From Geoalkalibacter halelectricus (lineage in GTDB: Bacteria; Desulfobacterota; Desulfuromonadia; Desulfuromonadales; Geoalkalibacteraceae), in assembly GCF_025263685.1 (NCBI RefSeq), contig NZ_CP092109.1:3721001-3785000 (forward strand): a stretch of DNA of 64,000 bases, given 5' to 3'. The notes under the pieces were generated by a model that saw nothing but the letters and a program-made list of their open reading frames with translations, made no database searches and was not told the origin of the DNA. A program made the position numbers and the translations under genes. Of the stretch, positions 1 to 64,000 are shown in pieces; position 1 is the stretch's first letter, and every line of letters starts with the position of its first letter.

Positions 1-1317
1 CAGCAGGCGGTGCTTATAGTGGGCCACGCTGCGGCCGTCCTCGAAGTCCATCTTTTCAGTCAGGCGGCGAACAATTTGGGTAATCAGCAGGCGAATCAGC
101 GGACGCAAACGGTCGGCATCGGACGGACGAACAACCAAGTAAAGCGATACCGGGTCTTCATCGTTCATCAGGTCGTGAATGCGGAAGTCGCTGCGGCTGG
201 TGTTTTTGGCAACGATTGGGTCACGGTAAAGGGTCAGGTAGCTGATAGCGGTGGAAACCACGCTGGACAGCTCGCGCTCGTCTTTGTTGAGCATTGCCCG
301 CGCTTCTTGTGCAACCAGTGGATGCGGTTTTTCCCCAAGGTGCTGGTACTCCAGCATGTGTTCCAGTACCTGTTCGATGGTCATTTCTGGATTGGCCAGC
401 AATGAACCAACGTCTGCCAGGGTGGCGCTGCGCCCTTCTTCGGCTTTAACTGCATAGCAGCAATGCAGGATTGCCCCGGTCAGCAGTGCATGACTGGTTT
501 TAGACCAGTGATCGACCAGGCCTTTACCGTCTGGATCTACCAGCATGGTGGCCACGTTCTGAGTGTCGCCAACCTCCTGATCTTCACCAATACGGATTTC
601 TTCCAGGGGATTGAAAGCGACACTGGAGCCATCAGTAGCGGCCGGGTCGAACTTCATTACCTTGTTGCCCGCGTAGTTCTTCCGCCAGCCTGCGGTCAGT
701 GCCCAGTTTTCGCCCTTAATGTCGTAGCACAGAACGCTGCCTTTCCAGCTAAGTAGGGTCGGCAATACAAGGCCCACGCCTTTACCGCTTCGGGTCGGCG
801 CAAACGCCAGGACGTGTTCCGGGCCGTTGTGGCGTAAGTAATGCAGCTTGCCGGTTTTCTCGTCCTTCCAGGCACCGACATAGACGCCTTCGCTCGGCTT
901 CTTCTTGTCTTTCGGCAACAATCCGCCGTCCTGGATCTCCTTCTTGCTTGCCCAATGCGCGGTGCCGTGCAGCCCCTCGATGGCCTCCGCCTTGCGAGAA
1001 CTGAACACAATGCCAAGCGCATAGACGACCAGGGCAACCGTGCTGCCAGCGGTGAAAATCGTCACTGCCCGCTGCATCAGGTCGGTGTGAGTAGCCCACC
1101 AGGCCCATGCCCAGCCCGCCCATGACCAGGGCAGATAAAACTTGCCCGCCACCGGGTTTCCTAGTGCTTCGTGATAGTCAAATGCAGCAGCCAGGTATTG
1201 CGTAGTCACTGAGCTGGCCACTAGCAGCAGCCCAATGAAAATTCCCGCGTTTATCAGCACTCGTTTCAGGGTGTTGCCCTGTTTTTTTGGTGCCGCTGAA
1301 CCTATCGTTTCGCTCAT
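1..1317 (-). CDS. traG: TraG/VirD4-family coupling protein (IncP-like), 3' end outside window
   Basis: Type IV coupling protein: an inner-membrane ATPase that links the relaxase-DNA complex to the secretion channel. Reading the minus strand from ATG at 1317 gives 439 codons with no stop before the window edge. Two hydrophobic segments (about residues 20-45 and 80-107) precede a P-loop APTRSGKGVG near residue 185, the layout of RP4 TraG/VirD4. Its ATG overlaps the stop of the relaxase gene (ATGA), so the two are translationally coupled, as in RP4 traI-traG. The C-terminal ATPase half is missing from the window. The family call is firm. It is IncP-like, whereas the secretion genes further right are F-type. 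Confidence 0.93.
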   Translation of the reverse strand, partial: MSETIGSAAPKKQGNTLKRVLINAGIFIGLLLVASSVTTQYLAAAFDYHEALGNPVAGKFYLPWSWAGWAWAWWATHTDLMQRAVTIFTAGSTVALVVYALGIVFSSRKAEAIEGLHGTAHWASKKEIQDGGLLPKDKKKPSEGVYVGAWKDEKTGKLHYLRHNGPEHVLAFAPTRSGKGVGLVLPTLLSWKGSVLCYDIKGENWALTAGWRKNYAGNKVMKFDPAATDGSSVAFNPLEEIRIGEDQEVGDTQNVATMLVDPDGKGLVDHWSKTSHALLTGAILHCCYAVKAEEGRSATLADVGSLLANPEMTIEQVLEHMLEYQHLGEKPHPLVAQEARAMLNKDERELSSVVSTAISYLTLYRDPIVAKNTSRSDFRIHDLMNDEDPVSLYLVVRPSDADRLRPLIRLLITQIVRRLTEKMDFEDGRSVAHYKHRLL

Positions 1318-3233
1318 CTTCCGTGCCCTCTCTCTTGCTTCTGGAATTGCACATGCCCGCGCTTATTCAGCTTGACGGGCGTACCAACTGGCAGCCGCTT
1401 GAATCGCTCGGCTTGCCGCTCTGTTATGGGTAGCACCAGCATGGTGCCGGACTTCTCATATAAACCAACTGTTAGCCCCTCCGAAATTTTGCGCGAACCC
1501 TTGTAGATTGCTGGCCCCGCGTCGGATTCGGTGAACTTTCGATGTTCCATTATATCGTAAGTTTTTAGGCGTGTCTCGTTTCTCTTGTTGATCCAGGCCT
1601 GAACCTCGTCTGCCCTGCCCTTTTCCTGCTCGCGCTCCTTCTCCCCTTCTGTTTTGGCGTTAACCAGCTCCTGCAAAATCTGTCGCCGTTGCTCCATCGC
1701 CGGATCTGCAAACGTCACCGCCTGGCCACTGGCTACAGCAGCCTCCACCACGGCCTGCTTGAACTTCTCGTCACCATCAACACTCAAGTGGTCGCCGTAC
1801 TTCTCACGGGCCAGCCGGATGGCGGCGGCTACGTCACCGCCCTGGTCAGCATCGAGGCGCAGCCGCTCCCCTGTGTCGCGTATCCTCGCGCCACTAACGG
1901 TATAAAGAACGTCACCGTTCGCTTGAACTGTGGGCTCCAGCGGCGTGAATACCTGCCCCTGGTCGCTGCCCATGAAGGCAAACCGTTCGGCTCCTTTCTG
2001 TGGTCGCCGGGCTGCTGATCGGAGCATGGTCAATGCCGTGGTGTTGCCCTCGGTTGCCCGGTCAACCAGCCATTCCAGCCAGCCCTTGATCTGGTGGGTG
2101 TCGTGGATCTTGTCCACCTGCTGCCGGTACGATTGAAACGCGGCCGCGCTGCGGGCCTTGTGGTTCTTGGCCAGCTTTTGGTAAACCTCCCGCTTCTGCT
2201 TGCCCTTCAATAGCGTGTCTCGCTTAATTGCTTCCTTTCGGGCGGCGTAGTCCTTGCGCTGCCTGTCCAGCTCGGCCTGGCGCTGCTCCTTCACTGCTTG
2301 GAGCAACTGCCTTTTCACGGCAATGGTTTCGTGTTTCTCTCGCTGGAACTTCTCCCACAATTCGGAACGCTCGGCTCCATCATGCTGCGGCGGCTTCCTA
2401 TAGCTTTCCGCTGGCTCCTGCTGCCGGATCTGCTCGGTTGGCTCCTGGTATTGGCCCAACTTTGATTCAAGTTGCCCCTTGCTGAACTCGCGGCCTAAAT
2501 CACTGGCCTTAGTAAAGGCTTTCTGATTCCTGGCAGAAACAACAAGCCCGGCCCCACGTTGCCGGATCTCTAAATCATGCGCTGCAAAGGCTTTGTGCAG
2601 CTCGTCCCAGCTTGTTGCTTTCTCCAGGGCTTGCTGCAATGGCTCCTTTCTGTCCTTGACCCATCGCTTGAATGAATCCAGACCAGAATGCGCCTCCATA
2701 TCTCCGGCCCTGCCAGTTTCGCGGGAATCCCTTTCTTTGGAGTTAGTCCGGTCTATCCGATTATCACGCTGGAGCCCGTGCCTTTCTTCCAGCAAGGAAC
2801 ACGCTTCATCAATCCTGTAGTGATCGCGCAATAGCTCGACATTCCGATGACTAAGCGGGTGGATCTTATTTATTGCAACATGAAGATGGACATTATCCGT
2901 ATCGGTATGCAAAGCACTAACCCGCTGGTGATCCCCTAAACCAACAGCCTTACACATTTCATCTTCAATATCTTTTAGCTGGTCATTAGTCGGTCGCTCG
3001 CCAGCAGGAAAAGATATTATAAGGTGGTAAGTCTTATCGGCCTTTGATCTTGTATTTCTGGCTTGAGTTGCTTCTATTTCTTTAACAGCCAAGTCAAAGG
3101 AATCAAACCCACAATTTGTTATGCGCGAATATTCCACTTCTTCGTTTGTTTTTTCTTCACGCATTATATATTTAGCCAAAGCGCCAAAACTCGATTTATT
3201 GTCTTTCCTCCTGGGTGCCTTTTTAGCAATCAT
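1314..3233 (-). CDS. traI: MOB-P relaxase, TraI-like
   Basis: Nicks oriT and leads the transferred strand into the recipient. The 639-residue protein starts MIAKK. Residues 1-160 carry the relaxase fold: candidate catalytic Tyr22 in ALAKYIM, and the metal-binding motif III HTDTDNVHLHVAIN with His109, His116 and His118. The rest is charged and partly coiled (about 260-360), with no primase or helicase signature. It is shorter than RP4 TraI (732 residues), mostly in the C-terminal half. It overlaps traJ upstream and traG downstream by a few bases, forming a traJ-traI-traG operon that reads away from oriT. Confidence 0.93.
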   Translation of the reverse strand: MIAKKAPRRKDNKSSFGALAKYIMREEKTNEEVEYSRITNCGFDSFDLAVKEIEATQARNTRSKADKTYHLIISFPAGERPTNDQLKDIEDEMCKAVGLGDHQRVSALHTDTDNVHLHVAINKIHPLSHRNVELLRDHYRIDEACSLLEERHGLQRDNRIDRTNSKERDSRETGRAGDMEAHSGLDSFKRWVKDRKEPLQQALEKATSWDELHKAFAAHDLEIRQRGAGLVVSARNQKAFTKASDLGREFSKGQLESKLGQYQEPTEQIRQQEPAESYRKPPQHDGAERSELWEKFQREKHETIAVKRQLLQAVKEQRQAELDRQRKDYAARKEAIKRDTLLKGKQKREVYQKLAKNHKARSAAAFQSYRQQVDKIHDTHQIKGWLEWLVDRATEGNTTALTMLRSAARRPQKGAERFAFMGSDQGQVFTPLEPTVQANGDVLYTVSGARIRDTGERLRLDADQGGDVAAAIRLAREKYGDHLSVDGDEKFKQAVVEAAVASGQAVTFADPAMEQRRQILQELVNAKTEGEKEREQEKGRADEVQAWINKRNETRLKTYDIMEHRKFTESDAGPAIYKGSRKISEGLTVGLYEKSGTMLVLPITERQAERFKRLPVGTPVKLNKRGHVQFQKQERGHGR

Positions 3234-3571
3234 AATTTCCGCACCACTTCGCCTATTTCTTGCTGCAAGCTAAGGAGTCTATCAACCAATTCTGGTATAT
3301 TAAGACTACGGCCATAGCCTGATTTTGAATTATCAGAAAGCCACATTTTTAGCAGGCCACCGACGCGGCCTAAATCACCATGAAGGTGGGCAAGCTGGGC
3401 AACCGCCTGGGAATCAATAGTGCTTTTAGGCTCATAGCCTAAACCGACCTCGCGCAGATAAGTAGACAATCCAAGGTCGCACTGATTAGCCATTTCTGTT
3501 GCTCTTGCCAGCTCGTCTTCACTAAACCGGAGAGTAAGGCGGCAATTTCTAACTCGTGTTTCTGATCCCAT
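3230..3571 (-). CDS. traJ: TraJ-like oriT-recognition protein
   Basis: Relaxosome accessory protein that binds the oriT inverted repeat and recruits TraI. The chosen start is the ATG at 3571 (MGSETRV), preceded by GAGG six bases upstream. A GTG at 3610 would add 13 residues but has no visible ribosome site. The product is 113 residues (RP4 TraJ is 123) and has the family block HGDLGRVGGLLKMWLSD. The N-terminal part resembles a ribbon-helix-helix DNA-binding fold. The stop overlaps the traI start. Position beside oriT and family resemblance support the call. Confidence 0.87.
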   Translation of the reverse strand: MGSETRVRNCRLTLRFSEDELARATEMANQCDLGLSTYLREVGLGYEPKSTIDSQAVAQLAHLHGDLGRVGGLLKMWLSDNSKSGYGRSLNIPELVDRLLSLQQEIGEVVRKL

Positions 3572-3930
3572 TTCTAGCCTCGTTCTAAATATGACGTTGG
3601 GGTGTGCCACTAGCTGCGGCAGCAGCTCCCACCCTCGGAGAGCAGGAGAGCGTCGAGCCCGATAGGGCGAGTAAGTTACAGCATTCGGAACGGCCCCAGC
3701 TTGCTGGCGGTCTGACGAATGCCTATCCTGCCCCCGTCAACCTCTGCACATATAGTACACCATAGCGGCAGAATAGCGACATTCCAGGGAAAACCAGGGA
3801 TTGAACGCCAAAAAAGGCTTGATCTGTCGCTGATGTGTCGCTAATCTGTCCCTAGAGTGACGTTACAGGCTTGCAAAAGCCCTTTAGTGTCGCTATAGTG
3901 TCCCTAAAGTGTCGCTAGAGTGTCGTAATT
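3572..3930 (+). other. oriT: IncP-type origin of transfer (oriT)
   Basis: Non-coding space between divergent traJ and traK, where IncP plasmids keep oriT. The plus strand at 3724-3731 reads TATCCTGC, matching the P-type nic core YATCCTG|Y, so cleavage is predicted between 3730 and 3731. About 20 bases upstream an imperfect inverted repeat (CCAGCTTGCTGG, 3698-3709) could be the TraJ binding site. The nic assignment is by motif only; the sequence on the transferred side differs from RP4. Confidence 0.8.
3828..3928 (+). repeat. Phased TGTCGCTA-type repeats upstream of traK
   Basis: Two groups of short direct repeats. The first (3830-3866) has TGTCGCTGA, TGTCGCTAA and TGTCCCTAG. The second (3894-3927) has GTGTCGCTATA, GTGTCCCTAAA, GTGTCGCTAGA and GTGTCGTAATT, at an exact 11-bp step, about one helical turn. 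They lie between nic and traK. The likely reading is the binding array for TraK, which wraps oriT DNA in IncP plasmids and may also repress its own promoter here. Confidence 0.7.
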
Positions 3931-4302
3931 ATGAACCTGACTGATGAACTGAGAAAATCGCCCCCTCCCCGACAACGGGGCCAGGGCCGCCAGGCCTTCC
4001 TAGCCAGGCGAAGCGAGATTGAACAGGCAATCAGTGAAGGGTTTTCTTCCGCTGAGGTTTGGCAACATCTGCATGACAAAGGTGTGATGCCAATACAGTA
4101 CCGGCAGTTTGTCAGATATGTAGATCGCTACATTCTGAGCAAACAGTCAGAAGCAAAGCCCACCACTGAGCCAGAAGTAGCAACAAAGAAAGAAAGCGAG
4201 GTTAGCCCAAGGAAGACAAGCGAACCCATAAAGAAACCAGATGAAGTTAGTAGGCGATTTGAACACAACGCCAAAGGCAAATCTAAAGAAGACTTGATTT
4301 AA
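3931..4302 (+). CDS. traK: TraK-like oriT-binding protein
   Basis: Relaxosome protein thought to bend the DNA on the leading side of nic. The product is 123 residues, close to RP4 TraK (134). It has a basic N-terminus (PPPRQRGQGRQAFLARR), then a helical DNA-binding region with YRQFVRYVDRYI, then a very polar Lys/Glu-rich tail. It is the first gene of a traK-traL-traM operon pointing away from oriT, the IncP order. The repeat array ends a few bases before its start codon. Family call rests on context plus the RQGRQAFLARR-type block. Confidence 0.82.
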   Translation: MNLTDELRKSPPPRQRGQGRQAFLARRSEIEQAISEGFSSAEVWQHLHDKGVMPIQYRQFVRYVDRYILSKQSEAKPTTEPEVATKKESEVSPRKTSEPIKKPDEVSRRFEHNAKGKSKEDLI

Positions 4303-4318
4303 CTCGGAGATATACGCA

Positions 4319-5086
4319 ATGGCAAAAGCACATTTTACACTTCAAGGAAAAGGCGGCGTCGGTAAATCACTTGTTTCCGCTCTTATCGCCCAGCACCGGC
4401 ATGAAAATGGTATTCCGTTAATCTGCGTGGATACTGATCCAGTCAATGCCACCTTTGCCGGTTATACTGCTTTCGATGTTCAGCGCGTCGAACTTATGAA
4501 CGGAAACAAAATTGATGAATCAGAATTTGACCGACTCATGGAAATGATCGCGGAAAACCCAAATTCTGAAATTGTTATTGATAACGGCGCGTCGTCCTTT
4601 ATTCCTCTGTCCAGCTACTTGGTAGAGAACCAGGCTATTGAACTTCTGCAAAGCATGGGGCATCAGATTGTTGTCCATCCGGTAATCACTGGCGGCCAGG
4701 CGCTCATGGATACCCTGACGGGTTTTGACTCGCTGGCTAATCAATTCCCGGAAACTGCGGAAATCGTCGTATGGCTTAACCAGTATTTTGGCGATATTGC
4801 ACAAGATGGAAAAACCTTTGAGCAAATGAAGGTTTACCAAAATCACAAGTCTCGCGTGAATGGCATTATCACGATTGCAAAGCAATCGGATCTGTTCGGC
4901 CGGGACGTTAAAGCCATGCTGGAAGCTCGCCAGACGTTTGACCAGGCGATGAAGTCAGAAAACTATAACTTTATGTCGAAGAACCGACTTCGCATGATGA
5001 AACAGCACCTGTTTGAACAAATGGATCTTGTCCTGGGGCTGCCAGTTAAATCAGCCAAAAAGGAGAAAGCCACAAATGCCGATTGA
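4319..5086 (+). CDS. traL: TraL-like P-loop ATPase
   Basis: Cytoplasmic ParA/MinD-like NTPase of the IncP traKLM operon; its exact role in transfer is not settled. The 255-residue product has a deviant Walker A motif KGGVGKS at residues 11-17 and IVIDNGAS as the Walker B-like strand. RP4 TraL is 241 residues. A ribosome site (CGGAG) lies just before ATG 4319, 16 bases after the traK stop. The 3' end overlaps traM by 11 bases. Confidence 0.87.
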   Translation: MAKAHFTLQGKGGVGKSLVSALIAQHRHENGIPLICVDTDPVNATFAGYTAFDVQRVELMNGNKIDESEFDRLMEMIAENPNSEIVIDNGASSFIPLSSYLVENQAIELLQSMGHQIVVHPVITGGQALMDTLTGFDSLANQFPETAEIVVWLNQYFGDIAQDGKTFEQMKVYQNHKSRVNGIITIAKQSDLFGRDVKAMLEARQTFDQAMKSENYNFMSKNRLRMMKQHLFEQMDLVLGLPVKSAKKEKATNAD

Positions 5087-5513
5087 CCGGGATGCTGTTA
5101 TCCAGGCTGTTGTAAAACAGCATGGCATCCTGCTGGGCAAGGATGATCCTATCCTTGCCTTTCTGGCTGTCCATGATGTGATCCTGGGTGAATACACTAA
5201 GGAAATGACCGGCGCGGTTGAACAGCTCCAGGAACACCTGGAGCTTGTCACCGAACGCTATCACGGCCAATCTAAAGAATTGGCTGAAACAATCGTCGGA
5301 AAGGCGGTAACGCAGATCCGGCATGAAGGGAAGGAAATACAGGAAGGCCTGCGCGGGATGCTCGATGCTGAACGGCAGAAGCACCAGGCCGCCATGCAGG
5401 CGCTGGCGTCCCAAGCTGAACAGTCCAGCAAGCGGGCGCATTGGGCCATGTGGGCAGCCCTGGGCTTTTCTGTATTGTCCGTGATCGCTGCGGCCATCAT
5501 AGTGGCGGCATAG
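5076..5513 (+). CDS. traM: TraM-like membrane-anchored mobilisation protein
   Basis: Third gene of the traKLM set. The start is the ATG at 5076 (MPIDRDAV), with AGGAG at 5061-5065, inside the end of traL; an upstream in-frame ATG at 5013 lacks such a site. The product is 145 residues, the length of RP4 TraM. A soluble helical part (40-110, likely coiled coil) is followed by one C-terminal membrane helix (about 121-145), so it is probably a tail-anchored inner-membrane protein. Function in IncP transfer is only known as a helper of efficiency. Confidence 0.8.
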   Translation: MPIDRDAVIQAVVKQHGILLGKDDPILAFLAVHDVILGEYTKEMTGAVEQLQEHLELVTERYHGQSKELAETIVGKAVTQIRHEGKEIQEGLRGMLDAERQKHQAAMQALASQAEQSSKRAHWAMWAALGFSVLSVIAAAIIVAA

Positions 5514-5516
5514 AAA

Positions 5517-5532
5517 AGCCCGGCAAGCCGGG
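5517..5532 (+). terminator. GC stem-loop after traM
   Basis: GCCCGGC-AA-GCCGGGC directly after the traM stop. There is no T run after it, so it is either a weak terminator or an RNA-stabilising hairpin before the next small gene. Confidence 0.45.
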
Positions 5533-5546
5533 CGGGAGTGGACAAC

Positions 5547-5702
5547 ATGACGTTTCTAATCTGGCTCGTTCTGGCTCTGCCGGTGGGGTTTATCGCGGGG
5601 GCTCTAGGCATGGCCCTATGGCTGGCCTTCAAGCCCCTGGTGGTCACTGGGGTTCGTATTGGTATCCGATGGATTAGGGCCACCGTGACCGGCGGCCTTT
5701 GA
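5547..5702 (+). CDS. Small single-pass membrane protein, unknown
   Basis: A 51-residue frame (MTFLIWLVLALPVGFIAGAL at the start) downstream of traM, with GGGAG eight to ten bases before the ATG. It is almost entirely hydrophobic in residues 2-36, with a short basic tail (RIGIRWIRATVTGGL). Similar small hydrophobic proteins occur in plasmid transfer operons, but I cannot assign a family. It could be the last gene of the traKLM transcript or an independent small gene. Confidence 0.55.
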   Translation: MTFLIWLVLALPVGFIAGALGMALWLAFKPLVVTGVRIGIRWIRATVTGGL

Positions 5703-5724
5703 TTAACTCCAAAAGGGAAGGGGG

Positions 5725-6723
5725 TTATTCCTCGCCCTTCTGCTGATCCTCTGCTGCCGTGGGCTTCTGGCTCGCGGCTTTCTTCGGTGCGCTGCGTTTA
5801 CGGGGTGCGGCCGGTTTCTTCTCGGCCTGGGGCTTCTTGATGGCAGCCAGGGCTTTTTCTAGCTGGTCTTTCAGCCAGGCTTCCCGTGTATCGGCGTTCT
5901 CGGACACCTTCACCAGCTCGGCGGTCAGGCGGCGGATCTCTGCGGTTGCGGTGGCTTGTCGTTCTGCTGCGGCTTCCTGTTGCGCCTCATTGCGGGCCTG
6001 AACAGTTGCCAGCTCTTGCGTAGCCTGGTCGCGCTGCTGTTGAACTGTGGCCAGCTTTTCGGCCTGTTCGGCGGCCTGCTGCTCCAGCTTCTGACGGATC
6101 GCCTCCAGCTCCTGCCGGTGCGTCTGATCCTGCTGTTCGGCGTGTGCCTTCTCCTGGGTCAGCTCGGCGCGTAGCTCCTCGATGCGCTGGGCCTTGTCTT
6201 CGCCTCGGCGCTCTGCGTCCATCAGCTTGGTTTCCAGGTCTTTGATTCTGGCGGCCAGCTCGTCCAGGTCTTGGGCTTGCTCCTGCCGGATCTGCTCGGC
6301 GGCCAGGCTTTCGGCCTGGGCCTCGGCCAACTGCTGTTTGGCGGTTTCCAGCTCCAGGGCTTGCGCCTCGTAGGCGTCCGCCATTTCCCGGCGCAAATCC
6401 TCGGCCTCTGTACGCTCGGCGTCCCATGCCTGCTGTGCGGCGTGTAGTGACTCGTTGGCCATGTCCTGGGCCTCTTGCCAGGCTTCCACCAAAGCACCTT
6501 GGAAAACCTCCTGAATACGGGCGGGCACCTCTACTGCAATGGATGCAGGGGCGGCGGTCTGCTGTCTACGCCATTCCTTCATCACGGCGCTGGTTGTGTT
6601 CATGTCGGCACGGGCTGCCCGGCGTACCTGGTCAACGGTGGGGAACCGCTCGCGGTCGGCTTCGGTGAAAAGCTGCTCGGCGGCGGCAATGATGCGGCTG
6701 CGGATCTCGTTGTTGATTTCCAT
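5725..6723 (-). CDS. kfrA: KfrA-like plasmid DNA-binding coiled-coil protein
   Basis: KfrA proteins bind their own promoter and are thought to act in plasmid maintenance and segregation. The 332-residue product has an N-terminal HTH-type region (FPTVDQVRRAARADMNTTSA, about 27-46) followed by a long Ala/Glu/Gln-rich coiled coil (about 70-290) and a Lys/Pro/Ala-rich basic tail. This layout is typical of KfrA (IncP and IncU types, about 310-340 residues). It is convergent with the traKLM block and has an AT-rich palindrome just upstream, consistent with autoregulation. Confidence 0.87.
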   Translation of the reverse strand: MEINNEIRSRIIAAAEQLFTEADRERFPTVDQVRRAARADMNTTSAVMKEWRRQQTAAPASIAVEVPARIQEVFQGALVEAWQEAQDMANESLHAAQQAWDAERTEAEDLRREMADAYEAQALELETAKQQLAEAQAESLAAEQIRQEQAQDLDELAARIKDLETKLMDAERRGEDKAQRIEELRAELTQEKAHAEQQDQTHRQELEAIRQKLEQQAAEQAEKLATVQQQRDQATQELATVQARNEAQQEAAAERQATATAEIRRLTAELVKVSENADTREAWLKDQLEKALAAIKKPQAEKKPAAPRKRSAPKKAASQKPTAAEDQQKGEE

Positions 6724-6749
6724 GATGTTGCTCCTTGGTGGGTGACTTC

Positions 6750-6785
6750 ATAATAAGAATAATAATATCATTCTTCTTATTATTA
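6750..6785. promoter_or_regulatory. AT-rich palindromic operator before kfrA
   Basis: An imperfect palindrome starts CATAATAAGAATAAT and ends ATTCTTCTTATTATTATG, immediately upstream of the kfrA start. KfrA repressors bind long palindromes over their own promoter, so this is the likely autoregulatory operator. Binding is inferred. Confidence 0.6.
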
Positions 6786-6793
6786 TGCAAGGC

Positions 6794-6818
6794 AAAAAAA
6801 AGCCGGGGGATCCCCGGC
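6794..6818 (-). terminator. Rho-independent terminator
   Basis: On the minus strand GCCGGGG-ATC-CCCCGGC is followed at once by eight T. It sits 19 bases after the stop of the 6837-7112 gene and separates that operon from the kfrA promoter. Textbook form. Confidence 0.9.
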
Positions 6819-6836
6819 CGTGTCCTGGTGTGCAAC

Positions 6837-7112
6837 TCAATCAACCCATATCAGCCCGAAGCCTGCCCGGTGCGCCAATAGCGCCCATGCAGCGTATGGG
6901 ATCGGCGTATCTCCTGCCGTCCAGCGTCGTACTGTCCTGCTGCCTCGACCGCTCTTATTGCCCTGCGGGGTAAGTCCCAGCATCGCGGCCACATCGGCAC
7001 CATTGAGGCCAGTCAGCCGGATAAGCTCCCGGATCTCGTCCGGGGTAGGGGTTTCCCATTGTGCAGCCGGGCGCAAAGTCTCCGGCCGGATCTGGATTAT
7101 CTGGCCATTCAT
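6837..7112 (-). CDS. Small XRE-like DNA-binding protein
   Basis: A 91-residue protein starting at ATG 7112 (MNGQIIQ); GGAGGTGA lies seven bases upstream, which decides against an in-frame start 21 bases earlier. Residues 25-80 (TPDEIRELIRLTGLNGADVAAM ... RTVRRWTAGDTPIPYAAW, shown in part) resemble a helix-turn-helix of the plasmid Cro/CI type. Its ATG overlaps the stop of the preceding gene (ATGA). It could be a small plasmid regulator; the target is unknown. Confidence 0.65.
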   Translation of the reverse strand: MNGQIIQIRPETLRPAAQWETPTPDEIRELIRLTGLNGADVAAMLGLTPQGNKSGRGSRTVRRWTAGDTPIPYAAWALLAHRAGFGLIWVD

Positions 7113-7348
7113 TTGGCGTTCACCTCCAGCCATTCCCTGATTTCGTTGGCCACCTTGCGGCCCACGTTCGGGATGCGGCCTAAATCCGTGCCATTGTGCG
7201 CTGCTGCCTTGAGTCTTTCCAGTGTCCAGCCATCACGCACCAGGGCATGGGTCGCACGGTCGGACAAGCCTACCGTCCAGGCAGGGCGGCCACCTGGTAG
7301 CATGGCCACCAGTTCGGCATAGGGTCGGTCTTCGGGTTCGTTCGGCAT
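7109..7348 (-). CDS. Small protein resembling the RNA polymerase alpha C-terminal domain
   Basis: A 79-residue protein. Residues 27-75 (VGLSDRATHALVRDGW ... IPNVGRKVANEIREWL) have the spacing of the helix-hairpin-helix fold of RpoA-CTD: LSxRAxNxL, then LxxIxNxGxKSxxEI. Free-standing alphaCTD-like domains are rare. Whether it contacts DNA or polymerase is unknown. It is translationally coupled to the XRE-like gene downstream. Confidence 0.6.
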   Translation of the reverse strand: MPNEPEDRPYAELVAMLPGGRPAWTVGLSDRATHALVRDGWTLERLKAAAHNGTDLGRIPNVGRKVANEIREWLEVNAK

Positions 7349-7364
7349 TTCTCTAATCTCATGT

Positions 7365-7386
7365 AAAAGCCCCGGCGAACCGGGGC
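7365..7386 (-). terminator. Rho-independent terminator with UUCG loop
   Basis: On the minus strand GCCCCGG-TTCG-CCGGGGC followed by TTTT, just after the 47-residue gene at 7394-7537. The same 18-base hairpin recurs at 7792-7809. Confidence 0.75.
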
Positions 7387-7393
7387 AGGTTAA

Positions 7394-7537
7394 TCAAGCG
7401 GCCGCCTCCGTTGCCCGCAAGCAAGCCAGGACACGGCCAAGGTCTGCCATTGTCATCAACGGCAGGGTAAAGGACTGCTTGCGCTCCAGGGCTCTACGGA
7501 TCTGGCCCGCAATCCTGATATAATCGCTGCTACTCAT
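7394..7537 (-). CDS. Small protein, 47 residues, unknown
   Basis: ATG at 7537 gives MSSSDYIRIAGQIRRALERK, then a short helical stretch, ending TEAAA before TGA. GAGAGGTG about six bases upstream is a good ribosome site, and a terminator follows the stop. Amphipathic helix content suggests a small regulator or antitoxin-like protein, but I recognise no family. Confidence 0.45.
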   Translation of the reverse strand: MSSSDYIRIAGQIRRALERKQSFTLPLMTMADLGRVLACLRATEAAA

Positions 7538-7618
7538 CGCTATGCACCTCTCAACTGGTTAGCGTTGGGTTAGCCCTGGTGTCGGTTGCAGCCGTACCAG
7601 GGCGCTTTATGACTTTGG

Positions 7619-7771
7619 CTAGGTTGCCAGCCACTCGTCATAACTTTTCACCGGCCAGCCCAATGACTCGGCGGCCGCCTTGTAAATCTCATATTCCTGT
7701 TCGCTGCTTCCCCGGCTCTTGGTTTGCCAGTCGGCGCGGGGCTGTAGTCTCGGATCTTCCTGCTGGGTCAT
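7619..7771 (-). CDS. Small acidic protein, 50 residues, unknown
   Basis: ATG at 7771 gives MTQQEDPRLQPRADWQTKSR, ending SYDEWLAT. The sequence has clear coding character (charged, no rare-codon runs) and ends before a short gap to the next small gene. The start is preceded by GGAGGCGGTTCG, giving GGAGG eight bases upstream. It may be co-transcribed with klcA upstream. No family recognised. Confidence 0.45.
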   Translation of the reverse strand: MTQQEDPRLQPRADWQTKSRGSSEQEYEIYKAAAESLGWPVKSYDEWLAT

Positions 7772-7791
7772 CGAACCGCCTCCGGTTGGTT

Positions 7792-7809
7792 GCCCCGGCG
7801 AACCGGGGC
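7792..7809 (-). terminator. Second copy of the UUCG-loop hairpin
   Basis: GCCCCGGTTCGCCGGGGC on the minus strand, identical to the stem-loop at 7369-7386, seven bases after the klcA stop. No T run here, so termination may be weak. Confidence 0.5.
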
Positions 7810-7816
7810 AGCGTGG

Positions 7817-8245
7817 TTAGTCAATGGCTCGGAAAATTTCCGCTGATTCGGGGTGTTCCGCTGCCCATTCGCGCAAGGCATAAAACAGGTCAGTGAAACG
7901 ATCCTCGCGGGTGTGCCAGGCCATCCGGTTGAATGCCACCAGGCAGGCGACAATTCCGGCCGCGTCGGCGCTCATGGTGCCTTCGTACCAGTTACCGGCG
8001 CAGCTCATGGGGTAGGTTTCGGACTGGTCGCCGGGGGCCATGTAGAACGCACCATTGGACAGTTCCCACATGATCCAGTAACCGCCGTTGTAGGCTTCGC
8101 TGTACTCGCCCATGACCTTGTAAACCAGGCCTTCCAGCAGCATGAAGTGGCGGCCTGCGTAGCGCGGCAGAATGTTCATGCGGTCGGCATCGTTGACGCG
8201 GGAGCAGATCAAGGGCATTTCGGTGGTGGTTGCTTGTGTAGTCAT
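7817..8245 (-). CDS. klcA: KlcA/ArdB-family antirestriction protein
   Basis: Protects incoming plasmid DNA from type I restriction. The product is 142 residues, the family length. Family blocks are plain: LPRYAGRHFMLLEGLVY, YNGGYWIMWELSNGAFYM, then MSADAAGIVACLVAFNRMAW, and the C-terminal REWAAEHPESAEIFRAID. The start ATG 8245 is followed by a Thr-rich segment. A palindrome TAGGTCATTTTGACCTA lies upstream. In IncP plasmids klcA is in the kil/kor-controlled leading region, which agrees with its place near oriT. Confidence 0.93.
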   Translation of the reverse strand: MTTQATTTEMPLICSRVNDADRMNILPRYAGRHFMLLEGLVYKVMGEYSEAYNGGYWIMWELSNGAFYMAPGDQSETYPMSCAGNWYEGTMSADAAGIVACLVAFNRMAWHTREDRFTDLFYALREWAAEHPESAEIFRAID

Positions 8246-8300
8246 CGGACTTTCTCCGGTAGTGACCTGGGCGTTATTGCCCGGCCTTCTGATTACTATA

Positions 8301-8319
8301 GTAGGTCATTTTGACCTAC
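8301..8319. promoter_or_regulatory. Palindromic operator upstream of klcA
   Basis: GTAGGTCA-TTT-TGACCTAC, a perfect 8-bp-arm palindrome 55 bases before the klcA start, in an AT-rich promoter-like stretch. A likely repressor site. It is not the known KorA or KorB operator sequence, so the repressor is unknown. Confidence 0.65.
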
Positions 8320-8910
8320 ACTGTCAAGCCCTCAACCTCAAAAAATAGGAAAAAATTACCTACAGGCGAATGCCTGGGCTGCCACTGAGCGGGAAGGATG
8401 CACCCGGCCCCTTCCTTTTGGCGTTAAAACCATTCCACTGATCTAGCAGGCGACGCGGTGGCTGAGGATTGGCCGCCAATGGTTCGGATGGCACCCTGGA
8501 GCCTCCAGAATGGCCGTAGCGCCGTTTTCTGGGTCTGAGTAGGGGGTTGGTAGGGGTTGGGCGCGTAGCGCCTTAAAACACCAAAAAAATAATAGGGTTG
8601 TCTTGTTGCTCTGCGGTCGCTCGTAAGGTGGTCAAAGGGCCGCTAGGCCCGTTCGCCGTTAGGCGATTGTCCACCGTGAGCGGGCCGCTAACTATAGGTA
8701 TTTCTATAGGAAAAAAACTATAGGAAGACACCTATAGGTTTAGGGGGGGTCTGATTATGCGTGGCGGGGGGGGTGTGATTAGGCGTGTATTCCCGGCTAG
8801 GGCCACCGAATCAACGCAAAGCGGCTTAACTTCGGCAAATTTTTGTTATCAATGAACGCTTCCCCTGGCCAGCCTGTGCTGACTCGGGGAGAGGTGTAAC
8901 TCTAAAGTCC
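8320..8910. other. Non-coding stretch with CTATAGG repeats
   Basis: About 590 bases with no convincing gene. It holds four CTATAGG/CCTATAGG copies (8692, 8704, 8718, 8731) at 12-14 base steps, an inverted repeat around GGGCCGCTAGGCCC (8637-8650), and a repeated TGATTAKGCGTG (8752 and 8776) with G runs. The layout resembles a control or replication region, but no known origin type is recognised. Confidence 0.4.
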
Positions 8911-8961
8911 AGTATCAAGATAATCAGGAATTTACGTGCAGGCTAATCTGAGAACTTACAC
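8911..8961 (+). pseudogene. Truncated inverted copy of the rep promoter and first codons
   Basis: These 51 bases match the reverse complement of 40406-40456 at 49 positions. The copy includes the ribosome site, the GTG start and nine codons (VQANLRTYT versus VQANLRTNT) of the initiator gene at 39976-40431. After codon nine the reading frame diverges into GGGTCAAGGAGCCTGACCC, a palindromic sequence, so this is only a 5' remnant. Confidence 0.8.
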
Positions 8962-9088
8962 CGGGTCAAGGAGCCTGACCCCGGCCGCCAATCTATCATG
9001 CAATCGCTCGGTGGTGGGAGAGGCATGCTCGGTGGTTATCGATTCGAGATCCGCTTTGTCGACCTTCTAAAATTTTCAGGAGTGATTC

Positions 9089-9334
9089 TTGACCCGGGAA
9101 AAAGACACCAGGCAGAGGGAAGAGGGGGTTGAGGTTCCTTATGAACGAATCAACCCGGAAACCCTGCGCAATCTGATCCAGGAATTCGTGAGCAGAGACG
9201 GCGCGGACTGGGGCGATGCCGGATGCAGCCTGGAGGATAAGGTCAATCAGGTGCTTGGCCAGTTGAAGGCCGGCAAGGCAAAGGTCGTGTTTGATCTGAA
9301 GACCGAAACGGCGAATATTGTCGTTCGGCCGTAG
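9089..9334 (+). CDS. YheU-like (UPF0270) small protein
   Basis: An 81-residue protein of a conserved family of unknown function. The block PETLRNLIQEFVSRDGADWGD followed by LEDKVNQVLGQLKAGKAKVVFDLKTETANIV matches the UPF0270 pattern (family length about 70-75). The start is TTG at 9089, with CAGGAG seven bases upstream; no ATG or GTG occurs in frame before the conserved part. Its place on a plasmid beside toxin-antitoxin genes is unusual for a housekeeping-type family. Confidence 0.75.
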   Translation: MTREKDTRQREEGVEVPYERINPETLRNLIQEFVSRDGADWGDAGCSLEDKVNQVLGQLKAGKAKVVFDLKTETANIVVRP

Positions 9335-9431
9335 TGGTTGTGGATGGGGGTGTTCTCTCTGGCAGGGAGGTGCGAACAGAATGCGATCCGAGGAGCAAGC
9401 CCTTGTCATCTCCTGTCAACTCTGCGATTTG

Positions 9432-9809
9432 TTAAGCAGCGTCATTAATCGTGTCATAAGGCTGAATGAGTATCTCCGCCGGAATGCCCAGACCTTTGTG
9501 GAGGTTGCGAATCATTTGCATGGTTAACGGCCGTTTTCGGTTCAAAACCTCGGAAACACGTGCCCGGCTGCCGATAAATGATTGAAGATCCCGCCGCGTA
9601 AGTCCACGGCTTTCCATGTGATAAAGAATGGCCTCGATTGGATCGGGCTTGGGAATGCTGTAGTGTTTTTCCTCGAAGGACTCGACCAAAGTAACAAGCA
9701 CCTCAAGCCGATCTCCTTCAGGAGTGTCGGGAGCGGCGTCAAACAACTTTTCGATCTCTTCAAGAGCGGCCTGATAGTCGGCATCGGTTTTTATAGGTTT
9801 GATTTCCAT
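9432..9809 (-). CDS. higA: HigA-type antitoxin
   Basis: A 125-residue antitoxin and autorepressor. The N-terminal half (IKTDADYQAALEEIEKLF) is the HigA signature and the C-terminal half is a helix-turn-helix (GLTRRDLQSFIGSRARVSEVLNRKRPL). It lies 12 bases after the partner toxin gene on the same strand, the toxin-first order typical of higBA. Confidence 0.92.
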   Translation of the reverse strand: MEIKPIKTDADYQAALEEIEKLFDAAPDTPEGDRLEVLVTLVESFEEKHYSIPKPDPIEAILYHMESRGLTRRDLQSFIGSRARVSEVLNRKRPLTMQMIRNLHKGLGIPAEILIQPYDTINDAA

Positions 9810-9821
9810 GGATTCCTCCTC

Positions 9822-10115
9822 TCAGATCGTTGTTGCGTCAATCTTGTCGTATTCCCGATGCGTGCCGACAAAACGGATATACAAGATGCCATGGACGTAC
9901 TGGACTGCGACGATGAGCCGGTAGTTGTTGCCTTTGATGTTGAAAACAACCCGGTTGTTGGCCAAGAAACTCGCGTTGCGATAGGCATTTTTTATGTCTG
10001 CCGGAGATTTCCACTCAGCATGCTTGACGTCGTCATACCATGCTTGCAGGGGCTGACGTGCATCCGGATGTCGGTTCCAAAATTCGCGGAGTGTTCTACG
10101 AGATATGACGCGCAT
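9822..10115 (-). CDS. higB: HigB-type mRNA interferase toxin
   Basis: RelE-fold ribosome-dependent RNase, kept in check by HigA. The start chosen is MRVISRRTLREFW (ATG 10115), the usual N-terminus; an in-frame start 42 bases earlier adds a non-conserved tail. Blocks HPDARQPLQAWYDDVKHAEW, NRVVFNIKGNNYRLIVAVQY and RFVGTHREYDKI are typical of the HigB_toxin family. 97 residues. Confidence 0.92.
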   Translation of the reverse strand: MRVISRRTLREFWNRHPDARQPLQAWYDDVKHAEWKSPADIKNAYRNASFLANNRVVFNIKGNNYRLIVAVQYVHGILYIRFVGTHREYDKIDATTI

Positions 10116-10265
10116 GGAGGAAGTATACTGCGCTCCCGTAATGGGAGCAAGTGCCAAATTTCAAGTAAGGTGATTTTTCTGCTAAAACCTAAGGCCGGGA
10201 AATTAGGTGTCTGGGAACGGCACTAAGTCTATAAAATACCCCCCAGGGGAACTGGGAGAAATCAT

Positions 10266-10574
10266 CTATCCAAGCCCGGCACCCAAAAGAAGCTGTCGCA
10301 GCTGCCGTTCCTCTTTCGTGACATGGACGATAAAGACCGAGTTGCCTTCGCGCCGGTAGAAAATGCGGCACGGCCTTACGTTCAGTTCGCGGTAAATCGA
10401 ATTGGGCAACTCGGAGGGGACATGCCCGGAATCTGGAAACCGCTCTAGGCGCTCGACGGTTGAGAATGTCTCCTTGATGAGGCGCGAAGCGGCCTGCGGC
10501 TTATCCAGGGCGATGTATTCGGCGATTTCGTCGAGTTGATCCAGCGCTGGGCTTGTCCAGACTATTTCAGCCAC
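10266..10574 (-). CDS. ParE/RelE-family toxin
   Basis: A 102-residue toxin starting MAEIVWTSPALDQLDEIAEY, with LERFPDSGHVPSELPN and the C-terminal CRIFYRREGNSVFIVHVTKEERQL strand pattern, typical of the plasmid-stabilisation ParE/RelE family. ParE members poison gyrase and RelE members cut mRNA; sequence alone does not decide. It overlaps the antitoxin gene by 13 bases. Confidence 0.9.
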   Translation of the reverse strand: MAEIVWTSPALDQLDEIAEYIALDKPQAASRLIKETFSTVERLERFPDSGHVPSELPNSIYRELNVRPCRIFYRREGNSVFIVHVTKEERQLRQLLLGAGLG

Positions 10575-10819
10575 TTGCGCATCTGCTCCTTGGCCTGGGC
10601 ATGAGAGGCCGTTCGGCCCTCCAAAATCGCCCTTTCTCCCTTGGACAGCCCTTCAAGCAGCGCCAGCCTGCGCTGCATGAACTCATAGTCCTCGACATCG
10701 ACAAGGTAGGCGGCGGGACGGCCGTGCTCCGTGATCAGAACCGCTTCCTTGCTTTGGTGCAGATCCGCAAGGATTCTCGTCGCTTGGCGCTTCAGGTTGG
10801 TAACCAGTTCGACTTTCAT
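10562..10819 (-). CDS. Phd/YefM-family antitoxin
   Basis: An 85-residue antitoxin. MKVELVTNLKRQATRILADL plus EAVLITEHGRPAAYLVDVEDYE is the Phd/YefM DNA-binding fold; the C-terminal third (EGRTASHAQAKEQMRKWLK) would clamp the toxin. It is the first gene of the pair, and a 12-bp-arm palindrome lies just upstream, as expected for autoregulation. Confidence 0.92.
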   Translation of the reverse strand: MKVELVTNLKRQATRILADLHQSKEAVLITEHGRPAAYLVDVEDYEFMQRRLALLEGLSKGERAILEGRTASHAQAKEQMRKWLK

Positions 10820-10832
10820 TGGATGGCTCCTT

Positions 10833-10866
10833 GTCCGATAGTGACACTATAGTATCACTATCGGAC
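10833..10866. promoter_or_regulatory. Perfect palindrome, antitoxin operator
   Basis: Arms GTCCGATAGTGA and TCACTATCGGAC are exact complements separated by ten bases. The site lies 14 bases upstream of the Phd-like start codon and covers the expected promoter. Likely operator of the toxin-antitoxin operon. Confidence 0.8.
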
Positions 10867-10970
10867 AGCCATATCTATGGGGACAGAACGGGGACAGAAC
10901 GGAGATAGAACATCTTATGAATTCATTACATGCCAAATAACGAAATTGCCCGGCCTGGGCCCGGTAACTT

Positions 10971-11045
10971 CAATGAACCGCCCGGTGCGGACCCGCATGC
11001 CGGGTGGTGTGGGGGTTGGGGGTTAAAAACCCCCGGCTACCCGAT
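10971..11045 (+). mobile_element. 3' remnant of a group II intron (domains V and VI)
   Basis: AACCGCCCGGTGCGG-ACCC-GCATGCCGGGTGGT folds as a group II domain V with an AACCGCC catalytic strand (CGC triad, as in class C). It is followed by a domain VI-like hairpin GGGGGTT-AAAA-ACCCCC and the terminal CTACCCGAT. No reverse-transcriptase frame lies upstream, so only the 3' end remains. The bases after the predicted splice end, TAGGGC, look like the second half of an attC core, the class C (attC-targeting) insertion context. Based on recalled family structure. Confidence 0.62.
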
Positions 11046-11057
11046 TAGGGCCAGTCG

Positions 11058-11357
11058 TCAACTATGGGCAGCCTCGGCGTGAAGTTTGATCCCAAGAGCT
11101 GAAACAACCTTGAGGATCGTGTCGAAGCCGGGAGTGCGCTCGCCCGAAAGGGCTTTGTAAAGGCTTTCACGAGACAGCCCGGCATCACGGGCGACTTGTG
11201 ACATTCCTTTGGCTCGGGCAATGTCGCCTAGCGCTTTGGCAACAAAGGCGGCATCTCCATTGGCTTCTTCAAGGCAGGCTTCAAGATAGGCCGCCATTTC
11301 CTCGGGAGTGCGGAGGTGCTCTGCGACATCGTAGCGGCTGGTTGCTGTCTTTTTCAT
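11058..11357 (-). CDS. HTH addiction-module antitoxin
   Basis: A 99-residue protein starting at ATG 11357 (MKKTATSRYDVAEHLRTPEE), with AGGAG upstream; an in-frame start 75 bases earlier falls inside the toxin gene. Residues 40-90 are an XRE-type helix-turn-helix (ARAKGMSQVARDAGLSRESLYKAL), the probable-addiction-module family pattern. It pairs with the RelE-like toxin 11 bases upstream. An attC-like core near its stop suggests it is an integron cassette. Confidence 0.9.
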   Translation of the reverse strand: MKKTATSRYDVAEHLRTPEEMAAYLEACLEEANGDAAFVAKALGDIARAKGMSQVARDAGLSRESLYKALSGERTPGFDTILKVVSALGIKLHAEAAHS

Positions 11358-11367
11358 GGTCGTTCTC

Positions 11368-11658
11368 CTACAGGTTGCGGGCGAGGCGCAGAGCGATCTT
11401 GATGTCTTTGTCTTGCGTGCCTTTGTCGCCACCGGCCAGCAAGATGATCAACTCGTTGCCACGCTTGATGAAATAAACCCGATATCCGGGGCCATAATCG
11501 ATCCGCATTTCCGAAACACCTTCGGCAACTGGCTTAACATCGCCCGGGTTGCCCGCCGCAAGCCGCTCGATCCTGACCAGGATGCGTGCCCTTGCGCGAA
11601 TATCCCGTAGGTTGTCGAGCCATTCGGCGAATTCGTCTGTTTTGCGGATTTCGATCAT
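11368..11658 (-). CDS. RelE/HigB-like toxin of an addiction module
   Basis: A 96-residue toxin of the phage-derived Gp49-like family: TDEFAEWLDNLRDIRARARI, then VKPVAEGVSEMRIDYGPGYR and VYFIKRGNELIILLAGGDKGTQ, which match well. It is followed by its antitoxin gene. The region upstream runs directly into the IS110-like element. Confidence 0.92.
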   Translation of the reverse strand: MIEIRKTDEFAEWLDNLRDIRARARILVRIERLAAGNPGDVKPVAEGVSEMRIDYGPGYRVYFIKRGNELIILLAGGDKGTQDKDIKIALRLARNL

Positions 11659-11852
11659 GGGAAAAGTGTAGCCTTCTGGCTACGAATTGTCAATCAGGGT
11701 GCCGGTGTCGGGAGGTTGGCCCTAGACATAATGGCTTATACGAAATAGAGATGACCTGTCTCCCTTCCGCACCGGGGATTACGGGGGTTGATCCCGCAGA
11801 GCCACCTGCTTAGCCTGAGAGCGTAAGCAACTCTGAGGAAAGGAGACAGGTC

Positions 11853-12962
11853 ATGTCAAAGTCTACCACGGCATTTGTCGGCCTTGACGTCCACAAGGAT
11901 TCGATTGACATCGCGGTTGCCGAAGCGGGCCGAAACGGTGAAGTCCGGCACCTGGGTACCATTGGCGGTGATCTCGTTTCTCTGGGCAAGGCGGTTCGCA
12001 AGCTTCGCTCCTGGTACTCCCGCTTGCATTTCGTTTATGAAGCCGGCCCCTGCGGGTACCAGGTCTATCGGTGCTTATCCGCACAGGGATTGGATTGCAC
12101 GGTAGTTTCCCCCTCGATGATCCCCAAGCGCTCCGGCGATCGGGTCAAGACCGATCGGCGCGATTGTCTGCAACTGGCGCGGCTGCACCGGGCCGGGGAG
12201 CTTTCGCCCATCTATGTGCCGGGCGCCGAGGATGAAGCCATCCGCGATTTGGTGCGCTCCCGGGAGGATGCACGCATTGCCGGCCACAAGGCACGTCAGC
12301 AGCTCAAGGCGCTGCTGCTGCGCAATGGCATCCGTTATGAAGGAAAAAGCTCCTGGACCGCCGCGCATCTGCGCTGGATCGCCAGGCTCAAGCTGCCGCT
12401 TGAGGCCCAGCAGATCGCCTTTCAGGAATATCTCGACACGGTGACGGCTGCCGCGGCGCGGGTGGAACGCATTACCGAAGAGATACGGCGCGCGGCCGCG
12501 TCTTGGCGCATGGCGCCTTTGGTGGAGGCTCTGCAGGCGCTTCGCGGCGTTCAGTTCATCGTGGCCGTGACGGTCGTGGCCGAGTTGGGGGATTTGACTC
12601 GCTTCGATAACCCGAGGGAGCTGTCGGCCTTTGTTGGCCTGGTCCCCAGCGAATATTCCAGCGGCCCCTCGGTCCGCCGCGGCGCGATCACCAAGACCGG
12701 AAACGTCCATGCCCGGCGGGTTCTGGTTGAGGCCGCCTGGCATTACCGGCAACCGGCCCGGGTGACCCCCATTTTGCGCCAGCGCCTGGAGAAGCTCGCG
12801 CCGGTCGTGCAGGAAATCGCCTGGAAGGCCCAGCTTCGGCTGTGCAACCGCTTTCGGCGCCTGACGGCTGTGGGCAAGTGCAGCCAAAAGGTGGTGACCG
12901 CCGTCGCCCGCGAACTGATCATGTTCATGTGGGCCATCGCCAGGGAGGTGAAACAGGCCTGA
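11853..12962 (+). CDS. IS110-family DEDD transposase
   Basis: A 369-residue recombinase that moves the element, probably guided by a bridge RNA. The N-terminal RuvC-like DEDD domain opens with FVGLDVHKDSIDIAVAE (first Asp), followed by FVYEAGPCGYQVYR and KTDRRDCLQLARL. The C-terminal transposase_20 domain has LRGVQFIVAVTVVAELGDL and the serine block FVGLVPSEYSSGPSVRRGAI. Length and both domains are intact, so it may be active. GGAAAGGAG lies seven bases before the start. Confidence 0.95.
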   Translation: MSKSTTAFVGLDVHKDSIDIAVAEAGRNGEVRHLGTIGGDLVSLGKAVRKLRSWYSRLHFVYEAGPCGYQVYRCLSAQGLDCTVVSPSMIPKRSGDRVKTDRRDCLQLARLHRAGELSPIYVPGAEDEAIRDLVRSREDARIAGHKARQQLKALLLRNGIRYEGKSSWTAAHLRWIARLKLPLEAQQIAFQEYLDTVTAAAARVERITEEIRRAAASWRMAPLVEALQALRGVQFIVAVTVVAELGDLTRFDNPRELSAFVGLVPSEYSSGPSVRRGAITKTGNVHARRVLVEAAWHYRQPARVTPILRQRLEKLAPVVQEIAWKAQLRLCNRFRRLTAVGKCSQKVVTAVARELIMFMWAIAREVKQA

Positions 12963-13231
12963 CGACATTCGACATCCCCCGGTGCATGGGGCAAGGCGCG
13001 GCCCTGGTCAGGAGAACCCTCGACAAGCGTTATGGGACCGGTCCAGTGCCGGAACGCCCGATCCTAGGGTGAGGCAGCTCCGCGACGAATAAGGGTCAGG
13101 TGGTAGCCAATCCACGAATATCAGCAGGATCAACCGTCGCCCAAGGCGGCCCCGTCTTGCCCCATGCCCGGAGGGATGCATCATAAAAGTCAAAGAACAT
13201 TCAAAGGGAGCAGTGCGCCCTCTTGACAGGG
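12963..13231 (+). ncRNA. Candidate bridge-RNA region of the IS110-like element
   Basis: About 270 non-coding bases between the transposase stop and the right subterminal repeat. In IS1111-type elements the non-coding end downstream of the gene encodes the structured bridge RNA that pairs with donor and target. The stretch has several local inverted repeats (for example GGGGCAAGGCG near 12987 against CGCCCAAGGCGGCCCC near 13137). Placement is by family knowledge; the RNA itself is not shown. Confidence 0.4.
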
Positions 13232-13242
13232 ATAAGCCATAT

Positions 13243-13314
13243 CAACGCTCCGCATAACCGGCTGGCAATGGAGCGCAGCGAAATTGCCAGTCCGAGTTGA
13301 TGCGGTTGTTAGGC
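13243..13314 (-). repeat. attC: Integron attC site, 3' core cut by the IS
   Basis: On the minus strand GCCTAAC (13314-13308, R'' core) starts two bases after the stop of the 13317-13922 gene. An imperfect hairpin follows: ACTGGCAAT pairs with ATTGCCAG around TTCGCTGCGCTCC, and the arm CCGCATCAACTCGG mirrors CCGGTTATGCGGAGCGTT. The expected GTTRRRY core at the far end becomes GCGTTGATATGGC, so the IS interrupts it. attC by structure and position. Confidence 0.78.
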
Positions 13315-13316
13315 AA

Positions 13317-13922
13317 TCAATTCATTCCGAGTAGTTTCTTGAACTTTTCGGTGAGCTTGAAGCCCTCCGGCCGCAAGAGCTTCTTTTCTCCGGTTGCTTT
13401 GTCGGTTATGACCAACCCTTGGCCATAAAAGCTCGTGATGTCAAACCAAAACTCCCTCGTGAATCGCACCATCTTCTCTTGTCGTTTCCTCTCGTGCGCT
13501 TCGCCGTCGAATTCCGGGTGGCCGTAGCCTTGAGACCCCTCAAGCTCAGCCTTCAACTCCTCCCAGTCCTTTTCTGGGAATGCGGCGATCTCGAAAACGA
13601 GCTTGTCGAAGACCCTCTCTCCTTCATGAACTGTGCTCTGCTGCTGAAGCTCCCACCTGATACCGGAGAATTTCTCGCCCTCTGGACGAAAGATGATCAT
13701 TTCCTCGTATATCCGCTTTTCCACGAAAACATACTCCACGCCAACTCCGTCAAATGGTAATGACGGATCAACGAGGGGATCATTCTTATCAATGACGCAT
13801 GCATCTTCCTGCGAGTACCCCCACCCGCCACGGATGGGAAGGCCGCAACGCAGCGACTTGAAGTCTGTCGCAAGGATCTCTCTCGGCGATTCTTTGCTCT
13901 TGATCGGGTAGGGAGGTTGCAT
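13317..13922 (-). CDS. Integron cassette gene, unknown function
   Basis: A 201-residue protein, start ATG 13922, with AGGAG upstream and a complete attC core GTTAGGC just before that. It is rich in aromatic and charged residues (GVGVEYVFVEKRIYEEMIIF, WFDITSFYGQGLVITDKAT), has no signal peptide or membrane segment, and looks soluble and globular. I recognise no family. Being bracketed by attC sites and carrying its own compact reading frame, it is a typical integron cassette protein. Confidence 0.75.
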   Translation of the reverse strand: MQPPYPIKSKESPREILATDFKSLRCGLPIRGGWGYSQEDACVIDKNDPLVDPSLPFDGVGVEYVFVEKRIYEEMIIFRPEGEKFSGIRWELQQQSTVHEGERVFDKLVFEIAAFPEKDWEELKAELEGSQGYGHPEFDGEAHERKRQEKMVRFTREFWFDITSFYGQGLVITDKATGEKKLLRPEGFKLTEKFKKLLGMN

Positions 13923-13934
13923 ATTGGGTCTCCT

Positions 13935-14025
13935 GCCTAACGTTTGGCATAAGCAGACCGCGCCAATGAAGGTGCAAATAATTTCGGCAACGTTCTCGCG
14001 GTCTGCTTAATGCCTTAGTTATGCC
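13935..14025 (-). repeat. attC: Intact integron attC site
   Basis: About 90 bases. On the plus strand GCCTAAC (13935-13941) and GTTATGC (14018-14024) are the cores. AAGCAGACCGCG (13951-13962) is the exact complement of CGCGGTCTGCTT (13997-14008), leaving a loop of about 34 bases. The minus-strand reading ends GTTAGGC right before the next cassette's ribosome site. This is the canonical folded attC layout. Confidence 0.85.
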
Positions 14026-14091
14026 AAGTTGTTTTTATTCTTACGCTCCCACAACACACTTGCAAGCTAAGCTGTTTTTTTCTTGGACAAA

Positions 14092-14757
14092 CTATGAAAG
14101 AAAAGAATAGTCACTTGTAAATGACTTCCCGTTTATTCCGTCAGTGCCAGGAACCTGCACAAGCAACCCGCTGCCTCTATTGACAACATTAAACTTAAGT
14201 TGCCCCTTAGACTCGCTCATTTCTCTGCCGTATTTCTCGAAGAATTTTTCAGGAAGAGGAATGTCTATAACTTCTCCGTTTTCGCGTTGGCATAAAAGCA
14301 CGGCATGATCAAAACCACCAGCTGGCAAACCAAGAAACCAACGATTTGGCTGCCTTTCCGTTGCAACAGCTAGGCCGACCCGTTTACCTGACCTGGTGCG
14401 AAATATTGTCTTTCCTTTAATTAACTGGAGGTGAATACCTTCTGCTTCACGTTTTCTTAAAAACTCACTTCGAATTTGTTCTCCAAGCTCTCTTGAGGAA
14501 ACCATCTGCGCCGATCTAGATTCGCCCACAGGTGTGGCCGCAATACGCCGAATTTTTAGTTGTGCAGTTTGTGGAGTGCCACTTCTCAACCCGTCAAGTT
14601 CTGACCTGATTTGTTTCTGGCGAGAAATAAGATTTTCAATTTTTTCTAATCTTTCACTTTCCGCTAAGACTGTGTCGGCTTTCCCCTCGCCAGCAGCTTT
14701 GGAAATAGCTGATAATATTTTGTTTTTCTCGTTTTGAAGCTCAGTCAGCGTGCCCAT
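14092..14757 (-). CDS. Hypothetical protein, probable cassette gene
   Basis: A 221-residue protein, AT-richer than its neighbours. Residues 5-55 form a likely coiled coil (LQNEKNKILSAISKAAGEGK ... LEKIENLISRQKQIRSELDG). The C-terminal half (90-220) looks globular with beta strands (SGKRVGLAVATERQPNRWFL, GLPAGGFDHAVLLCQRENGE). No known family. An attC lies 67 bases after its stop, so it is probably the preceding cassette of the array. AGGAGG lies about eight bases before the ATG. Confidence 0.65.
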   Translation of the reverse strand: MGTLTELQNEKNKILSAISKAAGEGKADTVLAESERLEKIENLISRQKQIRSELDGLRSGTPQTAQLKIRRIAATPVGESRSAQMVSSRELGEQIRSEFLRKREAEGIHLQLIKGKTIFRTRSGKRVGLAVATERQPNRWFLGLPAGGFDHAVLLCQRENGEVIDIPLPEKFFEKYGREMSESKGQLKFNVVNRGSGLLVQVPGTDGINGKSFTSDYSFLS

Positions 14758-14802
14758 GTGATAACCTCCTGAGTTTATTGTTTTGTTTTCTACAACCCAG
14801 AA

Positions 14803-14830
14803 ACTATTACAAGTGCAAGTGTAGTGTCAA
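14803..14830 (-). promoter_or_regulatory. Candidate promoter for the 14092-14757 gene
   Basis: Minus-strand TTGACA at 14830-14825, then ATAGTT after 17 bases (or TAATAG after 15), about 50 bases before the start codon. The -35 is perfect and the -10 weak. Most cassette genes lack their own promoter, so this would be useful to the gene. Confidence 0.4.
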
Positions 14831-15279
14831 GTGTATTTTTTCTTTGAGGCATAACATAGAGTAGATTTGCGAAGAGCCGTGTTACAACGCGTCCCTGTTT
14901 TTTGTGAACGTGAAATTCCTGATATAATTCAGATGGTTGCCTTTGGTTGCTCCAACTTCCATTTTGGGCTTATCTCGTTTGAACCACGAGCAATTTTGTC
15001 GGGTTTTTGCTGCCCGCCAGTCGATTGGCGGCGAAAGGCGAAAAAGCAGAAATCGCGGCGGTTACGTGAAAAACCAAAAAAGGCCGCCCAGGGAAAAAAC
15101 CCGGTGCGGCCTTTCTAAATAAAATCCTCTGACGGCAATGATCTTCAACATCATGCCAACCCTCGTAAAAAGCAATTCACGCCAGCAAAATGCTGCCAAT
15201 AATCGGAACATTAACGAAAGTAGGAGTGAGTATCAAGGAAAAAGGAGGGGTAGACGGAAAACGAGGGCAGGGTTAACCC
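14831..15279. other. Intergenic region with a terminator
   Basis: About 450 bases between the cassette gene and the 15280 gene. A frame at 14867-15118 has no ribosome site and a basic, low-complexity end, so I do not call it. The only clear element is the stem-loop at 15079-15114. The base composition changes here from AT-rich cassette DNA towards GC-rich transfer DNA. Confidence 0.5.
15079..15114. terminator. Bidirectional rho-independent terminator
   Basis: AAAGGCCGC (15079-15087) pairs with GCGGCCTTT (15106-15114), with an inner CCAGGG/CCCGG stem. A run on the left and TTT on the right would let it act in both directions. Confidence 0.75.
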
Positions 15280-15585
15280 TCACGGAAACAAAGACATCTG
15301 CCGCTCCGGGAGAAAGCACACCTGCCGGTAGCAGCGCTTGCGGCCGACGCGGGTTTTCTGGCGCAGGATCTTCTCGAAGTTGATCTCAGCCTCCCGCCTG
15401 GTCCAATAAAACCTCGCCTCATAGCGTCGTTTGCGTCCCAGGGAACTCGCCATCTTTTCGACGACGAAACCCTCTCGCAAAGCCACAAGCCGCAGGACAT
15501 ACCTCGCGCAGTGGGGGCTGTCGGCCTCAAGCTGTTGTTGCCGCAGAATGGCCAGGGGCATTTCATTTTTCTCCGCGAGGGACAT
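15280..15585 (-). CDS. Small WGR-like protein, tentative
   Basis: A 101-residue protein starting at ATG 15585 (MSLAEKNEMPLAILRQQQLE); GGAGAGCAGGAAG upstream supports this start. Residues 35-95 (RYVLRLVALREGFVVEKMASSLGRKRRYEARFYW, shown only in outline, then AEINFEKILRQKTRVGRKRC) have the strand-helix pattern of WGR domains, nucleic-acid-binding modules in some polymerase and helicase partners. The central W-G-R triplet is not conserved, so this is weak. It is basic overall. Confidence 0.4.
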   Translation of the reverse strand: MSLAEKNEMPLAILRQQQLEADSPHCARYVLRLVALREGFVVEKMASSLGRKRRYEARFYWTRREAEINFEKILRQKTRVGRKRCYRQVCFLPERQMSLFP

Positions 15586-15645
15586 CTTCCTGCTCTCCTG
15601 ATGTATCAGGCGAGAGGGAAGGGCGGGCCACATTCCTGGTCGGAA

Positions 15646-16032
15646 ATGGACAGTAAAGAAAAAATCGCCTCCCAGGTCGAATCGGACATGATAAAATTCG
15701 TCGCAAGTTCAATGGAAAGGGGCGTGGCCATGGCCAGAAAACGAAGAACCTGGAAACGCAGCGACACCGTTGCTGCGGTTTTTTTCGGGCTGTGGCTTAT
15801 GAGTCTGCCTTTCCGCCCCTTGTTGGGGGGGCTTGAGATCCTCGTGATTATTGTCGGCCTTATCTGGGCGGTTTCCCTTTGGGCTACTGCTGTTCATGGG
15901 GAACATGTGCCACCGCCGCTGCATAAGGAAGATATTGCAGCCTTCGAAGAATCAGATGAAAGCGAGGACTTGCTGACCAATCCAATTTACTCAAATCTCG
16001 CAGGCAATATTCACTCCAGTTCGGACGAATAA
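15646..16032 (+). CDS. Small membrane protein, unknown
   Basis: ATG 15646 (MDSKEKIASQ) gives 128 residues. A basic segment (MARKRRTWKRS) precedes two close hydrophobic stretches (about 44-60 and 64-82, LEILVIIVGLIWAVSLWATA), then an acidic tail ending HSSSDE. It is convergent with traG, the last gene of the transfer operon, and is the only plus-strand gene near it. It could be an entry-exclusion or membrane accessory protein by position, but nothing in the sequence proves this. Confidence 0.5.
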   Translation: MDSKEKIASQVESDMIKFVASSMERGVAMARKRRTWKRSDTVAAVFFGLWLMSLPFRPLLGGLEILVIIVGLIWAVSLWATAVHGEHVPPPLHKEDIAAFEESDESEDLLTNPIYSNLAGNIHSSSDE

Positions 16033-16050
16033 TAGACAAATAGCTAGTTA

Positions 16051-19000
16051 TTATTGGCGGTTTTTTGGTTTTCGTAGCTTAAATGTCCGCCGAGGGCTGA
16101 CAGGATCATCCGGGTTTAAAAGCCTGTCCCTGGCTTGTTCCATGCGCTCGGCGGCCTTGCCTGGTCCCGCCTCATCCCAGATTGCTTTGCCGCTTCGGGA
16201 TAGAGCTTCCATATTGCTCATGCCGCTGTCCTTGAGGGGATCGAGATTCTCCTTGATCCGTCCCTGCTTGGTATCTCGCGCATTGGGCGGTCTGAAGCCT
16301 CCAAGTTCTTCCGGCACCAGTTGTCCCAACGGGCCTGCGGGGGCATCGGTGAACTTACCCATCTCGACGCCTGCCTTGTCGACGTTGTCGCGCATGAGAT
16401 CGAGATAGCGCTCCAGTTGCGGGTCGGGGGCTTTGAGGCCGGCGGATGTTTCACCGGCTGCGATTCGCTCAGGAACATTTTGCGGCGCTTCGCGTGGTGC
16501 CTCCATGTTGTTGCGCTCAGTTTCAAGCTCTTGCCGGGTTTGGGCATAGCGTTCCTTGCCGCGCTCCAGATCCACGGGCGGGGGAGACGGCTTGCTCAGG
16601 GCGGGCGCGCTGCCGCGTGCGTCCTCTCCACGGGGTACCAGGGAGCGATCCTGGGCGTAATCCTCGATGATCAGGCCGACCTTTTCCCGGTTGCCCTCAT
16701 TGACCAGGCGGTTGAGCTGCGAGAATGCGTTCGCATATCGCTGAACGGGATTGGTCTCCAGCCCGTGCCACTTGTCCCCGTACCATCTGAGGAAGGCCGT
16801 GTCGAAACCCATCCGGTTCGCCAGGGTCACGTTGGTGTCCTCGGACTGGCGCGCTTCCAGGGTGCGTTGACGTTGCCAGGCGTTGCTGCCCAGTTCCGTG
16901 GAAAACCTGGTTCCGGTCACTTGCAGCAGATTGCCCAGGGCGCGCTGATCGTTTGCCGAGATGTCGGAGCTTTGCAGGCGGCTGGTGGTGTCGCGCCAGG
17001 ATTCGCCGATTTTTCTTTCCACGGAGTCCTGATCTCCGACATTGACCGTATAAGTTTGGGTTGTACCGTCTTTGGCAACTCCCTTTATTGCGTATGACGC
17101 GAGTCCTTTTGCTTCAACTTTTATCGGCGCAATTGAGCCAAAGGGGGTCTGTGCTGTTGCTGTCGCAATCACTTGTCCAACAGCTTCCTTACTCACCACA
17201 TTCCCCTTCTCATCCGTGATCGAAGTCGCATTGTCGAGCACCGTCCTGGCCGCATTCACCCGCGCTTCGCTCAGTTCATGGGCCGTGCCCGCCGAGACCC
17301 CGTATTTCTGCACCGCCGCGTCGATGGAACTGGTGCCGTCGCTGCGGGTTTCGTTTCTCAGCAGGTTGTTGCCCGTGGTCTGGTCGTGGCGGGCCACTTC
17401 GCTCTGCATGTCGGCGATGGCCGTGCTGTAGGCCGCGCTCATGGTGGTGCTGTAGGTGATTTCGTTGGGAAGCCCGCTGACCGCTGTCAACTCTCCTTCC
17501 GAGAGCGCCAGGCCCTGGGGGCCGCTTTTGAGGGTTCTCTGGCTGCCGTCGGGGGTGGCGTACTCGATCCATCTCTGATTGGCGGGGGTGCTGATCACCC
17601 CACGCGGCGCGCGCATCTGCGAGGCGCCCAGGGCCGCCGAACCGCGCGGGTCGCCGGTGAGCAGAAACGCATCGGTCGCGCCCATTCCGGCAAGCTTCGC
17701 CGCATGGCCCTGCGCGAAGGCTTCCCGGCCGAGAGCGAGCCTGCCTCCCGTCAACTCGTCCATGAAGGCTCGTTCGGCCGCCATGCGCGAGGCAAAATCG
17801 TGCTCGTTGCTCCACGCCTGGGTGGGCAGCGCCTTGACGTTGCTCTGGATGGCCTCGGCGCGCCCCGCCGGGTCTTCGGTCTGGCGCGCGGCGGTGACGC
17901 CCGCGGACTGGACCTGTCCGGTGACGTTGCCGGAGAGGCTGGCCAGGGCGTGGCCGCCGAAGCGCACCAGCATGCCCGTCATGACCGTGGCCAGCATCAG
18001 CCCCGACATACGCAGGGTGCCGAACATGGCCAGCACCTTGATGGTCTCGCCGGGCGCGAAATAGAGCGCGTCCATGCCCATGGAGCCGGGAGGACCGAAG
18101 CGGCGGATCTTTTCGAAGGCGCTGTTGGCGAAATCCATGGCAAAGCCGTGCACGATGGCGTCGGTCACACCCCAGGCCGACAACCAGATGAAAAACCCGA
18201 GCATCACCGCCAGGGCCTTGCCGAAGAGCGGCGTGGGGATGAACAGCGCCAGAAAGGGGATGAGGCCCACTGCGATGGCGGTGAGCACCGCGCGCAGGAT
18301 GGGCAGCCACTCGTTGGCGGCCTTCATGGTGCCGGTGGCGCTGATGATGAAGTGATAGTTGGCGAGGTTGTGGGCCAGCCCCGCGCGGTACTGAGATTCG
18401 AGCCGCTCGGCGAGATAGGCCTGGCGGATGAAATCCTCCGAACTCATCTGCACGCCGAGCAGGGAGAGGGTGTCCTCGATGGCGCCTTTGCAGCGCTGAT
18501 ACTGAACCGCGTCCAGGTAGTCGAAGCCGATCTGGGCGCACAGCCCATGCAGGTTGCCCTCGAAATTGCCCATGTTGGCGAGATAGAGATCGAGCCGCTC
18601 CCAGGCCTCGGTGCAGCTGAGGGTCTGGCCCCGGGGCACGGCCCTGCTGTAGTGCACGGTGAAGTTGGAGGGGTGCCAGGCCTTGGAGAGCGAGGCGCGC
18701 AGGTCGGTGGTGGTGCGGCGCAGCTCATCCACCGTCAGCTCGCTGCCCGGGCGCACCAGCTCGAAGGAGACGCAGTCGTCGATGAAGCGGTTGAAGGAGG
18801 TGTCCATGAGGCTGTCCTCGGCGGTGATGGAGAAGGTGGTCGCCTTGAACAGTCCCAGAAGCCCCAGGCCCCCGGCCTGGTTCTGGTAGCTGAGTGGATC
18901 GGCAGCGGTGCTCACGATCTCGACCAGGCCGTTTTCAAACAGGGAAAAAAGCCCTGCGATCATCACCAGCCCGTCGGGGATGCCCGAGACCGGCTGATAG

Positions 19001-19353
19001 CGGTTGGTCACGTTGTCGTAGATGTGCAGGGTGCCCTTGGGCACCACCAGCCCGGCGTAGATCATCAACCCCACCACCAGGGGCACCACCCAGGCCACCG
19101 GGTTGAAGCGCGCGCCGGTAAGGCCTCGGTAGAAGGCGGTCATGGCCCCGAGAAAGATCGCCAGGGAGATGACCACGTAAAAGAGCGTCTTGTAGCCGTT
19201 GTCGCTGAAGATCAGCGCCACCTTGGAGAAGGCGGAGACCACCGCCTCATGGCCGCCGAAGGTGTAATAATCCATCTCCAGGGCAAGGCCCGTTTGCGGC
19301 ACAAGCGCCACCACCACGAGGGAAACCAGCAGTCTTTGATAGGTCTTGGCCAT
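16051..19353 (-). CDS. traG: F-type TraG, mating-pair stabilisation/channel protein
   Basis: F-type TraG is an inner-membrane protein of the secretion channel; its C-terminal part stabilises mating pairs and helps exclusion. The 1100-residue product has a signal-like N-terminus and about six membrane segments within residues 1-480 (for example TLFYVVISLAIFLGAMTAFY and IPFLALFIPTPLFGKALAVM), the TraG-N region. A long polar periplasmic part is rich in Gln, Arg and Ser. F TraG is 938 residues. Last gene of the transfer operon; GGAGG upstream. It is a different protein from the coupling TraG at 1-1317. Confidence 0.92.
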   Translation of the reverse strand: MAKTYQRLLVSLVVVALVPQTGLALEMDYYTFGGHEAVVSAFSKVALIFSDNGYKTLFYVVISLAIFLGAMTAFYRGLTGARFNPVAWVVPLVVGLMIYAGLVVPKGTLHIYDNVTNRYQPVSGIPDGLVMIAGLFSLFENGLVEIVSTAADPLSYQNQAGGLGLLGLFKATTFSITAEDSLMDTSFNRFIDDCVSFELVRPGSELTVDELRRTTTDLRASLSKAWHPSNFTVHYSRAVPRGQTLSCTEAWERLDLYLANMGNFEGNLHGLCAQIGFDYLDAVQYQRCKGAIEDTLSLLGVQMSSEDFIRQAYLAERLESQYRAGLAHNLANYHFIISATGTMKAANEWLPILRAVLTAIAVGLIPFLALFIPTPLFGKALAVMLGFFIWLSAWGVTDAIVHGFAMDFANSAFEKIRRFGPPGSMGMDALYFAPGETIKVLAMFGTLRMSGLMLATVMTGMLVRFGGHALASLSGNVTGQVQSAGVTAARQTEDPAGRAEAIQSNVKALPTQAWSNEHDFASRMAAERAFMDELTGGRLALGREAFAQGHAAKLAGMGATDAFLLTGDPRGSAALGASQMRAPRGVISTPANQRWIEYATPDGSQRTLKSGPQGLALSEGELTAVSGLPNEITYSTTMSAAYSTAIADMQSEVARHDQTTGNNLLRNETRSDGTSSIDAAVQKYGVSAGTAHELSEARVNAARTVLDNATSITDEKGNVVSKEAVGQVIATATAQTPFGSIAPIKVEAKGLASYAIKGVAKDGTTQTYTVNVGDQDSVERKIGESWRDTTSRLQSSDISANDQRALGNLLQVTGTRFSTELGSNAWQRQRTLEARQSEDTNVTLANRMGFDTAFLRWYGDKWHGLETNPVQRYANAFSQLNRLVNEGNREKVGLIIEDYAQDRSLVPRGEDARGSAPALSKPSPPPVDLERGKERYAQTRQELETERNNMEAPREAPQNVPERIAAGETSAGLKAPDPQLERYLDLMRDNVDKAGVEMGKFTDAPAGPLGQLVPEELGGFRPPNARDTKQGRIKENLDPLKDSGMSNMEALSRSGKAIWDEAGPGKAAERMEQARDRLLNPDDPVSPRRTFKLRKPKNRQ

Positions 19354-19423
19354 TTTTCAACCTCCTTGGACAGGGAGCGGCGAGAATCCCTGATGGGGAA
19401 ACTCCGGCACCGCGAATCTTCAC

Positions 19424-20173
19424 CTAGCCCCTTCTACGCTCGGGGAGCTTCACCAGCCCCGCCTTGATCAGCCTGCGGTTGCGGCGCAGGGCGCAGGCGA
19501 GCGCCGCGAAGGGGATGGCCAGAAACAGCAGGGTGGTCACGACGACGAACCAGGCGGCGGTGAGAAAGGTCGCGCGAAACTCCGCCACCCAGGCGAAGAT
19601 CCTCTGCACCGCCTGGGGCGCAAGGGCGGTGTCGTAGAGCTTGAGAGCCGCCCAGGTGAGGTGCGCGTCGCTGAGAGCGAAGAGGTAGAGAAAGTGAAAA
19701 AAGATCACCGCCACCAGGGCTTTCAAAAGCGCGCCGCTCACCACGCCGCCCAGCAGGTTGAGGATCATGGCGCGGGTGAAGTGCCCGATGAACTTGGTGC
19801 AGCTGATGGCCAGAAACAGCGCGTAGCCCAGGGAAAAGCCCACCGCCAGAAGCAGCGCGAACAGGGTGTCGAAGAGATTGGGGGCGCTGGAGCCGAACAC
19901 CGGGATGTGGCGCTCGATGACGCCGATGGCCAGGGGCGCGAGCAGCGCCGTCACCAGCCCCGAGAGAAAGGCGCTGCGAAAGCCCACCTCGAAAAACTCC
20001 AGGCGCTGCTTGGTGGTCAGAAAATCCTGCCGGATCACCGCCCCGCCCAGCTCATTGGCGAAGTTCTGCTCGATGAAGCTGATCGCCTCGAACAGCCCCT
20101 TGGGGTGGATCTCCGCCCCGAGGTTTACCGGCATGACGTCGTTGCCGGAGCCGCTTCTGCCGCCTGAAGCCAT
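19424..20173 (-). CDS. Multi-pass membrane protein of the transfer operon
   Basis: A 249-residue protein starting at ATG 20173 (MASGGRSGSG), with AGGGGG eight bases upstream. Five to six hydrophobic segments (around 66-90, 105-128, 140-175 and 205-228) follow an N-terminal soluble part (IHPKGLFEAISFIEQNFANE). I do not recognise it from F or related plasmids. Its place between the small membrane gene and traG suggests a membrane component special to this branch of F-type systems. Confidence 0.7.
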   Translation of the reverse strand: MASGGRSGSGNDVMPVNLGAEIHPKGLFEAISFIEQNFANELGGAVIRQDFLTTKQRLEFFEVGFRSAFLSGLVTALLAPLAIGVIERHIPVFGSSAPNLFDTLFALLLAVGFSLGYALFLAISCTKFIGHFTRAMILNLLGGVVSGALLKALVAVIFFHFLYLFALSDAHLTWAALKLYDTALAPQAVQRIFAWVAEFRATFLTAAWFVVVTTLLFLAIPFAALACALRRNRRLIKAGLVKLPERRRG

Positions 20174-20185
20174 GAGCCGCACCCC

Positions 20186-20437
20186 CTACCGCAACAGCCC
20201 CGCGAACCCGAGCAGCGCCCCGCCGTAGGCGAGCAGCGTCGCGGCCGCGAAGCACCAGAAACCCAGGATGAAGCTGCGCCGGCGCACCCCGAACCAAAAG
20301 GCCAGAATCAAAAAACTCAGCGCCAGAAGGCGGCTCCACAGCCCCAGAAACAGGGTCGAGAACAGCAGTTGCCAGAAGCCCAGGTACTGCTGCGGGCTCA
20401 TCCAGCTGAGGGGATTGAGATAATCCATCCAGCCCAT
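20186..20437 (-). CDS. Small two-pass membrane protein of the transfer operon
   Basis: An 83-residue protein from ATG 20437 (MGWMDYLNPLSWMSPQQYLG); AGGAG lies ten bases upstream. Two membrane helices (about 20-42 and 55-80) are joined by a basic turn (GVRRRS). The alternative long frame from 20581 lies inside the signal peptidase gene and is not used. Function unknown; it is transcribed with its neighbours. Confidence 0.6.
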   Translation of the reverse strand: MGWMDYLNPLSWMSPQQYLGFWQLLFSTLFLGLWSRLLALSFLILAFWFGVRRRSFILGFWCFAAATLLAYGGALLGFAGLLR

Positions 20438-20450
20438 GATCGTTTTTCTC

Positions 20451-21011
20451 CTAGAACACCGGCCGCGCCCGGGCGAGAAAGGCCGCGCGCCCGACCAGCC
20501 CGAAGTAGCGCGAGTCGAAGCTGTCGGGATGATCGCCGACCACGAAGACCTCGCCCGCCGGGATCGCGCCGTTGAACACAAAAGCCGTGAGGGGCTCGCC
20601 CTTGCGCGAAACCTCCTTGGCGCGCCCCAGCCATACGCCCTCGCAGAAATACTCGCGCTCCACCACGACGAGGCGCTGCCCCTGCGCGCAGCCGATGCGC
20701 TTGATCACGCGGACATCGCCGCCGTTTCGCACCTGCTCCAGGATGCCGCCGACGGCCGCTGCGCGGATGCGCTCCTCCGCGATCCTGAACAGCACGTAGT
20801 CGCCCGGGCCTGCCTTGTGCGCCTCATCGAGAAAAAACAGCCGGGGCGTCACCGAGTCGGTGAGTGTCAGGGCGAAGTGGCGCGGCAGTTGCGCCGCCGC
20901 CAGAAACACCCCCAGCCCAAGGACAAGGGCGCAGGCGAGATAGCGCGGCGACCTGTGCCGCAGGGGACGGAGCAGCCGCCGGAAGAAACCGGCCGTGCCG
21001 GGCGCGCTCAT
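20451..21011 (-). CDS. S26-family signal peptidase, TraF-like
   Basis: A conjugation-linked leader peptidase that matures the pilin or other transfer proteins. Of 186 residues, one N-terminal membrane helix (about 27-43) is followed by the S26 fold: catalytic serine region LTDSVTPRLFF, lysine region RVIKRIGCAQGQ, and the C-terminal VFVVGDHPDSFDSRYFGLV (the GDNxxxSxDSR box). IncP TraF and some F-type systems (there called TrhF) encode such proteases; plasmid F does not. The start overlaps the trbI stop (ATGA). Confidence 0.9.
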   Translation of the reverse strand: MSAPGTAGFFRRLLRPLRHRSPRYLACALVLGLGVFLAAAQLPRHFALTLTDSVTPRLFFLDEAHKAGPGDYVLFRIAEERIRAAAVGGILEQVRNGGDVRVIKRIGCAQGQRLVVVEREYFCEGVWLGRAKEVSRKGEPLTAFVFNGAIPAGEVFVVGDHPDSFDSRYFGLVGRAAFLARARPVF

Positions 21012-21361
21012 GGGCGAATCACCCGGATGTTGCGCACCACGCCGTCCGCCATGAGCACCACATGGTGGGCGGGCACCTCATCCACCACCTGGGCGAGCAG
21101 ATCCATGCGCCGGTGCAGCTCGGCATCCGTGATGCGGCCTGCCAGATAGAGCTCGCGCTGCTCGGCGACATAGCCGCTCAGATCCACCGCGACGATTTTT
21201 TGGACGAAGTGCCGGTCGTAGAGGTAGAGCGTGAGAACGCTGGTCAGGCAGCTGACGAGCAGGCACAGCAGCAAAAAGATGCCGATTTGCTTCGAGCGTC
21301 TTTTGGGTTGCGGGGTTTCAGGCGGAGGTTGTGGCGAGTTCTCGCTGTGCATGTGTCCCAT
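21008..21361 (-). CDS. trbI: TrbI, F-type inner-membrane protein
   Basis: A 117-residue protein with a polar N-terminus (PQPPPETPQPKRRSKQ), one membrane helix (about 26-48) and a periplasmic part with DLSGYVAEQRELYLAGRI and a final VLMADGVVRNIRVI strand, matching the F-type TrbI family (F TrbI is 128 residues, involved in pilus retraction). ATG 21361 or the fourth codon (21352) could start it. It follows the inserted yefM-yoeB module. Confidence 0.85.
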   Translation of the reverse strand: MGHMHSENSPQPPPETPQPKRRSKQIGIFLLLCLLVSCLTSVLTLYLYDRHFVQKIVAVDLSGYVAEQRELYLAGRITDAELHRRMDLLAQVVDEVPAHHVVLMADGVVRNIRVIRP

Positions 21362-21457
21362 CCCGTGTTTTGAGGATCAGAAGATCAGGAGGCACAATTC
21401 TCCTGCTCTTTCTGAATATCGGGAGGGGGGGGAATGTCTGGGGGAGGGAAAAACGGA

Positions 21458-21721
21458 TTATTCGTAATGGGTCCACATTCGCAACACCTTGACGGTCCTT
21501 ATATCTTCCAGAATCTGATAGACGATGCGGTGCTGTATGTTGATGCGACGCGAGTAGGCGCCAGACAGATCGCCGACGAGTTTTTCAAAGGTGGGTGGAT
21601 TTTGGTAGGGGTTTTGCGCGAGAATTTCCAGAAGTTTTTCGGCCTTGGGTTTCAGGCCGGAAGCCGCGAGTTTTTTTGCGTCCTTTTTAGCCTGGCTGGT
21701 AAAGACAACCCGCCAGCTCAC
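21458..21721 (-). CDS. yoeB: YoeB toxin
   Basis: Ribosome-dependent mRNA interferase. GTG 21721 (VSWRVVFTSQAKKDAKKL) overlaps the antitoxin stop (GTGA), which fixes the start. Typical Txe/YoeB blocks: LLEILAQNPYQNPP, FEKLVGDLSGAYSRRIN, HRIVYQI and the terminal LRMWTHYE (family end HYE/HY). 87 residues. Confidence 0.94.
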   Translation of the reverse strand: MSWRVVFTSQAKKDAKKLAASGLKPKAEKLLEILAQNPYQNPPTFEKLVGDLSGAYSRRINIQHRIVYQILEDIRTVKVLRMWTHYE

Positions 21722-21960
21722 CAGTCGAGTTCCTCGTCGCATTCATCGACCGAAACTTTCATCCCCTCGATTATCGACTCCCTAATGCCTGGGACGCCTT
21801 GCAGATAGAGGGTTTCCTGGATCGCTCTCCAATCCTCCTCGGAGACCAGGACGGCATTGCCTCGTTTGCCGGTGATCTGCACCGGCACATGGGACTCGGA
21901 GACCTCATCGAGGAGTCGGTAGAGCGATTTACGAGCTTCGGTTGCGGTAACTGTGGGCAT
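21718..21960 (-). CDS. yefM: YefM antitoxin
   Basis: An 80-residue Phd/YefM antitoxin from ATG 21960 (MPTVTATEARKSLYRLLDEV), with GGAGAAA upstream. The N-terminal half binds DNA and the C-terminal half (ESIIEGMKVSVDECDEELDW) binds the toxin. A palindrome of the known GTAC type lies just upstream. The pair sits between trbC and trbI inside the transfer operon and has its own promoter. Confidence 0.94.
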   Translation of the reverse strand: MPTVTATEARKSLYRLLDEVSESHVPVQITGKRGNAVLVSEEDWRAIQETLYLQGVPGIRESIIEGMKVSVDECDEELDW

Positions 21961-21970
21961 GGTTTTTCTC

Positions 21971-21993
21971 CTTGTACGTAAAAGCGTACGCTC
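21971..21993. promoter_or_regulatory. YefM operator palindrome
   Basis: TTGTACGTAAAAGCGTACGC holds the inverted pair GTACG/CGTAC separated by TAAAAG. E. coli YefM binds palindromes with TGTACA cores in the same place, ten to thirty bases before the start codon. Confidence 0.7.
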
Positions 21994-22060
21994 GCTGACC
22001 TCACTTGTCAAGATGGAAGAGCCAGAAGGTAGTTTTGAGACCATGTCTTGATTCGTTGAC

Positions 22061-22834
22061 TTACTCCGTCCCGAGTAAGCCACTCGGGGCGAACTTTTCC
22101 CCGCGCTCTCGCTCGATTTTCTCCAGCATGTAGTCCAGGCGCGCATCCCCGATCAGCATGAAATAGTCCTCAAGGTCGGCCGCTTGTTCCAGTCCCTCGC
22201 TCAGGGATGGGTCGTAAACCCGCACTCCCCGCGCGACCACCAGGGCGGGCACCTGCGCGACGCCGTAGCGGCGAAACAGCAGCGGATCGATGAGCAATTG
22301 GATCGAGCGCACCGCGCAGGCCGGATTTTCCGGACGACAGTGCGGATCGACCTTGAGCACCTGGTGCGCCCAGGCCAGGGTCGGGCCGATGCGCTGCGCT
22401 CCACCGACCAGCCCGCGCAGGACCAGCACCGCGCGCGGCTCTCCCAAGCGCTCCAGATCCGCGGCGTAGGTGCGCAGGGTCTCCATGGGCATGGAGGAGG
22501 AGACAAAGAGATAGAGCCGTTCATCGGGCCGCAGAAAACCTTTTTCCGCAGCGCCCTCGGGCGGGTCCGGCTGCCCGGTGAACAGCTCCTCCTCGACGCG
22601 GCGGCGCTCGCGTTCGAGGGTCGCGCGATATTCGGGCGACTCCAGAAGCGACCAAACGGCCGCCGCCGCTGCCGGGTCGATAGCCTCAGGCCCGGCTTCG
22701 GGACAGAACTGGCGATAGGCGCGCGAGCGCTCCAGCAGGCCCTCCACCAGCGCCTCATCGGGGGCCTGGGCGAGAGCGCCATGGGCCGACAGGGCGGCGA
22801 GGAGCGCGATCAGTAGGTGACGCCGACGCAGCAT
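22061..22834 (-). CDS. trbC: TrbC, F-type pilus assembly protein
   Basis: Periplasmic, thioredoxin-like assembly protein that works with TraW and TraU. ATG 22834 (MLRRRHLLIALLAALSAHGA) gives a signal peptide. The C-terminal domain carries LYLFVSSSMPMETLRTYAAD and VRSIQLLIDPLLFRRYGVAQ then VPALVV, the TrbC_Ftype pattern. 257 residues (F TrbC is 212). Overlaps traU by 25 bases. Confidence 0.92.
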   Translation of the reverse strand: MLRRRHLLIALLAALSAHGALAQAPDEALVEGLLERSRAYRQFCPEAGPEAIDPAAAAAVWSLLESPEYRATLERERRRVEEELFTGQPDPPEGAAEKGFLRPDERLYLFVSSSMPMETLRTYAADLERLGEPRAVLVLRGLVGGAQRIGPTLAWAHQVLKVDPHCRPENPACAVRSIQLLIDPLLFRRYGVAQVPALVVARGVRVYDPSLSEGLEQAADLEDYFMLIGDARLDYMLEKIERERGEKFAPSGLLGTE

Positions 22835-23814
22835 GTGGTCTTCCTGTGCAGCATCCAGAGAAAATTCTCCGGCGCGTTGGGGCCAGCGCCCTGGGGCGGG
22901 TTTTTGCCCGACCCCCACAACAGGTCGCTGCGGCCGATGGGCACGCTGGTGGCGCCGCGCACCGGGCGCACGATCTGCAAGCGGTAATGGCTCTTTACCC
23001 AGATGGGGGTGGCCACGGCGCCGCAGGGGTTGAGGGCGCGGTCAAACAGCAGCATCTCGCGACCGAGCTTGAACAGCAGCCGCGCGGCCAACCCCGCGTT
23101 GGCGGTGGTGGGGTTGCTCTCGGCGATGGTGCCGCTCAGGGGGTAGCTGCTGCCCCAGCTGCCCATGCACCAGAACAGCGCATCCAGGGGAAAGCCCGTG
23201 TTGGCCGCCGTGCTGTCGCTCAGGCAGGCGAGCTGCGCGGCGGGGCTGCCGAACAAAAGCGCCTCGGGGTTGATGAGAAAGGCGAGGGCGTCGTTGCTCC
23301 ACAGCGGATCGACCTCGGTCATGTAGGCCAGATCGAAGCCGCCCTGCTCCAGGCACGGAAAATCCGCGAACAGATCGAGCAGGCTCCAGGCGGGAAACAC
23401 GTAGTAGTGCGCCTGCTGAAAGGTCGAGGCCGCGCCGGTGGTCTGCTGGGTGCTCTGCGCGCCGCCCAGAAGCCCCGGCTGGGGGTTGCTGAGCTGGGCG
23501 CCGAGGGCCGGAAAGCAGTAGGGGTCCTTGACCGTCTCGATCATGCGCGAAGGTTCCCAGAAGCTCGCCGTGAGCCCCACCGTCAGGGAACCCCCCGACC
23601 CGCAGGCGCACACCGGCGAGGAGAGCCGATCGGCCGGGACATCCTCGCCCGCGGCCAGGGTGACGCCGCCGATGCGCAAGGGAAAGGCGCACTGCCAGCA
23701 CACATCGGTGACGGGATTAAGGGGCCTGCCGCGACACAGGGCCTGCGCCTGGCTGGCCGCAAAGAGCAGAAGCAAAACCACGCCGAGGCTAGTCGCGAGT
23801 CGATGCGGGAACAA
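22810..23814 (-). CDS. traU: TraU, F-type conjugation protein
   Basis: Periplasmic/outer-membrane-linked protein needed for DNA transfer. Of 334 residues, residues 1-25 are a signal peptide. Many paired cysteines follow, as in F TraU (330 residues): VTDVCWQCAFPLRIGGV, SSPVCACGSG, DPYCFP and the final TTCCVGVTY. The tryptophan-rich core (DALFWCMGSWGSSYPLSG) is characteristic. It overlaps traW and trbC at both ends. Confidence 0.95.
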   Translation of the reverse strand: MFPHRLATSLGVVLLLLFAASQAQALCRGRPLNPVTDVCWQCAFPLRIGGVTLAAGEDVPADRLSSPVCACGSGGSLTVGLTASFWEPSRMIETVKDPYCFPALGAQLSNPQPGLLGGAQSTQQTTGAASTFQQAHYYVFPAWSLLDLFADFPCLEQGGFDLAYMTEVDPLWSNDALAFLINPEALLFGSPAAQLACLSDSTAANTGFPLDALFWCMGSWGSSYPLSGTIAESNPTTANAGLAARLLFKLGREMLLFDRALNPCGAVATPIWVKSHYRLQIVRPVRGATSVPIGRSDLLWGSGKNPPQGAGPNAPENFLWMLHRKTTCCVGVTY

Positions 23815-24415
23815 TTTCTCGTACCTCCAGGTAGCGCCCCTTGGGGCTTAGGATGCAAGGGACGGCGGAGAGCGAGAGGCGCTCGGCCGTCGGGCGATCG
23901 AGGTAGAACACCCGGCGCCCGAGGCGCGCGCCGATGGCCTGGTGATCGCCCCCCGTGAGCAGCACCAGGGCTTGGGCGCCCCCGGCAAGCAGGGGCAGCC
24001 GCTCCAGCCAGGCGAGGTGCTCGGGGTTGTCGCCGTCGACGACCACCAGGGTCGGCACCGCGTCCAGGTAATCCAGGGGATTGAAGCGAAATCCCGCCGG
24101 ATAGAGCAGGGCGCCCTGCCCGTCGACGAGGTCGCGCTCCAGGCGATAGCTCGGATCGACCAGAAAGATTCGCTCCTCGCGGGCCGGCGGCAGACGCGCG
24201 GGCTGCGCGGGTCGGTACTCACCGGGGCGGGGGCTTGTGAGCTTTGTTTCCCAGTCGATCTCTCGCGCCCGCTCCTCGATCTCTTCGAGGGCGTCGCGCT
24301 CGGCGATGGGGTAGAGCGCTCCCACCCGGCCGAGGGACCGGGCGTGGCCGGGCGGCGCCTGCGTCGCGAGGAGCAGGGCCGCAAGAGTCGCCGCAACCGC
24401 CCAGGCGCGCCCCAT
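23789..24415 (-). CDS. traW: TraW, F-type pilus assembly protein
   Basis: Periplasmic protein; with TrbC it forms a fused protein in some systems. ATG 24415 (MGRAWAVAATLAALLLATQA) gives a signal peptide, and the start shares a base with the traN stop. Residues 28-65 (LGRVGALYPIAERDALEEIE) and the REERIFLVDPSYRLERDLVD block match TraW. 208 residues, the same as F TraW (210). Confidence 0.92.
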   Translation of the reverse strand: MGRAWAVAATLAALLLATQAPPGHARSLGRVGALYPIAERDALEEIEERAREIDWETKLTSPRPGEYRPAQPARLPPAREERIFLVDPSYRLERDLVDGQGALLYPAGFRFNPLDYLDAVPTLVVVDGDNPEHLAWLERLPLLAGGAQALVLLTGGDHQAIGARLGRRVFYLDRPTAERLSLSAVPCILSPKGRYLEVREIVPASTRD

Positions 24416-25827
24416 CAGCGGATCATCCGGTAGTGCTCCTCGATGCGCCGCTCGATGGTTTGCCGCGCTTCGGGGAGGCGCTCTTGCAGGCCGCGCTGGA
24501 TGTGACCGAAATACTCGCTCAGGTCGATGCGGGCGAAATCGAGCATCTGAAACTCCTCCGGGGTGAAGCCGCGACAGTTGGGGCTTTGCGCATGGCCCCA
24601 GCCGCCGTCGGGGCCGAAGCTCTTGAGCTGGGGGCGACCCTGTTCGTGAATGATGCGCGCGAGCTTCGAGTTGAAGCAGCAAAAGCCGCGCGCCCGCTGC
24701 ACGCAGCCGATGCCCGACCAGCGCCGCTCGCAATATTGGCCGAGATAGCGGCAGTAGCCCGAGGCGTCGAGCAGGGCGGCTTCCACGTCCGGCCGGCCGC
24801 AGCCGTCGCCGAAGAGCACCTGCATGGCGACATGGACCGCCGCCGCCACCGCGATGGTCGTCGGGTTGAGCAGCGCTCCGGCATAGGTGCTCATCCCCGC
24901 GCCGAGCGCGCCCTGGGTTCCGGCCCCGGCGGCCGCCGCCTGGGAGGCGCTCGCGACCCCCTGGCCCACGGCGGAGGTGGCGCCGAAGCTTGTCACCGCG
25001 CTTCCCGTGGCGACATTGGTCACCACCAGCTGGGTGCCGACGCTGGTCGCCGCGTAGGCCCCGCTCGCCACCTGATAGCCGTAGTAGGCGACCTGGCTCA
25101 TCTCATAGGCGGTCTGCACCCCGGTGATCATCTGCGAGAGGCTCACCCCCGTGGTGGAGTCGCTGAGGACTTGCGCATCGTTGCGGCAGCAGTTGTTGGT
25201 CAGCCCCACCGTGACGCCCGGCGGGCGGCATTTGCTGTTCTTGCCCGAGAAGATGTAGAGCTCGCCCAGGCAACTGCCGCTTGCGTCGCGCGCCCCGTCG
25301 TCGAGGTGCATGGCGCCTGACCAGGGCTCCTCGATGACGCTCTCGGGAAGCGAGACATCGACGCAGGTCGCCGCCGAACAGCGCATCTGCCCCGCGCCCG
25401 CGTCCAGGCAGGCGTATTGCTCGCCCAGCGGACAGACAAAGCGCGGCTGCGCCACGCACAACCCGCTTGGCGCATCGAGCTCCCCGGCCGCGCAGGAAGA
25501 ATCGAGCGGCTCGCCGTTCGCCCCCAGGCACCGCCCGCTCACTGGGTCATAGACGCTCTGCGCGGGACAGAGGGGCTGTTCGCAGCGCGTGTTTTGCGCC
25601 GAAAATTCCAGCGGCTCGGGACACTGCTCCAGGCAGGCGCGGCTGCCCAGGGGGCAGAACCAGGCGGGGTTGTGCGGGTCGTCGCCGAGGGCGAGGCACA
25701 GGGCCGTTTCACCGGGTCCGTCGAGGTAGCCGTCGCCGTTGAGATCGAGCCCGCACATCCAGGCGCCTTGCGCCGCCAGGGGCAGGGCGCACAGCAGGGC
25801 GGCCGAAAGCAGCAATCTAATTCTCAT
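24415..25827 (-). CDS. traN: TraN-like cysteine-rich outer-membrane protein
   Basis: TraN is the mating-pair stabilisation adhesin on the donor surface. Of 470 residues, a signal peptide (1-21) is followed by about 30 cysteines, many in CxxC-like spacing (MCGLDLNGDG, CPLGSRACLEQC). The closing region GYCRYLGQYCERRWSGIGC then RGFCCFNSKLARIIHEQGR and a LDFARIDLSEY block is typical of the TraN C-terminus. Shorter than F TraN (602), with the protein upstream possibly supplying the rest. Confidence 0.83.
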   Translation of the reverse strand: MRIRLLLSAALLCALPLAAQGAWMCGLDLNGDGYLDGPGETALCLALGDDPHNPAWFCPLGSRACLEQCPEPLEFSAQNTRCEQPLCPAQSVYDPVSGRCLGANGEPLDSSCAAGELDAPSGLCVAQPRFVCPLGEQYACLDAGAGQMRCSAATCVDVSLPESVIEEPWSGAMHLDDGARDASGSCLGELYIFSGKNSKCRPPGVTVGLTNNCCRNDAQVLSDSTTGVSLSQMITGVQTAYEMSQVAYYGYQVASGAYAATSVGTQLVVTNVATGSAVTSFGATSAVGQGVASASQAAAAGAGTQGALGAGMSTYAGALLNPTTIAVAAAVHVAMQVLFGDGCGRPDVEAALLDASGYCRYLGQYCERRWSGIGCVQRARGFCCFNSKLARIIHEQGRPQLKSFGPDGGWGHAQSPNCRGFTPEEFQMLDFARIDLSEYFGHIQRGLQERLPEARQTIERRIEEHYRMIR

Positions 25828-25839
25828 CAGCGCCTCCTC

Positions 25840-27885
25840 TCAAGGCAGGCTCTTGGCGGCGCCGTCCGAGCAGATCTGGTCGCGCCCCGCCAGGCGCAGG
25901 GTCTGCATGATGGCGGCGGCCTCGGCGAACTCGTTGAGGCAGCGGCAATCCTGCACGATCTCCTCGCCCGGCTCGACGGGGCAGCGCATCTCGCGGCAGG
26001 GCCGGTAGAAGAACTCAAAGCTCAGGGGCTCGGTGCGGGCCTGGACGGCGGTGCCCGCCACCGCCACCTGCGCCTCGACCTTGGGCCTGCGCGTCTTGCA
26101 CACCGGCTCGCACTCCTCGATCACGGCCGCCTGCGGCAGGTCCGCCGCGTGGGACGAATCCACCCAGGCGCCCTGGGCGTCGCGGCGGCGATCCTCGAAG
26201 CTCAGCCGCCCTTGCGCCTCCGCGGTGCTGGTGACGACGGCCGCCAGGCGCTCCTTGAGGTCGGCGAAGTCATGGCCGCCCGGCTGCTCGCACAGGTAGG
26301 TGCGATCCCTGGACCACCAGGGCCGCTCGAAGGTCTGGCCGCGACGGCTCTCGCGGATCAGGCGCACGCGAAACTCGCTGTTGAGGGAATGCTTGCCCGG
26401 GTCGTAGCCGCCGCCGGAGATGCGAAAGCCGTGCGCGCCGTCGCTCGGCACCGCGTAGGCGAACACGAAATAGGGATGGCCGATGTTCCAGCAGAGGGTG
26501 TAGGCGCCTCCGTCGGTCCGGTCGCCGACGATCTCGCCGTCCTCGGTCTCGACCCTGAGTTTGACCACCGTGTGCTGGCAGCCCGAGGGGGTGGTGTGCT
26601 GGGTCTTGACGATGCTGAAGGCCAGGGTGTCGCCGGCGCGCAGATCGACGAAGCGCTCGAAGACCGAGGCGTTGATGTTCTCCCAGCCCACCGCATGGCG
26701 CCACAGCAGGGAGTTGTGCAAAAAGGAGCTGCCCGCCACATAGCGGCCCTGGGGCAGGGGAGCAAGGCCCGTGGGGTTGAACTGCCGGTAGGTGGCGACG
26801 CCGTCGACCAGCTCCTGCTCCAGGCGGCAGGTGCGATCATCCTCGAGGGTTCGGCAGGTGTCGCTGAGGATCTCGCGGTAGAGATCGTAGTTGCGCCGAC
26901 AGATCCCGTCGGCGCCGATCTCCTGTAGAACCGGCGGCAGGATGGTCTCGGGCAGGGGATCGTCGCAGCGGTCGTGGATCTCGCTCACCTGGATCACCCG
27001 GCGCATGGCGCAGGCTCTCTTCTCGCCCGCCGTGCCGCGCTCGGAGAGTCCCGCCAGCAGCCGGTAGGGGCTTAAAGGGTCGGGCGTCTGGGCGGCGAGG
27101 CGCTCATCGAGGGCATCGGCGAGAAGAAAGGGATCGCTCAGATAGCGCGTCTCGGGCAAGGGGGCGCCTGCCGCAGGGGGCTTGTCGGCGGACGGCAGAG
27201 GCCGGGCGCGATCCTGACCGAAATAGGCGATGCGCGGGCCGTCGATCTCCACCTGGGAGACGGCGAAGTGGGGATGGGCTGCTTGCAGGGCGCCCACCGC
27301 GCCGCCGCCCAGGGTGTTGAGCACCTGGGGCAGGTTGCGCCACACCAGGGTGTCGCCGCAGGCGTTGTTGATGCAATAGCAGCCGCCCAGATCGAACACC
27401 TGGGCCGGTTGGAGAAAAAGCCGCCCGTCGTCGCGCGTCCCCCACAGGAAATGGCGGCACTGCTCCCAGGTGCCGGGCGTGCAGGAGATCACCCCGTTGG
27501 CGCACACGCCCGAGACCGCGAAGGGCAGTTGCTCGACGGCTTCGAGTCGGCCGGTGAAGTCGAGATCCTGGGCGATGATGACCTGGGTCAGATCGCCCGT
27601 GGCGCCCGGCTGCGCGAAAACTTCCAGCAAGCGGCGCGAGGAGGGAAAACTGAGCTGCGCCGAAAAACGGGTGGCGCCGTCCAGGGTGGCGAGCTGCGCC
27701 TCGCTGGAGAGCAGGGGGTTGCCGAGGGACTCGCGCAGGGCCTCGGGCGATCCGTAGCGGCCGACGAACTGCGCGCCCTGGCGAAGGCCATCTTCCTGCC
27801 CGCTCTGGGCGAGGGTGCTTAGGGCCAGCAGCGCCGCCAGGCTAGTCGCTCCGGCCCGCCACCATCTTCGCGATGGCCTCTTCAT
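25840..27885 (-). CDS. Large secreted cysteine-rich transfer protein, TraN-related by position
   Basis: 681 residues with a signal peptide (1-26). Cysteine pairs occur throughout (GVCANGVISCTPGTWEQC, LGGCYCINNACGD, CRCLNEF). The middle (about 380-560) is beta-rich (SFLHNSLLWRHAVGWENINA, ISGGGYDPGKHSLNSEFRV) and could be a ligand-binding domain. It sits between traC and traN, and no such gene is in the F operon. It may be a second adhesin or part of a split TraN. It overlaps the end of traC by 44 bases. Confidence 0.65.
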   Translation of the reverse strand: MKRPSRRWWRAGATSLAALLALSTLAQSGQEDGLRQGAQFVGRYGSPEALRESLGNPLLSSEAQLATLDGATRFSAQLSFPSSRRLLEVFAQPGATGDLTQVIIAQDLDFTGRLEAVEQLPFAVSGVCANGVISCTPGTWEQCRHFLWGTRDDGRLFLQPAQVFDLGGCYCINNACGDTLVWRNLPQVLNTLGGGAVGALQAAHPHFAVSQVEIDGPRIAYFGQDRARPLPSADKPPAAGAPLPETRYLSDPFLLADALDERLAAQTPDPLSPYRLLAGLSERGTAGEKRACAMRRVIQVSEIHDRCDDPLPETILPPVLQEIGADGICRRNYDLYREILSDTCRTLEDDRTCRLEQELVDGVATYRQFNPTGLAPLPQGRYVAGSSFLHNSLLWRHAVGWENINASVFERFVDLRAGDTLAFSIVKTQHTTPSGCQHTVVKLRVETEDGEIVGDRTDGGAYTLCWNIGHPYFVFAYAVPSDGAHGFRISGGGYDPGKHSLNSEFRVRLIRESRRGQTFERPWWSRDRTYLCEQPGGHDFADLKERLAAVVTSTAEAQGRLSFEDRRRDAQGAWVDSSHAADLPQAAVIEECEPVCKTRRPKVEAQVAVAGTAVQARTEPLSFEFFYRPCREMRCPVEPGEEIVQDCRCLNEFAEAAAIMQTLRLAGRDQICSDGAAKSLP

Positions 27886-30295
27886 AGCTTGCTCCCCGCG
27901 TGACCAGCGCCTCGATGGCGGCCACTTCGCTCGCCGTGGTGGTGTAGGCGTAGTAGGAAAAGGGGTCCACCACCAGCCGTCCCACGCCCACCCCGAAGGG
28001 CGTGTCCATGAAGATCTCGGTGTAGCGCGGCTTCTTGCTCTTGACCCCCTTGAGCAGATCCAGGGTGAAGGGGTCGTAGTCGATGAGGCGCCGCTCGGCG
28101 GCCTTGGCGATGTCGTCGGATTCCAGGAAGAAGCGAAAGGCGCTGTTGGCCCAGATCACCTCGCCCGCATCACCGAAGCGCGTGATGTCGAGCGCCGACT
28201 GGGTGATGATGGTGAAGGAGCCGCCGTACTTGCGCGCCCGCCGGTAGCCCTCCTCGATGACCTGGGCGATGCCGCTCGCCTCGCGCAGAAACCGCCAGGC
28301 CTCATCGAAGATCACGAAGCGCGGCGTCGTGCGATCCGAGAGATAGAGATCCTTGGTCACGTCGTTGACCACCTGCAGGGTCACCACCCGAAACAGCTCG
28401 CTGATGCCGGCCAGCTCCTCCAACTCCAGCACCACGAACTCATCGCTTGAGATGTCGAAGGTCGAGGGGCCGTTGAAAAAGCGCCCGTAGGGACCGGCGC
28501 TGGTGAAGGCGGCCAGGTTGAAGGCCAGGCGCTCGGCCGCCTCGCGGATCTCGCCCTGCTCCTTGCCGTGCAGGCGCGCCTCGGAGAGATAGGCGTGCAC
28601 GGTGTTGATCTCGGCCTGCGGGCCTTGTTGCTCGTAGGCCCAGCGCACGGCGTTCTTGATCAGGGTCATCTCGATCTCCGAGGGGCGCGTGGCGGTGCCG
28701 CTGAAGGCCATCTGCGCGATGATCGGCGCGATCACCGGGATGTCGTTGACCTCGTCGACCACGTTGGTGAAGGGGTTGAGACAGGGCATGTCGGCGCCGG
28801 AAAAGGCCAGAAAGCGCGCGCCGTACATCTTGGTGGCCTTCTGGTAGCTGCGGCCGATGTCGATGATGCGGATCTTGGCGCCGGTGGCGTAGTAGTTGCC
28901 CACCAGGTAGTTGACGAAAAAGCTCTTGCCCCCGCCGCTGCCCGCCGAGACCAGGGCGTTGTGGTTGTTGGCCTGGGCGTCGAAGAGATCAAGGCCGCAG
29001 ATCTGCCCCTTGCGCCCGGCGAACAGCAGCACCGGGCTGCCCGACCCGGAAAAATCCCCCTGGATGGGGCTGATGAGGGAGATCGCCTCGGTCTGGGCGA
29101 TATGGTCGCGGGCGATGACGGCGAGGTTGTTGCCGCTGTGATAGAGCCCGAAGGGCAGGCTCGCGACAAAGAGCACCGGCAGGATGCCGCGCTCCTCCTG
29201 CATGACGTAGCCCTGGCCCTCCCAGAGCCTGCGCGCGCGGGTGAGGGCGCAGGCCGCCTGCTCCTCGTCGCGCCCGATCACCCAGAAGGCGGGCACCACG
29301 CGCAAAAAGAGCTTTTGCTTCTCCAACTCGTCGGTGGCCCAGAAAAACTCCTCCTTCTGACGGTTGAGCCCCATGCTGAAGCTGTTGGGCTTCTGGTCCT
29401 TCTGCAAGAGCGTGAAGTTGCACTTGGTGTGCAGGCTCTTGGCCTGGTTCTCCAAGAGGATGTTGAGGCAGTAGAGAAAGGGCGTGGTGATCTGCTCGGC
29501 GTCGGAGATCACCCCCTCAATGCCGCCGAAGCTTCTGTGGGTGCGCAGGGCATCGACCCAGGTGGGAAAGGTCTTGGGGGTCAGGCAGCGCAGCCTTTGG
29601 CTGCCCACCCGCAGCTGGGCGAACTCCTTGGCGATGGCGGTTTCGGCGAGAATCACCTGCTTGCGGATCGGCAGGCGCTCATCGTAGCTGTCGGCGTTGG
29701 CGCCCGGCTCGTCGTTGAGCAGTCGGCGCAGCCAGCCGACCAGCTCCACGGGCTTCAAGGGGCGCGGATAGAGGCGCGCGCCGAAGAGGTTTTCCTCCAG
29801 CATGAGGGCTGCCTCGCGCGGCCGAAAATCCCGGGCGCCCGCCGGGGCCTTGGCGGCGAAGAACAGGCGAAACTGGCGCAGCGGAATCTCCGACATCTGC
29901 TCCAGGCCCAGGCGCCCCTCATGCAAAAAGGCGGTGAAGTTCTCGCCGATGCGGTTGAGCAGGGGGTTCTGGCGGGTCTTGGTCTTGAGGTGGCGCTCGA
30001 GCACCGGTGTTACGTGCGGGTCGGCGTGCAGGATGAACTGAAACACCGCGCCCTCGGGAAAGCCCGCGCGAAACAGCCCTTCGAGGGTCGTGTAGGCGCT
30101 CTGCGGCGCGAAGTTGAGCGGGCGGCACTCCCAGATCATGCCCAGGGTGCCGTCGCTGTTGTGATAGATCTGGGAGTCCTCGTCATAGGCCAGGTAGGGC
30201 AGGTAATCCGAGAAGCTCTCGCGGCGGCATTGGCGGGCGAGGTGTTCCTGGGTGAGGCCGCCGCCTTGGCCGAACAAAAGGGTGAACAGGCCCAT
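27842..30295 (-). CDS. traC: TraC/VirB4-family secretion ATPase
   Basis: Cytoplasmic ATPase that powers pilus assembly and transfer. ATG 30295 (MGLFTLLFGQGGGL) gives 817 residues (F TraC is 875). N-terminal TraC_F_IV domain (YLAYDEDSQIYHNSDGTLG). P-loop SAGSGGGKS at residues 450-458. The Walker B strand is RFVIFDEAWRFL, and TIITQSALDI follows. All motifs are intact. It overlaps the start of the downstream cysteine-rich gene and lies four bases after traV. Confidence 0.96.
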   Translation of the reverse strand: MGLFTLLFGQGGGLTQEHLARQCRRESFSDYLPYLAYDEDSQIYHNSDGTLGMIWECRPLNFAPQSAYTTLEGLFRAGFPEGAVFQFILHADPHVTPVLERHLKTKTRQNPLLNRIGENFTAFLHEGRLGLEQMSEIPLRQFRLFFAAKAPAGARDFRPREAALMLEENLFGARLYPRPLKPVELVGWLRRLLNDEPGANADSYDERLPIRKQVILAETAIAKEFAQLRVGSQRLRCLTPKTFPTWVDALRTHRSFGGIEGVISDAEQITTPFLYCLNILLENQAKSLHTKCNFTLLQKDQKPNSFSMGLNRQKEEFFWATDELEKQKLFLRVVPAFWVIGRDEEQAACALTRARRLWEGQGYVMQEERGILPVLFVASLPFGLYHSGNNLAVIARDHIAQTEAISLISPIQGDFSGSGSPVLLFAGRKGQICGLDLFDAQANNHNALVSAGSGGGKSFFVNYLVGNYYATGAKIRIIDIGRSYQKATKMYGARFLAFSGADMPCLNPFTNVVDEVNDIPVIAPIIAQMAFSGTATRPSEIEMTLIKNAVRWAYEQQGPQAEINTVHAYLSEARLHGKEQGEIREAAERLAFNLAAFTSAGPYGRFFNGPSTFDISSDEFVVLELEELAGISELFRVVTLQVVNDVTKDLYLSDRTTPRFVIFDEAWRFLREASGIAQVIEEGYRRARKYGGSFTIITQSALDITRFGDAGEVIWANSAFRFFLESDDIAKAAERRLIDYDPFTLDLLKGVKSKKPRYTEIFMDTPFGVGVGRLVVDPFSYYAYTTTASEVAAIEALVTRGASYEEAIAKMVAGRSD

Positions 30296-30299
30296 GGCT

Positions 30300-30692
30300 C
30301 TAGTCCTCCAGTTCCCTGGCGCGCTCGCCGAGCACGAAGCGCGGCTCATCGACGAAGAAATAGGTGTAGCGCGGCATGTGCAGCTCGTTCTCGGCGCCCC
30401 GGTAGGGCAAAAAGAGCACGCGCATCACCTTGGGCGGCGCCACCAGGGGCGCCGCGGGCTCCTCCAGCAGCCCCGCCATGCGGCTGAAAAGCCGCGCGCG
30501 GTAGGCCTCCAGGGCCGCCTCGCCCTCGGCGGCGCGCTCAGGCCGCCGGCCGCCCTTGCTCTCCAGGTAGGCCTGCTCCACCGGCACGCACTTGCCCGGA
30601 TCGGTGTCGGGACAGTTGAACTTGCTGGCGTAGGGCGAGCAGCCGCTCGCCAGGAGCAGACCGAGGATCAACGACTTTGTGATGGGATTCAC
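30300..30692 (-). CDS. traV: TraV lipoprotein of the outer-membrane core complex
   Basis: VirB7-like lipoprotein that anchors the core complex. GTG 30692 overlaps the traB stop (GTGA). The product is 130 residues, with signal LILGLLLASGC giving a lipidated Cys18, then CPDTDPGKCV, which matches the F TraV cysteine pair. F TraV is 171 residues. The C-terminal part (PKVMRVLFLPYRGAENELHM) is the beta segment that contacts TraK/TraB. Confidence 0.88.
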   Translation of the reverse strand: MNPITKSLILGLLLASGCSPYASKFNCPDTDPGKCVPVEQAYLESKGGRRPERAAEGEAALEAYRARLFSRMAGLLEEPAAPLVAPPKVMRVLFLPYRGAENELHMPRYTYFFVDEPRFVLGERARELED

Positions 30693-31879
30693 CAGCCACC
30701 TCCCGTTTCGCGAATTTCCAGGGTCACGCCTTCCTGGATGACCAGGGTGATGTCCTTGGTCGCTCCCACCTCGATGACCGGCATGGTCTGCTTGGCCAGA
30801 TCGAGATAGAACTTCTGCACGTCCTTGAAGCCCTGGGAGATCCCCGAGGCCGCGCCCACCCGCAGGATGTCCCCGCTGGGGATGGTCTGGGTGGTGCCCA
30901 GGGGGCTTACGCTGGTGACCGTGGAGGTGGCCGAGATGGCATCGGCGGCCCCGCCGAAAAACCCCGCGAGCATCGAGCGCGCGATGTTGGCGCCCATCTT
31001 GGCCACTACCTGGCCCTTGAGGCCGATCTTGCCGTCCTCGTCCACGACAAAACCCTTGACCTTCTGGTCGATCACCGCCTCGCCCTTGCGCGAGATGCAC
31101 GAGAGCGAGACCAGTTGCAGGTGCGCGCGCTCATCGGCGAGGTTGCCCACCCCGTCGGCGATGACGAAGCAGCCCTTGAGGTCGGCCTTGACGCTGTTGG
31201 GCAGCACCGCCAGCTCCTTGACCCGCAGCAGCACCGGCACGGGGTTGCCGCGCGCCGCCTCGACGGTGGGGGCGTCAAGGCCGGAAAGTAGCGTCGCCGC
31301 CATGAAAGAAGGGGGCAGATAGACGCTCGGGCGGCTGGCTTTTTTTTTATCCTCGCTCGCGGCGCTCGCCGAGGCGCTCACATGGGCGATGCCGCCCACG
31401 ACCAGCACCGGCTCGGGAGGCGGAGGCGCGGCCGGCAGGGGCGCGCCGCCCGGGCCGGGCAGGGGCAGGGGTGGCGGCGGGTAGCCGGTTAGCGGCGCCA
31501 CGCGCCCGGCGGGGCGCACCTCGGGCGGGCCTTGGAGGGTGTCGGCCTCGGACCGCGTTTCACCCGGTTCCTGCGCGACGGCGCTCGCGCGCTGCTGCTT
31601 TTCGCGCTGGATATCCTCGACCAACTGGCGCAACTCCGAGAGCTCGGCGTCACGCCGGGAGAGATCGCGCAGGCTCTCCTGGTAGAGATCTTTTTTCAGC
31701 AGGGACGGGGCGGGGGTGAGCACCTGAGGCTTGACTTGCCGCTCGACGGGCTCTCGTTTCTCGCCGCGCAGCAACACGCCCACCACGGCAAACAGCATGA
31801 GGCTGCCGCTCACGGCGGCAACCACGGCAAAGCGCTTCTTGCGGGGCGAAAGTCCCCGCCAGCGATCCTTGAGGCTCAT
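30689..31879 (-). CDS. traB: TraB/VirB10-family envelope-spanning protein
   Basis: Links inner and outer membranes in the secretion core. Of 396 residues, one membrane helix (about 17-37) is followed by a coiled coil (65-95, ELRQLVEDIQREKQQRASAV), a proline-rich linker (130-160, YPPPPLPLPGPGGAPLPAAP), and the VirB10 beta-barrel with LPPSFMAATLLSGLDAP, KGCFVIADGVGN, RGNPVPVLLRVKELAVLPNS and SGISQGFKDVQKFYLDLAKQ. The family call is secure. Overlaps traK and traV. Confidence 0.96.
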   Translation of the reverse strand: MSLKDRWRGLSPRKKRFAVVAAVSGSLMLFAVVGVLLRGEKREPVERQVKPQVLTPAPSLLKKDLYQESLRDLSRRDAELSELRQLVEDIQREKQQRASAVAQEPGETRSEADTLQGPPEVRPAGRVAPLTGYPPPPLPLPGPGGAPLPAAPPPPEPVLVVGGIAHVSASASAASEDKKKASRPSVYLPPSFMAATLLSGLDAPTVEAARGNPVPVLLRVKELAVLPNSVKADLKGCFVIADGVGNLADERAHLQLVSLSCISRKGEAVIDQKVKGFVVDEDGKIGLKGQVVAKMGANIARSMLAGFFGGAADAISATSTVTSVSPLGTTQTIPSGDILRVGAASGISQGFKDVQKFYLDLAKQTMPVIEVGATKDITLVIQEGVTLEIRETGGGW

Positions 31880-32721
31880 GGCAGACCTCCCGGTGCAAAC
31901 GCCGTCCAGCGGCTCCAGTCCTCGCCCTGCGGCTTGACCTCGACCACAAAGAGGCGCGTTGTCCCACCCGGTTGCAGCAGCAGTTCCTCGACGGCCACCG
32001 CCACCGGGTTATCGACCAGCTCCGCGCGCAGGAACATCTCCTCCTTGAGGCGCAGGCCCGGCTGCCCGGGGCGAAGCCGCGCCACCAGCTCGCGCAGGCG
32101 CAGCCCCTCGCCCTCGACCAGGATCTCGCGGACCAGGCTCAGTTCCAACTCGGCGAACAGATCCAGGTCGCGGCGCAGGGGACGCACCAGGTAGCTCTCG
32201 GCCGGCTCGTCGGCGTAGGCCTCGCGGATCAGGCGCAGGGCCTTTCGCTCCAGGGGCAGGCCCTCAAAGAGCGCGAGGTTTCTGCGCACCCGCTCGCCCT
32301 GGCCCGAGGACAGTTGCACCACCTGGGCGGGGATCTGCTCGGGGATGCTCACCAGGTTATAGACCGACTGGCCGCAGACCACGAAAAACTCCGAGGGCGT
32401 CTCGCTGTAGAGGGTGCGGTTGCCCTGGCGCGTGGCGGTGAACTTGACGAAGGCGTTCTTGCCGACGATGCGCACCTCGATGCCCTTTTCCTGACTGAAG
32501 GTCAGATCGCGGATGTCCTCCGAGCACACCAGGCGGTTGACGTCGGTGCTCGACAGCCGGATGCGCGTGCTGATCTCCGGCAGCACCGTCGTGGGCCAGG
32601 GGTTAGTCCCGGCCGGGGCTGTCAGGGAAGGATCGGCGAACCCGTCGGCGGCGGCCGGGGCGGGAAGAACCGACCCCAGCAGGGCGGCCGCGAGCATCAG
32701 AGTCAGGGGGCGAGGGGTCAT
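31876..32721 (-). CDS. traK: TraK, secretin-like VirB9 analogue
   Basis: Periplasmic/outer-membrane protein of the core complex with TraB and TraV. Of 281 residues, a signal peptide (1-25) is followed by the TraK block ISTRIRLSSTDVNRLVCSED then EVRIVGKNAFVKFTATRQG, with a C-terminal beta domain (RLFVVEVKPQGEDWSRW). F TraK is 242 residues. Start and stop codons overlap with traB and traE. It is unrelated to the oriT TraK at 3931-4302. Confidence 0.93.
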   Translation of the reverse strand: MTPRPLTLMLAAALLGSVLPAPAAADGFADPSLTAPAGTNPWPTTVLPEISTRIRLSSTDVNRLVCSEDIRDLTFSQEKGIEVRIVGKNAFVKFTATRQGNRTLYSETPSEFFVVCGQSVYNLVSIPEQIPAQVVQLSSGQGERVRRNLALFEGLPLERKALRLIREAYADEPAESYLVRPLRRDLDLFAELELSLVREILVEGEGLRLRELVARLRPGQPGLRLKEEMFLRAELVDNPVAVAVEELLLQPGGTTRLFVVEVKPQGEDWSRWTAFAPGGLP

Positions 32722-33281
32722 TACTTGGCGTCCTTTTCCGAGAGTTCAACGATCCAGAACCGCCCGCCCTCCATGAGGTAATCCAGGACGTAGGTGCTGG
32801 AGGCTTCCGCGATTTTTTTGTCCTGCACATAGAGCAGGCGCGTGCCGGTGATCTCCAGGCGCCGTCGGTTCTCGTCCTGCACGATGCGCTGGGTGTGAAA
32901 GACGCTGCTCGTCTGGGTCGCCTCGATGGTGTCGGCCATCTCGTAGAACATGGCGCGCGCCGCCGCGTAGCTCTGCGGCCGGTAGAGGGTGAGCAGTTCC
33001 TCGAACTGGCGCCTCGCGGTGGCGGGCGAATGGCTCAGGCCCAGGGCGGCGACATAGCGCCCCATCTGGTTGAGATAGGCGGGATCGGCCCTGTGGCCGC
33101 GCACCTCCATGGCGCCCTCGAATCCCGGCGGCACGATGATGGTGCGCTGCTCGTCGAGCAGGCCGTTGAGCGTGCAGGAGTTGTGCAGGGTCGCCGCGCC
33201 CATCACCACCACCACCAGCTTGAGCAGGCGGTTTTCGGCGAAGAGGTTGGAGGATTTCTGGATGAACAGGGGCAGCTTCAC
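32721..33281 (-). CDS. traE: TraE, VirB5/VirB8-like inner-membrane protein
   Basis: Pilus assembly protein. GTG 33281 overlaps the traL stop (GTGA), so the start is fixed by coupling. Of 186 residues (F TraE is 188), a membrane helix at about 20-35 (LLKLVVVVMGAATLHNS) is followed by a periplasmic domain with LYRPQSYAAARAMFYEMADT and RRRLEITGTRLLYVQDKKI, typical of TraE. Confidence 0.94.
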   Translation of the reverse strand: MKLPLFIQKSSNLFAENRLLKLVVVVMGAATLHNSCTLNGLLDEQRTIIVPPGFEGAMEVRGHRADPAYLNQMGRYVAALGLSHSPATARRQFEELLTLYRPQSYAAARAMFYEMADTIEATQTSSVFHTQRIVQDENRRRLEITGTRLLYVQDKKIAEASSTYVLDYLMEGGRFWIVELSEKDAK

Positions 33282-33544
33282 TCGGCGAACTCGTCCTCGA
33301 AAAAGGTTGGATAGCCGTGCAGGGTCACCAGGCCCAGGAAGTAGGGCAGGTTGGCGACAAAGCCCTGGGGCATGCGGCGCTTGAAGATGTGAAAGGCGAC
33401 CGGCAGGGCCACCAGGCTCAGCCAGAAAAAACCGCCGAAGAGCATGGCGAGCAGGTAGCAGCAGCCGATGACAATCAGATCGTCGACTTCGAGAAACAAG
33501 ATCTTGAAGGGCTTGGAGAGGTAGAACGGAAACTTGGCCTGCAT
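33278..33544 (-). CDS. traL: TraL, pilus assembly protein
   Basis: VirB3-like small inner-membrane protein. 88 residues (F TraL is 91). FPFYLSKPFKILFLEVDDL then two membrane segments (about 24-50), and HIFKRRMPQGFVANLPYFLG with the terminal GYPTFFEDEFAE matches TraL closely. A stable hairpin (33572-33603) lies between traA and this gene. Confidence 0.94.
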   Translation of the reverse strand: MQAKFPFYLSKPFKILFLEVDDLIVIGCCYLLAMLFGGFFWLSLVALPVAFHIFKRRMPQGFVANLPYFLGLVTLHGYPTFFEDEFAE

Positions 33545-33571
33545 GGGATGAGCGCTCCCCTCGCGGCAAGG

Positions 33572-33603
33572 GGCTGGGAGAGTCCGGGGCCGCTCTCCCA
33601 GCC
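33572..33603 (-). other. Stable intercistronic stem-loop after the pilin gene
   Basis: GGCTGGGAGAG and CTCTCCCAGCC are exact complements around a ten-base loop, placed between the traA stop and traL. There is no T run, so it probably protects the upstream pilin mRNA or only partly terminates, giving more pilin than channel protein. Confidence 0.6.
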
Positions 33604-33612
33604 GGTTGAGGT

Positions 33613-33927
33613 TTAGCCCAGAAGCCCCAGACCCGTGACCACCGAGTCGAGTCCGCCCAGAACACCGGCGACCACCAGGGCGATCACGCCGAACTGCCAG
33701 GCGCGGTTGAGAAACATGATCAGGCCGAAGATGACGATCATGGCGATGCCGATGTAGAGCGGCACCCCGGTCAGATCCTGCCAGACCTCAAAGCCCCGGT
33801 AGAAAAAATCCCCCGGGACGGGAGCATTGGCGGCCAGCGCCGCGCCCGCCTGAAGGCACACCAGGGTCAGGGCGGCGGCGATCAGGCGTGAAACAGAAGA
33901 CATCCGTCCAGCGAGCGTTTTCATCAT
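33613..33927 (-). CDS. traA: TraA/VirB2-like pilin precursor
   Basis: Pilus subunit. ATG 33927 (MMKTLAGRMSSVSRLIAAAL) with GGAA upstream gives 104 residues. A long leader ends near AALAANAPV (about 31-35), leaving a mature protein of about 70 residues with two hydrophobic helices (IGIAMIVIFGLIMFL and FGVIALVVAGVLGGLDSVV) joined by a short NRAWQ loop. That is the layout of VirB2-type pilins and matches F pilin length. The signal peptidase gene in this operon is a good candidate processor. Confidence 0.85.
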   Translation of the reverse strand: MMKTLAGRMSSVSRLIAAALTLVCLQAGAALAANAPVPGDFFYRGFEVWQDLTGVPLYIGIAMIVIFGLIMFLNRAWQFGVIALVVAGVLGGLDSVVTGLGLLG

Positions 33928-33965
33928 CGTGTTCCTTTCCTCTCTCCTGTGGTGAGTGCGCTTGT

Positions 33966-34688
33966 TCATGGGCGATGGAGCAGCGCGTCGATACGCGCGA
34001 GGTCCGCACCCGAGACCTGCCGCCCGTTGACCCAGAGCACCGGGGTTCCCCGCACCCCCAGCCTCCTTGCCAGTTCCAGATGCTCCTCCAGCAGGGCATC
34101 GGCGTCGCACGGCGCCGCAAGCCTGATGGGTTGATGGTCGTAGCGCCCCGCGAAGACCTCGCGCAGGGCCTTTTCCCGGTCGGCGGCGCACAGAATCAGC
34201 TGCGCCTTGGCCCGCGCTTGGGGGTGCAGCGCCTCCAGGGGGTAGAAAAAGACGTAGCGGGTGACATCCGCGCGCCCGTCGAGATGCTTCTCGACCCTGC
34301 GGCAGTGAGGGCAGTCCGGATCGGTGAACTCGATCACCTGATGGGGGCCGCTGCCGATGCGCACCGCCTTGTCCAAGGGCAGCGCGCCGACGGCCTTGCT
34401 CAAAAGCGCCTCACGGCTCTCGGCGGTGAGGTTGTGTCCGTCCTTGCTCCAGAGTTCGCCGAAGAACAGATAGCCTTGCGGGCTGAAGTAGAAGATCTGC
34501 TCACCGGCCTGGACTTCGTAGACGCCCGGCAGCGGAGTTTCCGAAAAATCCGTGATGCTCAGGTTGGGAAAGGCTCGCTTGAGGTGTTCGCGGTTGGCTT
34601 CGTCCATGCTCGTATCCAGTGCCCATGCCGTGACTGCCGCCGTTGATGCCAAAAGACCCGACACACAGGTTGCGATGATGCGCTTCAT
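33966..34688 (-). CDS. DsbC-like disulfide isomerase
   Basis: Periplasmic thiol isomerase that would fold the many cysteine-rich transfer proteins (TraU, TraN, TrbC). Of 240 residues, a signal peptide (1-24) is followed by a DsbC-N dimerisation region (LKRAFPNLSITDFSETPLPG, EQIFYFSPQGYLFFGEL) and a thioredoxin domain with active site CPHC at 126-129 and the cis-Pro region RGTPVLWVNGRQV. DsbC homologues are common in F-type operons. Confidence 0.93.
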   Translation of the reverse strand: MKRIIATCVSGLLASTAAVTAWALDTSMDEANREHLKRAFPNLSITDFSETPLPGVYEVQAGEQIFYFSPQGYLFFGELWSKDGHNLTAESREALLSKAVGALPLDKAVRIGSGPHQVIEFTDPDCPHCRRVEKHLDGRADVTRYVFFYPLEALHPQARAKAQLILCAADREKALREVFAGRYDHQPIRLAAPCDADALLEEHLELARRLGVRGTPVLWVNGRQVSGADLARIDALLHRP

Positions 34689-35284
34689 GGCTCCTCCATG
34701 ACTTTGCCGGGTTCCCGAATAGCCTTTGCCCCTGACGCCGGGCCGACGACCACCCGTCGGTTGGCGGCCCGCTCCGGTCCGGCTGGATGGGCCGCTCCCA
34801 GGGCCTGCTGCCTGACGACCCTCACCCCGCGCGCCCCGAGATATCCGGCCACCGCTGCGGCGCGCCGTTGCGAGAGTTCGCGGTTGTAGATCTCGGAGCC
34901 CAGGTCGCAGGCGTGACCCTCGATCCAGACCGCGCAGCCCGCCGGGAACTGGTCGAGGCGCGCCAGGTCCTTCGCCTGCGGTTCGACGCCGCCGAAGTCG
35001 AAGAGCACCGTCAGCGGGATAATCGGGCAGGGGGGAAGCTGTGGCGGTAAAGTCGTGTGGGACTCAACGGTGGGAGCGCCCAAGCGCAGGGCGAGATCCT
35101 CGCCATGGTCCGGCGCGGTCAGGCGGCCCGGTGGGCACTCAGGGGTGATAAGAAAGCTCGGCGCGCTGAAGCTCTGTGCCACCGGCTCGAAATCGGGGGC
35201 ATAAAGTTCCCGGCAGATGCTCTCGGCCAGGGCAGGTCGCGGAACCAAGGCAACCACAACGGCCGCCAGGATGAAAAGACGCAT
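34685..35284 (-). CDS. OmpA-family peptidoglycan-binding protein
   Basis: 199 residues with a signal peptide (1-20) and a C-terminal OmpA-like domain (about 90-180): LTVLFDFGGVEPQ, WIEGHACDLGSEIYNRELSQ and RRAAAVAGYLGARGV, ending with ERAANRRVVV. Such domains grip peptidoglycan. It is the first gene of the transfer operon, four-base coupled to dsbC, and could anchor the channel in the cell wall. Not part of the F plasmid set. Confidence 0.87.
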   Translation of the reverse strand: MRLFILAAVVVALVPRPALAESICRELYAPDFEPVAQSFSAPSFLITPECPPGRLTAPDHGEDLALRLGAPTVESHTTLPPQLPPCPIIPLTVLFDFGGVEPQAKDLARLDQFPAGCAVWIEGHACDLGSEIYNRELSQRRAAAVAGYLGARGVRVVRQQALGAAHPAGPERAANRRVVVGPASGAKAIREPGKVMEEP

Positions 35285-35384
35285 GGGCTCCTCCCGAAAA
35301 CAAAATCATCTTCGAGAGGAGAATCGGGGGAGGGGGAAGGGGGAGGATGCGAAAAGTGTCGCTCCCGAATGCCAGGGGATCGAT

Positions 35385-36086
35385 TTACCGGACGAGGGCC
35401 AGCCACTCAGCGATCTCGATGCGCAAGGGAGGGGCCTTGTCCTGGCGCACCTCCAGGTGACGATCGGCAAAGCGCAAAACGTAGGTCAGGTGTTCGCCCG
35501 CTTCCGTCGCGCCGAGGACGCTCTGGTTGAAAATCGCGGCATTGGTGCCCTGGGTACGTGCCGAGGGAGCGAGCAGGCCCGGATGACCTTCGGCCTGGAG
35601 GCGGCGGGCGAGTTGTTGGCAGAAGCGGTGATCGTCCGCGACAAGGCGCGGCTCTTGGTTTTCAAGTCCAACAAGGTCGATCAGCAGGGCCTGACAAGGC
35701 ACCCGGTATACGTGCCGATGGCAGATGATGGGCTGGGTCCCAAGGCTAAGACCTTCAATGGCGAGGTTGTCCATGACCATGTGGTAGGCGGTTTCGTAGA
35801 TGGTCGTTTCGGAGGTGAGGGCGCCGTACCAGACAGGGAAGGTGCCGTCGCTGTAGCGCGAGGCGGTAAAATGGGGAGGATCGAAGGGGTAGCCGATGGC
35901 ATGGTAGAAGGCGTCGATTTCGTCGGGAACTGGCGGCAGCCGTTTCAGGAAGGCGTCAGCCTCCTCGGTATCAAGCGCATCGGCGGCGAGATCGTCGAAG
36001 GGATGGGCCGGTGCCGGGAGTTCGGGAACATTGCGAAACAGGCGCTGATGGATGTTGCGAAGTGAAAGGTTGTCGAGAATATCCAT
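35385..36086 (-). CDS. RES-domain toxin
   Basis: RES toxins deplete NAD+ in the cell. The 233-residue product has the RES blocks: Arg in ASRYSDGTFPVWYGAL, Glu in TSETTIYETAYHMVM, and Ser in LAPSARTQGTNAAIFNQ. It lies four bases after its Xre-type antitoxin gene, the usual antitoxin-first order of RES-Xre pairs. It is close to parMR, a place typical of plasmid addiction modules. Confidence 0.9.
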   Translation of the reverse strand: MDILDNLSLRNIHQRLFRNVPELPAPAHPFDDLAADALDTEEADAFLKRLPPVPDEIDAFYHAIGYPFDPPHFTASRYSDGTFPVWYGALTSETTIYETAYHMVMDNLAIEGLSLGTQPIICHRHVYRVPCQALLIDLVGLENQEPRLVADDHRFCQQLARRLQAEGHPGLLAPSARTQGTNAAIFNQSVLGATEAGEHLTYVLRFADRHLEVRQDKAPPLRIEIAEWLALVR

Positions 36087-36090
36087 GGGA

Positions 36091-36495
36091 TCAGCGGGTC
36101 AGGCGCACATCCAGGTGCCGGGAGACCTTGGCGAGTCCCAAAAGACCCTCTTTCAGCATCACTTCCAGGGGGGTGAGGTTGCCCAATGCGCGGTTTCGCA
36201 TCTTGACCCAGCCGTAGCAGATCTCGGGATTCTCGGGATAGAGGGTGCGAAGGCTGCGGTGGATGGCCAGAAGATAGGCGGCGCGATCAAGCATGTCGCG
36301 CACCAGCGGCAGGGGCTCCCCGCGACGATAGCGCGAAAGCACGGCGCGGCTCTTGGGACGAAGCCCGAGAAGTTCGAGCTGCTCATCGGTGGAAATTTGC
36401 CAATGCCCGAATAGCTGCATGACCATGCGGGCGATTCGGGAACGCTGGTCCTCGGACTCGGCAGGCTGGTTCTGCAAGATTGCGGGTTCGGCCAC
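36091..36495 (-). CDS. Xre/MbcA/ParS-type antitoxin of the RES toxin
   Basis: 134 residues with a helical N-terminal DNA-binding part (about 35-75, WQISTDEQLELLGLRPKSRA) and the C-terminal DUF2384-like toxin-binding part ending LGNLTPLEVMLKEGLLGLAK (family block xxPxxLLxxG). The pair is autoregulated in known cases; a half-site pair GTTT-N6-AAAC lies in the promoter space at 36511-36524. Confidence 0.9.
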   Translation of the reverse strand: MAEPAILQNQPAESEDQRSRIARMVMQLFGHWQISTDEQLELLGLRPKSRAVLSRYRRGEPLPLVRDMLDRAAYLLAIHRSLRTLYPENPEICYGWVKMRNRALGNLTPLEVMLKEGLLGLAKVSRHLDVRLTR

Positions 36496-36602
36496 GGCAT
36501 GCTCCTTTTTTGTTTTATTTTAAACAGAAATTGTTTTTTTAGCAACATATTGGTTTTTTCTGCACAGCGCTATGCACCACGCCAGTCGAGTCTTTTTTCG
36601 AC

Positions 36603-36863
36603 CTATCTGAAAATATCATCCACGCTCAATGAGTTCCCGACGGACGGGCACTCCTCCAAGGGAGCCTTGGGCAGTTTGCGATTTTTTTCCTGCGCGCCTT
36701 TCCCCGCCATGGCCGCCAAGGCTTCCCGCCCGACATCGCTCTCCAGATAATGCCGCAGAGCCTCCAGGATAAACATCGACTGCTTGCGCGAGCGCCTGAG
36801 ATCCTCCAGTGCCGCAAGCACCCTGGGGTCATAGGTGGTCAGCCGCAGCAGAATCGTGGCCAT
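36603..36863 (-). CDS. parR: ParR-like partition adaptor
   Basis: 86 residues from ATG 36863 (MATILLRLTTYDPRV), eight bases after GGAG; an ATG six bases earlier overlaps the parM stop (TAATG) and is also possible. The N-terminal half is a likely ribbon-helix-helix (DPRVLAALEDLRRSRKQSMF), and the charged C-terminal tail would cap ParM filaments. Position right after parM fits ParR/StbB; similarity itself is weak. Confidence 0.72.
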   Translation of the reverse strand: MATILLRLTTYDPRVLAALEDLRRSRKQSMFILEALRHYLESDVGREALAAMAGKGAQEKNRKLPKAPLEECPSVGNSLSVDDIFR

Positions 36864-36868
36864 GGGCA

Positions 36869-37765
36869 TTACTCCGGCTGTTGGGCGCGCGCGGCGATCA
36901 CGGAAAACCCGGCGGCGTTGGCGAACTCGGGTTCATCCAGGATCACCAGGTTGACGTTGCCCGCGCTCAGGTGCTCCCGGATCAGCCTTGCGCCGCCGCC
37001 GAACAGTAGGACCGTCTCGAACGAACTCTTTCCGGCGGCGTGGGCGAGAAGTTCCCCACGGATGTCGCGCAGAATCACCTCGACATAATCGCGCGCCGCC
37101 TGGCTGATTTCGCGGCCGATGTCGTGGCGGTCAAAGCCGTACTGGATGAATCCTTCCTCGATGAGGCAGCTGATCTCCACGGGGGTGAAGCTGCGCGAGG
37201 GTGCGAACTTGCGTATGGCGGGCAACAGGTGCCGGGTGGCCATCTGGTGGACGCCGCGCTTGTAGAAGGTGTCGCCGTGGATGATGGTTTTTCGCTCCGG
37301 CGCGTAGAGAGTGAAGATCACCGTGTTGAAGCCGACGTCGATGCCGAGGATATTGCCCTGGGGCCTGGGGCTTTCCGCCAGGTGGAGGCGCACCCCGCCC
37401 AGGCCTTGGGGCAGGATCAGGGCGTCGGGCCAGCCCGAGGCCGACAGAAGTTTTCGCAAGGTGGCGACCATGCCCGCGGGTTCGTCTTTTTCCGTGTGCC
37501 AGACCCCGTAAGGCAGCCCCACCACTAGCCGCGCCGATCCGGTCGCGATGTCGGCCTCCCGGGCGGCTCTCTCGACGAACACCGGGTAGTAGTGAACCAG
37601 CTCCTCGATGGTCTTGAGGTAGCTGCTGCCTGCCAGGATCAGAGCCTCGTCGCCGATCAGCAGCCTGCCGCCCTCGTGCTGCATGGCCGAGACGATGCGG
37701 CCCTTGCGCTGCCGGTGGATCCACTTGAGGGCGGAAAATCCCAGATCGCAGATGAAGTGTTCCAT
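36869..37765 (-). CDS. parM: ParM/StbA-like actin-family partition ATPase
   Basis: Forms filaments that push plasmid copies apart. ATG 37765 (MEHFICDLGFSALKWIHRQR), with AAGGAG upstream, gives 298 residues (ParM R1 is 320). Actin-fold motifs: phosphate-1 region DLGFSALKW, phosphate-2 region ILGIDVGFNTVIFTLY, and adenosine region VLLFGGGARLIREHL. An in-frame start 72 bases upstream has no ribosome site. Confidence 0.9.
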   Translation of the reverse strand: MEHFICDLGFSALKWIHRQRKGRIVSAMQHEGGRLLIGDEALILAGSSYLKTIEELVHYYPVFVERAAREADIATGSARLVVGLPYGVWHTEKDEPAGMVATLRKLLSASGWPDALILPQGLGGVRLHLAESPRPQGNILGIDVGFNTVIFTLYAPERKTIIHGDTFYKRGVHQMATRHLLPAIRKFAPSRSFTPVEISCLIEEGFIQYGFDRHDIGREISQAARDYVEVILRDIRGELLAHAAGKSSFETVLLFGGGARLIREHLSAGNVNLVILDEPEFANAAGFSVIAARAQQPE

Positions 37766-37789
37766 GCCGTTCTCCTTTGCGATGTCGAC

Positions 37790-38010
37790 CAGGAAGTTTA
37801 CTGCCAGGGCAACTTCGAGGTTGCCAATGTGCTGCAAGTCACCGAAATATCTATAAAAGCCAAGGTTGCGCGCTGATCCTCGCGGCGGTTTTTGTTTACG
37901 ACCAAGGCAACTATCTCCGCCACGTCGCCCTGGTGGTTTACTAAATTGGCGACCAGGGCGTGCGGCCGGTTTGCCGATCTGTGCTTCTTCCTAACCAATC
38001 AGGGCCGGGG
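37790..38010. promoter_or_regulatory. parC: parC-like centromere and promoter region
   Basis: Repeats upstream of parM: GTTTACTGCCAGGGCAACT (37796-37814) and GTTTACGACCAAGGCAACT (37894-37912) match at 16 of 19 bases, and a third looser GGTTTACT...CCAGGGC copy lies at 37935-37958. Inverted partners (GAGGTTGCC, CAAGGTTGC) lie between. In ParMRC plasmids ParR binds such repeats upstream of parM. The rest up to 38092 shows nothing else. Confidence 0.6.
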
Positions 38011-38092
38011 GAAGGTCGCGGCGGGGCAGGGGACCAGGTGCTGATCTCCAGACAGCCGCCGCAAAAAAATCCAGACGCAATAACTTCTTTTA

Positions 38093-38563
38093 TTATTTTG
38101 GTGATTTCTCCAGATTAGGGGTGTGCGGTTTTCCAGATTTGGCCAGGGCTTCGGCCAGATTCTTGCGCCTTCCCTGGCGTAGGTCGTAGGCGATTTCGCG
38201 CACCCGAAAAATCTTCTCCTCCGCCACCTTGACCCCCAGGTATTTTTCCACCTTGGCCCGCACGTCCTCGGTTTGCAGCCGCTTGCCCTTGGGCAGATTG
38301 AGGTAGCAGCGCAGAATGTAGCGATCCACGCGATCGAGTTCCGGCGCCATGAGGACCACCCGCCGCTTGGCCGGTCGCAGCGCTTGGGCCTGCCTGCGCA
38401 CATACCACTCCTTGCCCCAGGTGGCGGCGAGGATGGTGAGCCCCTTGAGTTCCTCGGCGCTTAAGGGGTTGGCGATGATCCCCTCGCGATGCAACTGCCA
38501 GAGCACCTGCGGCTCAAGCCCAACAAGCCCTGCGGCCTCCTTGATGCTCATCCCGTCCGCCAT
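38093..38563 (-). CDS. Small HTH-containing plasmid protein
   Basis: 156 residues. Residues 3-35 (DGMSIKEAAGLVGLEPQVLW, then QLHREGII) look like a MerR/excisionase-type helix-turn-helix. The middle is basic (RRQAQALRPAKRRVV), and the last 60 residues are helical and charged. It overlaps the sigma/XRE fusion gene upstream by 16 bases, so it is co-expressed. Likely a replication or partition regulator; family unknown. Confidence 0.6.
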   Translation of the reverse strand: MADGMSIKEAAGLVGLEPQVLWQLHREGIIANPLSAEELKGLTILAATWGKEWYVRRQAQALRPAKRRVVLMAPELDRVDRYILRCYLNLPKGKRLQTEDVRAKVEKYLGVKVAEEKIFRVREIAYDLRQGRRKNLAEALAKSGKPHTPNLEKSPK

Positions 38564-39678
38564 TGCGTGCCTCCCTGGCCATCCGCGAGCTTTTGCGGGT
38601 GGGCGGCAGGGGCGGGCTTCAGCAGTTCCAGCAGCCCCTGCGCGATCTCGCGGATCTGCTCCTCATGGGCCTCCTCGCCCAGGGCCTCCACCCGCTCGTA
38701 GAGGTTGACCAGCAGCTTGCCCGAGCGCCCGCCGAGGCTTGGGGGCAGCATGCCCGAGAGCGTGTTGGCGGTTTTTTCCAGAAGCTCGCGCCGGTAGCTG
38801 GGCCGCCCATCGGCTTTTCCCAGCAGCCAACCCGGGTCCACGTCCTCCGCCCGGCAGAGCGCCATCAGAAACTGCGCATCGGGGCTGCGCCCGCCTTTTT
38901 CGTAGTTGGCCAGGGTGTTCTTGTGAATGCTGAAGATTTTCGCGAACTCCTCCAGGGTTCTGGCGCCCCGCACGATCCGGAGTCTCTCTCCCATCTGATT
39001 CATCGCCTGATTCCTCCGTGGTTTGAGCCTTGGCTCGCTTGGCCGGGGCTCCCTGGCCCTCTCGGCCCGGGCCTTTTTCGCCAGGCCGTTGATGACCGAG
39101 AGGTGCCGGGACTCGATGTCGGCCGGACTGATCTCCAGGCGCCCCTCCTCGACCAGCCTCGCTACGCGAGTCACCACCCGCGAGATGGCCTGGCGCACGT
39201 TGGGCACCGAGCAGCCAAGCTCCTTGGCGATTTCGTAATTGTTCAGCCGTCCCTTGCGCGTCACCCCCAGCGCCAGCACCCACACCTTCCGCTCGATTTC
39301 CGAGAGATGCTCGCGCACCGCCAGATACAGCCGCTCGACGTCATGGGGGCTTTTTTCCTGGGGCGGGGCGCTTAAGCGTTCGGAGACGGTGTCCACCTCA
39401 CGGCAGTGGGTGGTCACGGGAGAGGTGCAACCGGAATGGCGGGGAGATAAGGGGTTGGGCGTGATGATGGCGATCTGGCGGCGAAACAGCGTCCAGAAGC
39501 AGGCTTCGAAGGCCAGCTGCTTCTCCTGGGCCACGCTGGTCGCGAGGATCGCCGCCTCGTAGGCATCCTGCAAGTAGTCGGCGCGCTCGTAGGGGGTGAA
39601 GTTCTCAAGCCTTCGCGCCTTGCTGATGATCATCCCCCGGTGGGCGTTCACCCACGCGATCGCATCATTCGTTCCCAT
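38548..39678 (-). CDS. Sigma-factor-like / XRE fusion regulator
   Basis: ATG 39678 (MGTNDAIAWVNAHRG), with GAGGAGG upstream, gives 376 residues. The first half resembles a small sigma-70 factor: region 2-like ENFTPYERADYLQDAYEAAI and region 4-like LSEIERKVWVLALGV then NNYEIAKELGCSVPNVRQAI. After a basic Arg/Pro linker (about 200-225) comes an XRE helix-turn-helix (MGERLRIVRGARTLEEFAKI, HKNTLANYEKGG) and a helical tail. One protein could both direct transcription and bind an operator. No frameshift is seen between the parts. Confidence 0.62.
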   Translation of the reverse strand: MGTNDAIAWVNAHRGMIISKARRLENFTPYERADYLQDAYEAAILATSVAQEKQLAFEACFWTLFRRQIAIITPNPLSPRHSGCTSPVTTHCREVDTVSERLSAPPQEKSPHDVERLYLAVREHLSEIERKVWVLALGVTRKGRLNNYEIAKELGCSVPNVRQAISRVVTRVARLVEEGRLEISPADIESRHLSVINGLAKKARAERAREPRPSEPRLKPRRNQAMNQMGERLRIVRGARTLEEFAKIFSIHKNTLANYEKGGRSPDAQFLMALCRAEDVDPGWLLGKADGRPSYRRELLEKTANTLSGMLPPSLGGRSGKLLVNLYERVEALGEEAHEEQIREIAQGLLELLKPAPAAHPQKLADGQGGTQWRTG

Positions 39679-39739
39679 GCGCTCCTCCTCCCCGCCGGTC
39701 GCGGGCCACCGAAGGCGATCGGCGCGCAATCCGGCCGTG

Positions 39740-39835
39740 CCTTCTTTTAAGAGTTAAAGAAATAGTTAAAAACAGTTAGCGGGCTGTGGAAAACTCCCTA
39801 AGCTTATGAATCCAATGACGAATCCGATTATTAAC
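39740..39835. other. Origin-side AT-rich region with a DnaA-box-like site
   Basis: Contains GTTAA-type repeats (39750-39776; AGAGTTAAAG, ATAGTTAAAA, ACAGTTAG at about 11-12 base steps) and CTGTGGAAAACT at 39784-39795, one or two changes from the DnaA box TGTGGATAA. It sits directly beside the iterons, as expected for the melting region of an iteron plasmid origin. Confidence 0.5.
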
Positions 39836-39965
39836 GGTCGGCCATAAGTCGATAGTTGGTCGGTCATAAGTCGATAGTTCGGTCGGTCAAAAGTCGATAG
39901 CGGTCGGTCATAAGTCGATACCTGGTCGGTCATAAGTCGATAGTCGGTCGGTCATAAGTCGATAG
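39836..39965 (+). repeat. oriV: Six 20-bp iterons, probable oriV
   Basis: Consensus GGTCGGTCATAAGTCGATAG at 39836, 39858, 39881, 39902, 39924 and 39946, with a 21-23 base period (two helical turns) and one to two changes in copies 1, 3 and 4. They lie just downstream of the rep gene. Near-constant spacing and two- to three-base spacers are iteron features, not CRISPR. Confidence 0.88.
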
Positions 39966-39975
39966 TTCTCAAGCC

Positions 39976-40431
39976 TCAGGGATCGAAGCTCGCCTGCTCC
40001 TCGGGCCGCATCACCTGGACGCGGTCGTGCTCGATGCTCCAGGCCAGAAGAAAACCCTCGTCCTTCAAGTGCTTGAGCGCCTCGATGAGCTGCGCCTTGA
40101 AGTGTTTGGGCCGCATCTCGCTGCCGCAGAACTTTTGCAGCGTCTCCACCCGCACCGCGAAGGGCCGGCGGTGCGTCGACCAGTAGCCGTGAAGCTTGGT
40201 GGCGATGCCCACCGGCAGCCGCAGGCGTTGTTCCCAGTTGATGCGCGTCAGGCACCCGTCGCCGAACAGCAGGCACATCTCGGGCGACACCCAGAGCTGC
40301 CAGCGCCGCAAGGGCTTCTTGGTCTGCGGGTCCTCGTTGCGAAAGCGAAGGATCATCGGCACCGCCACCGTTTGGCGAAGCCGCACCGAGCTGACTTCCA
40401 CGGCCGTGTTAGTTCTCAGATTGGCCTGCAC
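39976..40431 (-). CDS. Short TrfA-like replication initiator
   Basis: 151 residues from GTG 40431, with AGGA seven bases upstream; an in-frame stop precedes it, so the frame cannot be longer. The sequence (LWVSPEMCLLFGDGCLTRIN, WEQRLRLPVGIATKLHGYWS, FKAQLIEALKHLKDEGFLLA) matches the C-terminal winged-helix half of TrfA-type initiators, which are about 280-380 residues. Either a compact initiator or a truncated one. The adjacent iterons favour a working Rep. Confidence 0.68.
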   Translation of the reverse strand: MQANLRTNTAVEVSSVRLRQTVAVPMILRFRNEDPQTKKPLRRWQLWVSPEMCLLFGDGCLTRINWEQRLRLPVGIATKLHGYWSTHRRPFAVRVETLQKFCGSEMRPKHFKAQLIEALKHLKDEGFLLAWSIEHDRVQVMRPEEQASFDP

Positions 40432-40456
40432 GTAAATTCCTGATTATCTTGATACT
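40406..40456 (-). repeat. Rep start region, inverted partner of 8911-8961
   Basis: 51 bases shared with 8911-8961 in opposite orientation (49 identical). They cover the rep ribosome site and first nine codons. The two copies bracket 31.5 kb of plasmid DNA. Confidence 0.85.
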
Positions 40457-41421
40457 CCTTTCAGATTATTTTGATCCGCCCCGAAAGCCGGTCTTGGCTT
40501 TCGGGGCGGTGCTGTGCCACACCACACACCCCAAACAAAAAAAAAAAAAAAACAAACCCCCCACCCCCCCCCCCCCCCCCCCCCCCCCCCCGCGCCCCCC
40601 CCCCCCCCCCCCCGCGCTGATTGAACTCGCAGAAAATCGGCGACGGCCGCCCCATGCTCTTCGCTGTGGTGGGCCATGCCTTGAAAAGCTGCACAGAGGT
40701 TGAGAAAGTCCTGCAAATCCTGATGCTGGGCCGACCTGAGCAGCCGCTTGGTCAGGCGCAGGGCGGCACGCGGCTTGGCCGCGATCCGGGCAGCCAATTC
40801 GTGGGCGCGTGGCAGAAGGTCAGAGTGGTCGGTCACATCAAGCAGCAACCCCATCTCCAGCGCCTCCCGGGCATCGATGACGCGTCCCGTCAAACAAAGC
40901 TCGGCGGCCTTCTGAAAACCGATGAGGCGCTGCAGAAACCAGGCACCGCCATCGCCGGAAACGATTCCCAGGTTGACGAAGGTTTCGCCGAAACGCGCGC
41001 GGCTCGACGCCAGACGCAGGTCGCACATGCAGGCCAGATCCATGCCGGCGCCGATGGCCGGGCCGTTGACCGCGGCGATCACCGGCAGTTCGGCATCCTG
41101 AAGGGCCAGGGGCAGGCGCTGAATGCCGTGCCGATAGCTATTCTGGATGGTGAAGACGTCGCCGGCAAACATGCCGCTGCGGTCCTGCATGTCCTTGACA
41201 TTGCCCCCGGAAGAAAAGGCGGCGCCCTCCCCCGTCACCACCAATACGGACACATCCAGACACTCATTCGCCCAGGCGAGAGTCGCCAGAAGATCCTCCA
41301 CCAGGGCCGTCCCCGTCAGGGCGTTGCGAACATCATCCCGACAAAAGGTGAGCACCGCAGCGCCCGCGGCGACTTCCAGCGATGAATCCTTAACCCGCGG
41401 CAAGTTCATCTTCACCCCCAT
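40444..41421 (-). CDS. Enoyl-CoA hydratase/isomerase family protein, 3' end corrupted
   Basis: Crotonase-fold enzyme acting on acyl-CoA thioesters. Reliable coding runs from 41421 to about 40616 (268 codons). Oxyanion-hole blocks are TGEGAAFSSGGNVKDM and AVNGPAIGAGMDLACMCDLR, and then FGETFVNLGIVSGDGGAWFL has the family Glu (second glutamate replaced by D in SGDGG). The last residues before VQSA fit a normal C-terminus, but the frame then runs through the C tract as poly-Gly and poly-Phe to a stop at 40444, which is not real protein. Third gene of the scoAB operon. Confidence 0.8.
   Translation of the reverse strand: MGVKMNLPRVKDSSLEVAAGAAVLTFCRDDVRNALTGTALVEDLLATLAWANECLDVSVLVVTGEGAAFSSGGNVKDMQDRSGMFAGDVFTIQNSYRHGIQRLPLALQDAELPVIAAVNGPAIGAGMDLACMCDLRLASSRARFGETFVNLGIVSGDGGAWFLQRLIGFQKAAELCLTGRVIDAREALEMGLLLDVTDHSDLLPRAHELAARIAAKPRAALRLTKRLLRSAQHQDLQDFLNLCAAFQGMAHHSEEHGAAVADFLRVQSARGGGGGGAGGGGGGGGGWGVCFFFFFVWGVWCGTAPPRKPRPAFGADQNNLKGVSR
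40476..40509. terminator. Perfect 14-bp stem-loop
   Basis: CCGCCCCGAAAGCC and GGCTTTCGGGGCGG pair exactly around GGTCTT. It lies downstream of the crotonase gene (minus strand), with AT-rich bases but no T run after it. Possibly the real terminator of that operon, carried next to the corrupted bases. Confidence 0.5.
40524..40616. other. Low-complexity A/C tract, probable sequencing or assembly artefact
   Basis: A run of 16 A (40537-40552) is followed by a tract of almost pure C (40557-40613) with a few A and G. Nothing biological in the neighbourhood has this composition, and it falls at the change from plasmid to chromosomal genes and inside a gene's 3' end. Confidence 0.85.
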
Positions 41422-41436
41422 TACTGATCACCGCCC

Positions 41437-42090
41437 TCAAACCGCAACCTGCTCCAACTCGGCGGGCACCTCCAGTTCAGCATCGGTGGCGCGCAGCACC
41501 TCTTCCACCGTCACGCCGGGAGCCAACTCCCGCAGCACCAGTCCCCGCGGCCCCACGTCCATGACCGCCAGATCGGTGATGATGCGATGCACCACGCGCC
41601 GCCCGGTCAACGGCAGGGTGCATTGCTTGAGGATTTTGGACTCTCCTTTTTTATTGCAATGCTCCATGATGACGACGATTTTTCTGGCGCCGTGCACCAA
41701 ATCCATGGCGCCGCCCATGCCTTTGACCATCTTGCCCGGAATCATCCAATTGGCCAGATCTCCCTGTTCCGAAACCTCCATGGCACCGAGAATGGCCACA
41801 TCGATATGCCCGCCGCGAATCATGGCGAAGGACTCGGCGCTGGAGAAAAGACTGGCTCCCTTGAGCATGGTGATGGTCTCTTTGCCGGCGTTGATCAATT
41901 CGGGATCAACCTCATCCTCAAGGGGATAGGGACCGATGCCGAGCAGCCCGTTTTCGGACTGCAGAAAGACCTGCTTGTCACCGATATAGTTGGCCACCAG
42001 GGTGGGAATCCCGATCCCCAGATTGACATAGAAGCCGTCTTCGATTTCCTGGGCCGCCCGGCGGGCGATCTGTTCTCTGGACAAAGCCAT
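41437..42090 (-). CDS. scoB: 3-oxoacid CoA-transferase, subunit B
   Basis: Beta subunit of a succinyl-CoA:acetoacetate-type or butyrate/acetoacetate CoA-transferase. ATG 42090 ([20 protein letters not shown]) with GGAGA upstream gives 217 residues. The catalytic glutamate is Glu46 in [12 protein letters not shown]. The blocks [20 protein letters not shown] and [12 protein letters not shown] are typical. It follows subunit A with a 14-base gap. Confidence 0.93.
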
Positions 42091-42104
42091 GGGTCGTTCT
42101 CCTT

Positions 42105-42797
42105 TCAGGCTGCGCGCACGGTGCGGCGCTCGATGCGTTTTTCGTAGTTCGTGCAAGCAATGATGCGCTGCACATAAACCCCCGGCGTATGCAAGCCGTT
42201 GGGATCGAGCGCTCCGGCCGGCAGCAACTCTTCCACCTCGGCGACGGAAACCCGCGCCGCCGCCGCCATCATCGGATTGAAATTGCGCGACGTCTTGTTG
42301 TAGACGAGGTTGCCCGCAACATCGCCCTTCCAGGCCTTGATCAGAGCGAAATCGGCGACCAGCGCTTCCTCGAGCAGATATTCCTTGTCGCCGAAGCGAC
42401 GCACCTCCTTGCCCTCGGCCACCGGGGTGCCCACCCCGGCTGGTGTGTAAAAGGCGGGGATCCCCGCACCGCCGGCGCGGATGCGCTCGGCCAGGGTGCC
42501 CTGGGGTACCAGTTCCACCTCAAGTTCGCCCGCCAGAAACTGCCGCTCGAACTCCTTATTCTCGCCCACATAGGAGGAGATCATTTTTCGGATTTGGCGA
42601 TTTTTCAGCAGAATCCCCAAACCGAAATCGTCCACTCCACAGTTGTTGGAAATGACCGTCAGATCGCGCACGCCCTTGCGACGCAGTCCGACGATAAGTT
42701 GCTCGGGAATACCGACCAGGCCGAAGCCGCCGACCATGAGGGTGGCGCCATCCTCGATGCCCGCCAGGGCTTCGTCAATGGTACTTTGAACTTTCAT
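42105..42797 (-). CDS. scoA: 3-oxoacid CoA-transferase, subunit A
   Basis: Alpha subunit; binds CoA with the motif [13 protein letters not shown] (residues 23-35). 230 residues, family blocks [40 protein letters not shown] and [20 protein letters not shown]. Start ATG 42797 with AGGAGG upstream. It overlaps the 3' end of the regulator gene by 23 bases, so regulator and enzyme are co-transcribed. Confidence 0.94.
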
Positions 42798-44613
42798 GAG
42801 ATGCCTCCTTGAATTCGCCGTGCTTGGGAGACAGGGGGTAGTGTATCCCGTGTCTCTGTATTTTTTTATAAAGCCCGGGCCGGGAGATTCCCAGCAGGGC
42901 CGCGGCGGCCAGTTTGTTGCCCCCGGCCTGGTCGATCGCCTGCTCGATCAGGTTTTTTTCCACAGCGTCCATGATCTCCTGCAGGGGGCGGCGGCCGACC
43001 TGAGCGCCGTAGTCGCCTTCCAGCGGCCTGCCGCTCGTTGCGACGCGGGGAAATCCGCACGCCTGAGTCAAGTAGTCGGGGAGGTGCTCACGCTTGATGT
43101 AGGGACCGACCACAACGTTGAAAGCACTTTCGATGACATTGCGCAACTCGCGCAAATTGCCTGGAAAGCCATAGCCCTTAAGGGCATCCCAGGCTTCGGG
43201 GTCGAGCCCCTGGATGCGTAGGCCGAATTCGTCGTTGAATCGGTCGACGAAGTGCTTGACGATGTAATAGAGATCCTCGGCCCGCTCACGTAAAGGCGGG
43301 ATCACCAGGCTCACGATGTTGAGACGGAAATAAAGGTCCTTGCGAAACCGGCCCTCCTCGACCAACTGTTCCAGGTTCGCATTGGTGGCGGCCACCACCC
43401 GCACATCAAAGGTCTTGGTGGTGTCGCTGCCCAGGGGAGTGATTTCCTTCTCCTGGAGCACCCGCAGCAGCTTGGCCTGCATGGCCAGGGGCATGTCGCC
43501 GATCTCATCGAGAAACAGCGTGCCGGTATGCGCCAGTTCGAATTTGCCGAGCTGTCCGCCGCGCTTGGCTCCGGTGAAGGCCCCCTCGACATAGCCGAAG
43601 AGTTCCGATTCGAGCAGGTGCTCGGGAATGGCCGCGCAGTTGACCTTGATGAAGGGGCCGTAACGCCGGCGACTTGCGGCGTGGATGGAGTGAGCGAAAA
43701 GTTCCTTTCCGGTGCCGCTTTCACCGATGATCAGCACATTCGAACCGCGGTCGGCAATGCGCAGCAGGGTCTCCTTGATCTGCGCCATAACCTTGCTGTG
43801 CCCGATGATGCTATTGATGTCGTAGTTGAAGTCGCAATGCTTGGAAATTGGGACCGGCTTGTGCTCGCCCTTACCCATCAGCGAGTTGATCTGGTTGGCC
43901 AACAAGGTGACTTCACGCACATCGCGATACATGATGCGCCCCAACGCCCCGATCACCTTGCCGTCGCGAAACAGCGGATAGCGGCAGGCCACCACGTCCT
44001 TGCCGTTGATCAGGTGCGGCCAGCCGATCTCGGCCTTGCCGGTCTCCATGACCACGGGTAGGCGGGACACGCGCGAGTTGGAATACGCCCTGGTGATGTG
44101 TTTGCCGATCATGTCCTGGGCGCGTGTACCCACCGCATCGGCAAAGTGCTGGTTGACCAGGGTGATGATGCCGACGCGGTTGACCACGATCAGACCATCC
44201 TGGATGATGTCGATGAGCGGCCCAAGGGAGCGCGCGAGATTGTCGGGCGCATCCCAGATCTCGTCGCCCGTGTCGTCCCTCGCTACAGCGACGGAGAGAA
44301 ACCCACCCGTGGCCCGCTGCCCTTCCAGGATCGGCACATAGCTGCACAACACCTTTTTCCCCAAGATGCGGACCGGCTCAGAGCGAAAGCAGAAGCCGCT
44401 GACGATCAGGGAGGTCAGCGGAGCCAGATTGACCACATCGCCCAGGCGGCGCCCGCGCACCTCGGTGACGGCTGGACCGAACAGGAGTCGCCAGGCATCG
44501 TTGCTCGAAACGATGTTCAGCTCGCGGTCCAAAAAAGCGACCCAGCAATCCCGCTGCTTTTCATGGAAAACCGGTTCGAATTCGGTGCGTTCAATGATTT
44601 CGGCGAGATCCAC
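42775..44613 (-). CDS. PAS-domain sigma-54-dependent transcription activator
   Basis: 612 residues. An N-terminal sensory part with two PAS-like domains (about 20-110 and 135-230) is followed by an AAA+ domain with GESGTGKE at 297-304, the sigma-54 contact loop GAFTGAK at 344-350 and LDEIGDMPLAMQAKLLRVLQ, and a Fis-type HTH near 555-590 (NKLAAAALLGISRPGLYKKI). It heads a regulator-scoA-scoB-crotonase unit, so it probably senses the substrate acid or its CoA ester. A paralogue lies at 60056-61822 with the same unusual TGKAE-GWPH block in the PAS region. Confidence 0.94.
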   Translation of the reverse strand: MDLAEIIERTEFEPVFHEKQRDCWVAFLDRELNIVSSNDAWRLLFGPAVTEVRGRRLGDVVNLAPLTSLIVSGFCFRSEPVRILGKKVLCSYVPILEGQRATGGFLSVAVARDDTGDEIWDAPDNLARSLGPLIDIIQDGLIVVNRVGIITLVNQHFADAVGTRAQDMIGKHITRAYSNSRVSRLPVVMETGKAEIGWPHLINGKDVVACRYPLFRDGKVIGALGRIMYRDVREVTLLANQINSLMGKGEHKPVPISKHCDFNYDINSIIGHSKVMAQIKETLLRIADRGSNVLIIGESGTGKELFAHSIHAASRRRYGPFIKVNCAAIPEHLLESELFGYVEGAFTGAKRGGQLGKFELAHTGTLFLDEIGDMPLAMQAKLLRVLQEKEITPLGSDTTKTFDVRVVAATNANLEQLVEEGRFRKDLYFRLNIVSLVIPPLRERAEDLYYIVKHFVDRFNDEFGLRIQGLDPEAWDALKGYGFPGNLRELRNVIESAFNVVVGPYIKREHLPDYLTQACGFPRVATSGRPLEGDYGAQVGRRPLQEIMDAVEKNLIEQAIDQAGGNKLAAAALLGISRPGLYKKIQRHGIHYPLSPKHGEFKEASHESSKYH

Positions 44614-44674
44614 GGCGACTCCTCGGGAAAAAGTTTGCTAACGCTGCCCTCGCGCCATATCGGCGCTGGATGCC

Positions 44675-44856
44675 TTAGCCCGGATTATTCATGAGGCTTT
44701 GTCGCGAAACCGACCAGTGCTCATCAGATCAAGCCAAGCGCAGTGAGTTGCCCTACAGACGTACTTGCAGTACGTCGAAGCGCAAGGAGTGAGCACGGCT
44801 TGAGATGGTGCGCAATGGACGGTTGCAGCAGAAGCCTTCATGAATAATTCGGGTTA
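44675..44856. mobile_element. MITE-like element with terminal inverted repeats
   Basis: About 180 non-coding bases. Ends TAGCCCGGATTATTCATGA and (reverse) TAACCCGAATTATTCATGA match at 17 of 19, flanked by TTA. An internal perfect hairpin GACGTACT-TGC-AGTACGTC lies at 44758-44776. No transposase. The right end provides the stop codon of uspA. Confidence 0.72.
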
Positions 44857-45327
44857 GGATACTTTGTCCGGCAATCGCACCACCAAAACGGGGATTTCGC
44901 TTTCCTTGATCATTTTCCGGGCCGTGCTGCCGATCAGAGCACTATAGAGAAAGCCGTGTCCATGCGTACCCATGACGATCATGTCATAGTCACCATCCCT
45001 GGCCTGTTCGAGAATTTCCTCGACGGGATTTCCGGATGCGACATAGATGCTTCCTATCAGCTTTTCATAGAGACATTCGTCATAGCCTTCTTTTTTAGCG
45101 AACTGACTCATCCGCGCTTTAATTTTGTTGGTTAGCTTGATCTTTGCCGAAGAAAAATCCTCAGAACGCATTTCAATATTGGCGTTGTGGGAAAGCTTTT
45201 CGTAGACGTTGATAATGGATATTTTTGCTTCACAACCCATCGCGACGCTGATGGCATAGCCGAATGCATGGCTTGCACCTGCGGACAAGTCCGTTGCATA
45301 AAGTATTTTATTTATTTTTGGTATCAT
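44854..45327 (-). CDS. Universal stress protein (UspA family)
   Basis: 157 residues. N-terminal KILYATDLSAGASHAFGYA and the ATP-binding motif VMGTHGHGFLYSALIGSTAR (G-2x-G-9x-G-S/T pattern) are clear. It is the last gene of the TRAP operon, 42 bases after dctM. In Halomonas, TeaD, a Usp, binds ATP and restrains the TeaABC TRAP transporter; a similar role fits the gene order here. Its TAA stop lies in the end of the MITE-like element. Confidence 0.93.
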   Translation of the reverse strand: MIPKINKILYATDLSAGASHAFGYAISVAMGCEAKISIINVYEKLSHNANIEMRSEDFSSAKIKLTNKIKARMSQFAKKEGYDECLYEKLIGSIYVASGNPVEEILEQARDGDYDMIVMGTHGHGFLYSALIGSTARKMIKESEIPVLVVRLPDKVS

Positions 45328-45369
45328 TCCACACCTCGGTGCGCATGTTGTCTTTGGATAGACCTTGGC

Positions 45370-46680
45370 CTAGAAAAACGACGGAAGAAACGTCACTATG
45401 CCCGGGAAGGCGTACATGATGGCCATTCCCAGGATGAACAAACCTACCATCGGCCAGGCGCCGCCATAGACATCCTCCATGGAAAAATCAGGAGCGGCAC
45501 CCTTCAAGGCAAAAATGGTGTAGCCGAAGGGGGGCGTCATACTTCCCAGGGTCATGTTGATGAGAAACAACATCCAGAACCAGATCGGGTCGAAACCATA
45601 GACGCCGAGGAGGGGTTCATAGATCGGAATGGCGATGAGCATGACGGCGAACAAATCGACGAACATGCACAGAACGAAGGGAATGAACATCAGCACGAAG
45701 AAGGTGCCCAACACCGGAAGCCCCAGTTCCGATGCCATGGTCACCAAGCCGGTCGTCGCACCGGTGAAGGACAGCAGCTGCCCGAAGAACATGGAGCACG
45801 CAATAATGATGAGAATCATCGCGCTGATCATGCATGTACCGATAAGAGACTGATAGAACATCTTGAAGGAAAGCTTTTTAAAAATAGCGGCGGCGATCAA
45901 GGCCCCGAGAACACCCGTGGCCGCCGACTCGTTGGGAGTCGCAACGCCGAGCATGATCAGGCCCATGACCGAGAAAATGACGATGAGAAACGGCAGGGTC
46001 TGCGCCAGGGCGCCAAACAGCTCCTTGGCGCCGACCGGAGGCCTGGCGACCTCCTCTCGCGGCGGCTCAAGGGTCGAATCACGCAAAATTCTGATGTAGG
46101 TATAGACCACCATCATGAAAGCCAGCAGCACCCCGGGCAAAATGCCGGCGATGAGCAATTTGGCGATGGAGACATCGACCATGGAACCGACCATGATGAC
46201 CAGCAGGCTGGGGGGAATGATTGGTGCCAGACTTGCCCCCCCGATCACCGCACTGACGGAAAGACGCTTGTCGTAGCCACGCTCGTCCATGGTCGGCAAA
46301 ACTGAACGCCCCAACATGGCCGCCACCGCCACGGCCGATCCGCTCAGCGCACCGAACACCGTCGAAAGGGCCGTGACGAGGATATAGTGGCGACCACGGA
46401 TGTTACCCACCAGTTTGTCGATGGCATCTATCAGAATCCTGACGGCATCCGACCTGAACAAGATCTCCCCCATGAGCACGAACAGGGGGATGGCCATCAA
46501 GGTCTCCTGTGTGACGGTGTTGTAGAGGCTGTTGGAAAACATGCCGAAACCGTTGGCGCCAAACAACAGAAACACGCCACCGACGTTGACCACCAGAAAC
46601 GCGATAAATATCGGCATTCCCGTGGCGAACAGGAACAACAGCGTCAGGATAGATACAGTCAGAACCAAGCCCCACTCCAT
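45370..46680 (-). CDS. dctM: TRAP transporter large permease, DctM family
   Basis: The 436-residue 12-helix subunit that carries the sodium-driven transport step. Membrane segments throughout; family blocks GMPIFIAFLVVNVGGVFLLF, ALSTVFGALSGSAVAVAAML, IPPSLLVIMVG and NMTLGSMTPPFGYTIFALKG. Starts 11 bases after dctQ. The substrate cannot be read from this subunit. Confidence 0.95.
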   Translation of the reverse strand: MEWGLVLTVSILTLLFLFATGMPIFIAFLVVNVGGVFLLFGANGFGMFSNSLYNTVTQETLMAIPLFVLMGEILFRSDAVRILIDAIDKLVGNIRGRHYILVTALSTVFGALSGSAVAVAAMLGRSVLPTMDERGYDKRLSVSAVIGGASLAPIIPPSLLVIMVGSMVDVSIAKLLIAGILPGVLLAFMMVVYTYIRILRDSTLEPPREEVARPPVGAKELFGALAQTLPFLIVIFSVMGLIMLGVATPNESAATGVLGALIAAAIFKKLSFKMFYQSLIGTCMISAMILIIIACSMFFGQLLSFTGATTGLVTMASELGLPVLGTFFVLMFIPFVLCMFVDLFAVMLIAIPIYEPLLGVYGFDPIWFWMLFLINMTLGSMTPPFGYTIFALKGAAPDFSMEDVYGGAWPMVGLFILGMAIMYAFPGIVTFLPSFF

Positions 46681-46691
46681 AGATGAATCTC

Positions 46692-47219
46692 CTATTCTTC
46701 TCTTTCAGAGCCAGGCATGACCACCAGCCGAAAGAACTGAAGGGCGCTGAGAAGGAACCCCAAGGGGATGACCACGGATATCCACCATTTCGGAATGGGG
46801 CTGACCCACATCGTGGTTATCCCGAATTGGTATTGCCGCAAGGTTTCCATGCCGGTGATATAGAACGCCGCCATGCACAGCAGACAACTCAAGATCGCAA
46901 TCACCCGGCAGGCGACATCCTTCTTGCCGTGGGACAACCTGTCCACCAGAACGGATATGGCGATGTGCCCGTTGGTGCGGGTTATTTCCGGCATGACCAG
47001 CATGACGGCCAAGGCGAAGAACCACTGATTCACATCGTTGGCCCAAGTGGTCGGCGCATTGAAGAAATAGCGCATGGCCACTTCCTTCAGGGTCAGAACC
47101 AGGATTGAGGCCAGGGCCACCCCGCTGAGCATACAGCTCAGCCTCGTTACTTGGTCGAGGATGCCGGCCATCCCCTTGAGGATGGCCGGCGCAGGGCGAT
47201 GTTGTTTGCGGGCTGTCAT
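46692..47219 (-). CDS. dctQ: TRAP transporter small permease, DctQ family
   Basis: 175 residues, four membrane helices, with RYFFNAPTTWANDVNQWFFA then the LVMPEITRTNGHIAISVLVD block typical of DctQ (usual length 150-180). The start overlaps the dctP stop (ATGA). ATG 47219 is used, though the M at codon 17 would lie nearer the first helix. Confidence 0.92.
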   Translation of the reverse strand: MTARKQHRPAPAILKGMAGILDQVTRLSCMLSGVALASILVLTLKEVAMRYFFNAPTTWANDVNQWFFALAVMLVMPEITRTNGHIAISVLVDRLSHGKKDVACRVIAILSCLLCMAAFYITGMETLRQYQFGITTMWVSPIPKWWISVVIPLGFLLSALQFFRLVVMPGSEREE

Positions 47220-48199
47220 TTCGTCATGCCTGTTTCGAGGGCCAGTTCATGGAACTTTTTCCCGGCGGCACCGGTGGATGCCTTGGCCATTTCCCAGAGG
47301 CCGTCGTTCCAGTATTTCTCGACCATGGCCGCGTCATTGGGATGCATTTCGGTGATTTTCATGCCCATGCTTTTCAATTCCGCAACTTCCTCGGCGATTA
47401 ATTCCTGGAAAAAGGCCAGGCTGTCGAGTTCCGTCTTGCGGCCGGCTTCGTCGATCCACGCCCGCTGCTCAGGAGTCAGGGAATTGTACTTTCTCAGGTT
47501 CATCAGAATCATGGTCGAGACATAGCCGAACTCAGGTCTGACCATATAGTTGGCGACTTCGTTCAACTTGAAATCCTTGACTCCCACCTGGGTCCAGGGA
47601 GCACCATCGATTACGCCCCTTTGCAGCGAGGTGTAGATCTCGCCGCCGGCCATGGTCACCGGCGATCCGCCCAAATTTAAAATCAGGCTTTGCAGGCTCG
47701 GGATGCTGCGCAGCTTCATGCCCTGAAGGCTCGGCTGTCTACCGTTCAGCGCGTTCCGGGTCACGAAATGGTAGGGCGTCAGGGGCGGAAAGGAGACGAG
47801 CTTGATGCCGATTTTGTTGTATTCCTTATCAACGAAATCAAACAGGCCGGCCTCCCGGCGCTTAACCGGATCGGCGGTCGTGGCGTCCATGCCGATGGCG
47901 ATGGGTGTCGTTCCGCTATGGTAAGCCGAGTAGGTGTAGGCCATGTCGAAGATGCCGGCTTGAACCGGTTGAAGCTGCTCAAAGGTAGGGACCACATCCG
48001 GCCCAAGCACGTTAAACCGCATTTTCCCGCCGGAGAGCTCGGCCAGGTTCTTTTCAAAGCTGGTGAGCACGCCGACATTGAACACATAGTTCGGCGCCCA
48101 GGCCGAGAGCATCCTGAACTGTGCCGCATGGACACTTGAGGAGAGAAACAGACCCATCAACAACGCCACAAGGAATCCCCTAAACACGCCTTTTTTCAT
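47216..48199 (-). CDS. dctP: TRAP transporter periplasmic binding protein, DctP family
   Basis: Captures the substrate carboxylate. ATG 48199 (MKKGVFRGFLVALLMGLFLS) with GGAGA upstream gives 327 residues and a signal peptide (about 1-25, ending VHA). DctP blocks LQGMKLRSIPSLQSLILNLG, PVTMAGGEIYTSLQRGVIDG, NEVANYMVRPEFGYVSTMIL. An Arg in MKLRSIPS is the usual carboxylate-binding position. First gene of dctPQM-uspA. Confidence 0.93.
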   Translation of the reverse strand: MKKGVFRGFLVALLMGLFLSSSVHAAQFRMLSAWAPNYVFNVGVLTSFEKNLAELSGGKMRFNVLGPDVVPTFEQLQPVQAGIFDMAYTYSAYHSGTTPIAIGMDATTADPVKRREAGLFDFVDKEYNKIGIKLVSFPPLTPYHFVTRNALNGRQPSLQGMKLRSIPSLQSLILNLGGSPVTMAGGEIYTSLQRGVIDGAPWTQVGVKDFKLNEVANYMVRPEFGYVSTMILMNLRKYNSLTPEQRAWIDEAGRKTELDSLAFFQELIAEEVAELKSMGMKITEMHPNDAAMVEKYWNDGLWEMAKASTGAAGKKFHELALETGMTK

Positions 48200-48564
48200 C
48201 TCTTTGTCTCCATTCTCAGTTGGTGTGCGCTTTAAATATCCCGCCCGAACCATTCAGGCGGGGGAAAGCTGACCGTTTGACAACTCAACAATGCAAATCG
48301 GAAACCAAACATTGTTCTAAATTTTATAAATGGCAAAATTTTTTTGCCCTTCATCCAAGGCTTCCGTGAGTCGCAAAGAATGCGTTTATAAACAGACACA
48401 TGGCTAACATCTTTCAGATTTCTGCGGGTTCTCAAGGGTCAGAATGCGAACCAAAACTTACGAGAAACCCCAAACCAGAAACAACAGCGTTCTATTTATT
48501 TACAAAACCCATGTCACGTTCTCTTACAGGTTATCCATTCGTAGACAGCTCCCCATGGCACGCC
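48200..48564. other. Intergenic leader between gctB and dctP
   Basis: 365 bases, AT-rich, no gene. A CCCGCC/GGCGGG hairpin at 48240-48258 lies about 40 bases before the dctP ribosome site. TGGCAAAATTTTTTTGCC at 48328-48345 is an inverted repeat. The change in composition and the hairpins suggest a promoter and an operon boundary, but no sigma-54 motif has the right spacing. Confidence 0.5.
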
Positions 48565-49386
48565 CTATTTTGTCACCCGGGGGATGAAGATCTGTTCAGG
48601 GTCGAGCACGTCGTGGATCAGGTGCAGCTCCTCCACCGTCGGTGGCGCGGTTTCGCCGCTGACCCTTGAGACATCGAGGTCGAACTGGCACTGCTCCTTG
48701 ATCTGCGCGGCGCTGGTGCCGGGATGGCAGGTGTCGAGGTAGATGCGCCCCGTCTCCTCGTCGAAACGAAACACCCCCAGGGTGCTGATGACCGCCGTGG
48801 GACCGCCGCGGTAGGCAGCGCCGTAGAGTTGACGGCGATGGACCCAATCGCCCTGGGGCCATTTCTTCACACGCCAGCCGGGGCTGGTGATGTAGCTGAC
48901 GTTTTCGGTGAAGCGGCGCTTCTCGTGGACCATGATGAAGATGGTGCGGCTGGCGAAGGAGTTGATGTCGGGATTGCCGCCGCTGCCGGTGAGGCGCAGC
49001 TCGGGGCTGAGATAGTCGCCGATGGCGGTGGTGTTGACGTTGCCGTACTGATCGACCTCGGCGCCGCCGAGAAAGCCTAAGTCGACGTAGCCGCGCTGGG
49101 CGATGGAGAAGGCGTCATGCAGGCCCGAGGCACGCGACGCCCCCACCTCGCAGCGAGCATCACCCACCGAGGTCGGCAGTTGCGGCGGGCGGCCGTCGAG
49201 GGTGCCCGCCTCGAAGATCAGCTTGAGGTTGGGCGCGTGGGTCTGCTGGGCGAGCATGATGGCCACCATGGGCAGGCCGGTGCCCGCGAACACCACTTCG
49301 TGGTCGCGCACCTCGCGGGCGGCGGCGCAGCACAGCAAATCGGCCAGATTGTAGTCGCCGGGCGCGGCGTAGTTCTTCGTGCTCAT
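48565..49386 (-). CDS. CoA-transferase subunit B (GctB/CatJ-like)
   Basis: 273 residues. NLADLLCCAAAREVRDHEVV, VFAGTGLPMVAIMLAQQTHA then LIFEAGTLDG (family Glu in a xEAG position) and GYVDLGFLGGAEVDQYGNVN are blocks of the glutaconate/3-oxoadipate-type CoA-transferase beta subunit. With subunit A two bases upstream it likely activates the imported acid using acetyl-CoA or succinyl-CoA. The substrate cannot be told from sequence. Confidence 0.88.
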   Translation of the reverse strand: MSTKNYAAPGDYNLADLLCCAAAREVRDHEVVFAGTGLPMVAIMLAQQTHAPNLKLIFEAGTLDGRPPQLPTSVGDARCEVGASRASGLHDAFSIAQRGYVDLGFLGGAEVDQYGNVNTTAIGDYLSPELRLTGSGGNPDINSFASRTIFIMVHEKRRFTENVSYITSPGWRVKKWPQGDWVHRRQLYGAAYRGGPTAVISTLGVFRFDEETGRIYLDTCHPGTSAAQIKEQCQFDLDVSRVSGETAPPTVEELHLIHDVLDPEQIFIPRVTK

Positions 49387-49387
49387 G

Positions 49388-50362
49388 TCATTGCCCCCTT
49401 TTCACGCTGGTGCTGTAGTTGAGCGCGGTGTTGGCCTTGAGCCGCAGGGTGCGCGGCCAGCCGAGCTTTTCCAGGTAGGAAAGATGGTCGAGGCCGTGCA
49501 CCCATTCGGCGGCCCAGGCGTCGAAGCCTTCCTGGGTGCGGGTGCGCTGGTAGAAGTCGCGCAGGAAGTCGCCGTCCACGTCGTAGCGGCCGAACATGCC
49601 TGTCGGGTGGGCGTTCCAGGGACACTCGACGATGTAGTCGACCTCAAAGGAGGCGATGGTGTTGGCGTCGCTGTTGCGCCGCAGGTAATCCTCGGGGACG
49701 ACTTCCTCGGCCACGGCGATGGTGAGGCTTGCGGCGCGCGCCACTTCCGGGTCGGTGTAATGCTGACCCTGCACGCGCACCGTGCCCTCCTCGCCGACCT
49801 GCTGCACGCTGAGCACCGCCACATCGATTTTCGGCGCCGGGCTCAGCACATACTGGCCGCCGCCGAAGAAAGGATCTTCGACAAACTGGTATTTGTGTCG
49901 CGCGATGCGCGGGTTGCCGCCGTCGCGCAGCCCGGCGCGGCCGAGCATGTCGTACTCGGGGTTATGGATGTCGGTGCCCAGGGATGATTGGCTCACCGCG
50001 AAAGGCATTCCGGCCGCGGCCGCCGCCATGCGGAAGGTCATTTCGGCGTGGCTGTAGTCCTCGACGATGATGTCCTTGGCCGCGACCCGACGCGAGACAT
50101 TGGCGCCGTACTTGCCGTAGAGCTCGTGCCCTACCCAGCAGGATTCCCAGATGGCAACGCAGCCCGCGCCCACCAGGAATTCGGTCTGCGGGCCGCCGTT
50201 GACCTCGATGAGGTGCAGGTCACGGGCCCGGCGGCGGATCAGTTCATAGACCAGCGCCATGGGGCGACGCCAGATGGTGAACCCGGAAAATGTCAGGCTG
50301 CTGCCGTCGGGGATCAGGGCGGCGGCTTCCTGCAGGCTGATGCGCTTGTTGACTTTGGACAT
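49388..50362 (-). CDS. CoA-transferase subunit A (GctA/CatI-like)
   Basis: ATG 50362 (MSKVNKRISLQEAAALIPDG) gives 324 residues. GSSLTFSGFTIWRRPMALVY is the alpha-subunit CoA-binding segment; the block GHELYGKYGANVSRRVAAKD is followed by VEDYSHAEM, and QVGEEGTVRVQGQHYTDPEV lies later. Pairs with 48565-49386. The separate scoAB pair shows that this region carries two CoA-transferases of different families. Confidence 0.88.
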   Translation of the reverse strand: MSKVNKRISLQEAAALIPDGSSLTFSGFTIWRRPMALVYELIRRRARDLHLIEVNGGPQTEFLVGAGCVAIWESCWVGHELYGKYGANVSRRVAAKDIIVEDYSHAEMTFRMAAAAAGMPFAVSQSSLGTDIHNPEYDMLGRAGLRDGGNPRIARHKYQFVEDPFFGGGQYVLSPAPKIDVAVLSVQQVGEEGTVRVQGQHYTDPEVARAASLTIAVAEEVVPEDYLRRNSDANTIASFEVDYIVECPWNAHPTGMFGRYDVDGDFLRDFYQRTRTQEGFDAWAAEWVHGLDHLSYLEKLGWPRTLRLKANTALNYSTSVKRGQ

Positions 50363-50531
50363 GGATAGGCTCCTGTGCTCATGCTTGGGAACGATCAACT
50401 GTTTCACTCAGGGGCGCGCGGCCTTCATGGAGAAGGTGTCCGGCGCCCGGATGGCGCGGGCCAAGCCCCAGGGATGGGTTCATGCGGCCTTCGCCATGAA
50501 GGCCGTGTGCCCCTGACGCACCGGCGACATG

Positions 50532-51680
50532 TCAACCGCGCGTCACCGCCGTGCCGATGACCAGGCGCTGCACCTCGCTGGTACCCTCGTAGATTTCGGT
50601 GATCTTGGCGTCGCGCATCATGCGCTCCACGGGATACTCACGGGTGTAGCCGTAGCCGCCGAACACCTGCACCGCCTTGGTGGTCACCGCCATGGCGGTT
50701 TCCGAGGCCAGCAACTTGGCCATAGCCGACTCCTTGGAAAAAGGCACACCGGCGCTCGCCTTGTAGGCGGCCTGATAGACCACCAGGCGCGCCGCCTCGA
50801 TTTGGGTGGCCATGTCGGCGAGCATGAACTGCACACCCTGGAAGTTGGCGATCGGCTGATCGAACTGCTTGCGCTCGCGCGCATAGTTGATCGCCGCATC
50901 GAAAGCGCCCTGGGCGATGCCCAGCGCCTGGGAGGCGATGCCGATGCGCCCGCCGTCGAGGGTCTGCATGGCGACCTTGAAGCCCTTGCCTTCCTCGCCC
51001 AGCAAGTTGTCCAGGGGAATGCGACAGTTGTCGAAGATCAACTCCATGGTCGGCGAGGAGCGGATACCCATCTTCGATTCCTTCTTGCCGAAGGAAAAGC
51101 CGGGCGTGCCCTTCTCGACGATGAAAGCGCTGATGCCGTGATGCTTCTGCGCGCTTTTGTCGGTGCGGGCAAAGACCACGTAGGTTTCCGCATCGCCGCC
51201 GTTGGTGATAAAGATCTTGCTGCCGTTGAGCACCCAGGCGTCGCCGTCGCGCACCGCCGTGGTGCGGGTGCCGCCGGCGTCGGAACCGGCGCCGGTTTCG
51301 GTGAGCCCGAAGGCGCCGAGCTTGCTGCCCTCGGCCAGGGGCCGAAGAAATTTCTGTTTCTGCTCCTCGGTGCCGAACTTGTAGATGGGATTGGCCCCCA
51401 GGGATACATGGGCCGAGAGGGTCACGCCGGTGGAGGCGCACACCCGCGAGAGTTCCTCGACGACGATGGCGTAGCTCAGGTAATCGGCCCCCGCCCCGCC
51501 GTATTCCTCGGGGAACACCACCCCCGCCAGGCCCAGCTCGGCCAGCCGGTCGAACATCAGGGCGCGATCGAAGCATTCCCGCTCGTCGCGCTCGGCGGCA
51601 CTAGGCGCCAGTTCCGCCTCGGCGAACTCGCGCACCATGTCGCGCATCATCTTGTGCTCATCGCTCAACTCGAAAATCAT
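50532..51680 (-). CDS. Acyl-CoA dehydrogenase
   Basis: FAD enzyme introducing the 2,3-double bond; electrons go to EtfAB. 382 residues, standard length. Signature [20 protein letters not shown], catalytic Glu within [17 protein letters not shown], and [20 protein letters not shown]. The length and YEGTSE motif fit short-chain (butyryl-CoA-type) enzymes. Follows a second acyl-CoA dehydrogenase by 13 bases. Confidence 0.94.
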
Positions 51681-51693
51681 GGTGTCTGCCTCC

Positions 51694-52851
51694 CTAGGAA
51701 AAACTCTTGAGGATCTCGCGCGACACGATCAGCCGCTGGATCTCGCTGGTGCCCTCGTAGATGGTGGTGATGCGCGCGTCGCGGGCGTAGCGCTCGACGG
51801 GATAGTCGCGTGTGTAGCCGTAGCCGCCGAGAATCTGCACCGCTTCGTAGCAGGCACGATTCGCCGCCTCGGTGGCGTAGAGCTTGGCCATGGAAGCCTC
51901 CTTGGCGAAGGGCCGCCCCTGCTCCTTCTGGAAGGCGGCGTTCATCAGCAGCAGACGCGCCGCTTCCAGCTCGGTGTAGGCATCGGCCAGCTTCCACTGG
52001 ATGGCCTGGAATTGACCGATTTTCTGCCCGAACTGGCTACGGTCCAGGGCGTGACGGGTGGCGTGCTCCATGGCCGCAAGGCCAATGCCCAGGCCCAGGG
52101 AGCCGATGCCGATGCGCCCGCCGCCCAGTTCCGAGACGGCGATGCGAAAGCCGTCGTTAAGCTTGCCCAGCAGCGCGCTTGCCGGCACGCGGCAGTCCTG
52201 AAGCAGCACTTCGTTGGTGGACGAGGCGTGCTGGCCCATCTTCTGCTCGGCCTTGCCGACGATCAGCCCTGGCGTGCCGCCTTCGACGAGAAAACAGCTG
52301 ATGCCCTTGCCCTTGGGCGCCGCCTTGTCCGTCACCGCCCAGACCACGAACACCCCGGCGAAGGGCGCGCTGGTGATAAAGATTTTCGCCCCGTTGAGCA
52401 CCCAGTCGTCGCCGTCGCGCACCGCCGTGGTGGTCATGCCCGCCGGGTCGGAACCGGCGCCGGTCTCGGTGAGGGCAAAAGCGCCCGCCGGGTATTCCCC
52501 GGAACAGATTTTGGGGATGTAGCGACGCTTCTGCTCGTCGCTGCCCATGGACTGGATGACCTCGCAGACCATGTTGTTGACCGACACCGTCACGGCGGTG
52601 GCCGCGCAGGCGCGGGCAATCTCGGTCAAGGCGACGCTGAAGGCCACCACCCCCGCCTCGGCTCCGCCGTACTCTTCCCTGATGTTGAGGCCCATGAAGC
52701 CCAACTCGGCGAGCTTTTGCAGATTATCGAAAAACACCTGGCGGTCGCCGCCGCGATCCAACTCGCCCGCCACCGGCGCCAGTTCGCTCAGGGCGAATTC
52801 CCGGGCGGTCTGCTGGATGAGCCGCTGCTCTTCGTTAAGATCCAGATTCAT
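51694..52851 (-). CDS. Acyl-CoA dehydrogenase
   Basis: ATG 52851 ([20 protein letters not shown]) with GGAGG upstream gives 385 residues. [40 protein letters not shown] and [20 protein letters not shown] are the family signatures. It differs enough from the 50532 enzyme to suggest another acyl chain (for example branched versus straight). Confidence 0.94.
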
Positions 52852-52868
52852 GCGTTCCTCCCGCTCCT

Positions 52869-53651
52869 TCAGCGTCCCCGGAAATGGGCCGCGCGTTTTT
52901 CGAGAAAGGCGGCCATGCCTTCCTTCTGATCGGCGGACGCGAAGCACAGGCCGAAGAGTTCCGCCTCGTAGCGCGCGGCGCGGTCCTGATCCATTTCCAG
53001 GCCGTTGTCGATGGCTTCCTTGCCCAAGCGCACCGCTACCTGCCCCTTGGACGCGATTTTTTTCGCCATCTTCACTGCGCTCTCCAGCAGTTCCCCAGGC
53101 GGCAGCACCTGGTTGACCAGGCCGATGCGATGCGCCTCTCGGGCGTCGATCATCTCCCCGGTCAGGATCAACTCCTTGGCCCGCCCCTTGCCCACCAGCC
53201 GCGCCAGGCGCAGGGTGCCGCCGAAGCCGGGAATTACGCCGAGGTTGACTTCCGGCTGGCCGAAGCGGGCATTCTCGCCGGCGAGCCGGATGTCGCAGGC
53301 CATGGCCAGCTCGCAGCCGCCGCCCAGGGCAAAGCCGTTGACCGCGGCGATAACCGGCTGGGGCAGGTTTTCGATGAGGTTGAACACCGCGTGGCCGAGG
53401 CGGGCAAATTCACGGGCCGCCAGGGCATCGAAGGCCTGCATGGCGGCGATGTCGGCGCCGGCGACAAAGGCCTTCTCCCCCGCACCGGTGAGGATCACAA
53501 CCTTGATTTCCTGGTTGTCCTGGATACCGGCGAAGCAACACTGCAATTCCTTGAGCGTCGCCTCATTGAGGGCGTTGAGGGCCTTGGGACGATTGACGGT
53601 GAGGGTGGCGACGCCCTCGCTTGCTTCAAACAGCAGGCTTCTGAACTCCAT
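52869..53651 (-). CDS. crt: Enoyl-CoA hydratase (crotonase)
   Basis: Hydrates crotonyl-CoA to 3-hydroxybutyryl-CoA. ATG 53651 ([20 protein letters not shown]), 260 residues. [40 protein letters not shown] (first catalytic Glu) and [20 protein letters not shown] (second Glu) are complete. It lies directly before the dehydrogenases in one transcript. Confidence 0.95.
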
Positions 53652-53712
53652 GTGGTTGACTCCCTGACTGGAAAGCCTCCTCCCCCCTTTGACAAAGTGG
53701 GGCACGGGGGGG

Positions 53713-54564
53713 TTAGGCGTATTCGTAAAAACCCTTGCCGCTTTTCTTGCCCAGCCATCCGGCCTTGACCATCTTGCGCAGCAGCGGGCAGGGGCGGTAT
53801 TTGCTGTCGCCCAAGCCTTCATGGAGGATTTCCATGATGGACAGGCAGGTGTCGAGACCGATGAAATCCGCCAGGGTCAGGGGTCCCATGGGATGGTTCA
53901 TGCCGAGCTTCATCACTGCATCGACGGCCTCGGGCATGGCCACCCCTTCGTAGACGCAGTAGATGGCCTCGTTGATCATGGGCAGCAGCACCCGGTTGGA
54001 AACAAAGCCGGGAAAGTCGTTGACCTCGACGGGCGTTTTGCCCAGGGCGCGGGCCAGCTCGTCGACGCAGGCATAGACCGCGTCGCTGGTGGCGATGCCG
54101 CGAATGACTTCCACCAGGGGCATGACCGGCACCGGATTCATGAAGTGCATGCCGATGACCTGGGCCGGGCGGCTGGTGACGGCGGCGATCTCGGTAATGG
54201 GCAAAGAGCTGGTGTTGGTGGCGAGAATCACCTCGGGACGCGCCACGCGGTCGAGGGTCTGGAAAATGCGCGTCTTGATGTCGAGATTTTCCGTGGCCGC
54301 CTCGACGATGAAATCCGCCGCAGCGGCATCCTCCAGGGAGGTCGAGGGGCGGATGCGGGCCAGTACCGCCTCGCGCTCCTCGGCGCTCATCTTGCCCTTG
54401 GCGACGTTGCGCTCAAGAATCTTGCCGATGCCCGCCAAACCCTTATTTGCGGCTTCCGCCGAGATATCGTTGAGCAGCACCTGCATTCCAGCCTGCGCCG
54501 CCACCTGGGCGATACCCGCGCCCATCTGCCCGGCGCCGATCACCATGAACGTCTTTATTGCCAT
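53713..54564 (-). CDS. hbd: 3-hydroxybutyryl-CoA dehydrogenase
   Basis: NAD-dependent oxidation to acetoacetyl-CoA. 283 residues, the usual length. Rossmann motif [16 protein letters not shown] (8-23), catalytic His in [20 protein letters not shown], and the C-terminal [15 protein letters not shown]. No frameshift or truncation. Confidence 0.96.
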
Positions 54565-54578
54565 GAATAAAGTCTCCT

Positions 54579-54627
54579 TTTTGTCCGACTTGTCCGACTT
54601 GTCCGACTTGTCGGACGGGTCGGACAG
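54579..54627. repeat. Tandem GTCCGACTT repeats ending in an inverted partner
   Basis: GTCCGACTT three times, then GTCGGACGG and GTCGGACAG, between hbd and the thiolase gene. The forward and reverse units can pair (GTCCGAC with GTCGGAC) to form a hairpin in the polycistronic RNA. Possibly a processing or stabilising element. Confidence 0.6.
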
Positions 54628-54630
54628 ACA

Positions 54631-55806
54631 TTAAATTCTCTCGAAAATCGCCGCCACCGCCTCGCCGCCACCGATGCACAATGTCGCCAGGCCGTAGCGC
54701 GCCTGGCGCCGCTGCAGCTCGGCGACCAGGGTCGCCACCAGTCGGGCACCGCTGGCGCCCACGGGATGACCGATGGCCACCGCGCCGCCGTTGACGTTGA
54801 CCCGCTCGCGATCGAGGTCGAGTTCCTTGATGGCGATCAGTGCCACCGCCGCGAAGGCCTCGTTGATTTCCCACAGGTCGATATCCGCGGGCTTGAGACC
54901 GGCCTTGGCGCAGGCCCGCTCAATGGCGCCGACGGGCGCGTCGGGAAACTGGTCGGGATGCAGGCTGTTGGTGGCGTAGGCGACCAACCGGGCTTTGGGC
55001 TTGAGCCCCAGACTGCGCACCGCCTCTTCTCCGGCGAGCAGGGCGAAGGCGGCTCCATCATTGATGGTCGAGGCATTGCCCGCTGTGATGCTACCGTCCT
55101 TGGCGAACACCGGCCGCAGGGCGCCGAGCTTGGCGATATCTCCGCGCCCCGGCTCCTCATCCGTGTCGACCACCACATTGCCCTTGCGCGTGGGCTTGGT
55201 GACGGGCACCGTTTCAGCTTTGAACAAGCCTTCGGCGAGCGCCTTCTGAGCCCGCGTGTAAGACTCGGCGGCATAGGCGTCTTGCTCTTCGCGGCTCAGA
55301 CCGTGGGCGGCGATGCGCGCCTCGGCCACCTCGCCCATGTGCCGCCCGCTGTAGGGATCGGTGAGGGCGTCGTGAATCATCAGATCGACCGCCTGTCCTG
55401 TACCCATGCGCAGGCCGAAGCGCGCCGCCGGCAGGGTGTAGGGCGCCAGGGACATGCTTTCCATGCCGCCGGCCACCACCACTGATGGCTCGCCGAGCCG
55501 AATGGCGTCGGCGCCGAGCATCATCGCCTTCAGTCCGCTGCCGCAGACCTTGTTGATGGTCAGGGCCGGAATGCCGTCGGGCAAACCGGCAAAACGCATA
55601 GCCTGACGCGCCGGAGCCTGACCGGCGCCACCGGAGAGCACCTGGCCGGCGATCACCTGATCGACCTTTTCGACCGCCACGCCCGAACTTTCAAGCAGCG
55701 CCGCCATGACCGGAGCGGCCAAGCGGGGCGCGGGAACATCAGACAGAGTCCCGCCGAAACTGCCGAAGGGGGTACGCAAGGCTTCCACGACATAAACGTT
55801 TTGCAT
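54631..55806 (-). CDS. thlA: Acetyl-CoA acetyltransferase (thiolase)
   Basis: Cleaves acetoacetyl-CoA to two acetyl-CoA. 391 residues. Nucleophile Cys88 in TINKVCGSGLKAMMLGADAI, His in GGAVAIGHPVGASGARLVAT, and the second Cys in LATLCIGGGEAVAAIFE. All catalytic residues are present. Next gene upstream is etfA after a 75-base gap. Confidence 0.96.
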   Translation of the reverse strand: MQNVYVVEALRTPFGSFGGTLSDVPAPRLAAPVMAALLESSGVAVEKVDQVIAGQVLSGGAGQAPARQAMRFAGLPDGIPALTINKVCGSGLKAMMLGADAIRLGEPSVVVAGGMESMSLAPYTLPAARFGLRMGTGQAVDLMIHDALTDPYSGRHMGEVAEARIAAHGLSREEQDAYAAESYTRAQKALAEGLFKAETVPVTKPTRKGNVVVDTDEEPGRGDIAKLGALRPVFAKDGSITAGNASTINDGAAFALLAGEEAVRSLGLKPKARLVAYATNSLHPDQFPDAPVGAIERACAKAGLKPADIDLWEINEAFAAVALIAIKELDLDRERVNVNGGAVAIGHPVGASGARLVATLVAELQRRQARYGLATLCIGGGEAVAAIFERI

Positions 55807-55881
55807 TCAATTTTCTCCTTAATAGGTTTCTTATTTTTCGAAATGGTTGGGAATTGATCCTTTGGTAAAGGAAAACCCGAA

Positions 55882-56820
55882 TCAACCGGCCGCCCTGGAC
55901 GCCTCGCCTTCCTGCAAAGCGGAAATCAAAGCCGGGGCGAGTTGCAGCACGTCGGCCACCACCAGCACGTCAGCCACCTCACCGATGGGCGCGCCCTTAT
56001 CCTTGTTGATGGCCACCACAAAGCCGGACTTTTTCATCCCCGAGATGTGCTGAATGGCTCCGGAGACGCCGCAGGCGACATACACTTTGGGTGACACGAC
56101 CTGACCGGTGCTGCCTACCTGGCGGCTGTGATCCACCCAACCGGCATCGACCACCGGGCGACTGGCACCCATTTCCCCGCCTAAAGCATTGGCAAGGGAC
56201 TCGATGAGGGCGACATTCTCCGGTTTACCTATGCCGCGACCAGCGGTGACGATAATTTCTGCCCGACTCAGGTCGACTCCGCCCTTCTCGGCGGCTTCAT
56301 AACCGACAAAGGACATCCCCTCCTCGACCGTGCCTGCGACTTTCTCCACCTGGGGGTTGCCGGTCGGTTCGCCGGACAGGTTAAAGGCCCCCGACTGCAA
56401 GGTGACCACCGCCACCTTGCTCTTGGGCCTGACCTGGCGGCGCAGCTTGGCGTTGCAGGCCGGGAGAACAAAAGCGCCGTCGGCATAGTCGACCACCTCG
56501 GATACCTGCGCCGCCTTCAGCGCCAGCGCCAGACGCGGCGCTAGATCCCAACCGTAGGACGAATGGCACAGCACAACCAGATCGGGATTCTCCTGGGACA
56601 CGACCTCCTGAAGCAGCTTCACATGCAGCGCCGGATTGTATTCGCCACATTGCGCCGCATCGGCCAGGTAGACCTTACCGTCAAACCGAGGCGGATCCGC
56701 TTCGCTGCCTGCGGCGAACAACACCGCCTCGGCCCCGAGTTTTTGCGCAAAGGCGATCGTTTCATACGTTCCATCAAGCAATTTTCCTTGCCGATATTCA
56801 CCAACGAGCAGGGCTTTCAT
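55882..56820 (-). CDS. etfA: Electron transfer flavoprotein, alpha subunit
   Basis: Carries FAD and accepts electrons from the acyl-CoA dehydrogenases. 312 residues. C-terminal FAD-binding block RPVVDAGWVDHSRQVGSTGQ then KVYVACGVSGAIQHISGMKK and VAINKDKGAPIGEVADVLVV. Partner EtfB lies ten bases upstream. Confidence 0.96.
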   Translation of the reverse strand: MKALLVGEYRQGKLLDGTYETIAFAQKLGAEAVLFAAGSEADPPRFDGKVYLADAAQCGEYNPALHVKLLQEVVSQENPDLVVLCHSSYGWDLAPRLALALKAAQVSEVVDYADGAFVLPACNAKLRRQVRPKSKVAVVTLQSGAFNLSGEPTGNPQVEKVAGTVEEGMSFVGYEAAEKGGVDLSRAEIIVTAGRGIGKPENVALIESLANALGGEMGASRPVVDAGWVDHSRQVGSTGQVVSPKVYVACGVSGAIQHISGMKKSGFVVAINKDKGAPIGEVADVLVVADVLQLAPALISALQEGEASRAAG

Positions 56821-56830
56821 GGCGTACCTC

Positions 56831-57604
56831 CTATTTGAAAACCGTGGTTTTTTCCTTGAGAATTCCGATCAGGCGCCCGGCAAGATCCGCCGGTTCACCC
56901 TCCAAAACCAAACCGCCGGTGCGTTTCTCGGGAAAGGACATTTTCTCGGTGACCGCCAGGGCATCTCCCTGGTACAGATCCCCAGCCGCGCGGGTAGCGA
57001 TCTCCTTTTTCTTCGCTTTCATAATGTTCGGCAGGGTGGGATAGCGCGGAGTGTTGAGCCCCAACTGGCAGGTGAACAGGGCCGGGAGGTCGGTCTTGAC
57101 CACCGCCTTGAGCCCACCTTCAAGTTCGCGTTTGACCTTCACTCCGCCGTTGTCGCGCTCGAAGGCAACGATGGTGCTCACCGAGGGGATGCCGAGCATC
57201 TCGGCCACCAGCACCCCGACCTGGGCGGAGCCGCGATCCTGGGACTGCATGCCGGTGAAAATGATGTCGAAATTCTCATTGCGGGCGTAGGCGGCGATGA
57301 TGGCGGCGATTTCAAAGGGATCGCGTTCGTGGCTCTGCTCGTCGGGCACATGCACGCCGCGATCAGCGCCCATGGCCAGGGCCTTCTTCATCGCCTCCTT
57401 GACCCGCTCGGGGCCGATGGAAAACACCACCAGTTCGCCGGTGCCGACCTGCTCCTTAAGCTGCACCGCCTGCTCGACGGCGTATTCGTCGTACTCGTTC
57501 ATACGCCAGGCCAGCGCCGCGGTGTCGTACCAGTTACCGGCGCCGTTGATCTTGAAGCGCGACTCCATGTCGGGAACCTGCTTGATGCAGACGAGAATCT
57601 TCAT
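56831..57604 (-). CDS. etfB: Electron transfer flavoprotein, beta subunit
   Basis: 257 residues, starting MKILVCIKQVPDMESRFKIN. The AMP-binding and recognition loop region (ARNENFDIIFTGMQSQDRGS, then AQVGVLVAEMLGIPSVSTIV) is typical of non-bifurcating EtfB. Together with EtfA and the Fe-S oxidoreductase this forms the electron route to the membrane. Confidence 0.96.
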   Translation of the reverse strand: MKILVCIKQVPDMESRFKINGAGNWYDTAALAWRMNEYDEYAVEQAVQLKEQVGTGELVVFSIGPERVKEAMKKALAMGADRGVHVPDEQSHERDPFEIAAIIAAYARNENFDIIFTGMQSQDRGSAQVGVLVAEMLGIPSVSTIVAFERDNGGVKVKRELEGGLKAVVKTDLPALFTCQLGLNTPRYPTLPNIMKAKKKEIATRAAGDLYQGDALAVTEKMSFPEKRTGGLVLEGEPADLAGRLIGILKEKTTVFK

Positions 57605-57697
57605 ACTAACCTCCGCGGTCGTTTATTGATTCGCCTTTTTCATAGGTCCCATCGGTCTCATGCGTCCTATGGCGCATTGGAGCGATGAAAACCATCT
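57605..57697. other. Short intergenic hairpin before etfB
   Basis: ATAGG-TCCCAT and ATGCGTCCTAT (57640-57669) can pair around a CGGTCTC loop between the Fe-S oxidoreductase stop and etfB. No T run. Likely within one transcript; may balance expression. Confidence 0.4.
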
Positions 57698-59683
57698 CTA
57701 CAACCTCTCCACCAGAATCTCCGCCAGATCCTTAGGCGCCAGCCGCCCTTCGAGATCGGCGCCCTTGATGCCGTCCTCGAACATGGTGAGACAGAAAGGA
57801 CAGTTGGACACCAGCAGCGGCGCCCCGGTTTCTACGGCCATGCGCGCCCGCGCCTCGCTGATGCGGGTACCAAGCTTTTCCTCGGCGAGGATGCGCCCGC
57901 CGCCCGCGCCGCAGCAGAAGCTTTCAGCCAGGCTCTTGTCCATCTCGATGACCTGCCCACCGGCAGCCTGAAGAAGCGTGCGCGGTGCGGCGTAGATGTC
58001 GTTGTAGCGCCCCAGGTAGCAGGAATCGTGATAGGTGCAGGACAGCGCCTCCTCGCTCTTCTCCAGGCGCAACGCGCCCTGGGCAACGAGGCCTTCCAGA
58101 AAGCGGGTGTAATGCTCGACCTCGAGATCAAAGCCCAGATCCCGGTAATCCTTGGCCAGGGTGTTGAAGCAGTGCGGACAGGTGGTCACGACCTTTTTCA
58201 CTCCGTAGCCCTTGATGGCCTCGATGTTTTCGCCGGCCAGTCCCTGGTAGAGATATTCGTTGCCCAGCTTGCGCAGGGGCTCGCCACAGCATTTCTCCTC
58301 GCTGCCGAGAATCCCGACGCGGATGCCCGCGGCCTGGCACAGCTTGATGAATGCCGAGGCCACGCGAATGTTGCGTTTGTCGAAGGAGGCGTAGCAGCCC
58401 ACGAAATAGAGCACGTCGACATCGGCGTCCTCGGCAAGGGTCTTGACGCCGAGCGCCTGCGCCCAATCGCCGCGCGCGGCAAAGGGCATGCCCAGGGGAT
58501 TGCCGTTGATCTCGGAGTTTTCAGCGGCGCCCATCACCTCCTCGCCAGGGAACTCGCCCTCCATCAGCACCAGATTGCGCCGCGCATCGACGATCTTGGG
58601 CACATGCTCGATGGCCGCGGGGCAGATCTCCTGGCAGGCGCGGCAGGTGGTACAACTCCACAGCTCATCCTTGCCGAGGGATTCGATTAGCGATCTGTCG
58701 GGGGCGTGGAATGCCGTCTCGCCGATCTGGTTGACGATTTTCATGGGCGAGAGGGGTTTGTCGGTCGCATGTGCCGGACAGCGATCCTGGCAGCGCTTGC
58801 ACTGGGTGCAGGCATCGGCGTCGAACAGATCCTTCCAGGTCAGATCCTGAATACGCGCCGCACCGAAACTCTCGGCGGACTCATCCTCGAGATCCAGTGT
58901 CACCAGCGCCCCCTTGGGGCGATGATCGGCAAACAGGTAATTGGCGCTGGTCGTGAAAATATGGCGGAACTTCGTGAAGGGAATCAGAGCGATAAAGCCC
59001 AGGGCCAAAACCAGGTGCAGCCACCAGACGCCGGTATGCAAGCTGCGCAGAGCGGGCTCTCCCAGGCCTGCCATACCCTTGGCAAAGACCAGGCCCACCG
59101 GCGACCAGGCAGCCAGGGGCGTGCCCAACTCGGTGACCGCCATGCGCGCGCCCTCCAACACGAAGCCGGTCAGCAGGATGGCGAACAGCAAGCCGTGCAT
59201 CAGTGCGTCATCGCGATTGGTTTCCAGGCCCGGGGGACGCACCAGGTAGCGACGCACGAACAGCCCGGCGAGCATCAGAAGGGCAACCAGGCCGGCGAGA
59301 TCGAGAATTAGGGAGAAATACTTGTAGAAGGTCCCTTTGAGAAACTGTACCCCGAACAGGGGATCGGTAAAATCGGCCTGAACGATGATGAGGCAGGTGC
59401 CAACGAACAGCAGGAAGAATCCCCAGAAAAACAGTCCATGGGCCGTGCCCGCCCCAGGCACGCGCAACACTTTGGCTTGAGTCAATACCTGCCTGAGCGC
59501 AGAGCGCACCCGCTGGCCGAGACCGTCGAGGCGATTCACGGCCTGCCCCTGGCGGTAAACCTGAATGCGGCGCCAGAAACCCCAGACCATTATCACCAGG
59601 GCCGCCAAGGTCATAAGGTACATGGGTATCAGAGTGGCGGCTCCCTGACCGATGTTCCAATAGATTTCTCTCGTGAATTCCAT
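57698..59683 (-). CDS. Membrane Fe-S oxidoreductase (Etf:menaquinone oxidoreductase type)
   Basis: Passes electrons from EtfAB to the quinone pool. 661 residues: six membrane helices in an N-terminal NarI-like cytochrome-b-fold part (residues 1-250; LAALVIMVWGFW, LVALLMLAGLFV), two 4Fe-4S clusters (CTQCKRCQDRCP and CTTCRACQEICP), and two CCG domains (FVGCYASFDKRN, EEKCCGEP, CPHCFNTL, then ESFCCGAGGG and NCPFCLTMF). This HdrD/GlpC-like build occurs with etf genes in Desulfuromonadales and syntrophs. First gene of the operon, with a sigma-54 promoter upstream. Confidence 0.92.
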   Translation of the reverse strand: MEFTREIYWNIGQGAATLIPMYLMTLAALVIMVWGFWRRIQVYRQGQAVNRLDGLGQRVRSALRQVLTQAKVLRVPGAGTAHGLFFWGFFLLFVGTCLIIVQADFTDPLFGVQFLKGTFYKYFSLILDLAGLVALLMLAGLFVRRYLVRPPGLETNRDDALMHGLLFAILLTGFVLEGARMAVTELGTPLAAWSPVGLVFAKGMAGLGEPALRSLHTGVWWLHLVLALGFIALIPFTKFRHIFTTSANYLFADHRPKGALVTLDLEDESAESFGAARIQDLTWKDLFDADACTQCKRCQDRCPAHATDKPLSPMKIVNQIGETAFHAPDRSLIESLGKDELWSCTTCRACQEICPAAIEHVPKIVDARRNLVLMEGEFPGEEVMGAAENSEINGNPLGMPFAARGDWAQALGVKTLAEDADVDVLYFVGCYASFDKRNIRVASAFIKLCQAAGIRVGILGSEEKCCGEPLRKLGNEYLYQGLAGENIEAIKGYGVKKVVTTCPHCFNTLAKDYRDLGFDLEVEHYTRFLEGLVAQGALRLEKSEEALSCTYHDSCYLGRYNDIYAAPRTLLQAAGGQVIEMDKSLAESFCCGAGGGRILAEEKLGTRISEARARMAVETGAPLLVSNCPFCLTMFEDGIKGADLEGRLAPKDLAEILVERL

Positions 59684-59758
59684 AGCAGCTCCTCTCAGCC
59701 GGGCTATCGCGCATCCTCAAGGGAACCCTTGTCGCGGCAGCCTCCTTGCCCACCTAGG

Positions 59759-59774
59759 AGCAAGGCCAATGCCA
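59759..59774 (-). promoter_or_regulatory. Sigma-54 promoter of the Fe-S oxidoreductase/etf operon
   Basis: Minus-strand TGGCAT-TGGCC-TTGCT fits TGGCAC-N5-TTGCW (one change), with correct 12-base GG to GC spacing, 76 bases before the start codon of 57698-59683. Confidence 0.8.
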
Positions 59775-59978
59775 AACGCTGTTTGAAAAATTTGTTCTTT
59801 ATTTTTTTCGTTTTATTTCAGGGTTTTAGCGCGAAAAAACTGACGGGGGACAGGCTTTTGTCGGCATTGAGGGGGCGCAGAAGGTGTTAACCTTTGTTGA
59901 CAGAAAGCGAGGATCAGCAGAGAGAAGAGGCGGCAAGAGGAAGGGTGAAGAAAGAGGGGAAAGGGATTTCAGAACAGT

Positions 59979-60013
59979 GTCACCAATTGTGACGCGTATA
60001 CGTTTGTTTACAC
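59979..60013 (-). promoter_or_regulatory. Bipartite activator site upstream of the etf operon
   Basis: Minus strand GTGTAAAC (60013-60006), 12 bases, then GTCACAATTGGTGAC (59993-59979), a near-palindrome with GTCAC/GTGAC arms. It lies 205 bases upstream of the -24 element. A similar pair precedes icmF at 61867-61902. Probable enhancer site for the adjacent sigma-54 activator. Confidence 0.66.
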
Positions 60014-60055
60014 CACCTCCCCTTGGAAAGATTGCCCCAAGGGGAGGCACCAGTC

Positions 60056-61822
60056 TCAAACCATTTCATATTTTTGCAGTTTTTTATAAAAACCCGGTCG
60101 CGAAATCCCGAGCAGACCGGCGGCTTGCAGCTTGTTGCCGGAGGCCTGCCGCAGGGCCTTCTCAAGAATCTGCTTTTCCACCCCTTCCAGAATCTCCTGC
60201 AAGGGGCGCTGGCCGACATCGTCGAGAAAGCCCTCGCCCTCGGCAGGGGGACAGGGGTCGCGGGGCGGCGCGGACAGCTGACGCAGGTGATAGGGCAGAT
60301 GCTCACGCCTGATGACCGAACCGGTCACCACGTTGAAGGCGCTCTCGATGATATTGCGCAGCTCGCGGATATTGCCGGGATAGCTATAGGCCTTGAGCGC
60401 ATCCCAGGCCTCGGGCTCCAGCCCCTGGACCTCCAGGCCGAACTCGGCGTTGAAGCTGTCGAGAAAATGATTGACGATGAAATAGAGGTCCTCGGTGCGG
60501 TCCCGCAAGGGTGGAATGGAGAGCGCCATGACGTTGAGGCGGTAATAGAGATCCTCGCGAAACTTGCCGTCGCGCACCGCCTCTTCGAGCTTGACGTTGG
60601 TCGCGGCGATGATACGCACGTCAACCTTCTTGGCCAGGCTGCTGCCCAGCGGCGTCAATTCGCGCTCCTGCAGGATGCGCAACAGCTTGGCCTGCATGGT
60701 CACCGACATGTCGCTGATTTCATCGAGAAAAATCGTACCGTTGTGGGCCAACTCGAACTTGCCGACCTGGCCGCCCTTCTTCGCCCCGGTGAACGCGCCT
60801 TCGGCGTAGCCGAACAGCTCGGATTCAAGCAGGTGCTCGGGGATCGCCGCGCAGTTCATTTTGATGAAAGGCCCATTGCGGCGCTTACTGGCGGCGTGGA
60901 TGGCGTGGGCGAAAAGCTCCTTGCCGGTGCCGCTCTCCCCGACCAGCAGCACGTTGGAACCTCGCTCGGCCACCCGCAGCAAGGTCTCCTTGAGCGAGCG
61001 CACCACCTTGCTGTGGCCGATGATGCTGTTGATGTCGTACTTGAAATCGCCGCCCTTGGCGGCGCGCGACGAACCTGCCGCCGGCTCCTGCAGCGCAGGC
61101 CCCTTGGCCAGCCGCACCCGGTCGTGAACATCCTGGATCAGCACCTTGCCGAGGGCGCCGATGGCGCGGCCGTTGCGGATCAGCGGATAGCGGCAGGCGA
61201 TGATCTCGCGCCCGTTGAGAAAGTGCGGCCAACCGACCTCGGCCTTGCCGGTCTTCATCACGATGGGCAGACGCGAGAGTTTGGAGTTGGGGTAGGCCTT
61301 GAGGATGTGCTGGCCGATCATGTCCTGGGTGCGCACGCCGAAAATATCGGCCATTGCCTGGTTGGCCAGCACGATGGTGCCCGCCTCGTCGACGATGATG
61401 GTGCCCTCGTAGGCCAGGTCCATGATGGGGCCCAGGGTGCGTACGATTTCATCCAACTCAATGTAGGACAGATCGTCCTGGGCGCGCACCTGGCGATCGA
61501 TGGCCAGCACGCCCCCATGAAGCCCCCCGTTCTCGACCCGGGGCACGTAGTGGCAGATCAGCTTGCTATTGGCAAAGGACGCGGGCTGCGAGCGAAAGCT
61601 GACCCCCTGCGCCATCAGGGAATTGAGGTGTCCCAACTTGACGATGTCATCAAGCCGCCGCCCCACAAGGTCGCCCCGGTCGAGGCCGAGAATGGCCTGG
61701 CAAACGCGATTTGATTTGCGGATCCGCTGTTCCTGATCTAGAACGACAACCCACCAATCTTCTTGCTTCAGTAATGCATCAAAATCAAATTCGGTACGAC
61801 TGACCATCTGTACAAACTCCAT
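60056..61822 (-). CDS. PAS-domain sigma-54-dependent transcription activator
   Basis: 588 residues. Two PAS-like regions (about 15-105 and 130-225), AAA+ with GESGTGKE at 295-302, GAFTGAKKGG, LDEISDMSVTMQAKLLRILQ, and a Fis-type HTH (NKLQAAGLLGISRPGFYKKL) at the end. It lies between the etf operon and divergent icmF and is flanked by matching upstream elements, so it probably activates both. A paralogue of 42775-44613, sharing the TGKAEVGWPH block. Confidence 0.94.
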   Translation of the reverse strand: MEFVQMVSRTEFDFDALLKQEDWWVVVLDQEQRIRKSNRVCQAILGLDRGDLVGRRLDDIVKLGHLNSLMAQGVSFRSQPASFANSKLICHYVPRVENGGLHGGVLAIDRQVRAQDDLSYIELDEIVRTLGPIMDLAYEGTIIVDEAGTIVLANQAMADIFGVRTQDMIGQHILKAYPNSKLSRLPIVMKTGKAEVGWPHFLNGREIIACRYPLIRNGRAIGALGKVLIQDVHDRVRLAKGPALQEPAAGSSRAAKGGDFKYDINSIIGHSKVVRSLKETLLRVAERGSNVLLVGESGTGKELFAHAIHAASKRRNGPFIKMNCAAIPEHLLESELFGYAEGAFTGAKKGGQVGKFELAHNGTIFLDEISDMSVTMQAKLLRILQERELTPLGSSLAKKVDVRIIAATNVKLEEAVRDGKFREDLYYRLNVMALSIPPLRDRTEDLYFIVNHFLDSFNAEFGLEVQGLEPEAWDALKAYSYPGNIRELRNIIESAFNVVTGSVIRREHLPYHLRQLSAPPRDPCPPAEGEGFLDDVGQRPLQEILEGVEKQILEKALRQASGNKLQAAGLLGISRPGFYKKLQKYEMV

Positions 61823-61866
61823 CCACGACCCCCGCGACGATATGAAATGAATTGGATTTTTTCGGA

Positions 61867-61902
61867 GTGTAAACCAGACGAACGACTGTCAACGATTGAG
61901 AC
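61867..61902 (+). promoter_or_regulatory. Bipartite activator site upstream of icmF
   Basis: GTGTAAAC (61867-61874), 13 bases, then GTCAACGATTGAGAC (61888-61902). Read on the other strand, the etf copy GTCACCAATTGTGAC agrees at 12 of 15 bases. It is about 176 bases upstream of the icmF -24 element and in the same orientation relative to its promoter as the etf copy. A half copy TGTAAACAAA lies at 61954. Confidence 0.66.
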
Positions 61903-62077
61903 ATTTGCAGATTTATCGGCAAGGCCACCAGAGCGGGCAAACCTGAATTTCAATGTAAACAAATCGATACACTCAAATCAAGTAAAACATTTTTTTCCAA
62001 TTACCCAGACACTAAAAACATAATTTAATTCAATAATTTCAATGCTCTACAAAAAGAGTAGAGGAAGAGGCCGCAAC

Positions 62078-62093
62078 CGGCACGATCGTTGCT
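62078..62093 (+). promoter_or_regulatory. Sigma-54 promoter of icmF
   Basis: CGGCAC-GATCG-TTGCT, one change from TGGCAC-N5-TTGCW with exact spacing, 79 bases before the icmF ATG. Confidence 0.83.
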
Positions 62094-62171
62094 AAAACAT
62101 TGTTCTTATTCACAATGCAACTATCGGCCGGCTCAGCCGGATTCAGCCGAACCCAGCAAGGAGAAAGCGCC

Positions 62172-64000
62172 ATGGAAGCCGCCGCCTATCAGCCCCGGAA
62201 CCCGATCCGCTTCGTCACCGCCACGAGCCTCTTCGACGGCCACGACGTCTCCATCAACATCATGCGCCGCCTGCTGCAGGACTCGGGCGCCGAAGTCGTT
62301 CATCTGGGACATAACCGCTCAGTCGAAGAAATCGTCACCGCGGCAATCCATGAAGACGCCCAGGGTATCGCCGTGAGTTCCTATCAGGGTGGACACCTTG
62401 AGTTTTTCAAATACATGCATGATCTGCTGCGCGACCGCGACGCCGGTCACATCAGGATTTTCGGCGGCGGCGGCGGGGTCATCATCCCCAAGGAAATCGA
62501 CGAACTGCACGGCTACGGCATCTGCAAGATCTTTTCACCCGAGGACGGGCGCAAGCTGGGTTTGCAGGGCATGATCAACTTCAAGCTCAGGGAATGCGAC
62601 TTCCCCACGCCCAAGTCGGCCGAAAACGATCTGGACGCCCTCGGCGAAAAACACCCTCAGGCGGTCGCCCGGCTGATCTCCCTGGCCGAGGCGCGCCTGC
62701 GCGAGAAGTCGCCGCGTACCGAAGAGCTTTTTGAACAGCTGCGCGCTGGGGCGCGCAATGTCCCGGTTCTTGGCATTACCGGCACCGGCGGCGCGGGCAA
62801 AAGCTCGCTGACCGACGAACTGGTACGACGCTTTCTGCGCGATTTCCCCGACAAGCACCTGGCGATTCTCTCCGTCGACCCCACCCGCCGACGTACCGGC
62901 GGGGCGCTGCTCGGCGACCGCATCCGCATGAACGCCATCGATTCGCCGCGGGTCTACATGCGTTCGCTGGCCACCCGCCAGTCACGCAGCGAACTGTCGG
63001 CGGCGATTCACGACGCCCTGTGCGTCCTCAAGGCCGCCGCTTACGACCTCATCATCGTTGAGACCAGCGGGATCGGCCAGGGCGACGCCGCCATCGTCGA
63101 GGTGTGCGACGTCTCTCTCTACGTGATGACCAGCGAATTCGGCGCCCCCACGCAACTGGAAAAGATCGACATGCTCGATTTTGCCGACCTGGTGGCCCTC
63201 AACAAGATGGAAAAGAAGGGCGCCGAGGACGCCCTGCGCAACGTGCGCAAGCAGGTACGCCGCAACCGCAGGCTCTTCGACATCCCCGACGAGGAGATTC
63301 CGGTCTATGGAACGATCGCCAGCACCTTCAACGATGCGGGGACCAATGTTCTCTACCGGGCCGTCGTCGACCGGATCAACGAGAAGAAGGGGATGAACTG
63401 GCACTCGTCGCTCGAAATCGTCGAGCGCGAAAGCCGCCGCCGGCACATCATCCCTCCCGAGCAGGCCGGATATCTCGCCGAGATCTCCCGCACCGCCCGC
63501 GACTATCGTCGGGAGACCGAGGAGCAGAGCCGCGCGGCGCGCCGCCTCTTTCAGATCCAGGGAACCCTCGAGCAGCTGCGCTGCCGGCCGCGCCCCCTGG
63601 GCGCCCAGGCGGCCGAGGCAAGCATCCCCGGCGCCGAGGATCTGGACGCAGCCCTTGGGGTAATGGTGCGAAGCTGCGAGGAGCAACTGCTGCCGGAAAC
63701 GAAAAAAACCCTGGACGATTGGCCAAATCTGAAAAAAGCCTACCGCGAGCCGGTCATGGTCACCAAGGTGCGCGACAAGGAGATCCGCACCGAAACCTTC
63801 ACCACCTCCCTCTCCGGCACCCGCATCCCCAAGATCTGCCTGCCGGATTACGAGGACTGGGGAGAAATCGTCAAGTGGACGCGCAAGGAAAACCTGCCGG
63901 GCTTCTTCCCCTACACCGCCGGGCTCTTCCCCTTCAAGCGCACCGCCGAGGACCCCAAGCGCCAGTTCGCCGGCGAGGGTACCCCCGAGCGCACCAACCG
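62172..64000 (+). CDS. icmF: IcmF, fused B12-dependent acyl-CoA mutase with G-protein chaperone (3' end outside window)
   Basis: Isomerises isobutyryl-CoA and n-butyryl-CoA (some also isovaleryl/pivalyl-CoA). ATG 62172 after AAGGAG. Visible 609 residues: a B12-binding domain (1-130) with base-off ligand His24 in FDGHDVSINIM and a GGGGGV loop; a MeaB-like GTPase (195-430) with P-loop GITGTGGAGKSS and Mg-binding VDPTRRRTGGALLGDR; then the start of the mutase barrel (FPYTAGLFPFKR, FAGEGTPERTN). The base-recognition motif is NKME (344-347) instead of NKxD. Its fused order is characteristic of IcmF, not methylmalonyl-CoA mutase. Confidence 0.94.
   Translation, partial: MEAAAYQPRNPIRFVTATSLFDGHDVSINIMRRLLQDSGAEVVHLGHNRSVEEIVTAAIHEDAQGIAVSSYQGGHLEFFKYMHDLLRDRDAGHIRIFGGGGGVIIPKEIDELHGYGICKIFSPEDGRKLGLQGMINFKLRECDFPTPKSAENDLDALGEKHPQAVARLISLAEARLREKSPRTEELFEQLRAGARNVPVLGITGTGGAGKSSLTDELVRRFLRDFPDKHLAILSVDPTRRRTGGALLGDRIRMNAIDSPRVYMRSLATRQSRSELSAAIHDALCVLKAAAYDLIIVETSGIGQGDAAIVEVCDVSLYVMTSEFGAPTQLEKIDMLDFADLVALNKMEKKGAEDALRNVRKQVRRNRRLFDIPDEEIPVYGTIASTFNDAGTNVLYRAVVDRINEKKGMNWHSSLEIVERESRRRHIIPPEQAGYLAEISRTARDYRRETEEQSRAARRLFQIQGTLEQLRCRPRPLGAQAAEASIPGAEDLDAALGVMVRSCEEQLLPETKKTLDDWPNLKKAYREPVMVTKVRDKEIRTETFTTSLSGTRIPKICLPDYEDWGEIVKWTRKENLPGFFPYTAGLFPFKRTAEDPKRQFAGEGTPERTN

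Follow-up and report, generated by a model that had tools for sequence, protein, structure and literature searches.

Results

Anatomy of the locus

The window (the whole stretch of 64,000 nucleotides that was analysed) belongs to a chromosomal contig of 4,125,859 bases. The conjugation genes of the element, which the first-pass annotation had taken for a conjugative plasmid, are real; since they lie within this chromosomal contig, the element that carries them is, in this assembly, an integrated conjugative element and not a free plasmid. As read from the sequence, the order on the minus strand is attI, cassette A, attC1, cassette B, attC2, an IS1111-type insertion sequence (IS), cassette C, the R'' of attC3 and an intron end. 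The features are as follows (a slash within a motif marks the insertion point):

14853-14895 (limits approximate), minus strand: attI, a conserved CCGTGTTACAAC block common to related loci
13939-14852, minus: cassette A, ORF plus attC1; its first bases, ATGCC, are complementary to its own R'' GGCAT
14092-14757, minus: cassette A ORF, 221 aa, no family
13935-14024, minus: attC1, intact; R'' GCATAAC, R' GTTAGGC, 13-bp perfect arm
13244-13938, minus: cassette B, ORF and attC2 as far as GTT; its first bases, AGGCA, are complementary to R'' TGCCT
13317-13922, minus: cassette B ORF, 201 aa, no family
13244-13314, minus: attC2, cut after GTT by the IS (attC model, arm scan)
11724-13243, plus: IS1111-type IS, 1,520 bp, uninterrupted; ends from comparison with relatives
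11853-12962, plus: DEDD transposase, 369 aa, uninterrupted (Pfam DEDD_Tnp_IS110 and Transposase_20; NCBIfam NF033542)
13025-13035, plus: predicted seekRNA guide 1 (AAGCGTTATGG); AGCGTTA pairs with target T/AACGCT
13060-13068, plus: predicted seekRNA guide 2 (GATCCTAGG); CCTA equals target CCT/A
11046-11723, minus: cassette C; start AGGGCCA complementary to R'' TGGCCCT
11693-11665, minus: predicted promoter-like site of cassette C
11368-11658, minus: toxin, HI1419/RelE-like (family profiles)
11058-11357, minus: antitoxin, HI1420 (family profiles)
11046-11054, minus: R'' of attC3, complementary to the cassette C start, cut by the intron end
10945-11045, plus: group IIC-attC intron 3' end with last IEP codons and stop, domain V and domain VI

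The attC-bounded cassettes all point in one orientation, as in an integron, and the start of each of the three cassettes is complementary to its own R'' (contiguous runs of 5, 5 and 7 bases). Together with the attI block, attC1 and attC2, these borders bear out the minus-strand cassette array proposed at first pass, which had overlooked the attI block.

Cassettes and attC sites

For the ORFs of cassettes A and B no Pfam match above cut-off was obtained. A tblastn search for cassette A in plasmids gave no match, and the plasmid searches for cassette B were empty as well; no relative of cassette B carrying an intact attC came to light. The addiction module noted earlier at 11058-11658 was recovered as the HI1419/HI1420 pair of cassette C. 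In the related genome G005, locus L160 holds a toxin-antitoxin cassette that is 77% identical and whose attC is intact; about 27 kb separate it from an intact intI, in the same integron array.

An attC model was built from ten sites that had been selected by eye among 25 scan hits in G005, a genome in which a 16-kb test piece gave 6 and 5 scan hits per strand vs 2.85 in shuffles. With this model attC2 (13240-13314) scored 51.5 bits (E 1e-10 in the 64-kb window) and was the sole match at E<=0.05 in the 4.1-Mb genome; by our own reading of the alignment, its two extrahelical bases occupy the model's single unpaired positions. Site attC1 was missed with default filters over 64 kb and was found with filters off over 4.1 kb (22.4 bits, E 2e-4). 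In terms of the model attC1 is weak; its DNA fold (z -3.8/-3.6) and its score agree with the intact site that had been claimed at 13935-14025, and the GTT/AGGGCC junction places the break of attC2 exactly in the 3' core, as had been stated. Our own arm scan gave 21.5 for attC1 and 20.5 for attC2 rejoined across the IS (threshold 14), compared with a mean of 0.33 hits per strand and a maximum of 2 in 100 shuffles. An earlier strict-arm scan found attC1 and another place in the window (8330-8429) and missed attC2, because its R' is split; it gave no attC in L013, L014 and L019. Applied to 11 further loci, the attC model matched in six (L155, L009, L011, L046, L074, L013) and gave no match in L019, L014, L072, L154 and L158.

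attI and the missing integrase

The GTT of attI (AAC on the plus strand, 14853-14855) joins cassette A. The same CCGTGTTACAAC block stands in G005 (locus L153) some 120 bp upstream of an intact intI ORF (332 aa, TIGR02249, 503 bits) and was found at three further loci, one of them spotted by eye. A secondary (attG-type) site had been considered for the first cassette and was replaced by attI after the comparison with G005. The search for intI, which the first-pass annotation had recommended on seeing no integrase, yielded 14 TIGR02249 matches at E<=0.001 in the own genome, none of them above the family cut-off and none at E<=1e-60, a level that is reached in 58 of the 136 genomes of the order. 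The best of these matches is a C-terminal remnant (63-aa stretch, 115 bits) at 3.513 Mb, about 219 kb from the array, and the earlier remark holds for the genome. Because attI is retained, the locus is best described, judging from its sites, as a decayed integron that kept attI and lost intI.

The IS1111-type element and its predicted guide

The IS is inserted at the attC2 core (GTT/AGGGCC) and is the single full copy in the genome. Its transposase scores 242 bits against NF033542 (IS110 equivalog, cut-off 140), the sub-terminal inverted repeats are alike at 10 of 14 positions, and the non-coding region measures 281 nt 3' of the transposase ORF vs 129 nt 5' of it. The DEDD transposase, the repeats and the longer downstream region corroborate the IS110-family, IS1111-type identity assigned at first pass. 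For comparison the best 80 of 116 relatives were taken, of which 28 were dropped because their ends were not found; the right flank starts with AACG in 29 of the remaining 52. Of 19 loci with an AAC-type IS target, 1 had a group II intron within the retrieved sequence by an Rfam scan, which is poor for short intron ends and missed the window's own end at the same threshold.

The guide columns were picked with 32 of the elements already aligned and in view, and superseded an extraction by text anchors that had succeeded in 29 of 52 rows, where 17 of 27 distinct pairs matched over at least 6 bases. With the alignment columns, guide 1 matches its own target over at least 6 contiguous bases in 41 of the 52 end-resolved IS, the window included, and in 15 of 23 distinct guides; no 6-base match was found for 11 IS rows and 8 distinct guides (one of which is an alignment gap). 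Summed over the 23 distinct guides, the own-target match reached 115, whereas 20,000 permutations averaged 15.7 and never exceeded 63. The 20 distinct segments of guide 2 gave a sum of 64 vs 40.9, with a permuted maximum of 60; as CCTA of guide 2 is identical to the target, it would pair with the other strand. The predicted guide RNA stretch folds no better than shuffles (z 0.52). By sequence match and covariation the putative guide appears to read the attC core across the insertion point, as an RNA guide that matches its target should.

The intron end

The intron piece comprises the last ~101 nt in the orientation opposite to the cassettes (junction CCCGAT/TAGGGCC). Domains V-VI (10976-11045) match Rfam RF00029 with 44 bits when 5 kb are scanned (gathering score 40); the gathering scan over 64 kb did not list this end and likewise missed the known short intron end in L158, and a domain V search by regular expression returned no match. 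Plasmid records similar to the intron end number 513, and in the 25 listed the identity is 85.4-92.5%; in some of those records an ltrA is annotated next to resistance cassettes or to genes of class 1 integrons. All 11 intron ends compared have T as the first base of the 3' exon; they include, from the fetched intron-end loci, L109, L110, L117 and L121 and leave out L111, L112, L113, L115, L116, L118, L119, L120, L122 and L123. The first-pass reading of a class-C intron 3' end at half an attC core (TAGGGC) is supported by domains V-VI, the R'' at 11046-11054 and the 3' exon T. The placement in R'' opposite to the cassettes corresponds to a IIC-attC insertion that lacks its 5' exon (TTGT side). 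The piece has neither reverse transcriptase nor domains I-IV and breaks off in the last IEP codons, all of which marks it as a fragment of a IIC-attC intron that is incapable of moving by itself.

The remainder of attC3 (L'', loop, L', R') was not found upstream of the intron end, and the insertion at this site is therefore deduced from R'' and the 3' exon. A common defined 5' end with the intron piece of L019 was considered and dropped: L019 continues into the IEP (KELWVKIHCPATAR and stop), whereas the window copy breaks off. An IntI-mediated cassette swap at the intron/core junction was rejected by reasoning, because an inserted cassette would bring a whole attC and R'' is the only part present.

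Discussion

Proposed history and alternatives

The locus is with high probability an integron remnant that has lost intI and holds two attC-targeting parasites in neighbouring attC sites, on a chromosomally integrated conjugative element. A small integron with attI and three minus-strand cassettes would have lost intI, and two unrelated mobile elements would have entered neighbouring attC sites, each by its own site-specific route. The IS would have inserted via its transposase and an RNA guide, processed from its 3' non-coding region and reading T/AACGCT, landing between GTT and AGGGCC in the R' arm of attC2. The IIC-attC intron would have entered the R'' core (TTGT/T type) of the cassette C attC by reverse splicing, on the strand opposite to the genes, and would later have been reduced to its 3' end. 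Cassette C, which has its own promoter-like site, is left with no complete attC on either side; as the genome also shows no integrase, it should be fixed in place. A putative use of the cassette cluster as a landing pad, as suggested earlier, would fit two independent site-specific insertions of this kind.

A purely accidental clustering of hairpins resembling attC, toxin-antitoxin genes and mobile-element debris, with no integron ancestry, would agree with the lack of an integrase in the window, the weak model score of attC1 and the family-less genes of cassettes A and B, and toxin-antitoxin genes are common on such elements. We regard it as extremely improbable, because the attI homologue adjoins an intact intI in G005, the border rule extends to all three cassettes, attC2 is the only attC-model match of the genome at the threshold used, and the relative of the toxin-antitoxin cassette sits in an integron array. 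The IS might also recognise a broader motif and have hit attC2 incidentally. Many relatives, for example the ten resolved copies in Vibrionales SWAT-3, have an AACG target that may lie outside an attC; L072 is without an attC-model match; and as one full copy exists in the genome, there is no second insertion site for comparison. Against this, guide and attC core match on both sides of the insertion point, L046 and L074 share this core and have a model-scored attC elsewhere on the contig, and L066 carries an attC bordering the IS (25.6 bits with filters off), which makes incidental targeting quite unlikely.

The intron piece could furthermore have been joined to cassette C later, by recombination between intron copies. 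The chromosomal locus L019 of the same genome shares the left flank and the intron end, with a different cassette beyond; the stretches 9053-9379, 10262-10878, 10945-11046 and 15069-15246 are 91-94% identical to it while the cassettes differ, and the missing rest of attC3 would suit a later joining. The 3' exon and the orientation are those of a direct IIC-attC insertion, and intron ends of other genomes are equally similar to that of the window (93-96%), so that the end shared with L019 does not date the event; later joining is possible, if on the whole unlikely. In a related and rather doubtful reading, the intron end served as a homology bridge between the conjugative element and the chromosomal integron remnant L019 and the result was then sealed by the attC-specific IS; both loci share flank and intron 3' end and then differ in their cassettes at the intron end. 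IIC-attC introns have been proposed to bring genes and attC sites together through homologous recombination (in the portion of PMC7923331 available to us), and such a shared flank and intron end with differing cassettes is the pattern that this role would leave behind.

Relation to known systems

Direct insertion by both parasites can be compared with described cases, here as far as the cited texts were accessible. The IS resembles the IS1111-attC group (ISKpn4, ISPst6, ISPa25; ISPa21) in its IS110-family transposase, longer post-gene non-coding region, sub-terminal inverted repeats, insertion at one attC end and two guide segments matching both target strands, top-strand first (PMC11187229, accessible part); it would be a separate member, and the core read here is predicted to be T/AACGCT. 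The intron resembles group IIC-attC introns, plasmid copies included, in its 3' end sequence and its R'' insertion at TTGT/T opposite to the cassettes (PMC7923331, in part), whereas the window copy is confined to the last ~101 nt, lacking reverse transcriptase, domains I-IV and 5' exon. UHB.F1 from the Tanatar-5 soda lake likewise has a 5'-truncated IIC-attC intron in a cassette array, opposite to the cassettes, but no IS1111-type IS in a neighbouring attC is described in the accessible part of PMC7923331, where toxin-antitoxin systems are abundant in the arrays. ISPa21 in the attC of blaGES-5 integrons is also an IS1111-group element that interrupts attC and might immobilise cassettes; those are resistance integrons, and 'group II intron' occurs 0 times in the available text of PMC11616780. 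Clusters of attC without integrase (CALIN) share the attC cluster in a genome without intI and differ from the window locus, in which attI is retained.

Within the accessible portions, PMC9229058 reports introns in attC and an analysis that detected no IS interrupting attC, PMC5034289 places neither IS nor intron in an attC, and PMC11089894 and PMC12444791 mention or cite the IS1111 group and no intron; our search of partly accessible literature found no report of both parasites in neighbouring attC sites. The IS and the intron are, by their sequence features, each of a known kind; informative is the pair side by side, with the guide still readable. The locus offers a natural case in which one cassette appears to be deprived of both recombination sites by two parasites of unrelated chemistry, RNA-guided DNA transposition and retrohoming, each reading a different attC arm, and it illustrates a way in which an addiction cassette might come to be fixed on such a conjugative element. 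Furthermore, the distinct guides and their targets, drawn from public genomes, provide a test of the seekRNA model that is independent of the published elements.

Cassette borders and attC sites

As outlined in the table below, the array is read along the minus strand from attI through three cassettes, of which A and B hold ORFs without known family and C a toxin-antitoxin module.

Table. Order of the array, minus strand (window coordinates)
about 14853-14895: attI block
between attI and attC1: cassette A
13935-14024: attC1
13317-13922: cassette B (protein)
13244-13314: attC2
11724-13243: inserted IS1111-type element
11058-11658: cassette C, HI1419/HI1420
11046-11054: R'' of attC3
10945-11045: inserted group II intron end

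An integron cassette opens, just behind GTT, with bases complementary to its own R''. This rule was satisfied in all three window cassettes (ATGCC/GGCAT, AGGCA/TGCCT and AGGGCCA/TGGCCCT, each run counted as far as the first mismatch). Furthermore, a covariance model was trained on ten attC sites of the related genome G005, hand-picked by eye among 25 scan hits at three loci. The two attC sites predicted by the first-pass annotation fared unequally: attC2 scored 51.5 bits as the sole window match under default filters and the sole one at E<=0.05 across the own genome (150 of 1,948 first-look candidates scored), whereas attC1, at 22.4 bits, was visible only with the filters off. As a check, 11 loci were searched with the model, which matched in six and gave no match in five; two of the six, L009 (37.1 bits) and L011 (26.3 bits), are plasmids that bear resistance cassettes or class 1 integron genes. 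As single-stranded DNA, both window sites fold more stably than shuffles (z -3.3 to -3.8). The cassette B protein has a 52% relative 20 kb beyond the window (G000:C1 3804510-3804992; relatives' loci L166 and L165) and a 41% relative in G036, ahead of a putative type I modification subunit frame read by eye.

IS1111-type element and its target

The window element, with its IS110-family transposase at 11853-12962, was compared with 79 loci drawn from the best 80 among 116 relatives. Of the resulting 80 rows, the window's own among them, 52 gave resolvable ends and the other 28 were left out. The comparison places the element at 11724-13243 (1,520 bp), and its rejoined flanks, GGCCCT|AACGCTCC, restore an attC core, corroborating the proposed IS1111-type insertion there. 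The longer non-coding part follows the transposase gene, as PMC11187229 describes for the IS1111 family. A 125-bp fragment of the same IS (left part, 84% identical) lies elsewhere in the chromosome (L019, 7140-7263).

When 32 elements were aligned over their non-coding ends, a variable segment emerged that mirrors each element's own target. With guide columns selected after inspection of the alignment, at least 6 contiguous complementary bases were found in 41 of 52 rows and for 15 of 23 distinct guides; 11 of the 52 rows lack a match of that length. For the 23 distinct guides, pairings with their own targets summed to 115; 20,000 re-pairings averaged 15.7 and peaked at 63. A second segment matched the left flank (64 versus mean 40.9, maximum 60; 20 distinct segments). 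The predicted window guide AGCGTTA faces the target T|AACGCT, and CCTA corresponds to the opposite strand; the fold of this stretch is no better than that of shuffles (z 0.52).

Group II intron end

At attC3 the previously suggested class-C-like intron 3' end was confirmed, positions 10976-11045 scoring 44 bits with the Rfam group II intron model. The CCCGAT|T junction, with CCCGAT then T in 11 of 11 intron ends compared, fits the TTGT/T site in R'' that PMC7923331 gives for IIC-attC introns, and the window end shares with these both T as 3' exon start and an orientation that runs counter to the cassettes. Together with the first 3'-exon bases, the sequence from position 10972 onward matches 513 plasmid records (85.4-92.5% identity in the 25 listed), and at some of these places ltrA is annotated, adjoining resistance cassettes or class 1 integron genes. 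The window copy begins within the intron protein's final codons. The remaining half of attC3 was sought upstream of the intron end and not found; part of this locus is thus lost or replaced.

The own genome carries seven copies of about 110 bp of another group II intron's 3' end alone (last codons, domains V and VI), 99-100% identical and with differing flanks. Five share a start base some 30 nt ahead of domain V, two extend 11-12 bases further, and the window's own intron end begins comparably far from that domain. The sole reverse-transcriptase match (4077618-4078652) is followed, 154 nt on, by an eighth place.

Table. Intron-end copies L022-L029 (G000:C1)
1737600-1737831: two copies
2031650: one copy
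2299440: one copy
3251651: one copy
3625214: one copy
4118992: one copy
4078806: eighth place

Origin of the array

The attI block was found again in G005 (L153), some 120 bp ahead of where an intI ORF of 332 aa starts (TIGR02249, 503 bits). Three more loci have it: one in G001 (L154), a second G005 place (L155) and, at 3.513 Mb, one in the own genome (L001, spotted by eye and missed by the search). At L001, by our reading, only the first codons of intI follow the attI block, and a 63-aa stretch matches the IntI C-terminus (115 bits). TIGR02249 gave 14 own-genome matches at E<=0.001, of which none passed the cut-off or reached E<=1e-60; the first-pass annotation likewise had no integrase in view. 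Of 136 genomes examined in the order, 58 have a match at E<=1e-60. An attI common to an intact-intI locus, together with the lack of an intI match over the cut-off in the own genome, marks the array as what remains of an integron.

G005 also holds a toxin-antitoxin cassette that shares 77% identity with cassette C across 551 bp, and 93% in the antitoxin protein. It lies among several attC-like sites, with the intact intI about 27 kb away. It is followed by an intact attC which, by our reading, satisfies the border rule too. The attC scan of a 16-kb piece there gave 6 and 5 hits per strand against 2.85 in shuffles, and single hits are therefore no proof. As a control, this cassette with its attC presents the state that cassette C should have had before the intron arrived.

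Window segments 9053-9379, 10262-10878, 10945-11046 and 15069-15246 share 91-94% identity with L019 (own genome, 3.392-3.395 Mb); at that locus the intron end directly borders another cassette. A 217-bp stretch beside that cassette is common to the 3.513-Mb locus and includes, by our reading, the intI end. Given this likeness, the conjugative element probably bears a copy of a chromosomal integron locus in which the cassettes differ. The cassettes could have come to differ by recombination between intron copies, though other genomes' intron ends are as similar to the window's as that of L019.

Setting and present state

Conjugation genes surround the array (MobA/VirD2-type relaxase with TraI-like domains, KfrA, F-type secretion TraG, TraN, TraC and TrbI), and a traJ-II RNA lies at 3631-3733. 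The genome is a single contig of 4,125,859 bases, of which the window covers 3,721,001-3,785,000. Thus, the conjugative part of the earlier "conjugative plasmid" stands but the free plasmid does not: in this assembly the array is on a conjugative element within the chromosome. A tyrosine-recombinase-like frame about 9 kb ahead of the window (G000:C1:3711527-3711955) is possibly this element's integrase.

The minus strand holds three consecutive toxin-antitoxin modules at 9432-11658: HigB paired with an HTH gene, ParE/Phd and HI1419/HI1420. Cassette status was shown for HI1419/HI1420 alone. This cassette C has no complete attC at either side and a promoter-like site with 10 of 12 consensus bases (shuffles, mean 0.2); it is likely a fixed addiction module on the conjugative element. 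The invasions by IS and intron may have been tolerated or selected for.

Of 19 loci whose IS target is of the AAC type, one also has a group II intron, as counted by a scan that would miss short intron ends. At this locus (L066, a Pseudomonadales MAG contig) an IS1111-type element lies at an attC core (1146-2812), and an intron with reverse transcriptase (about 3480-5560), oriented like the cassettes, lies beside a putative arm of the next cassette's attC.
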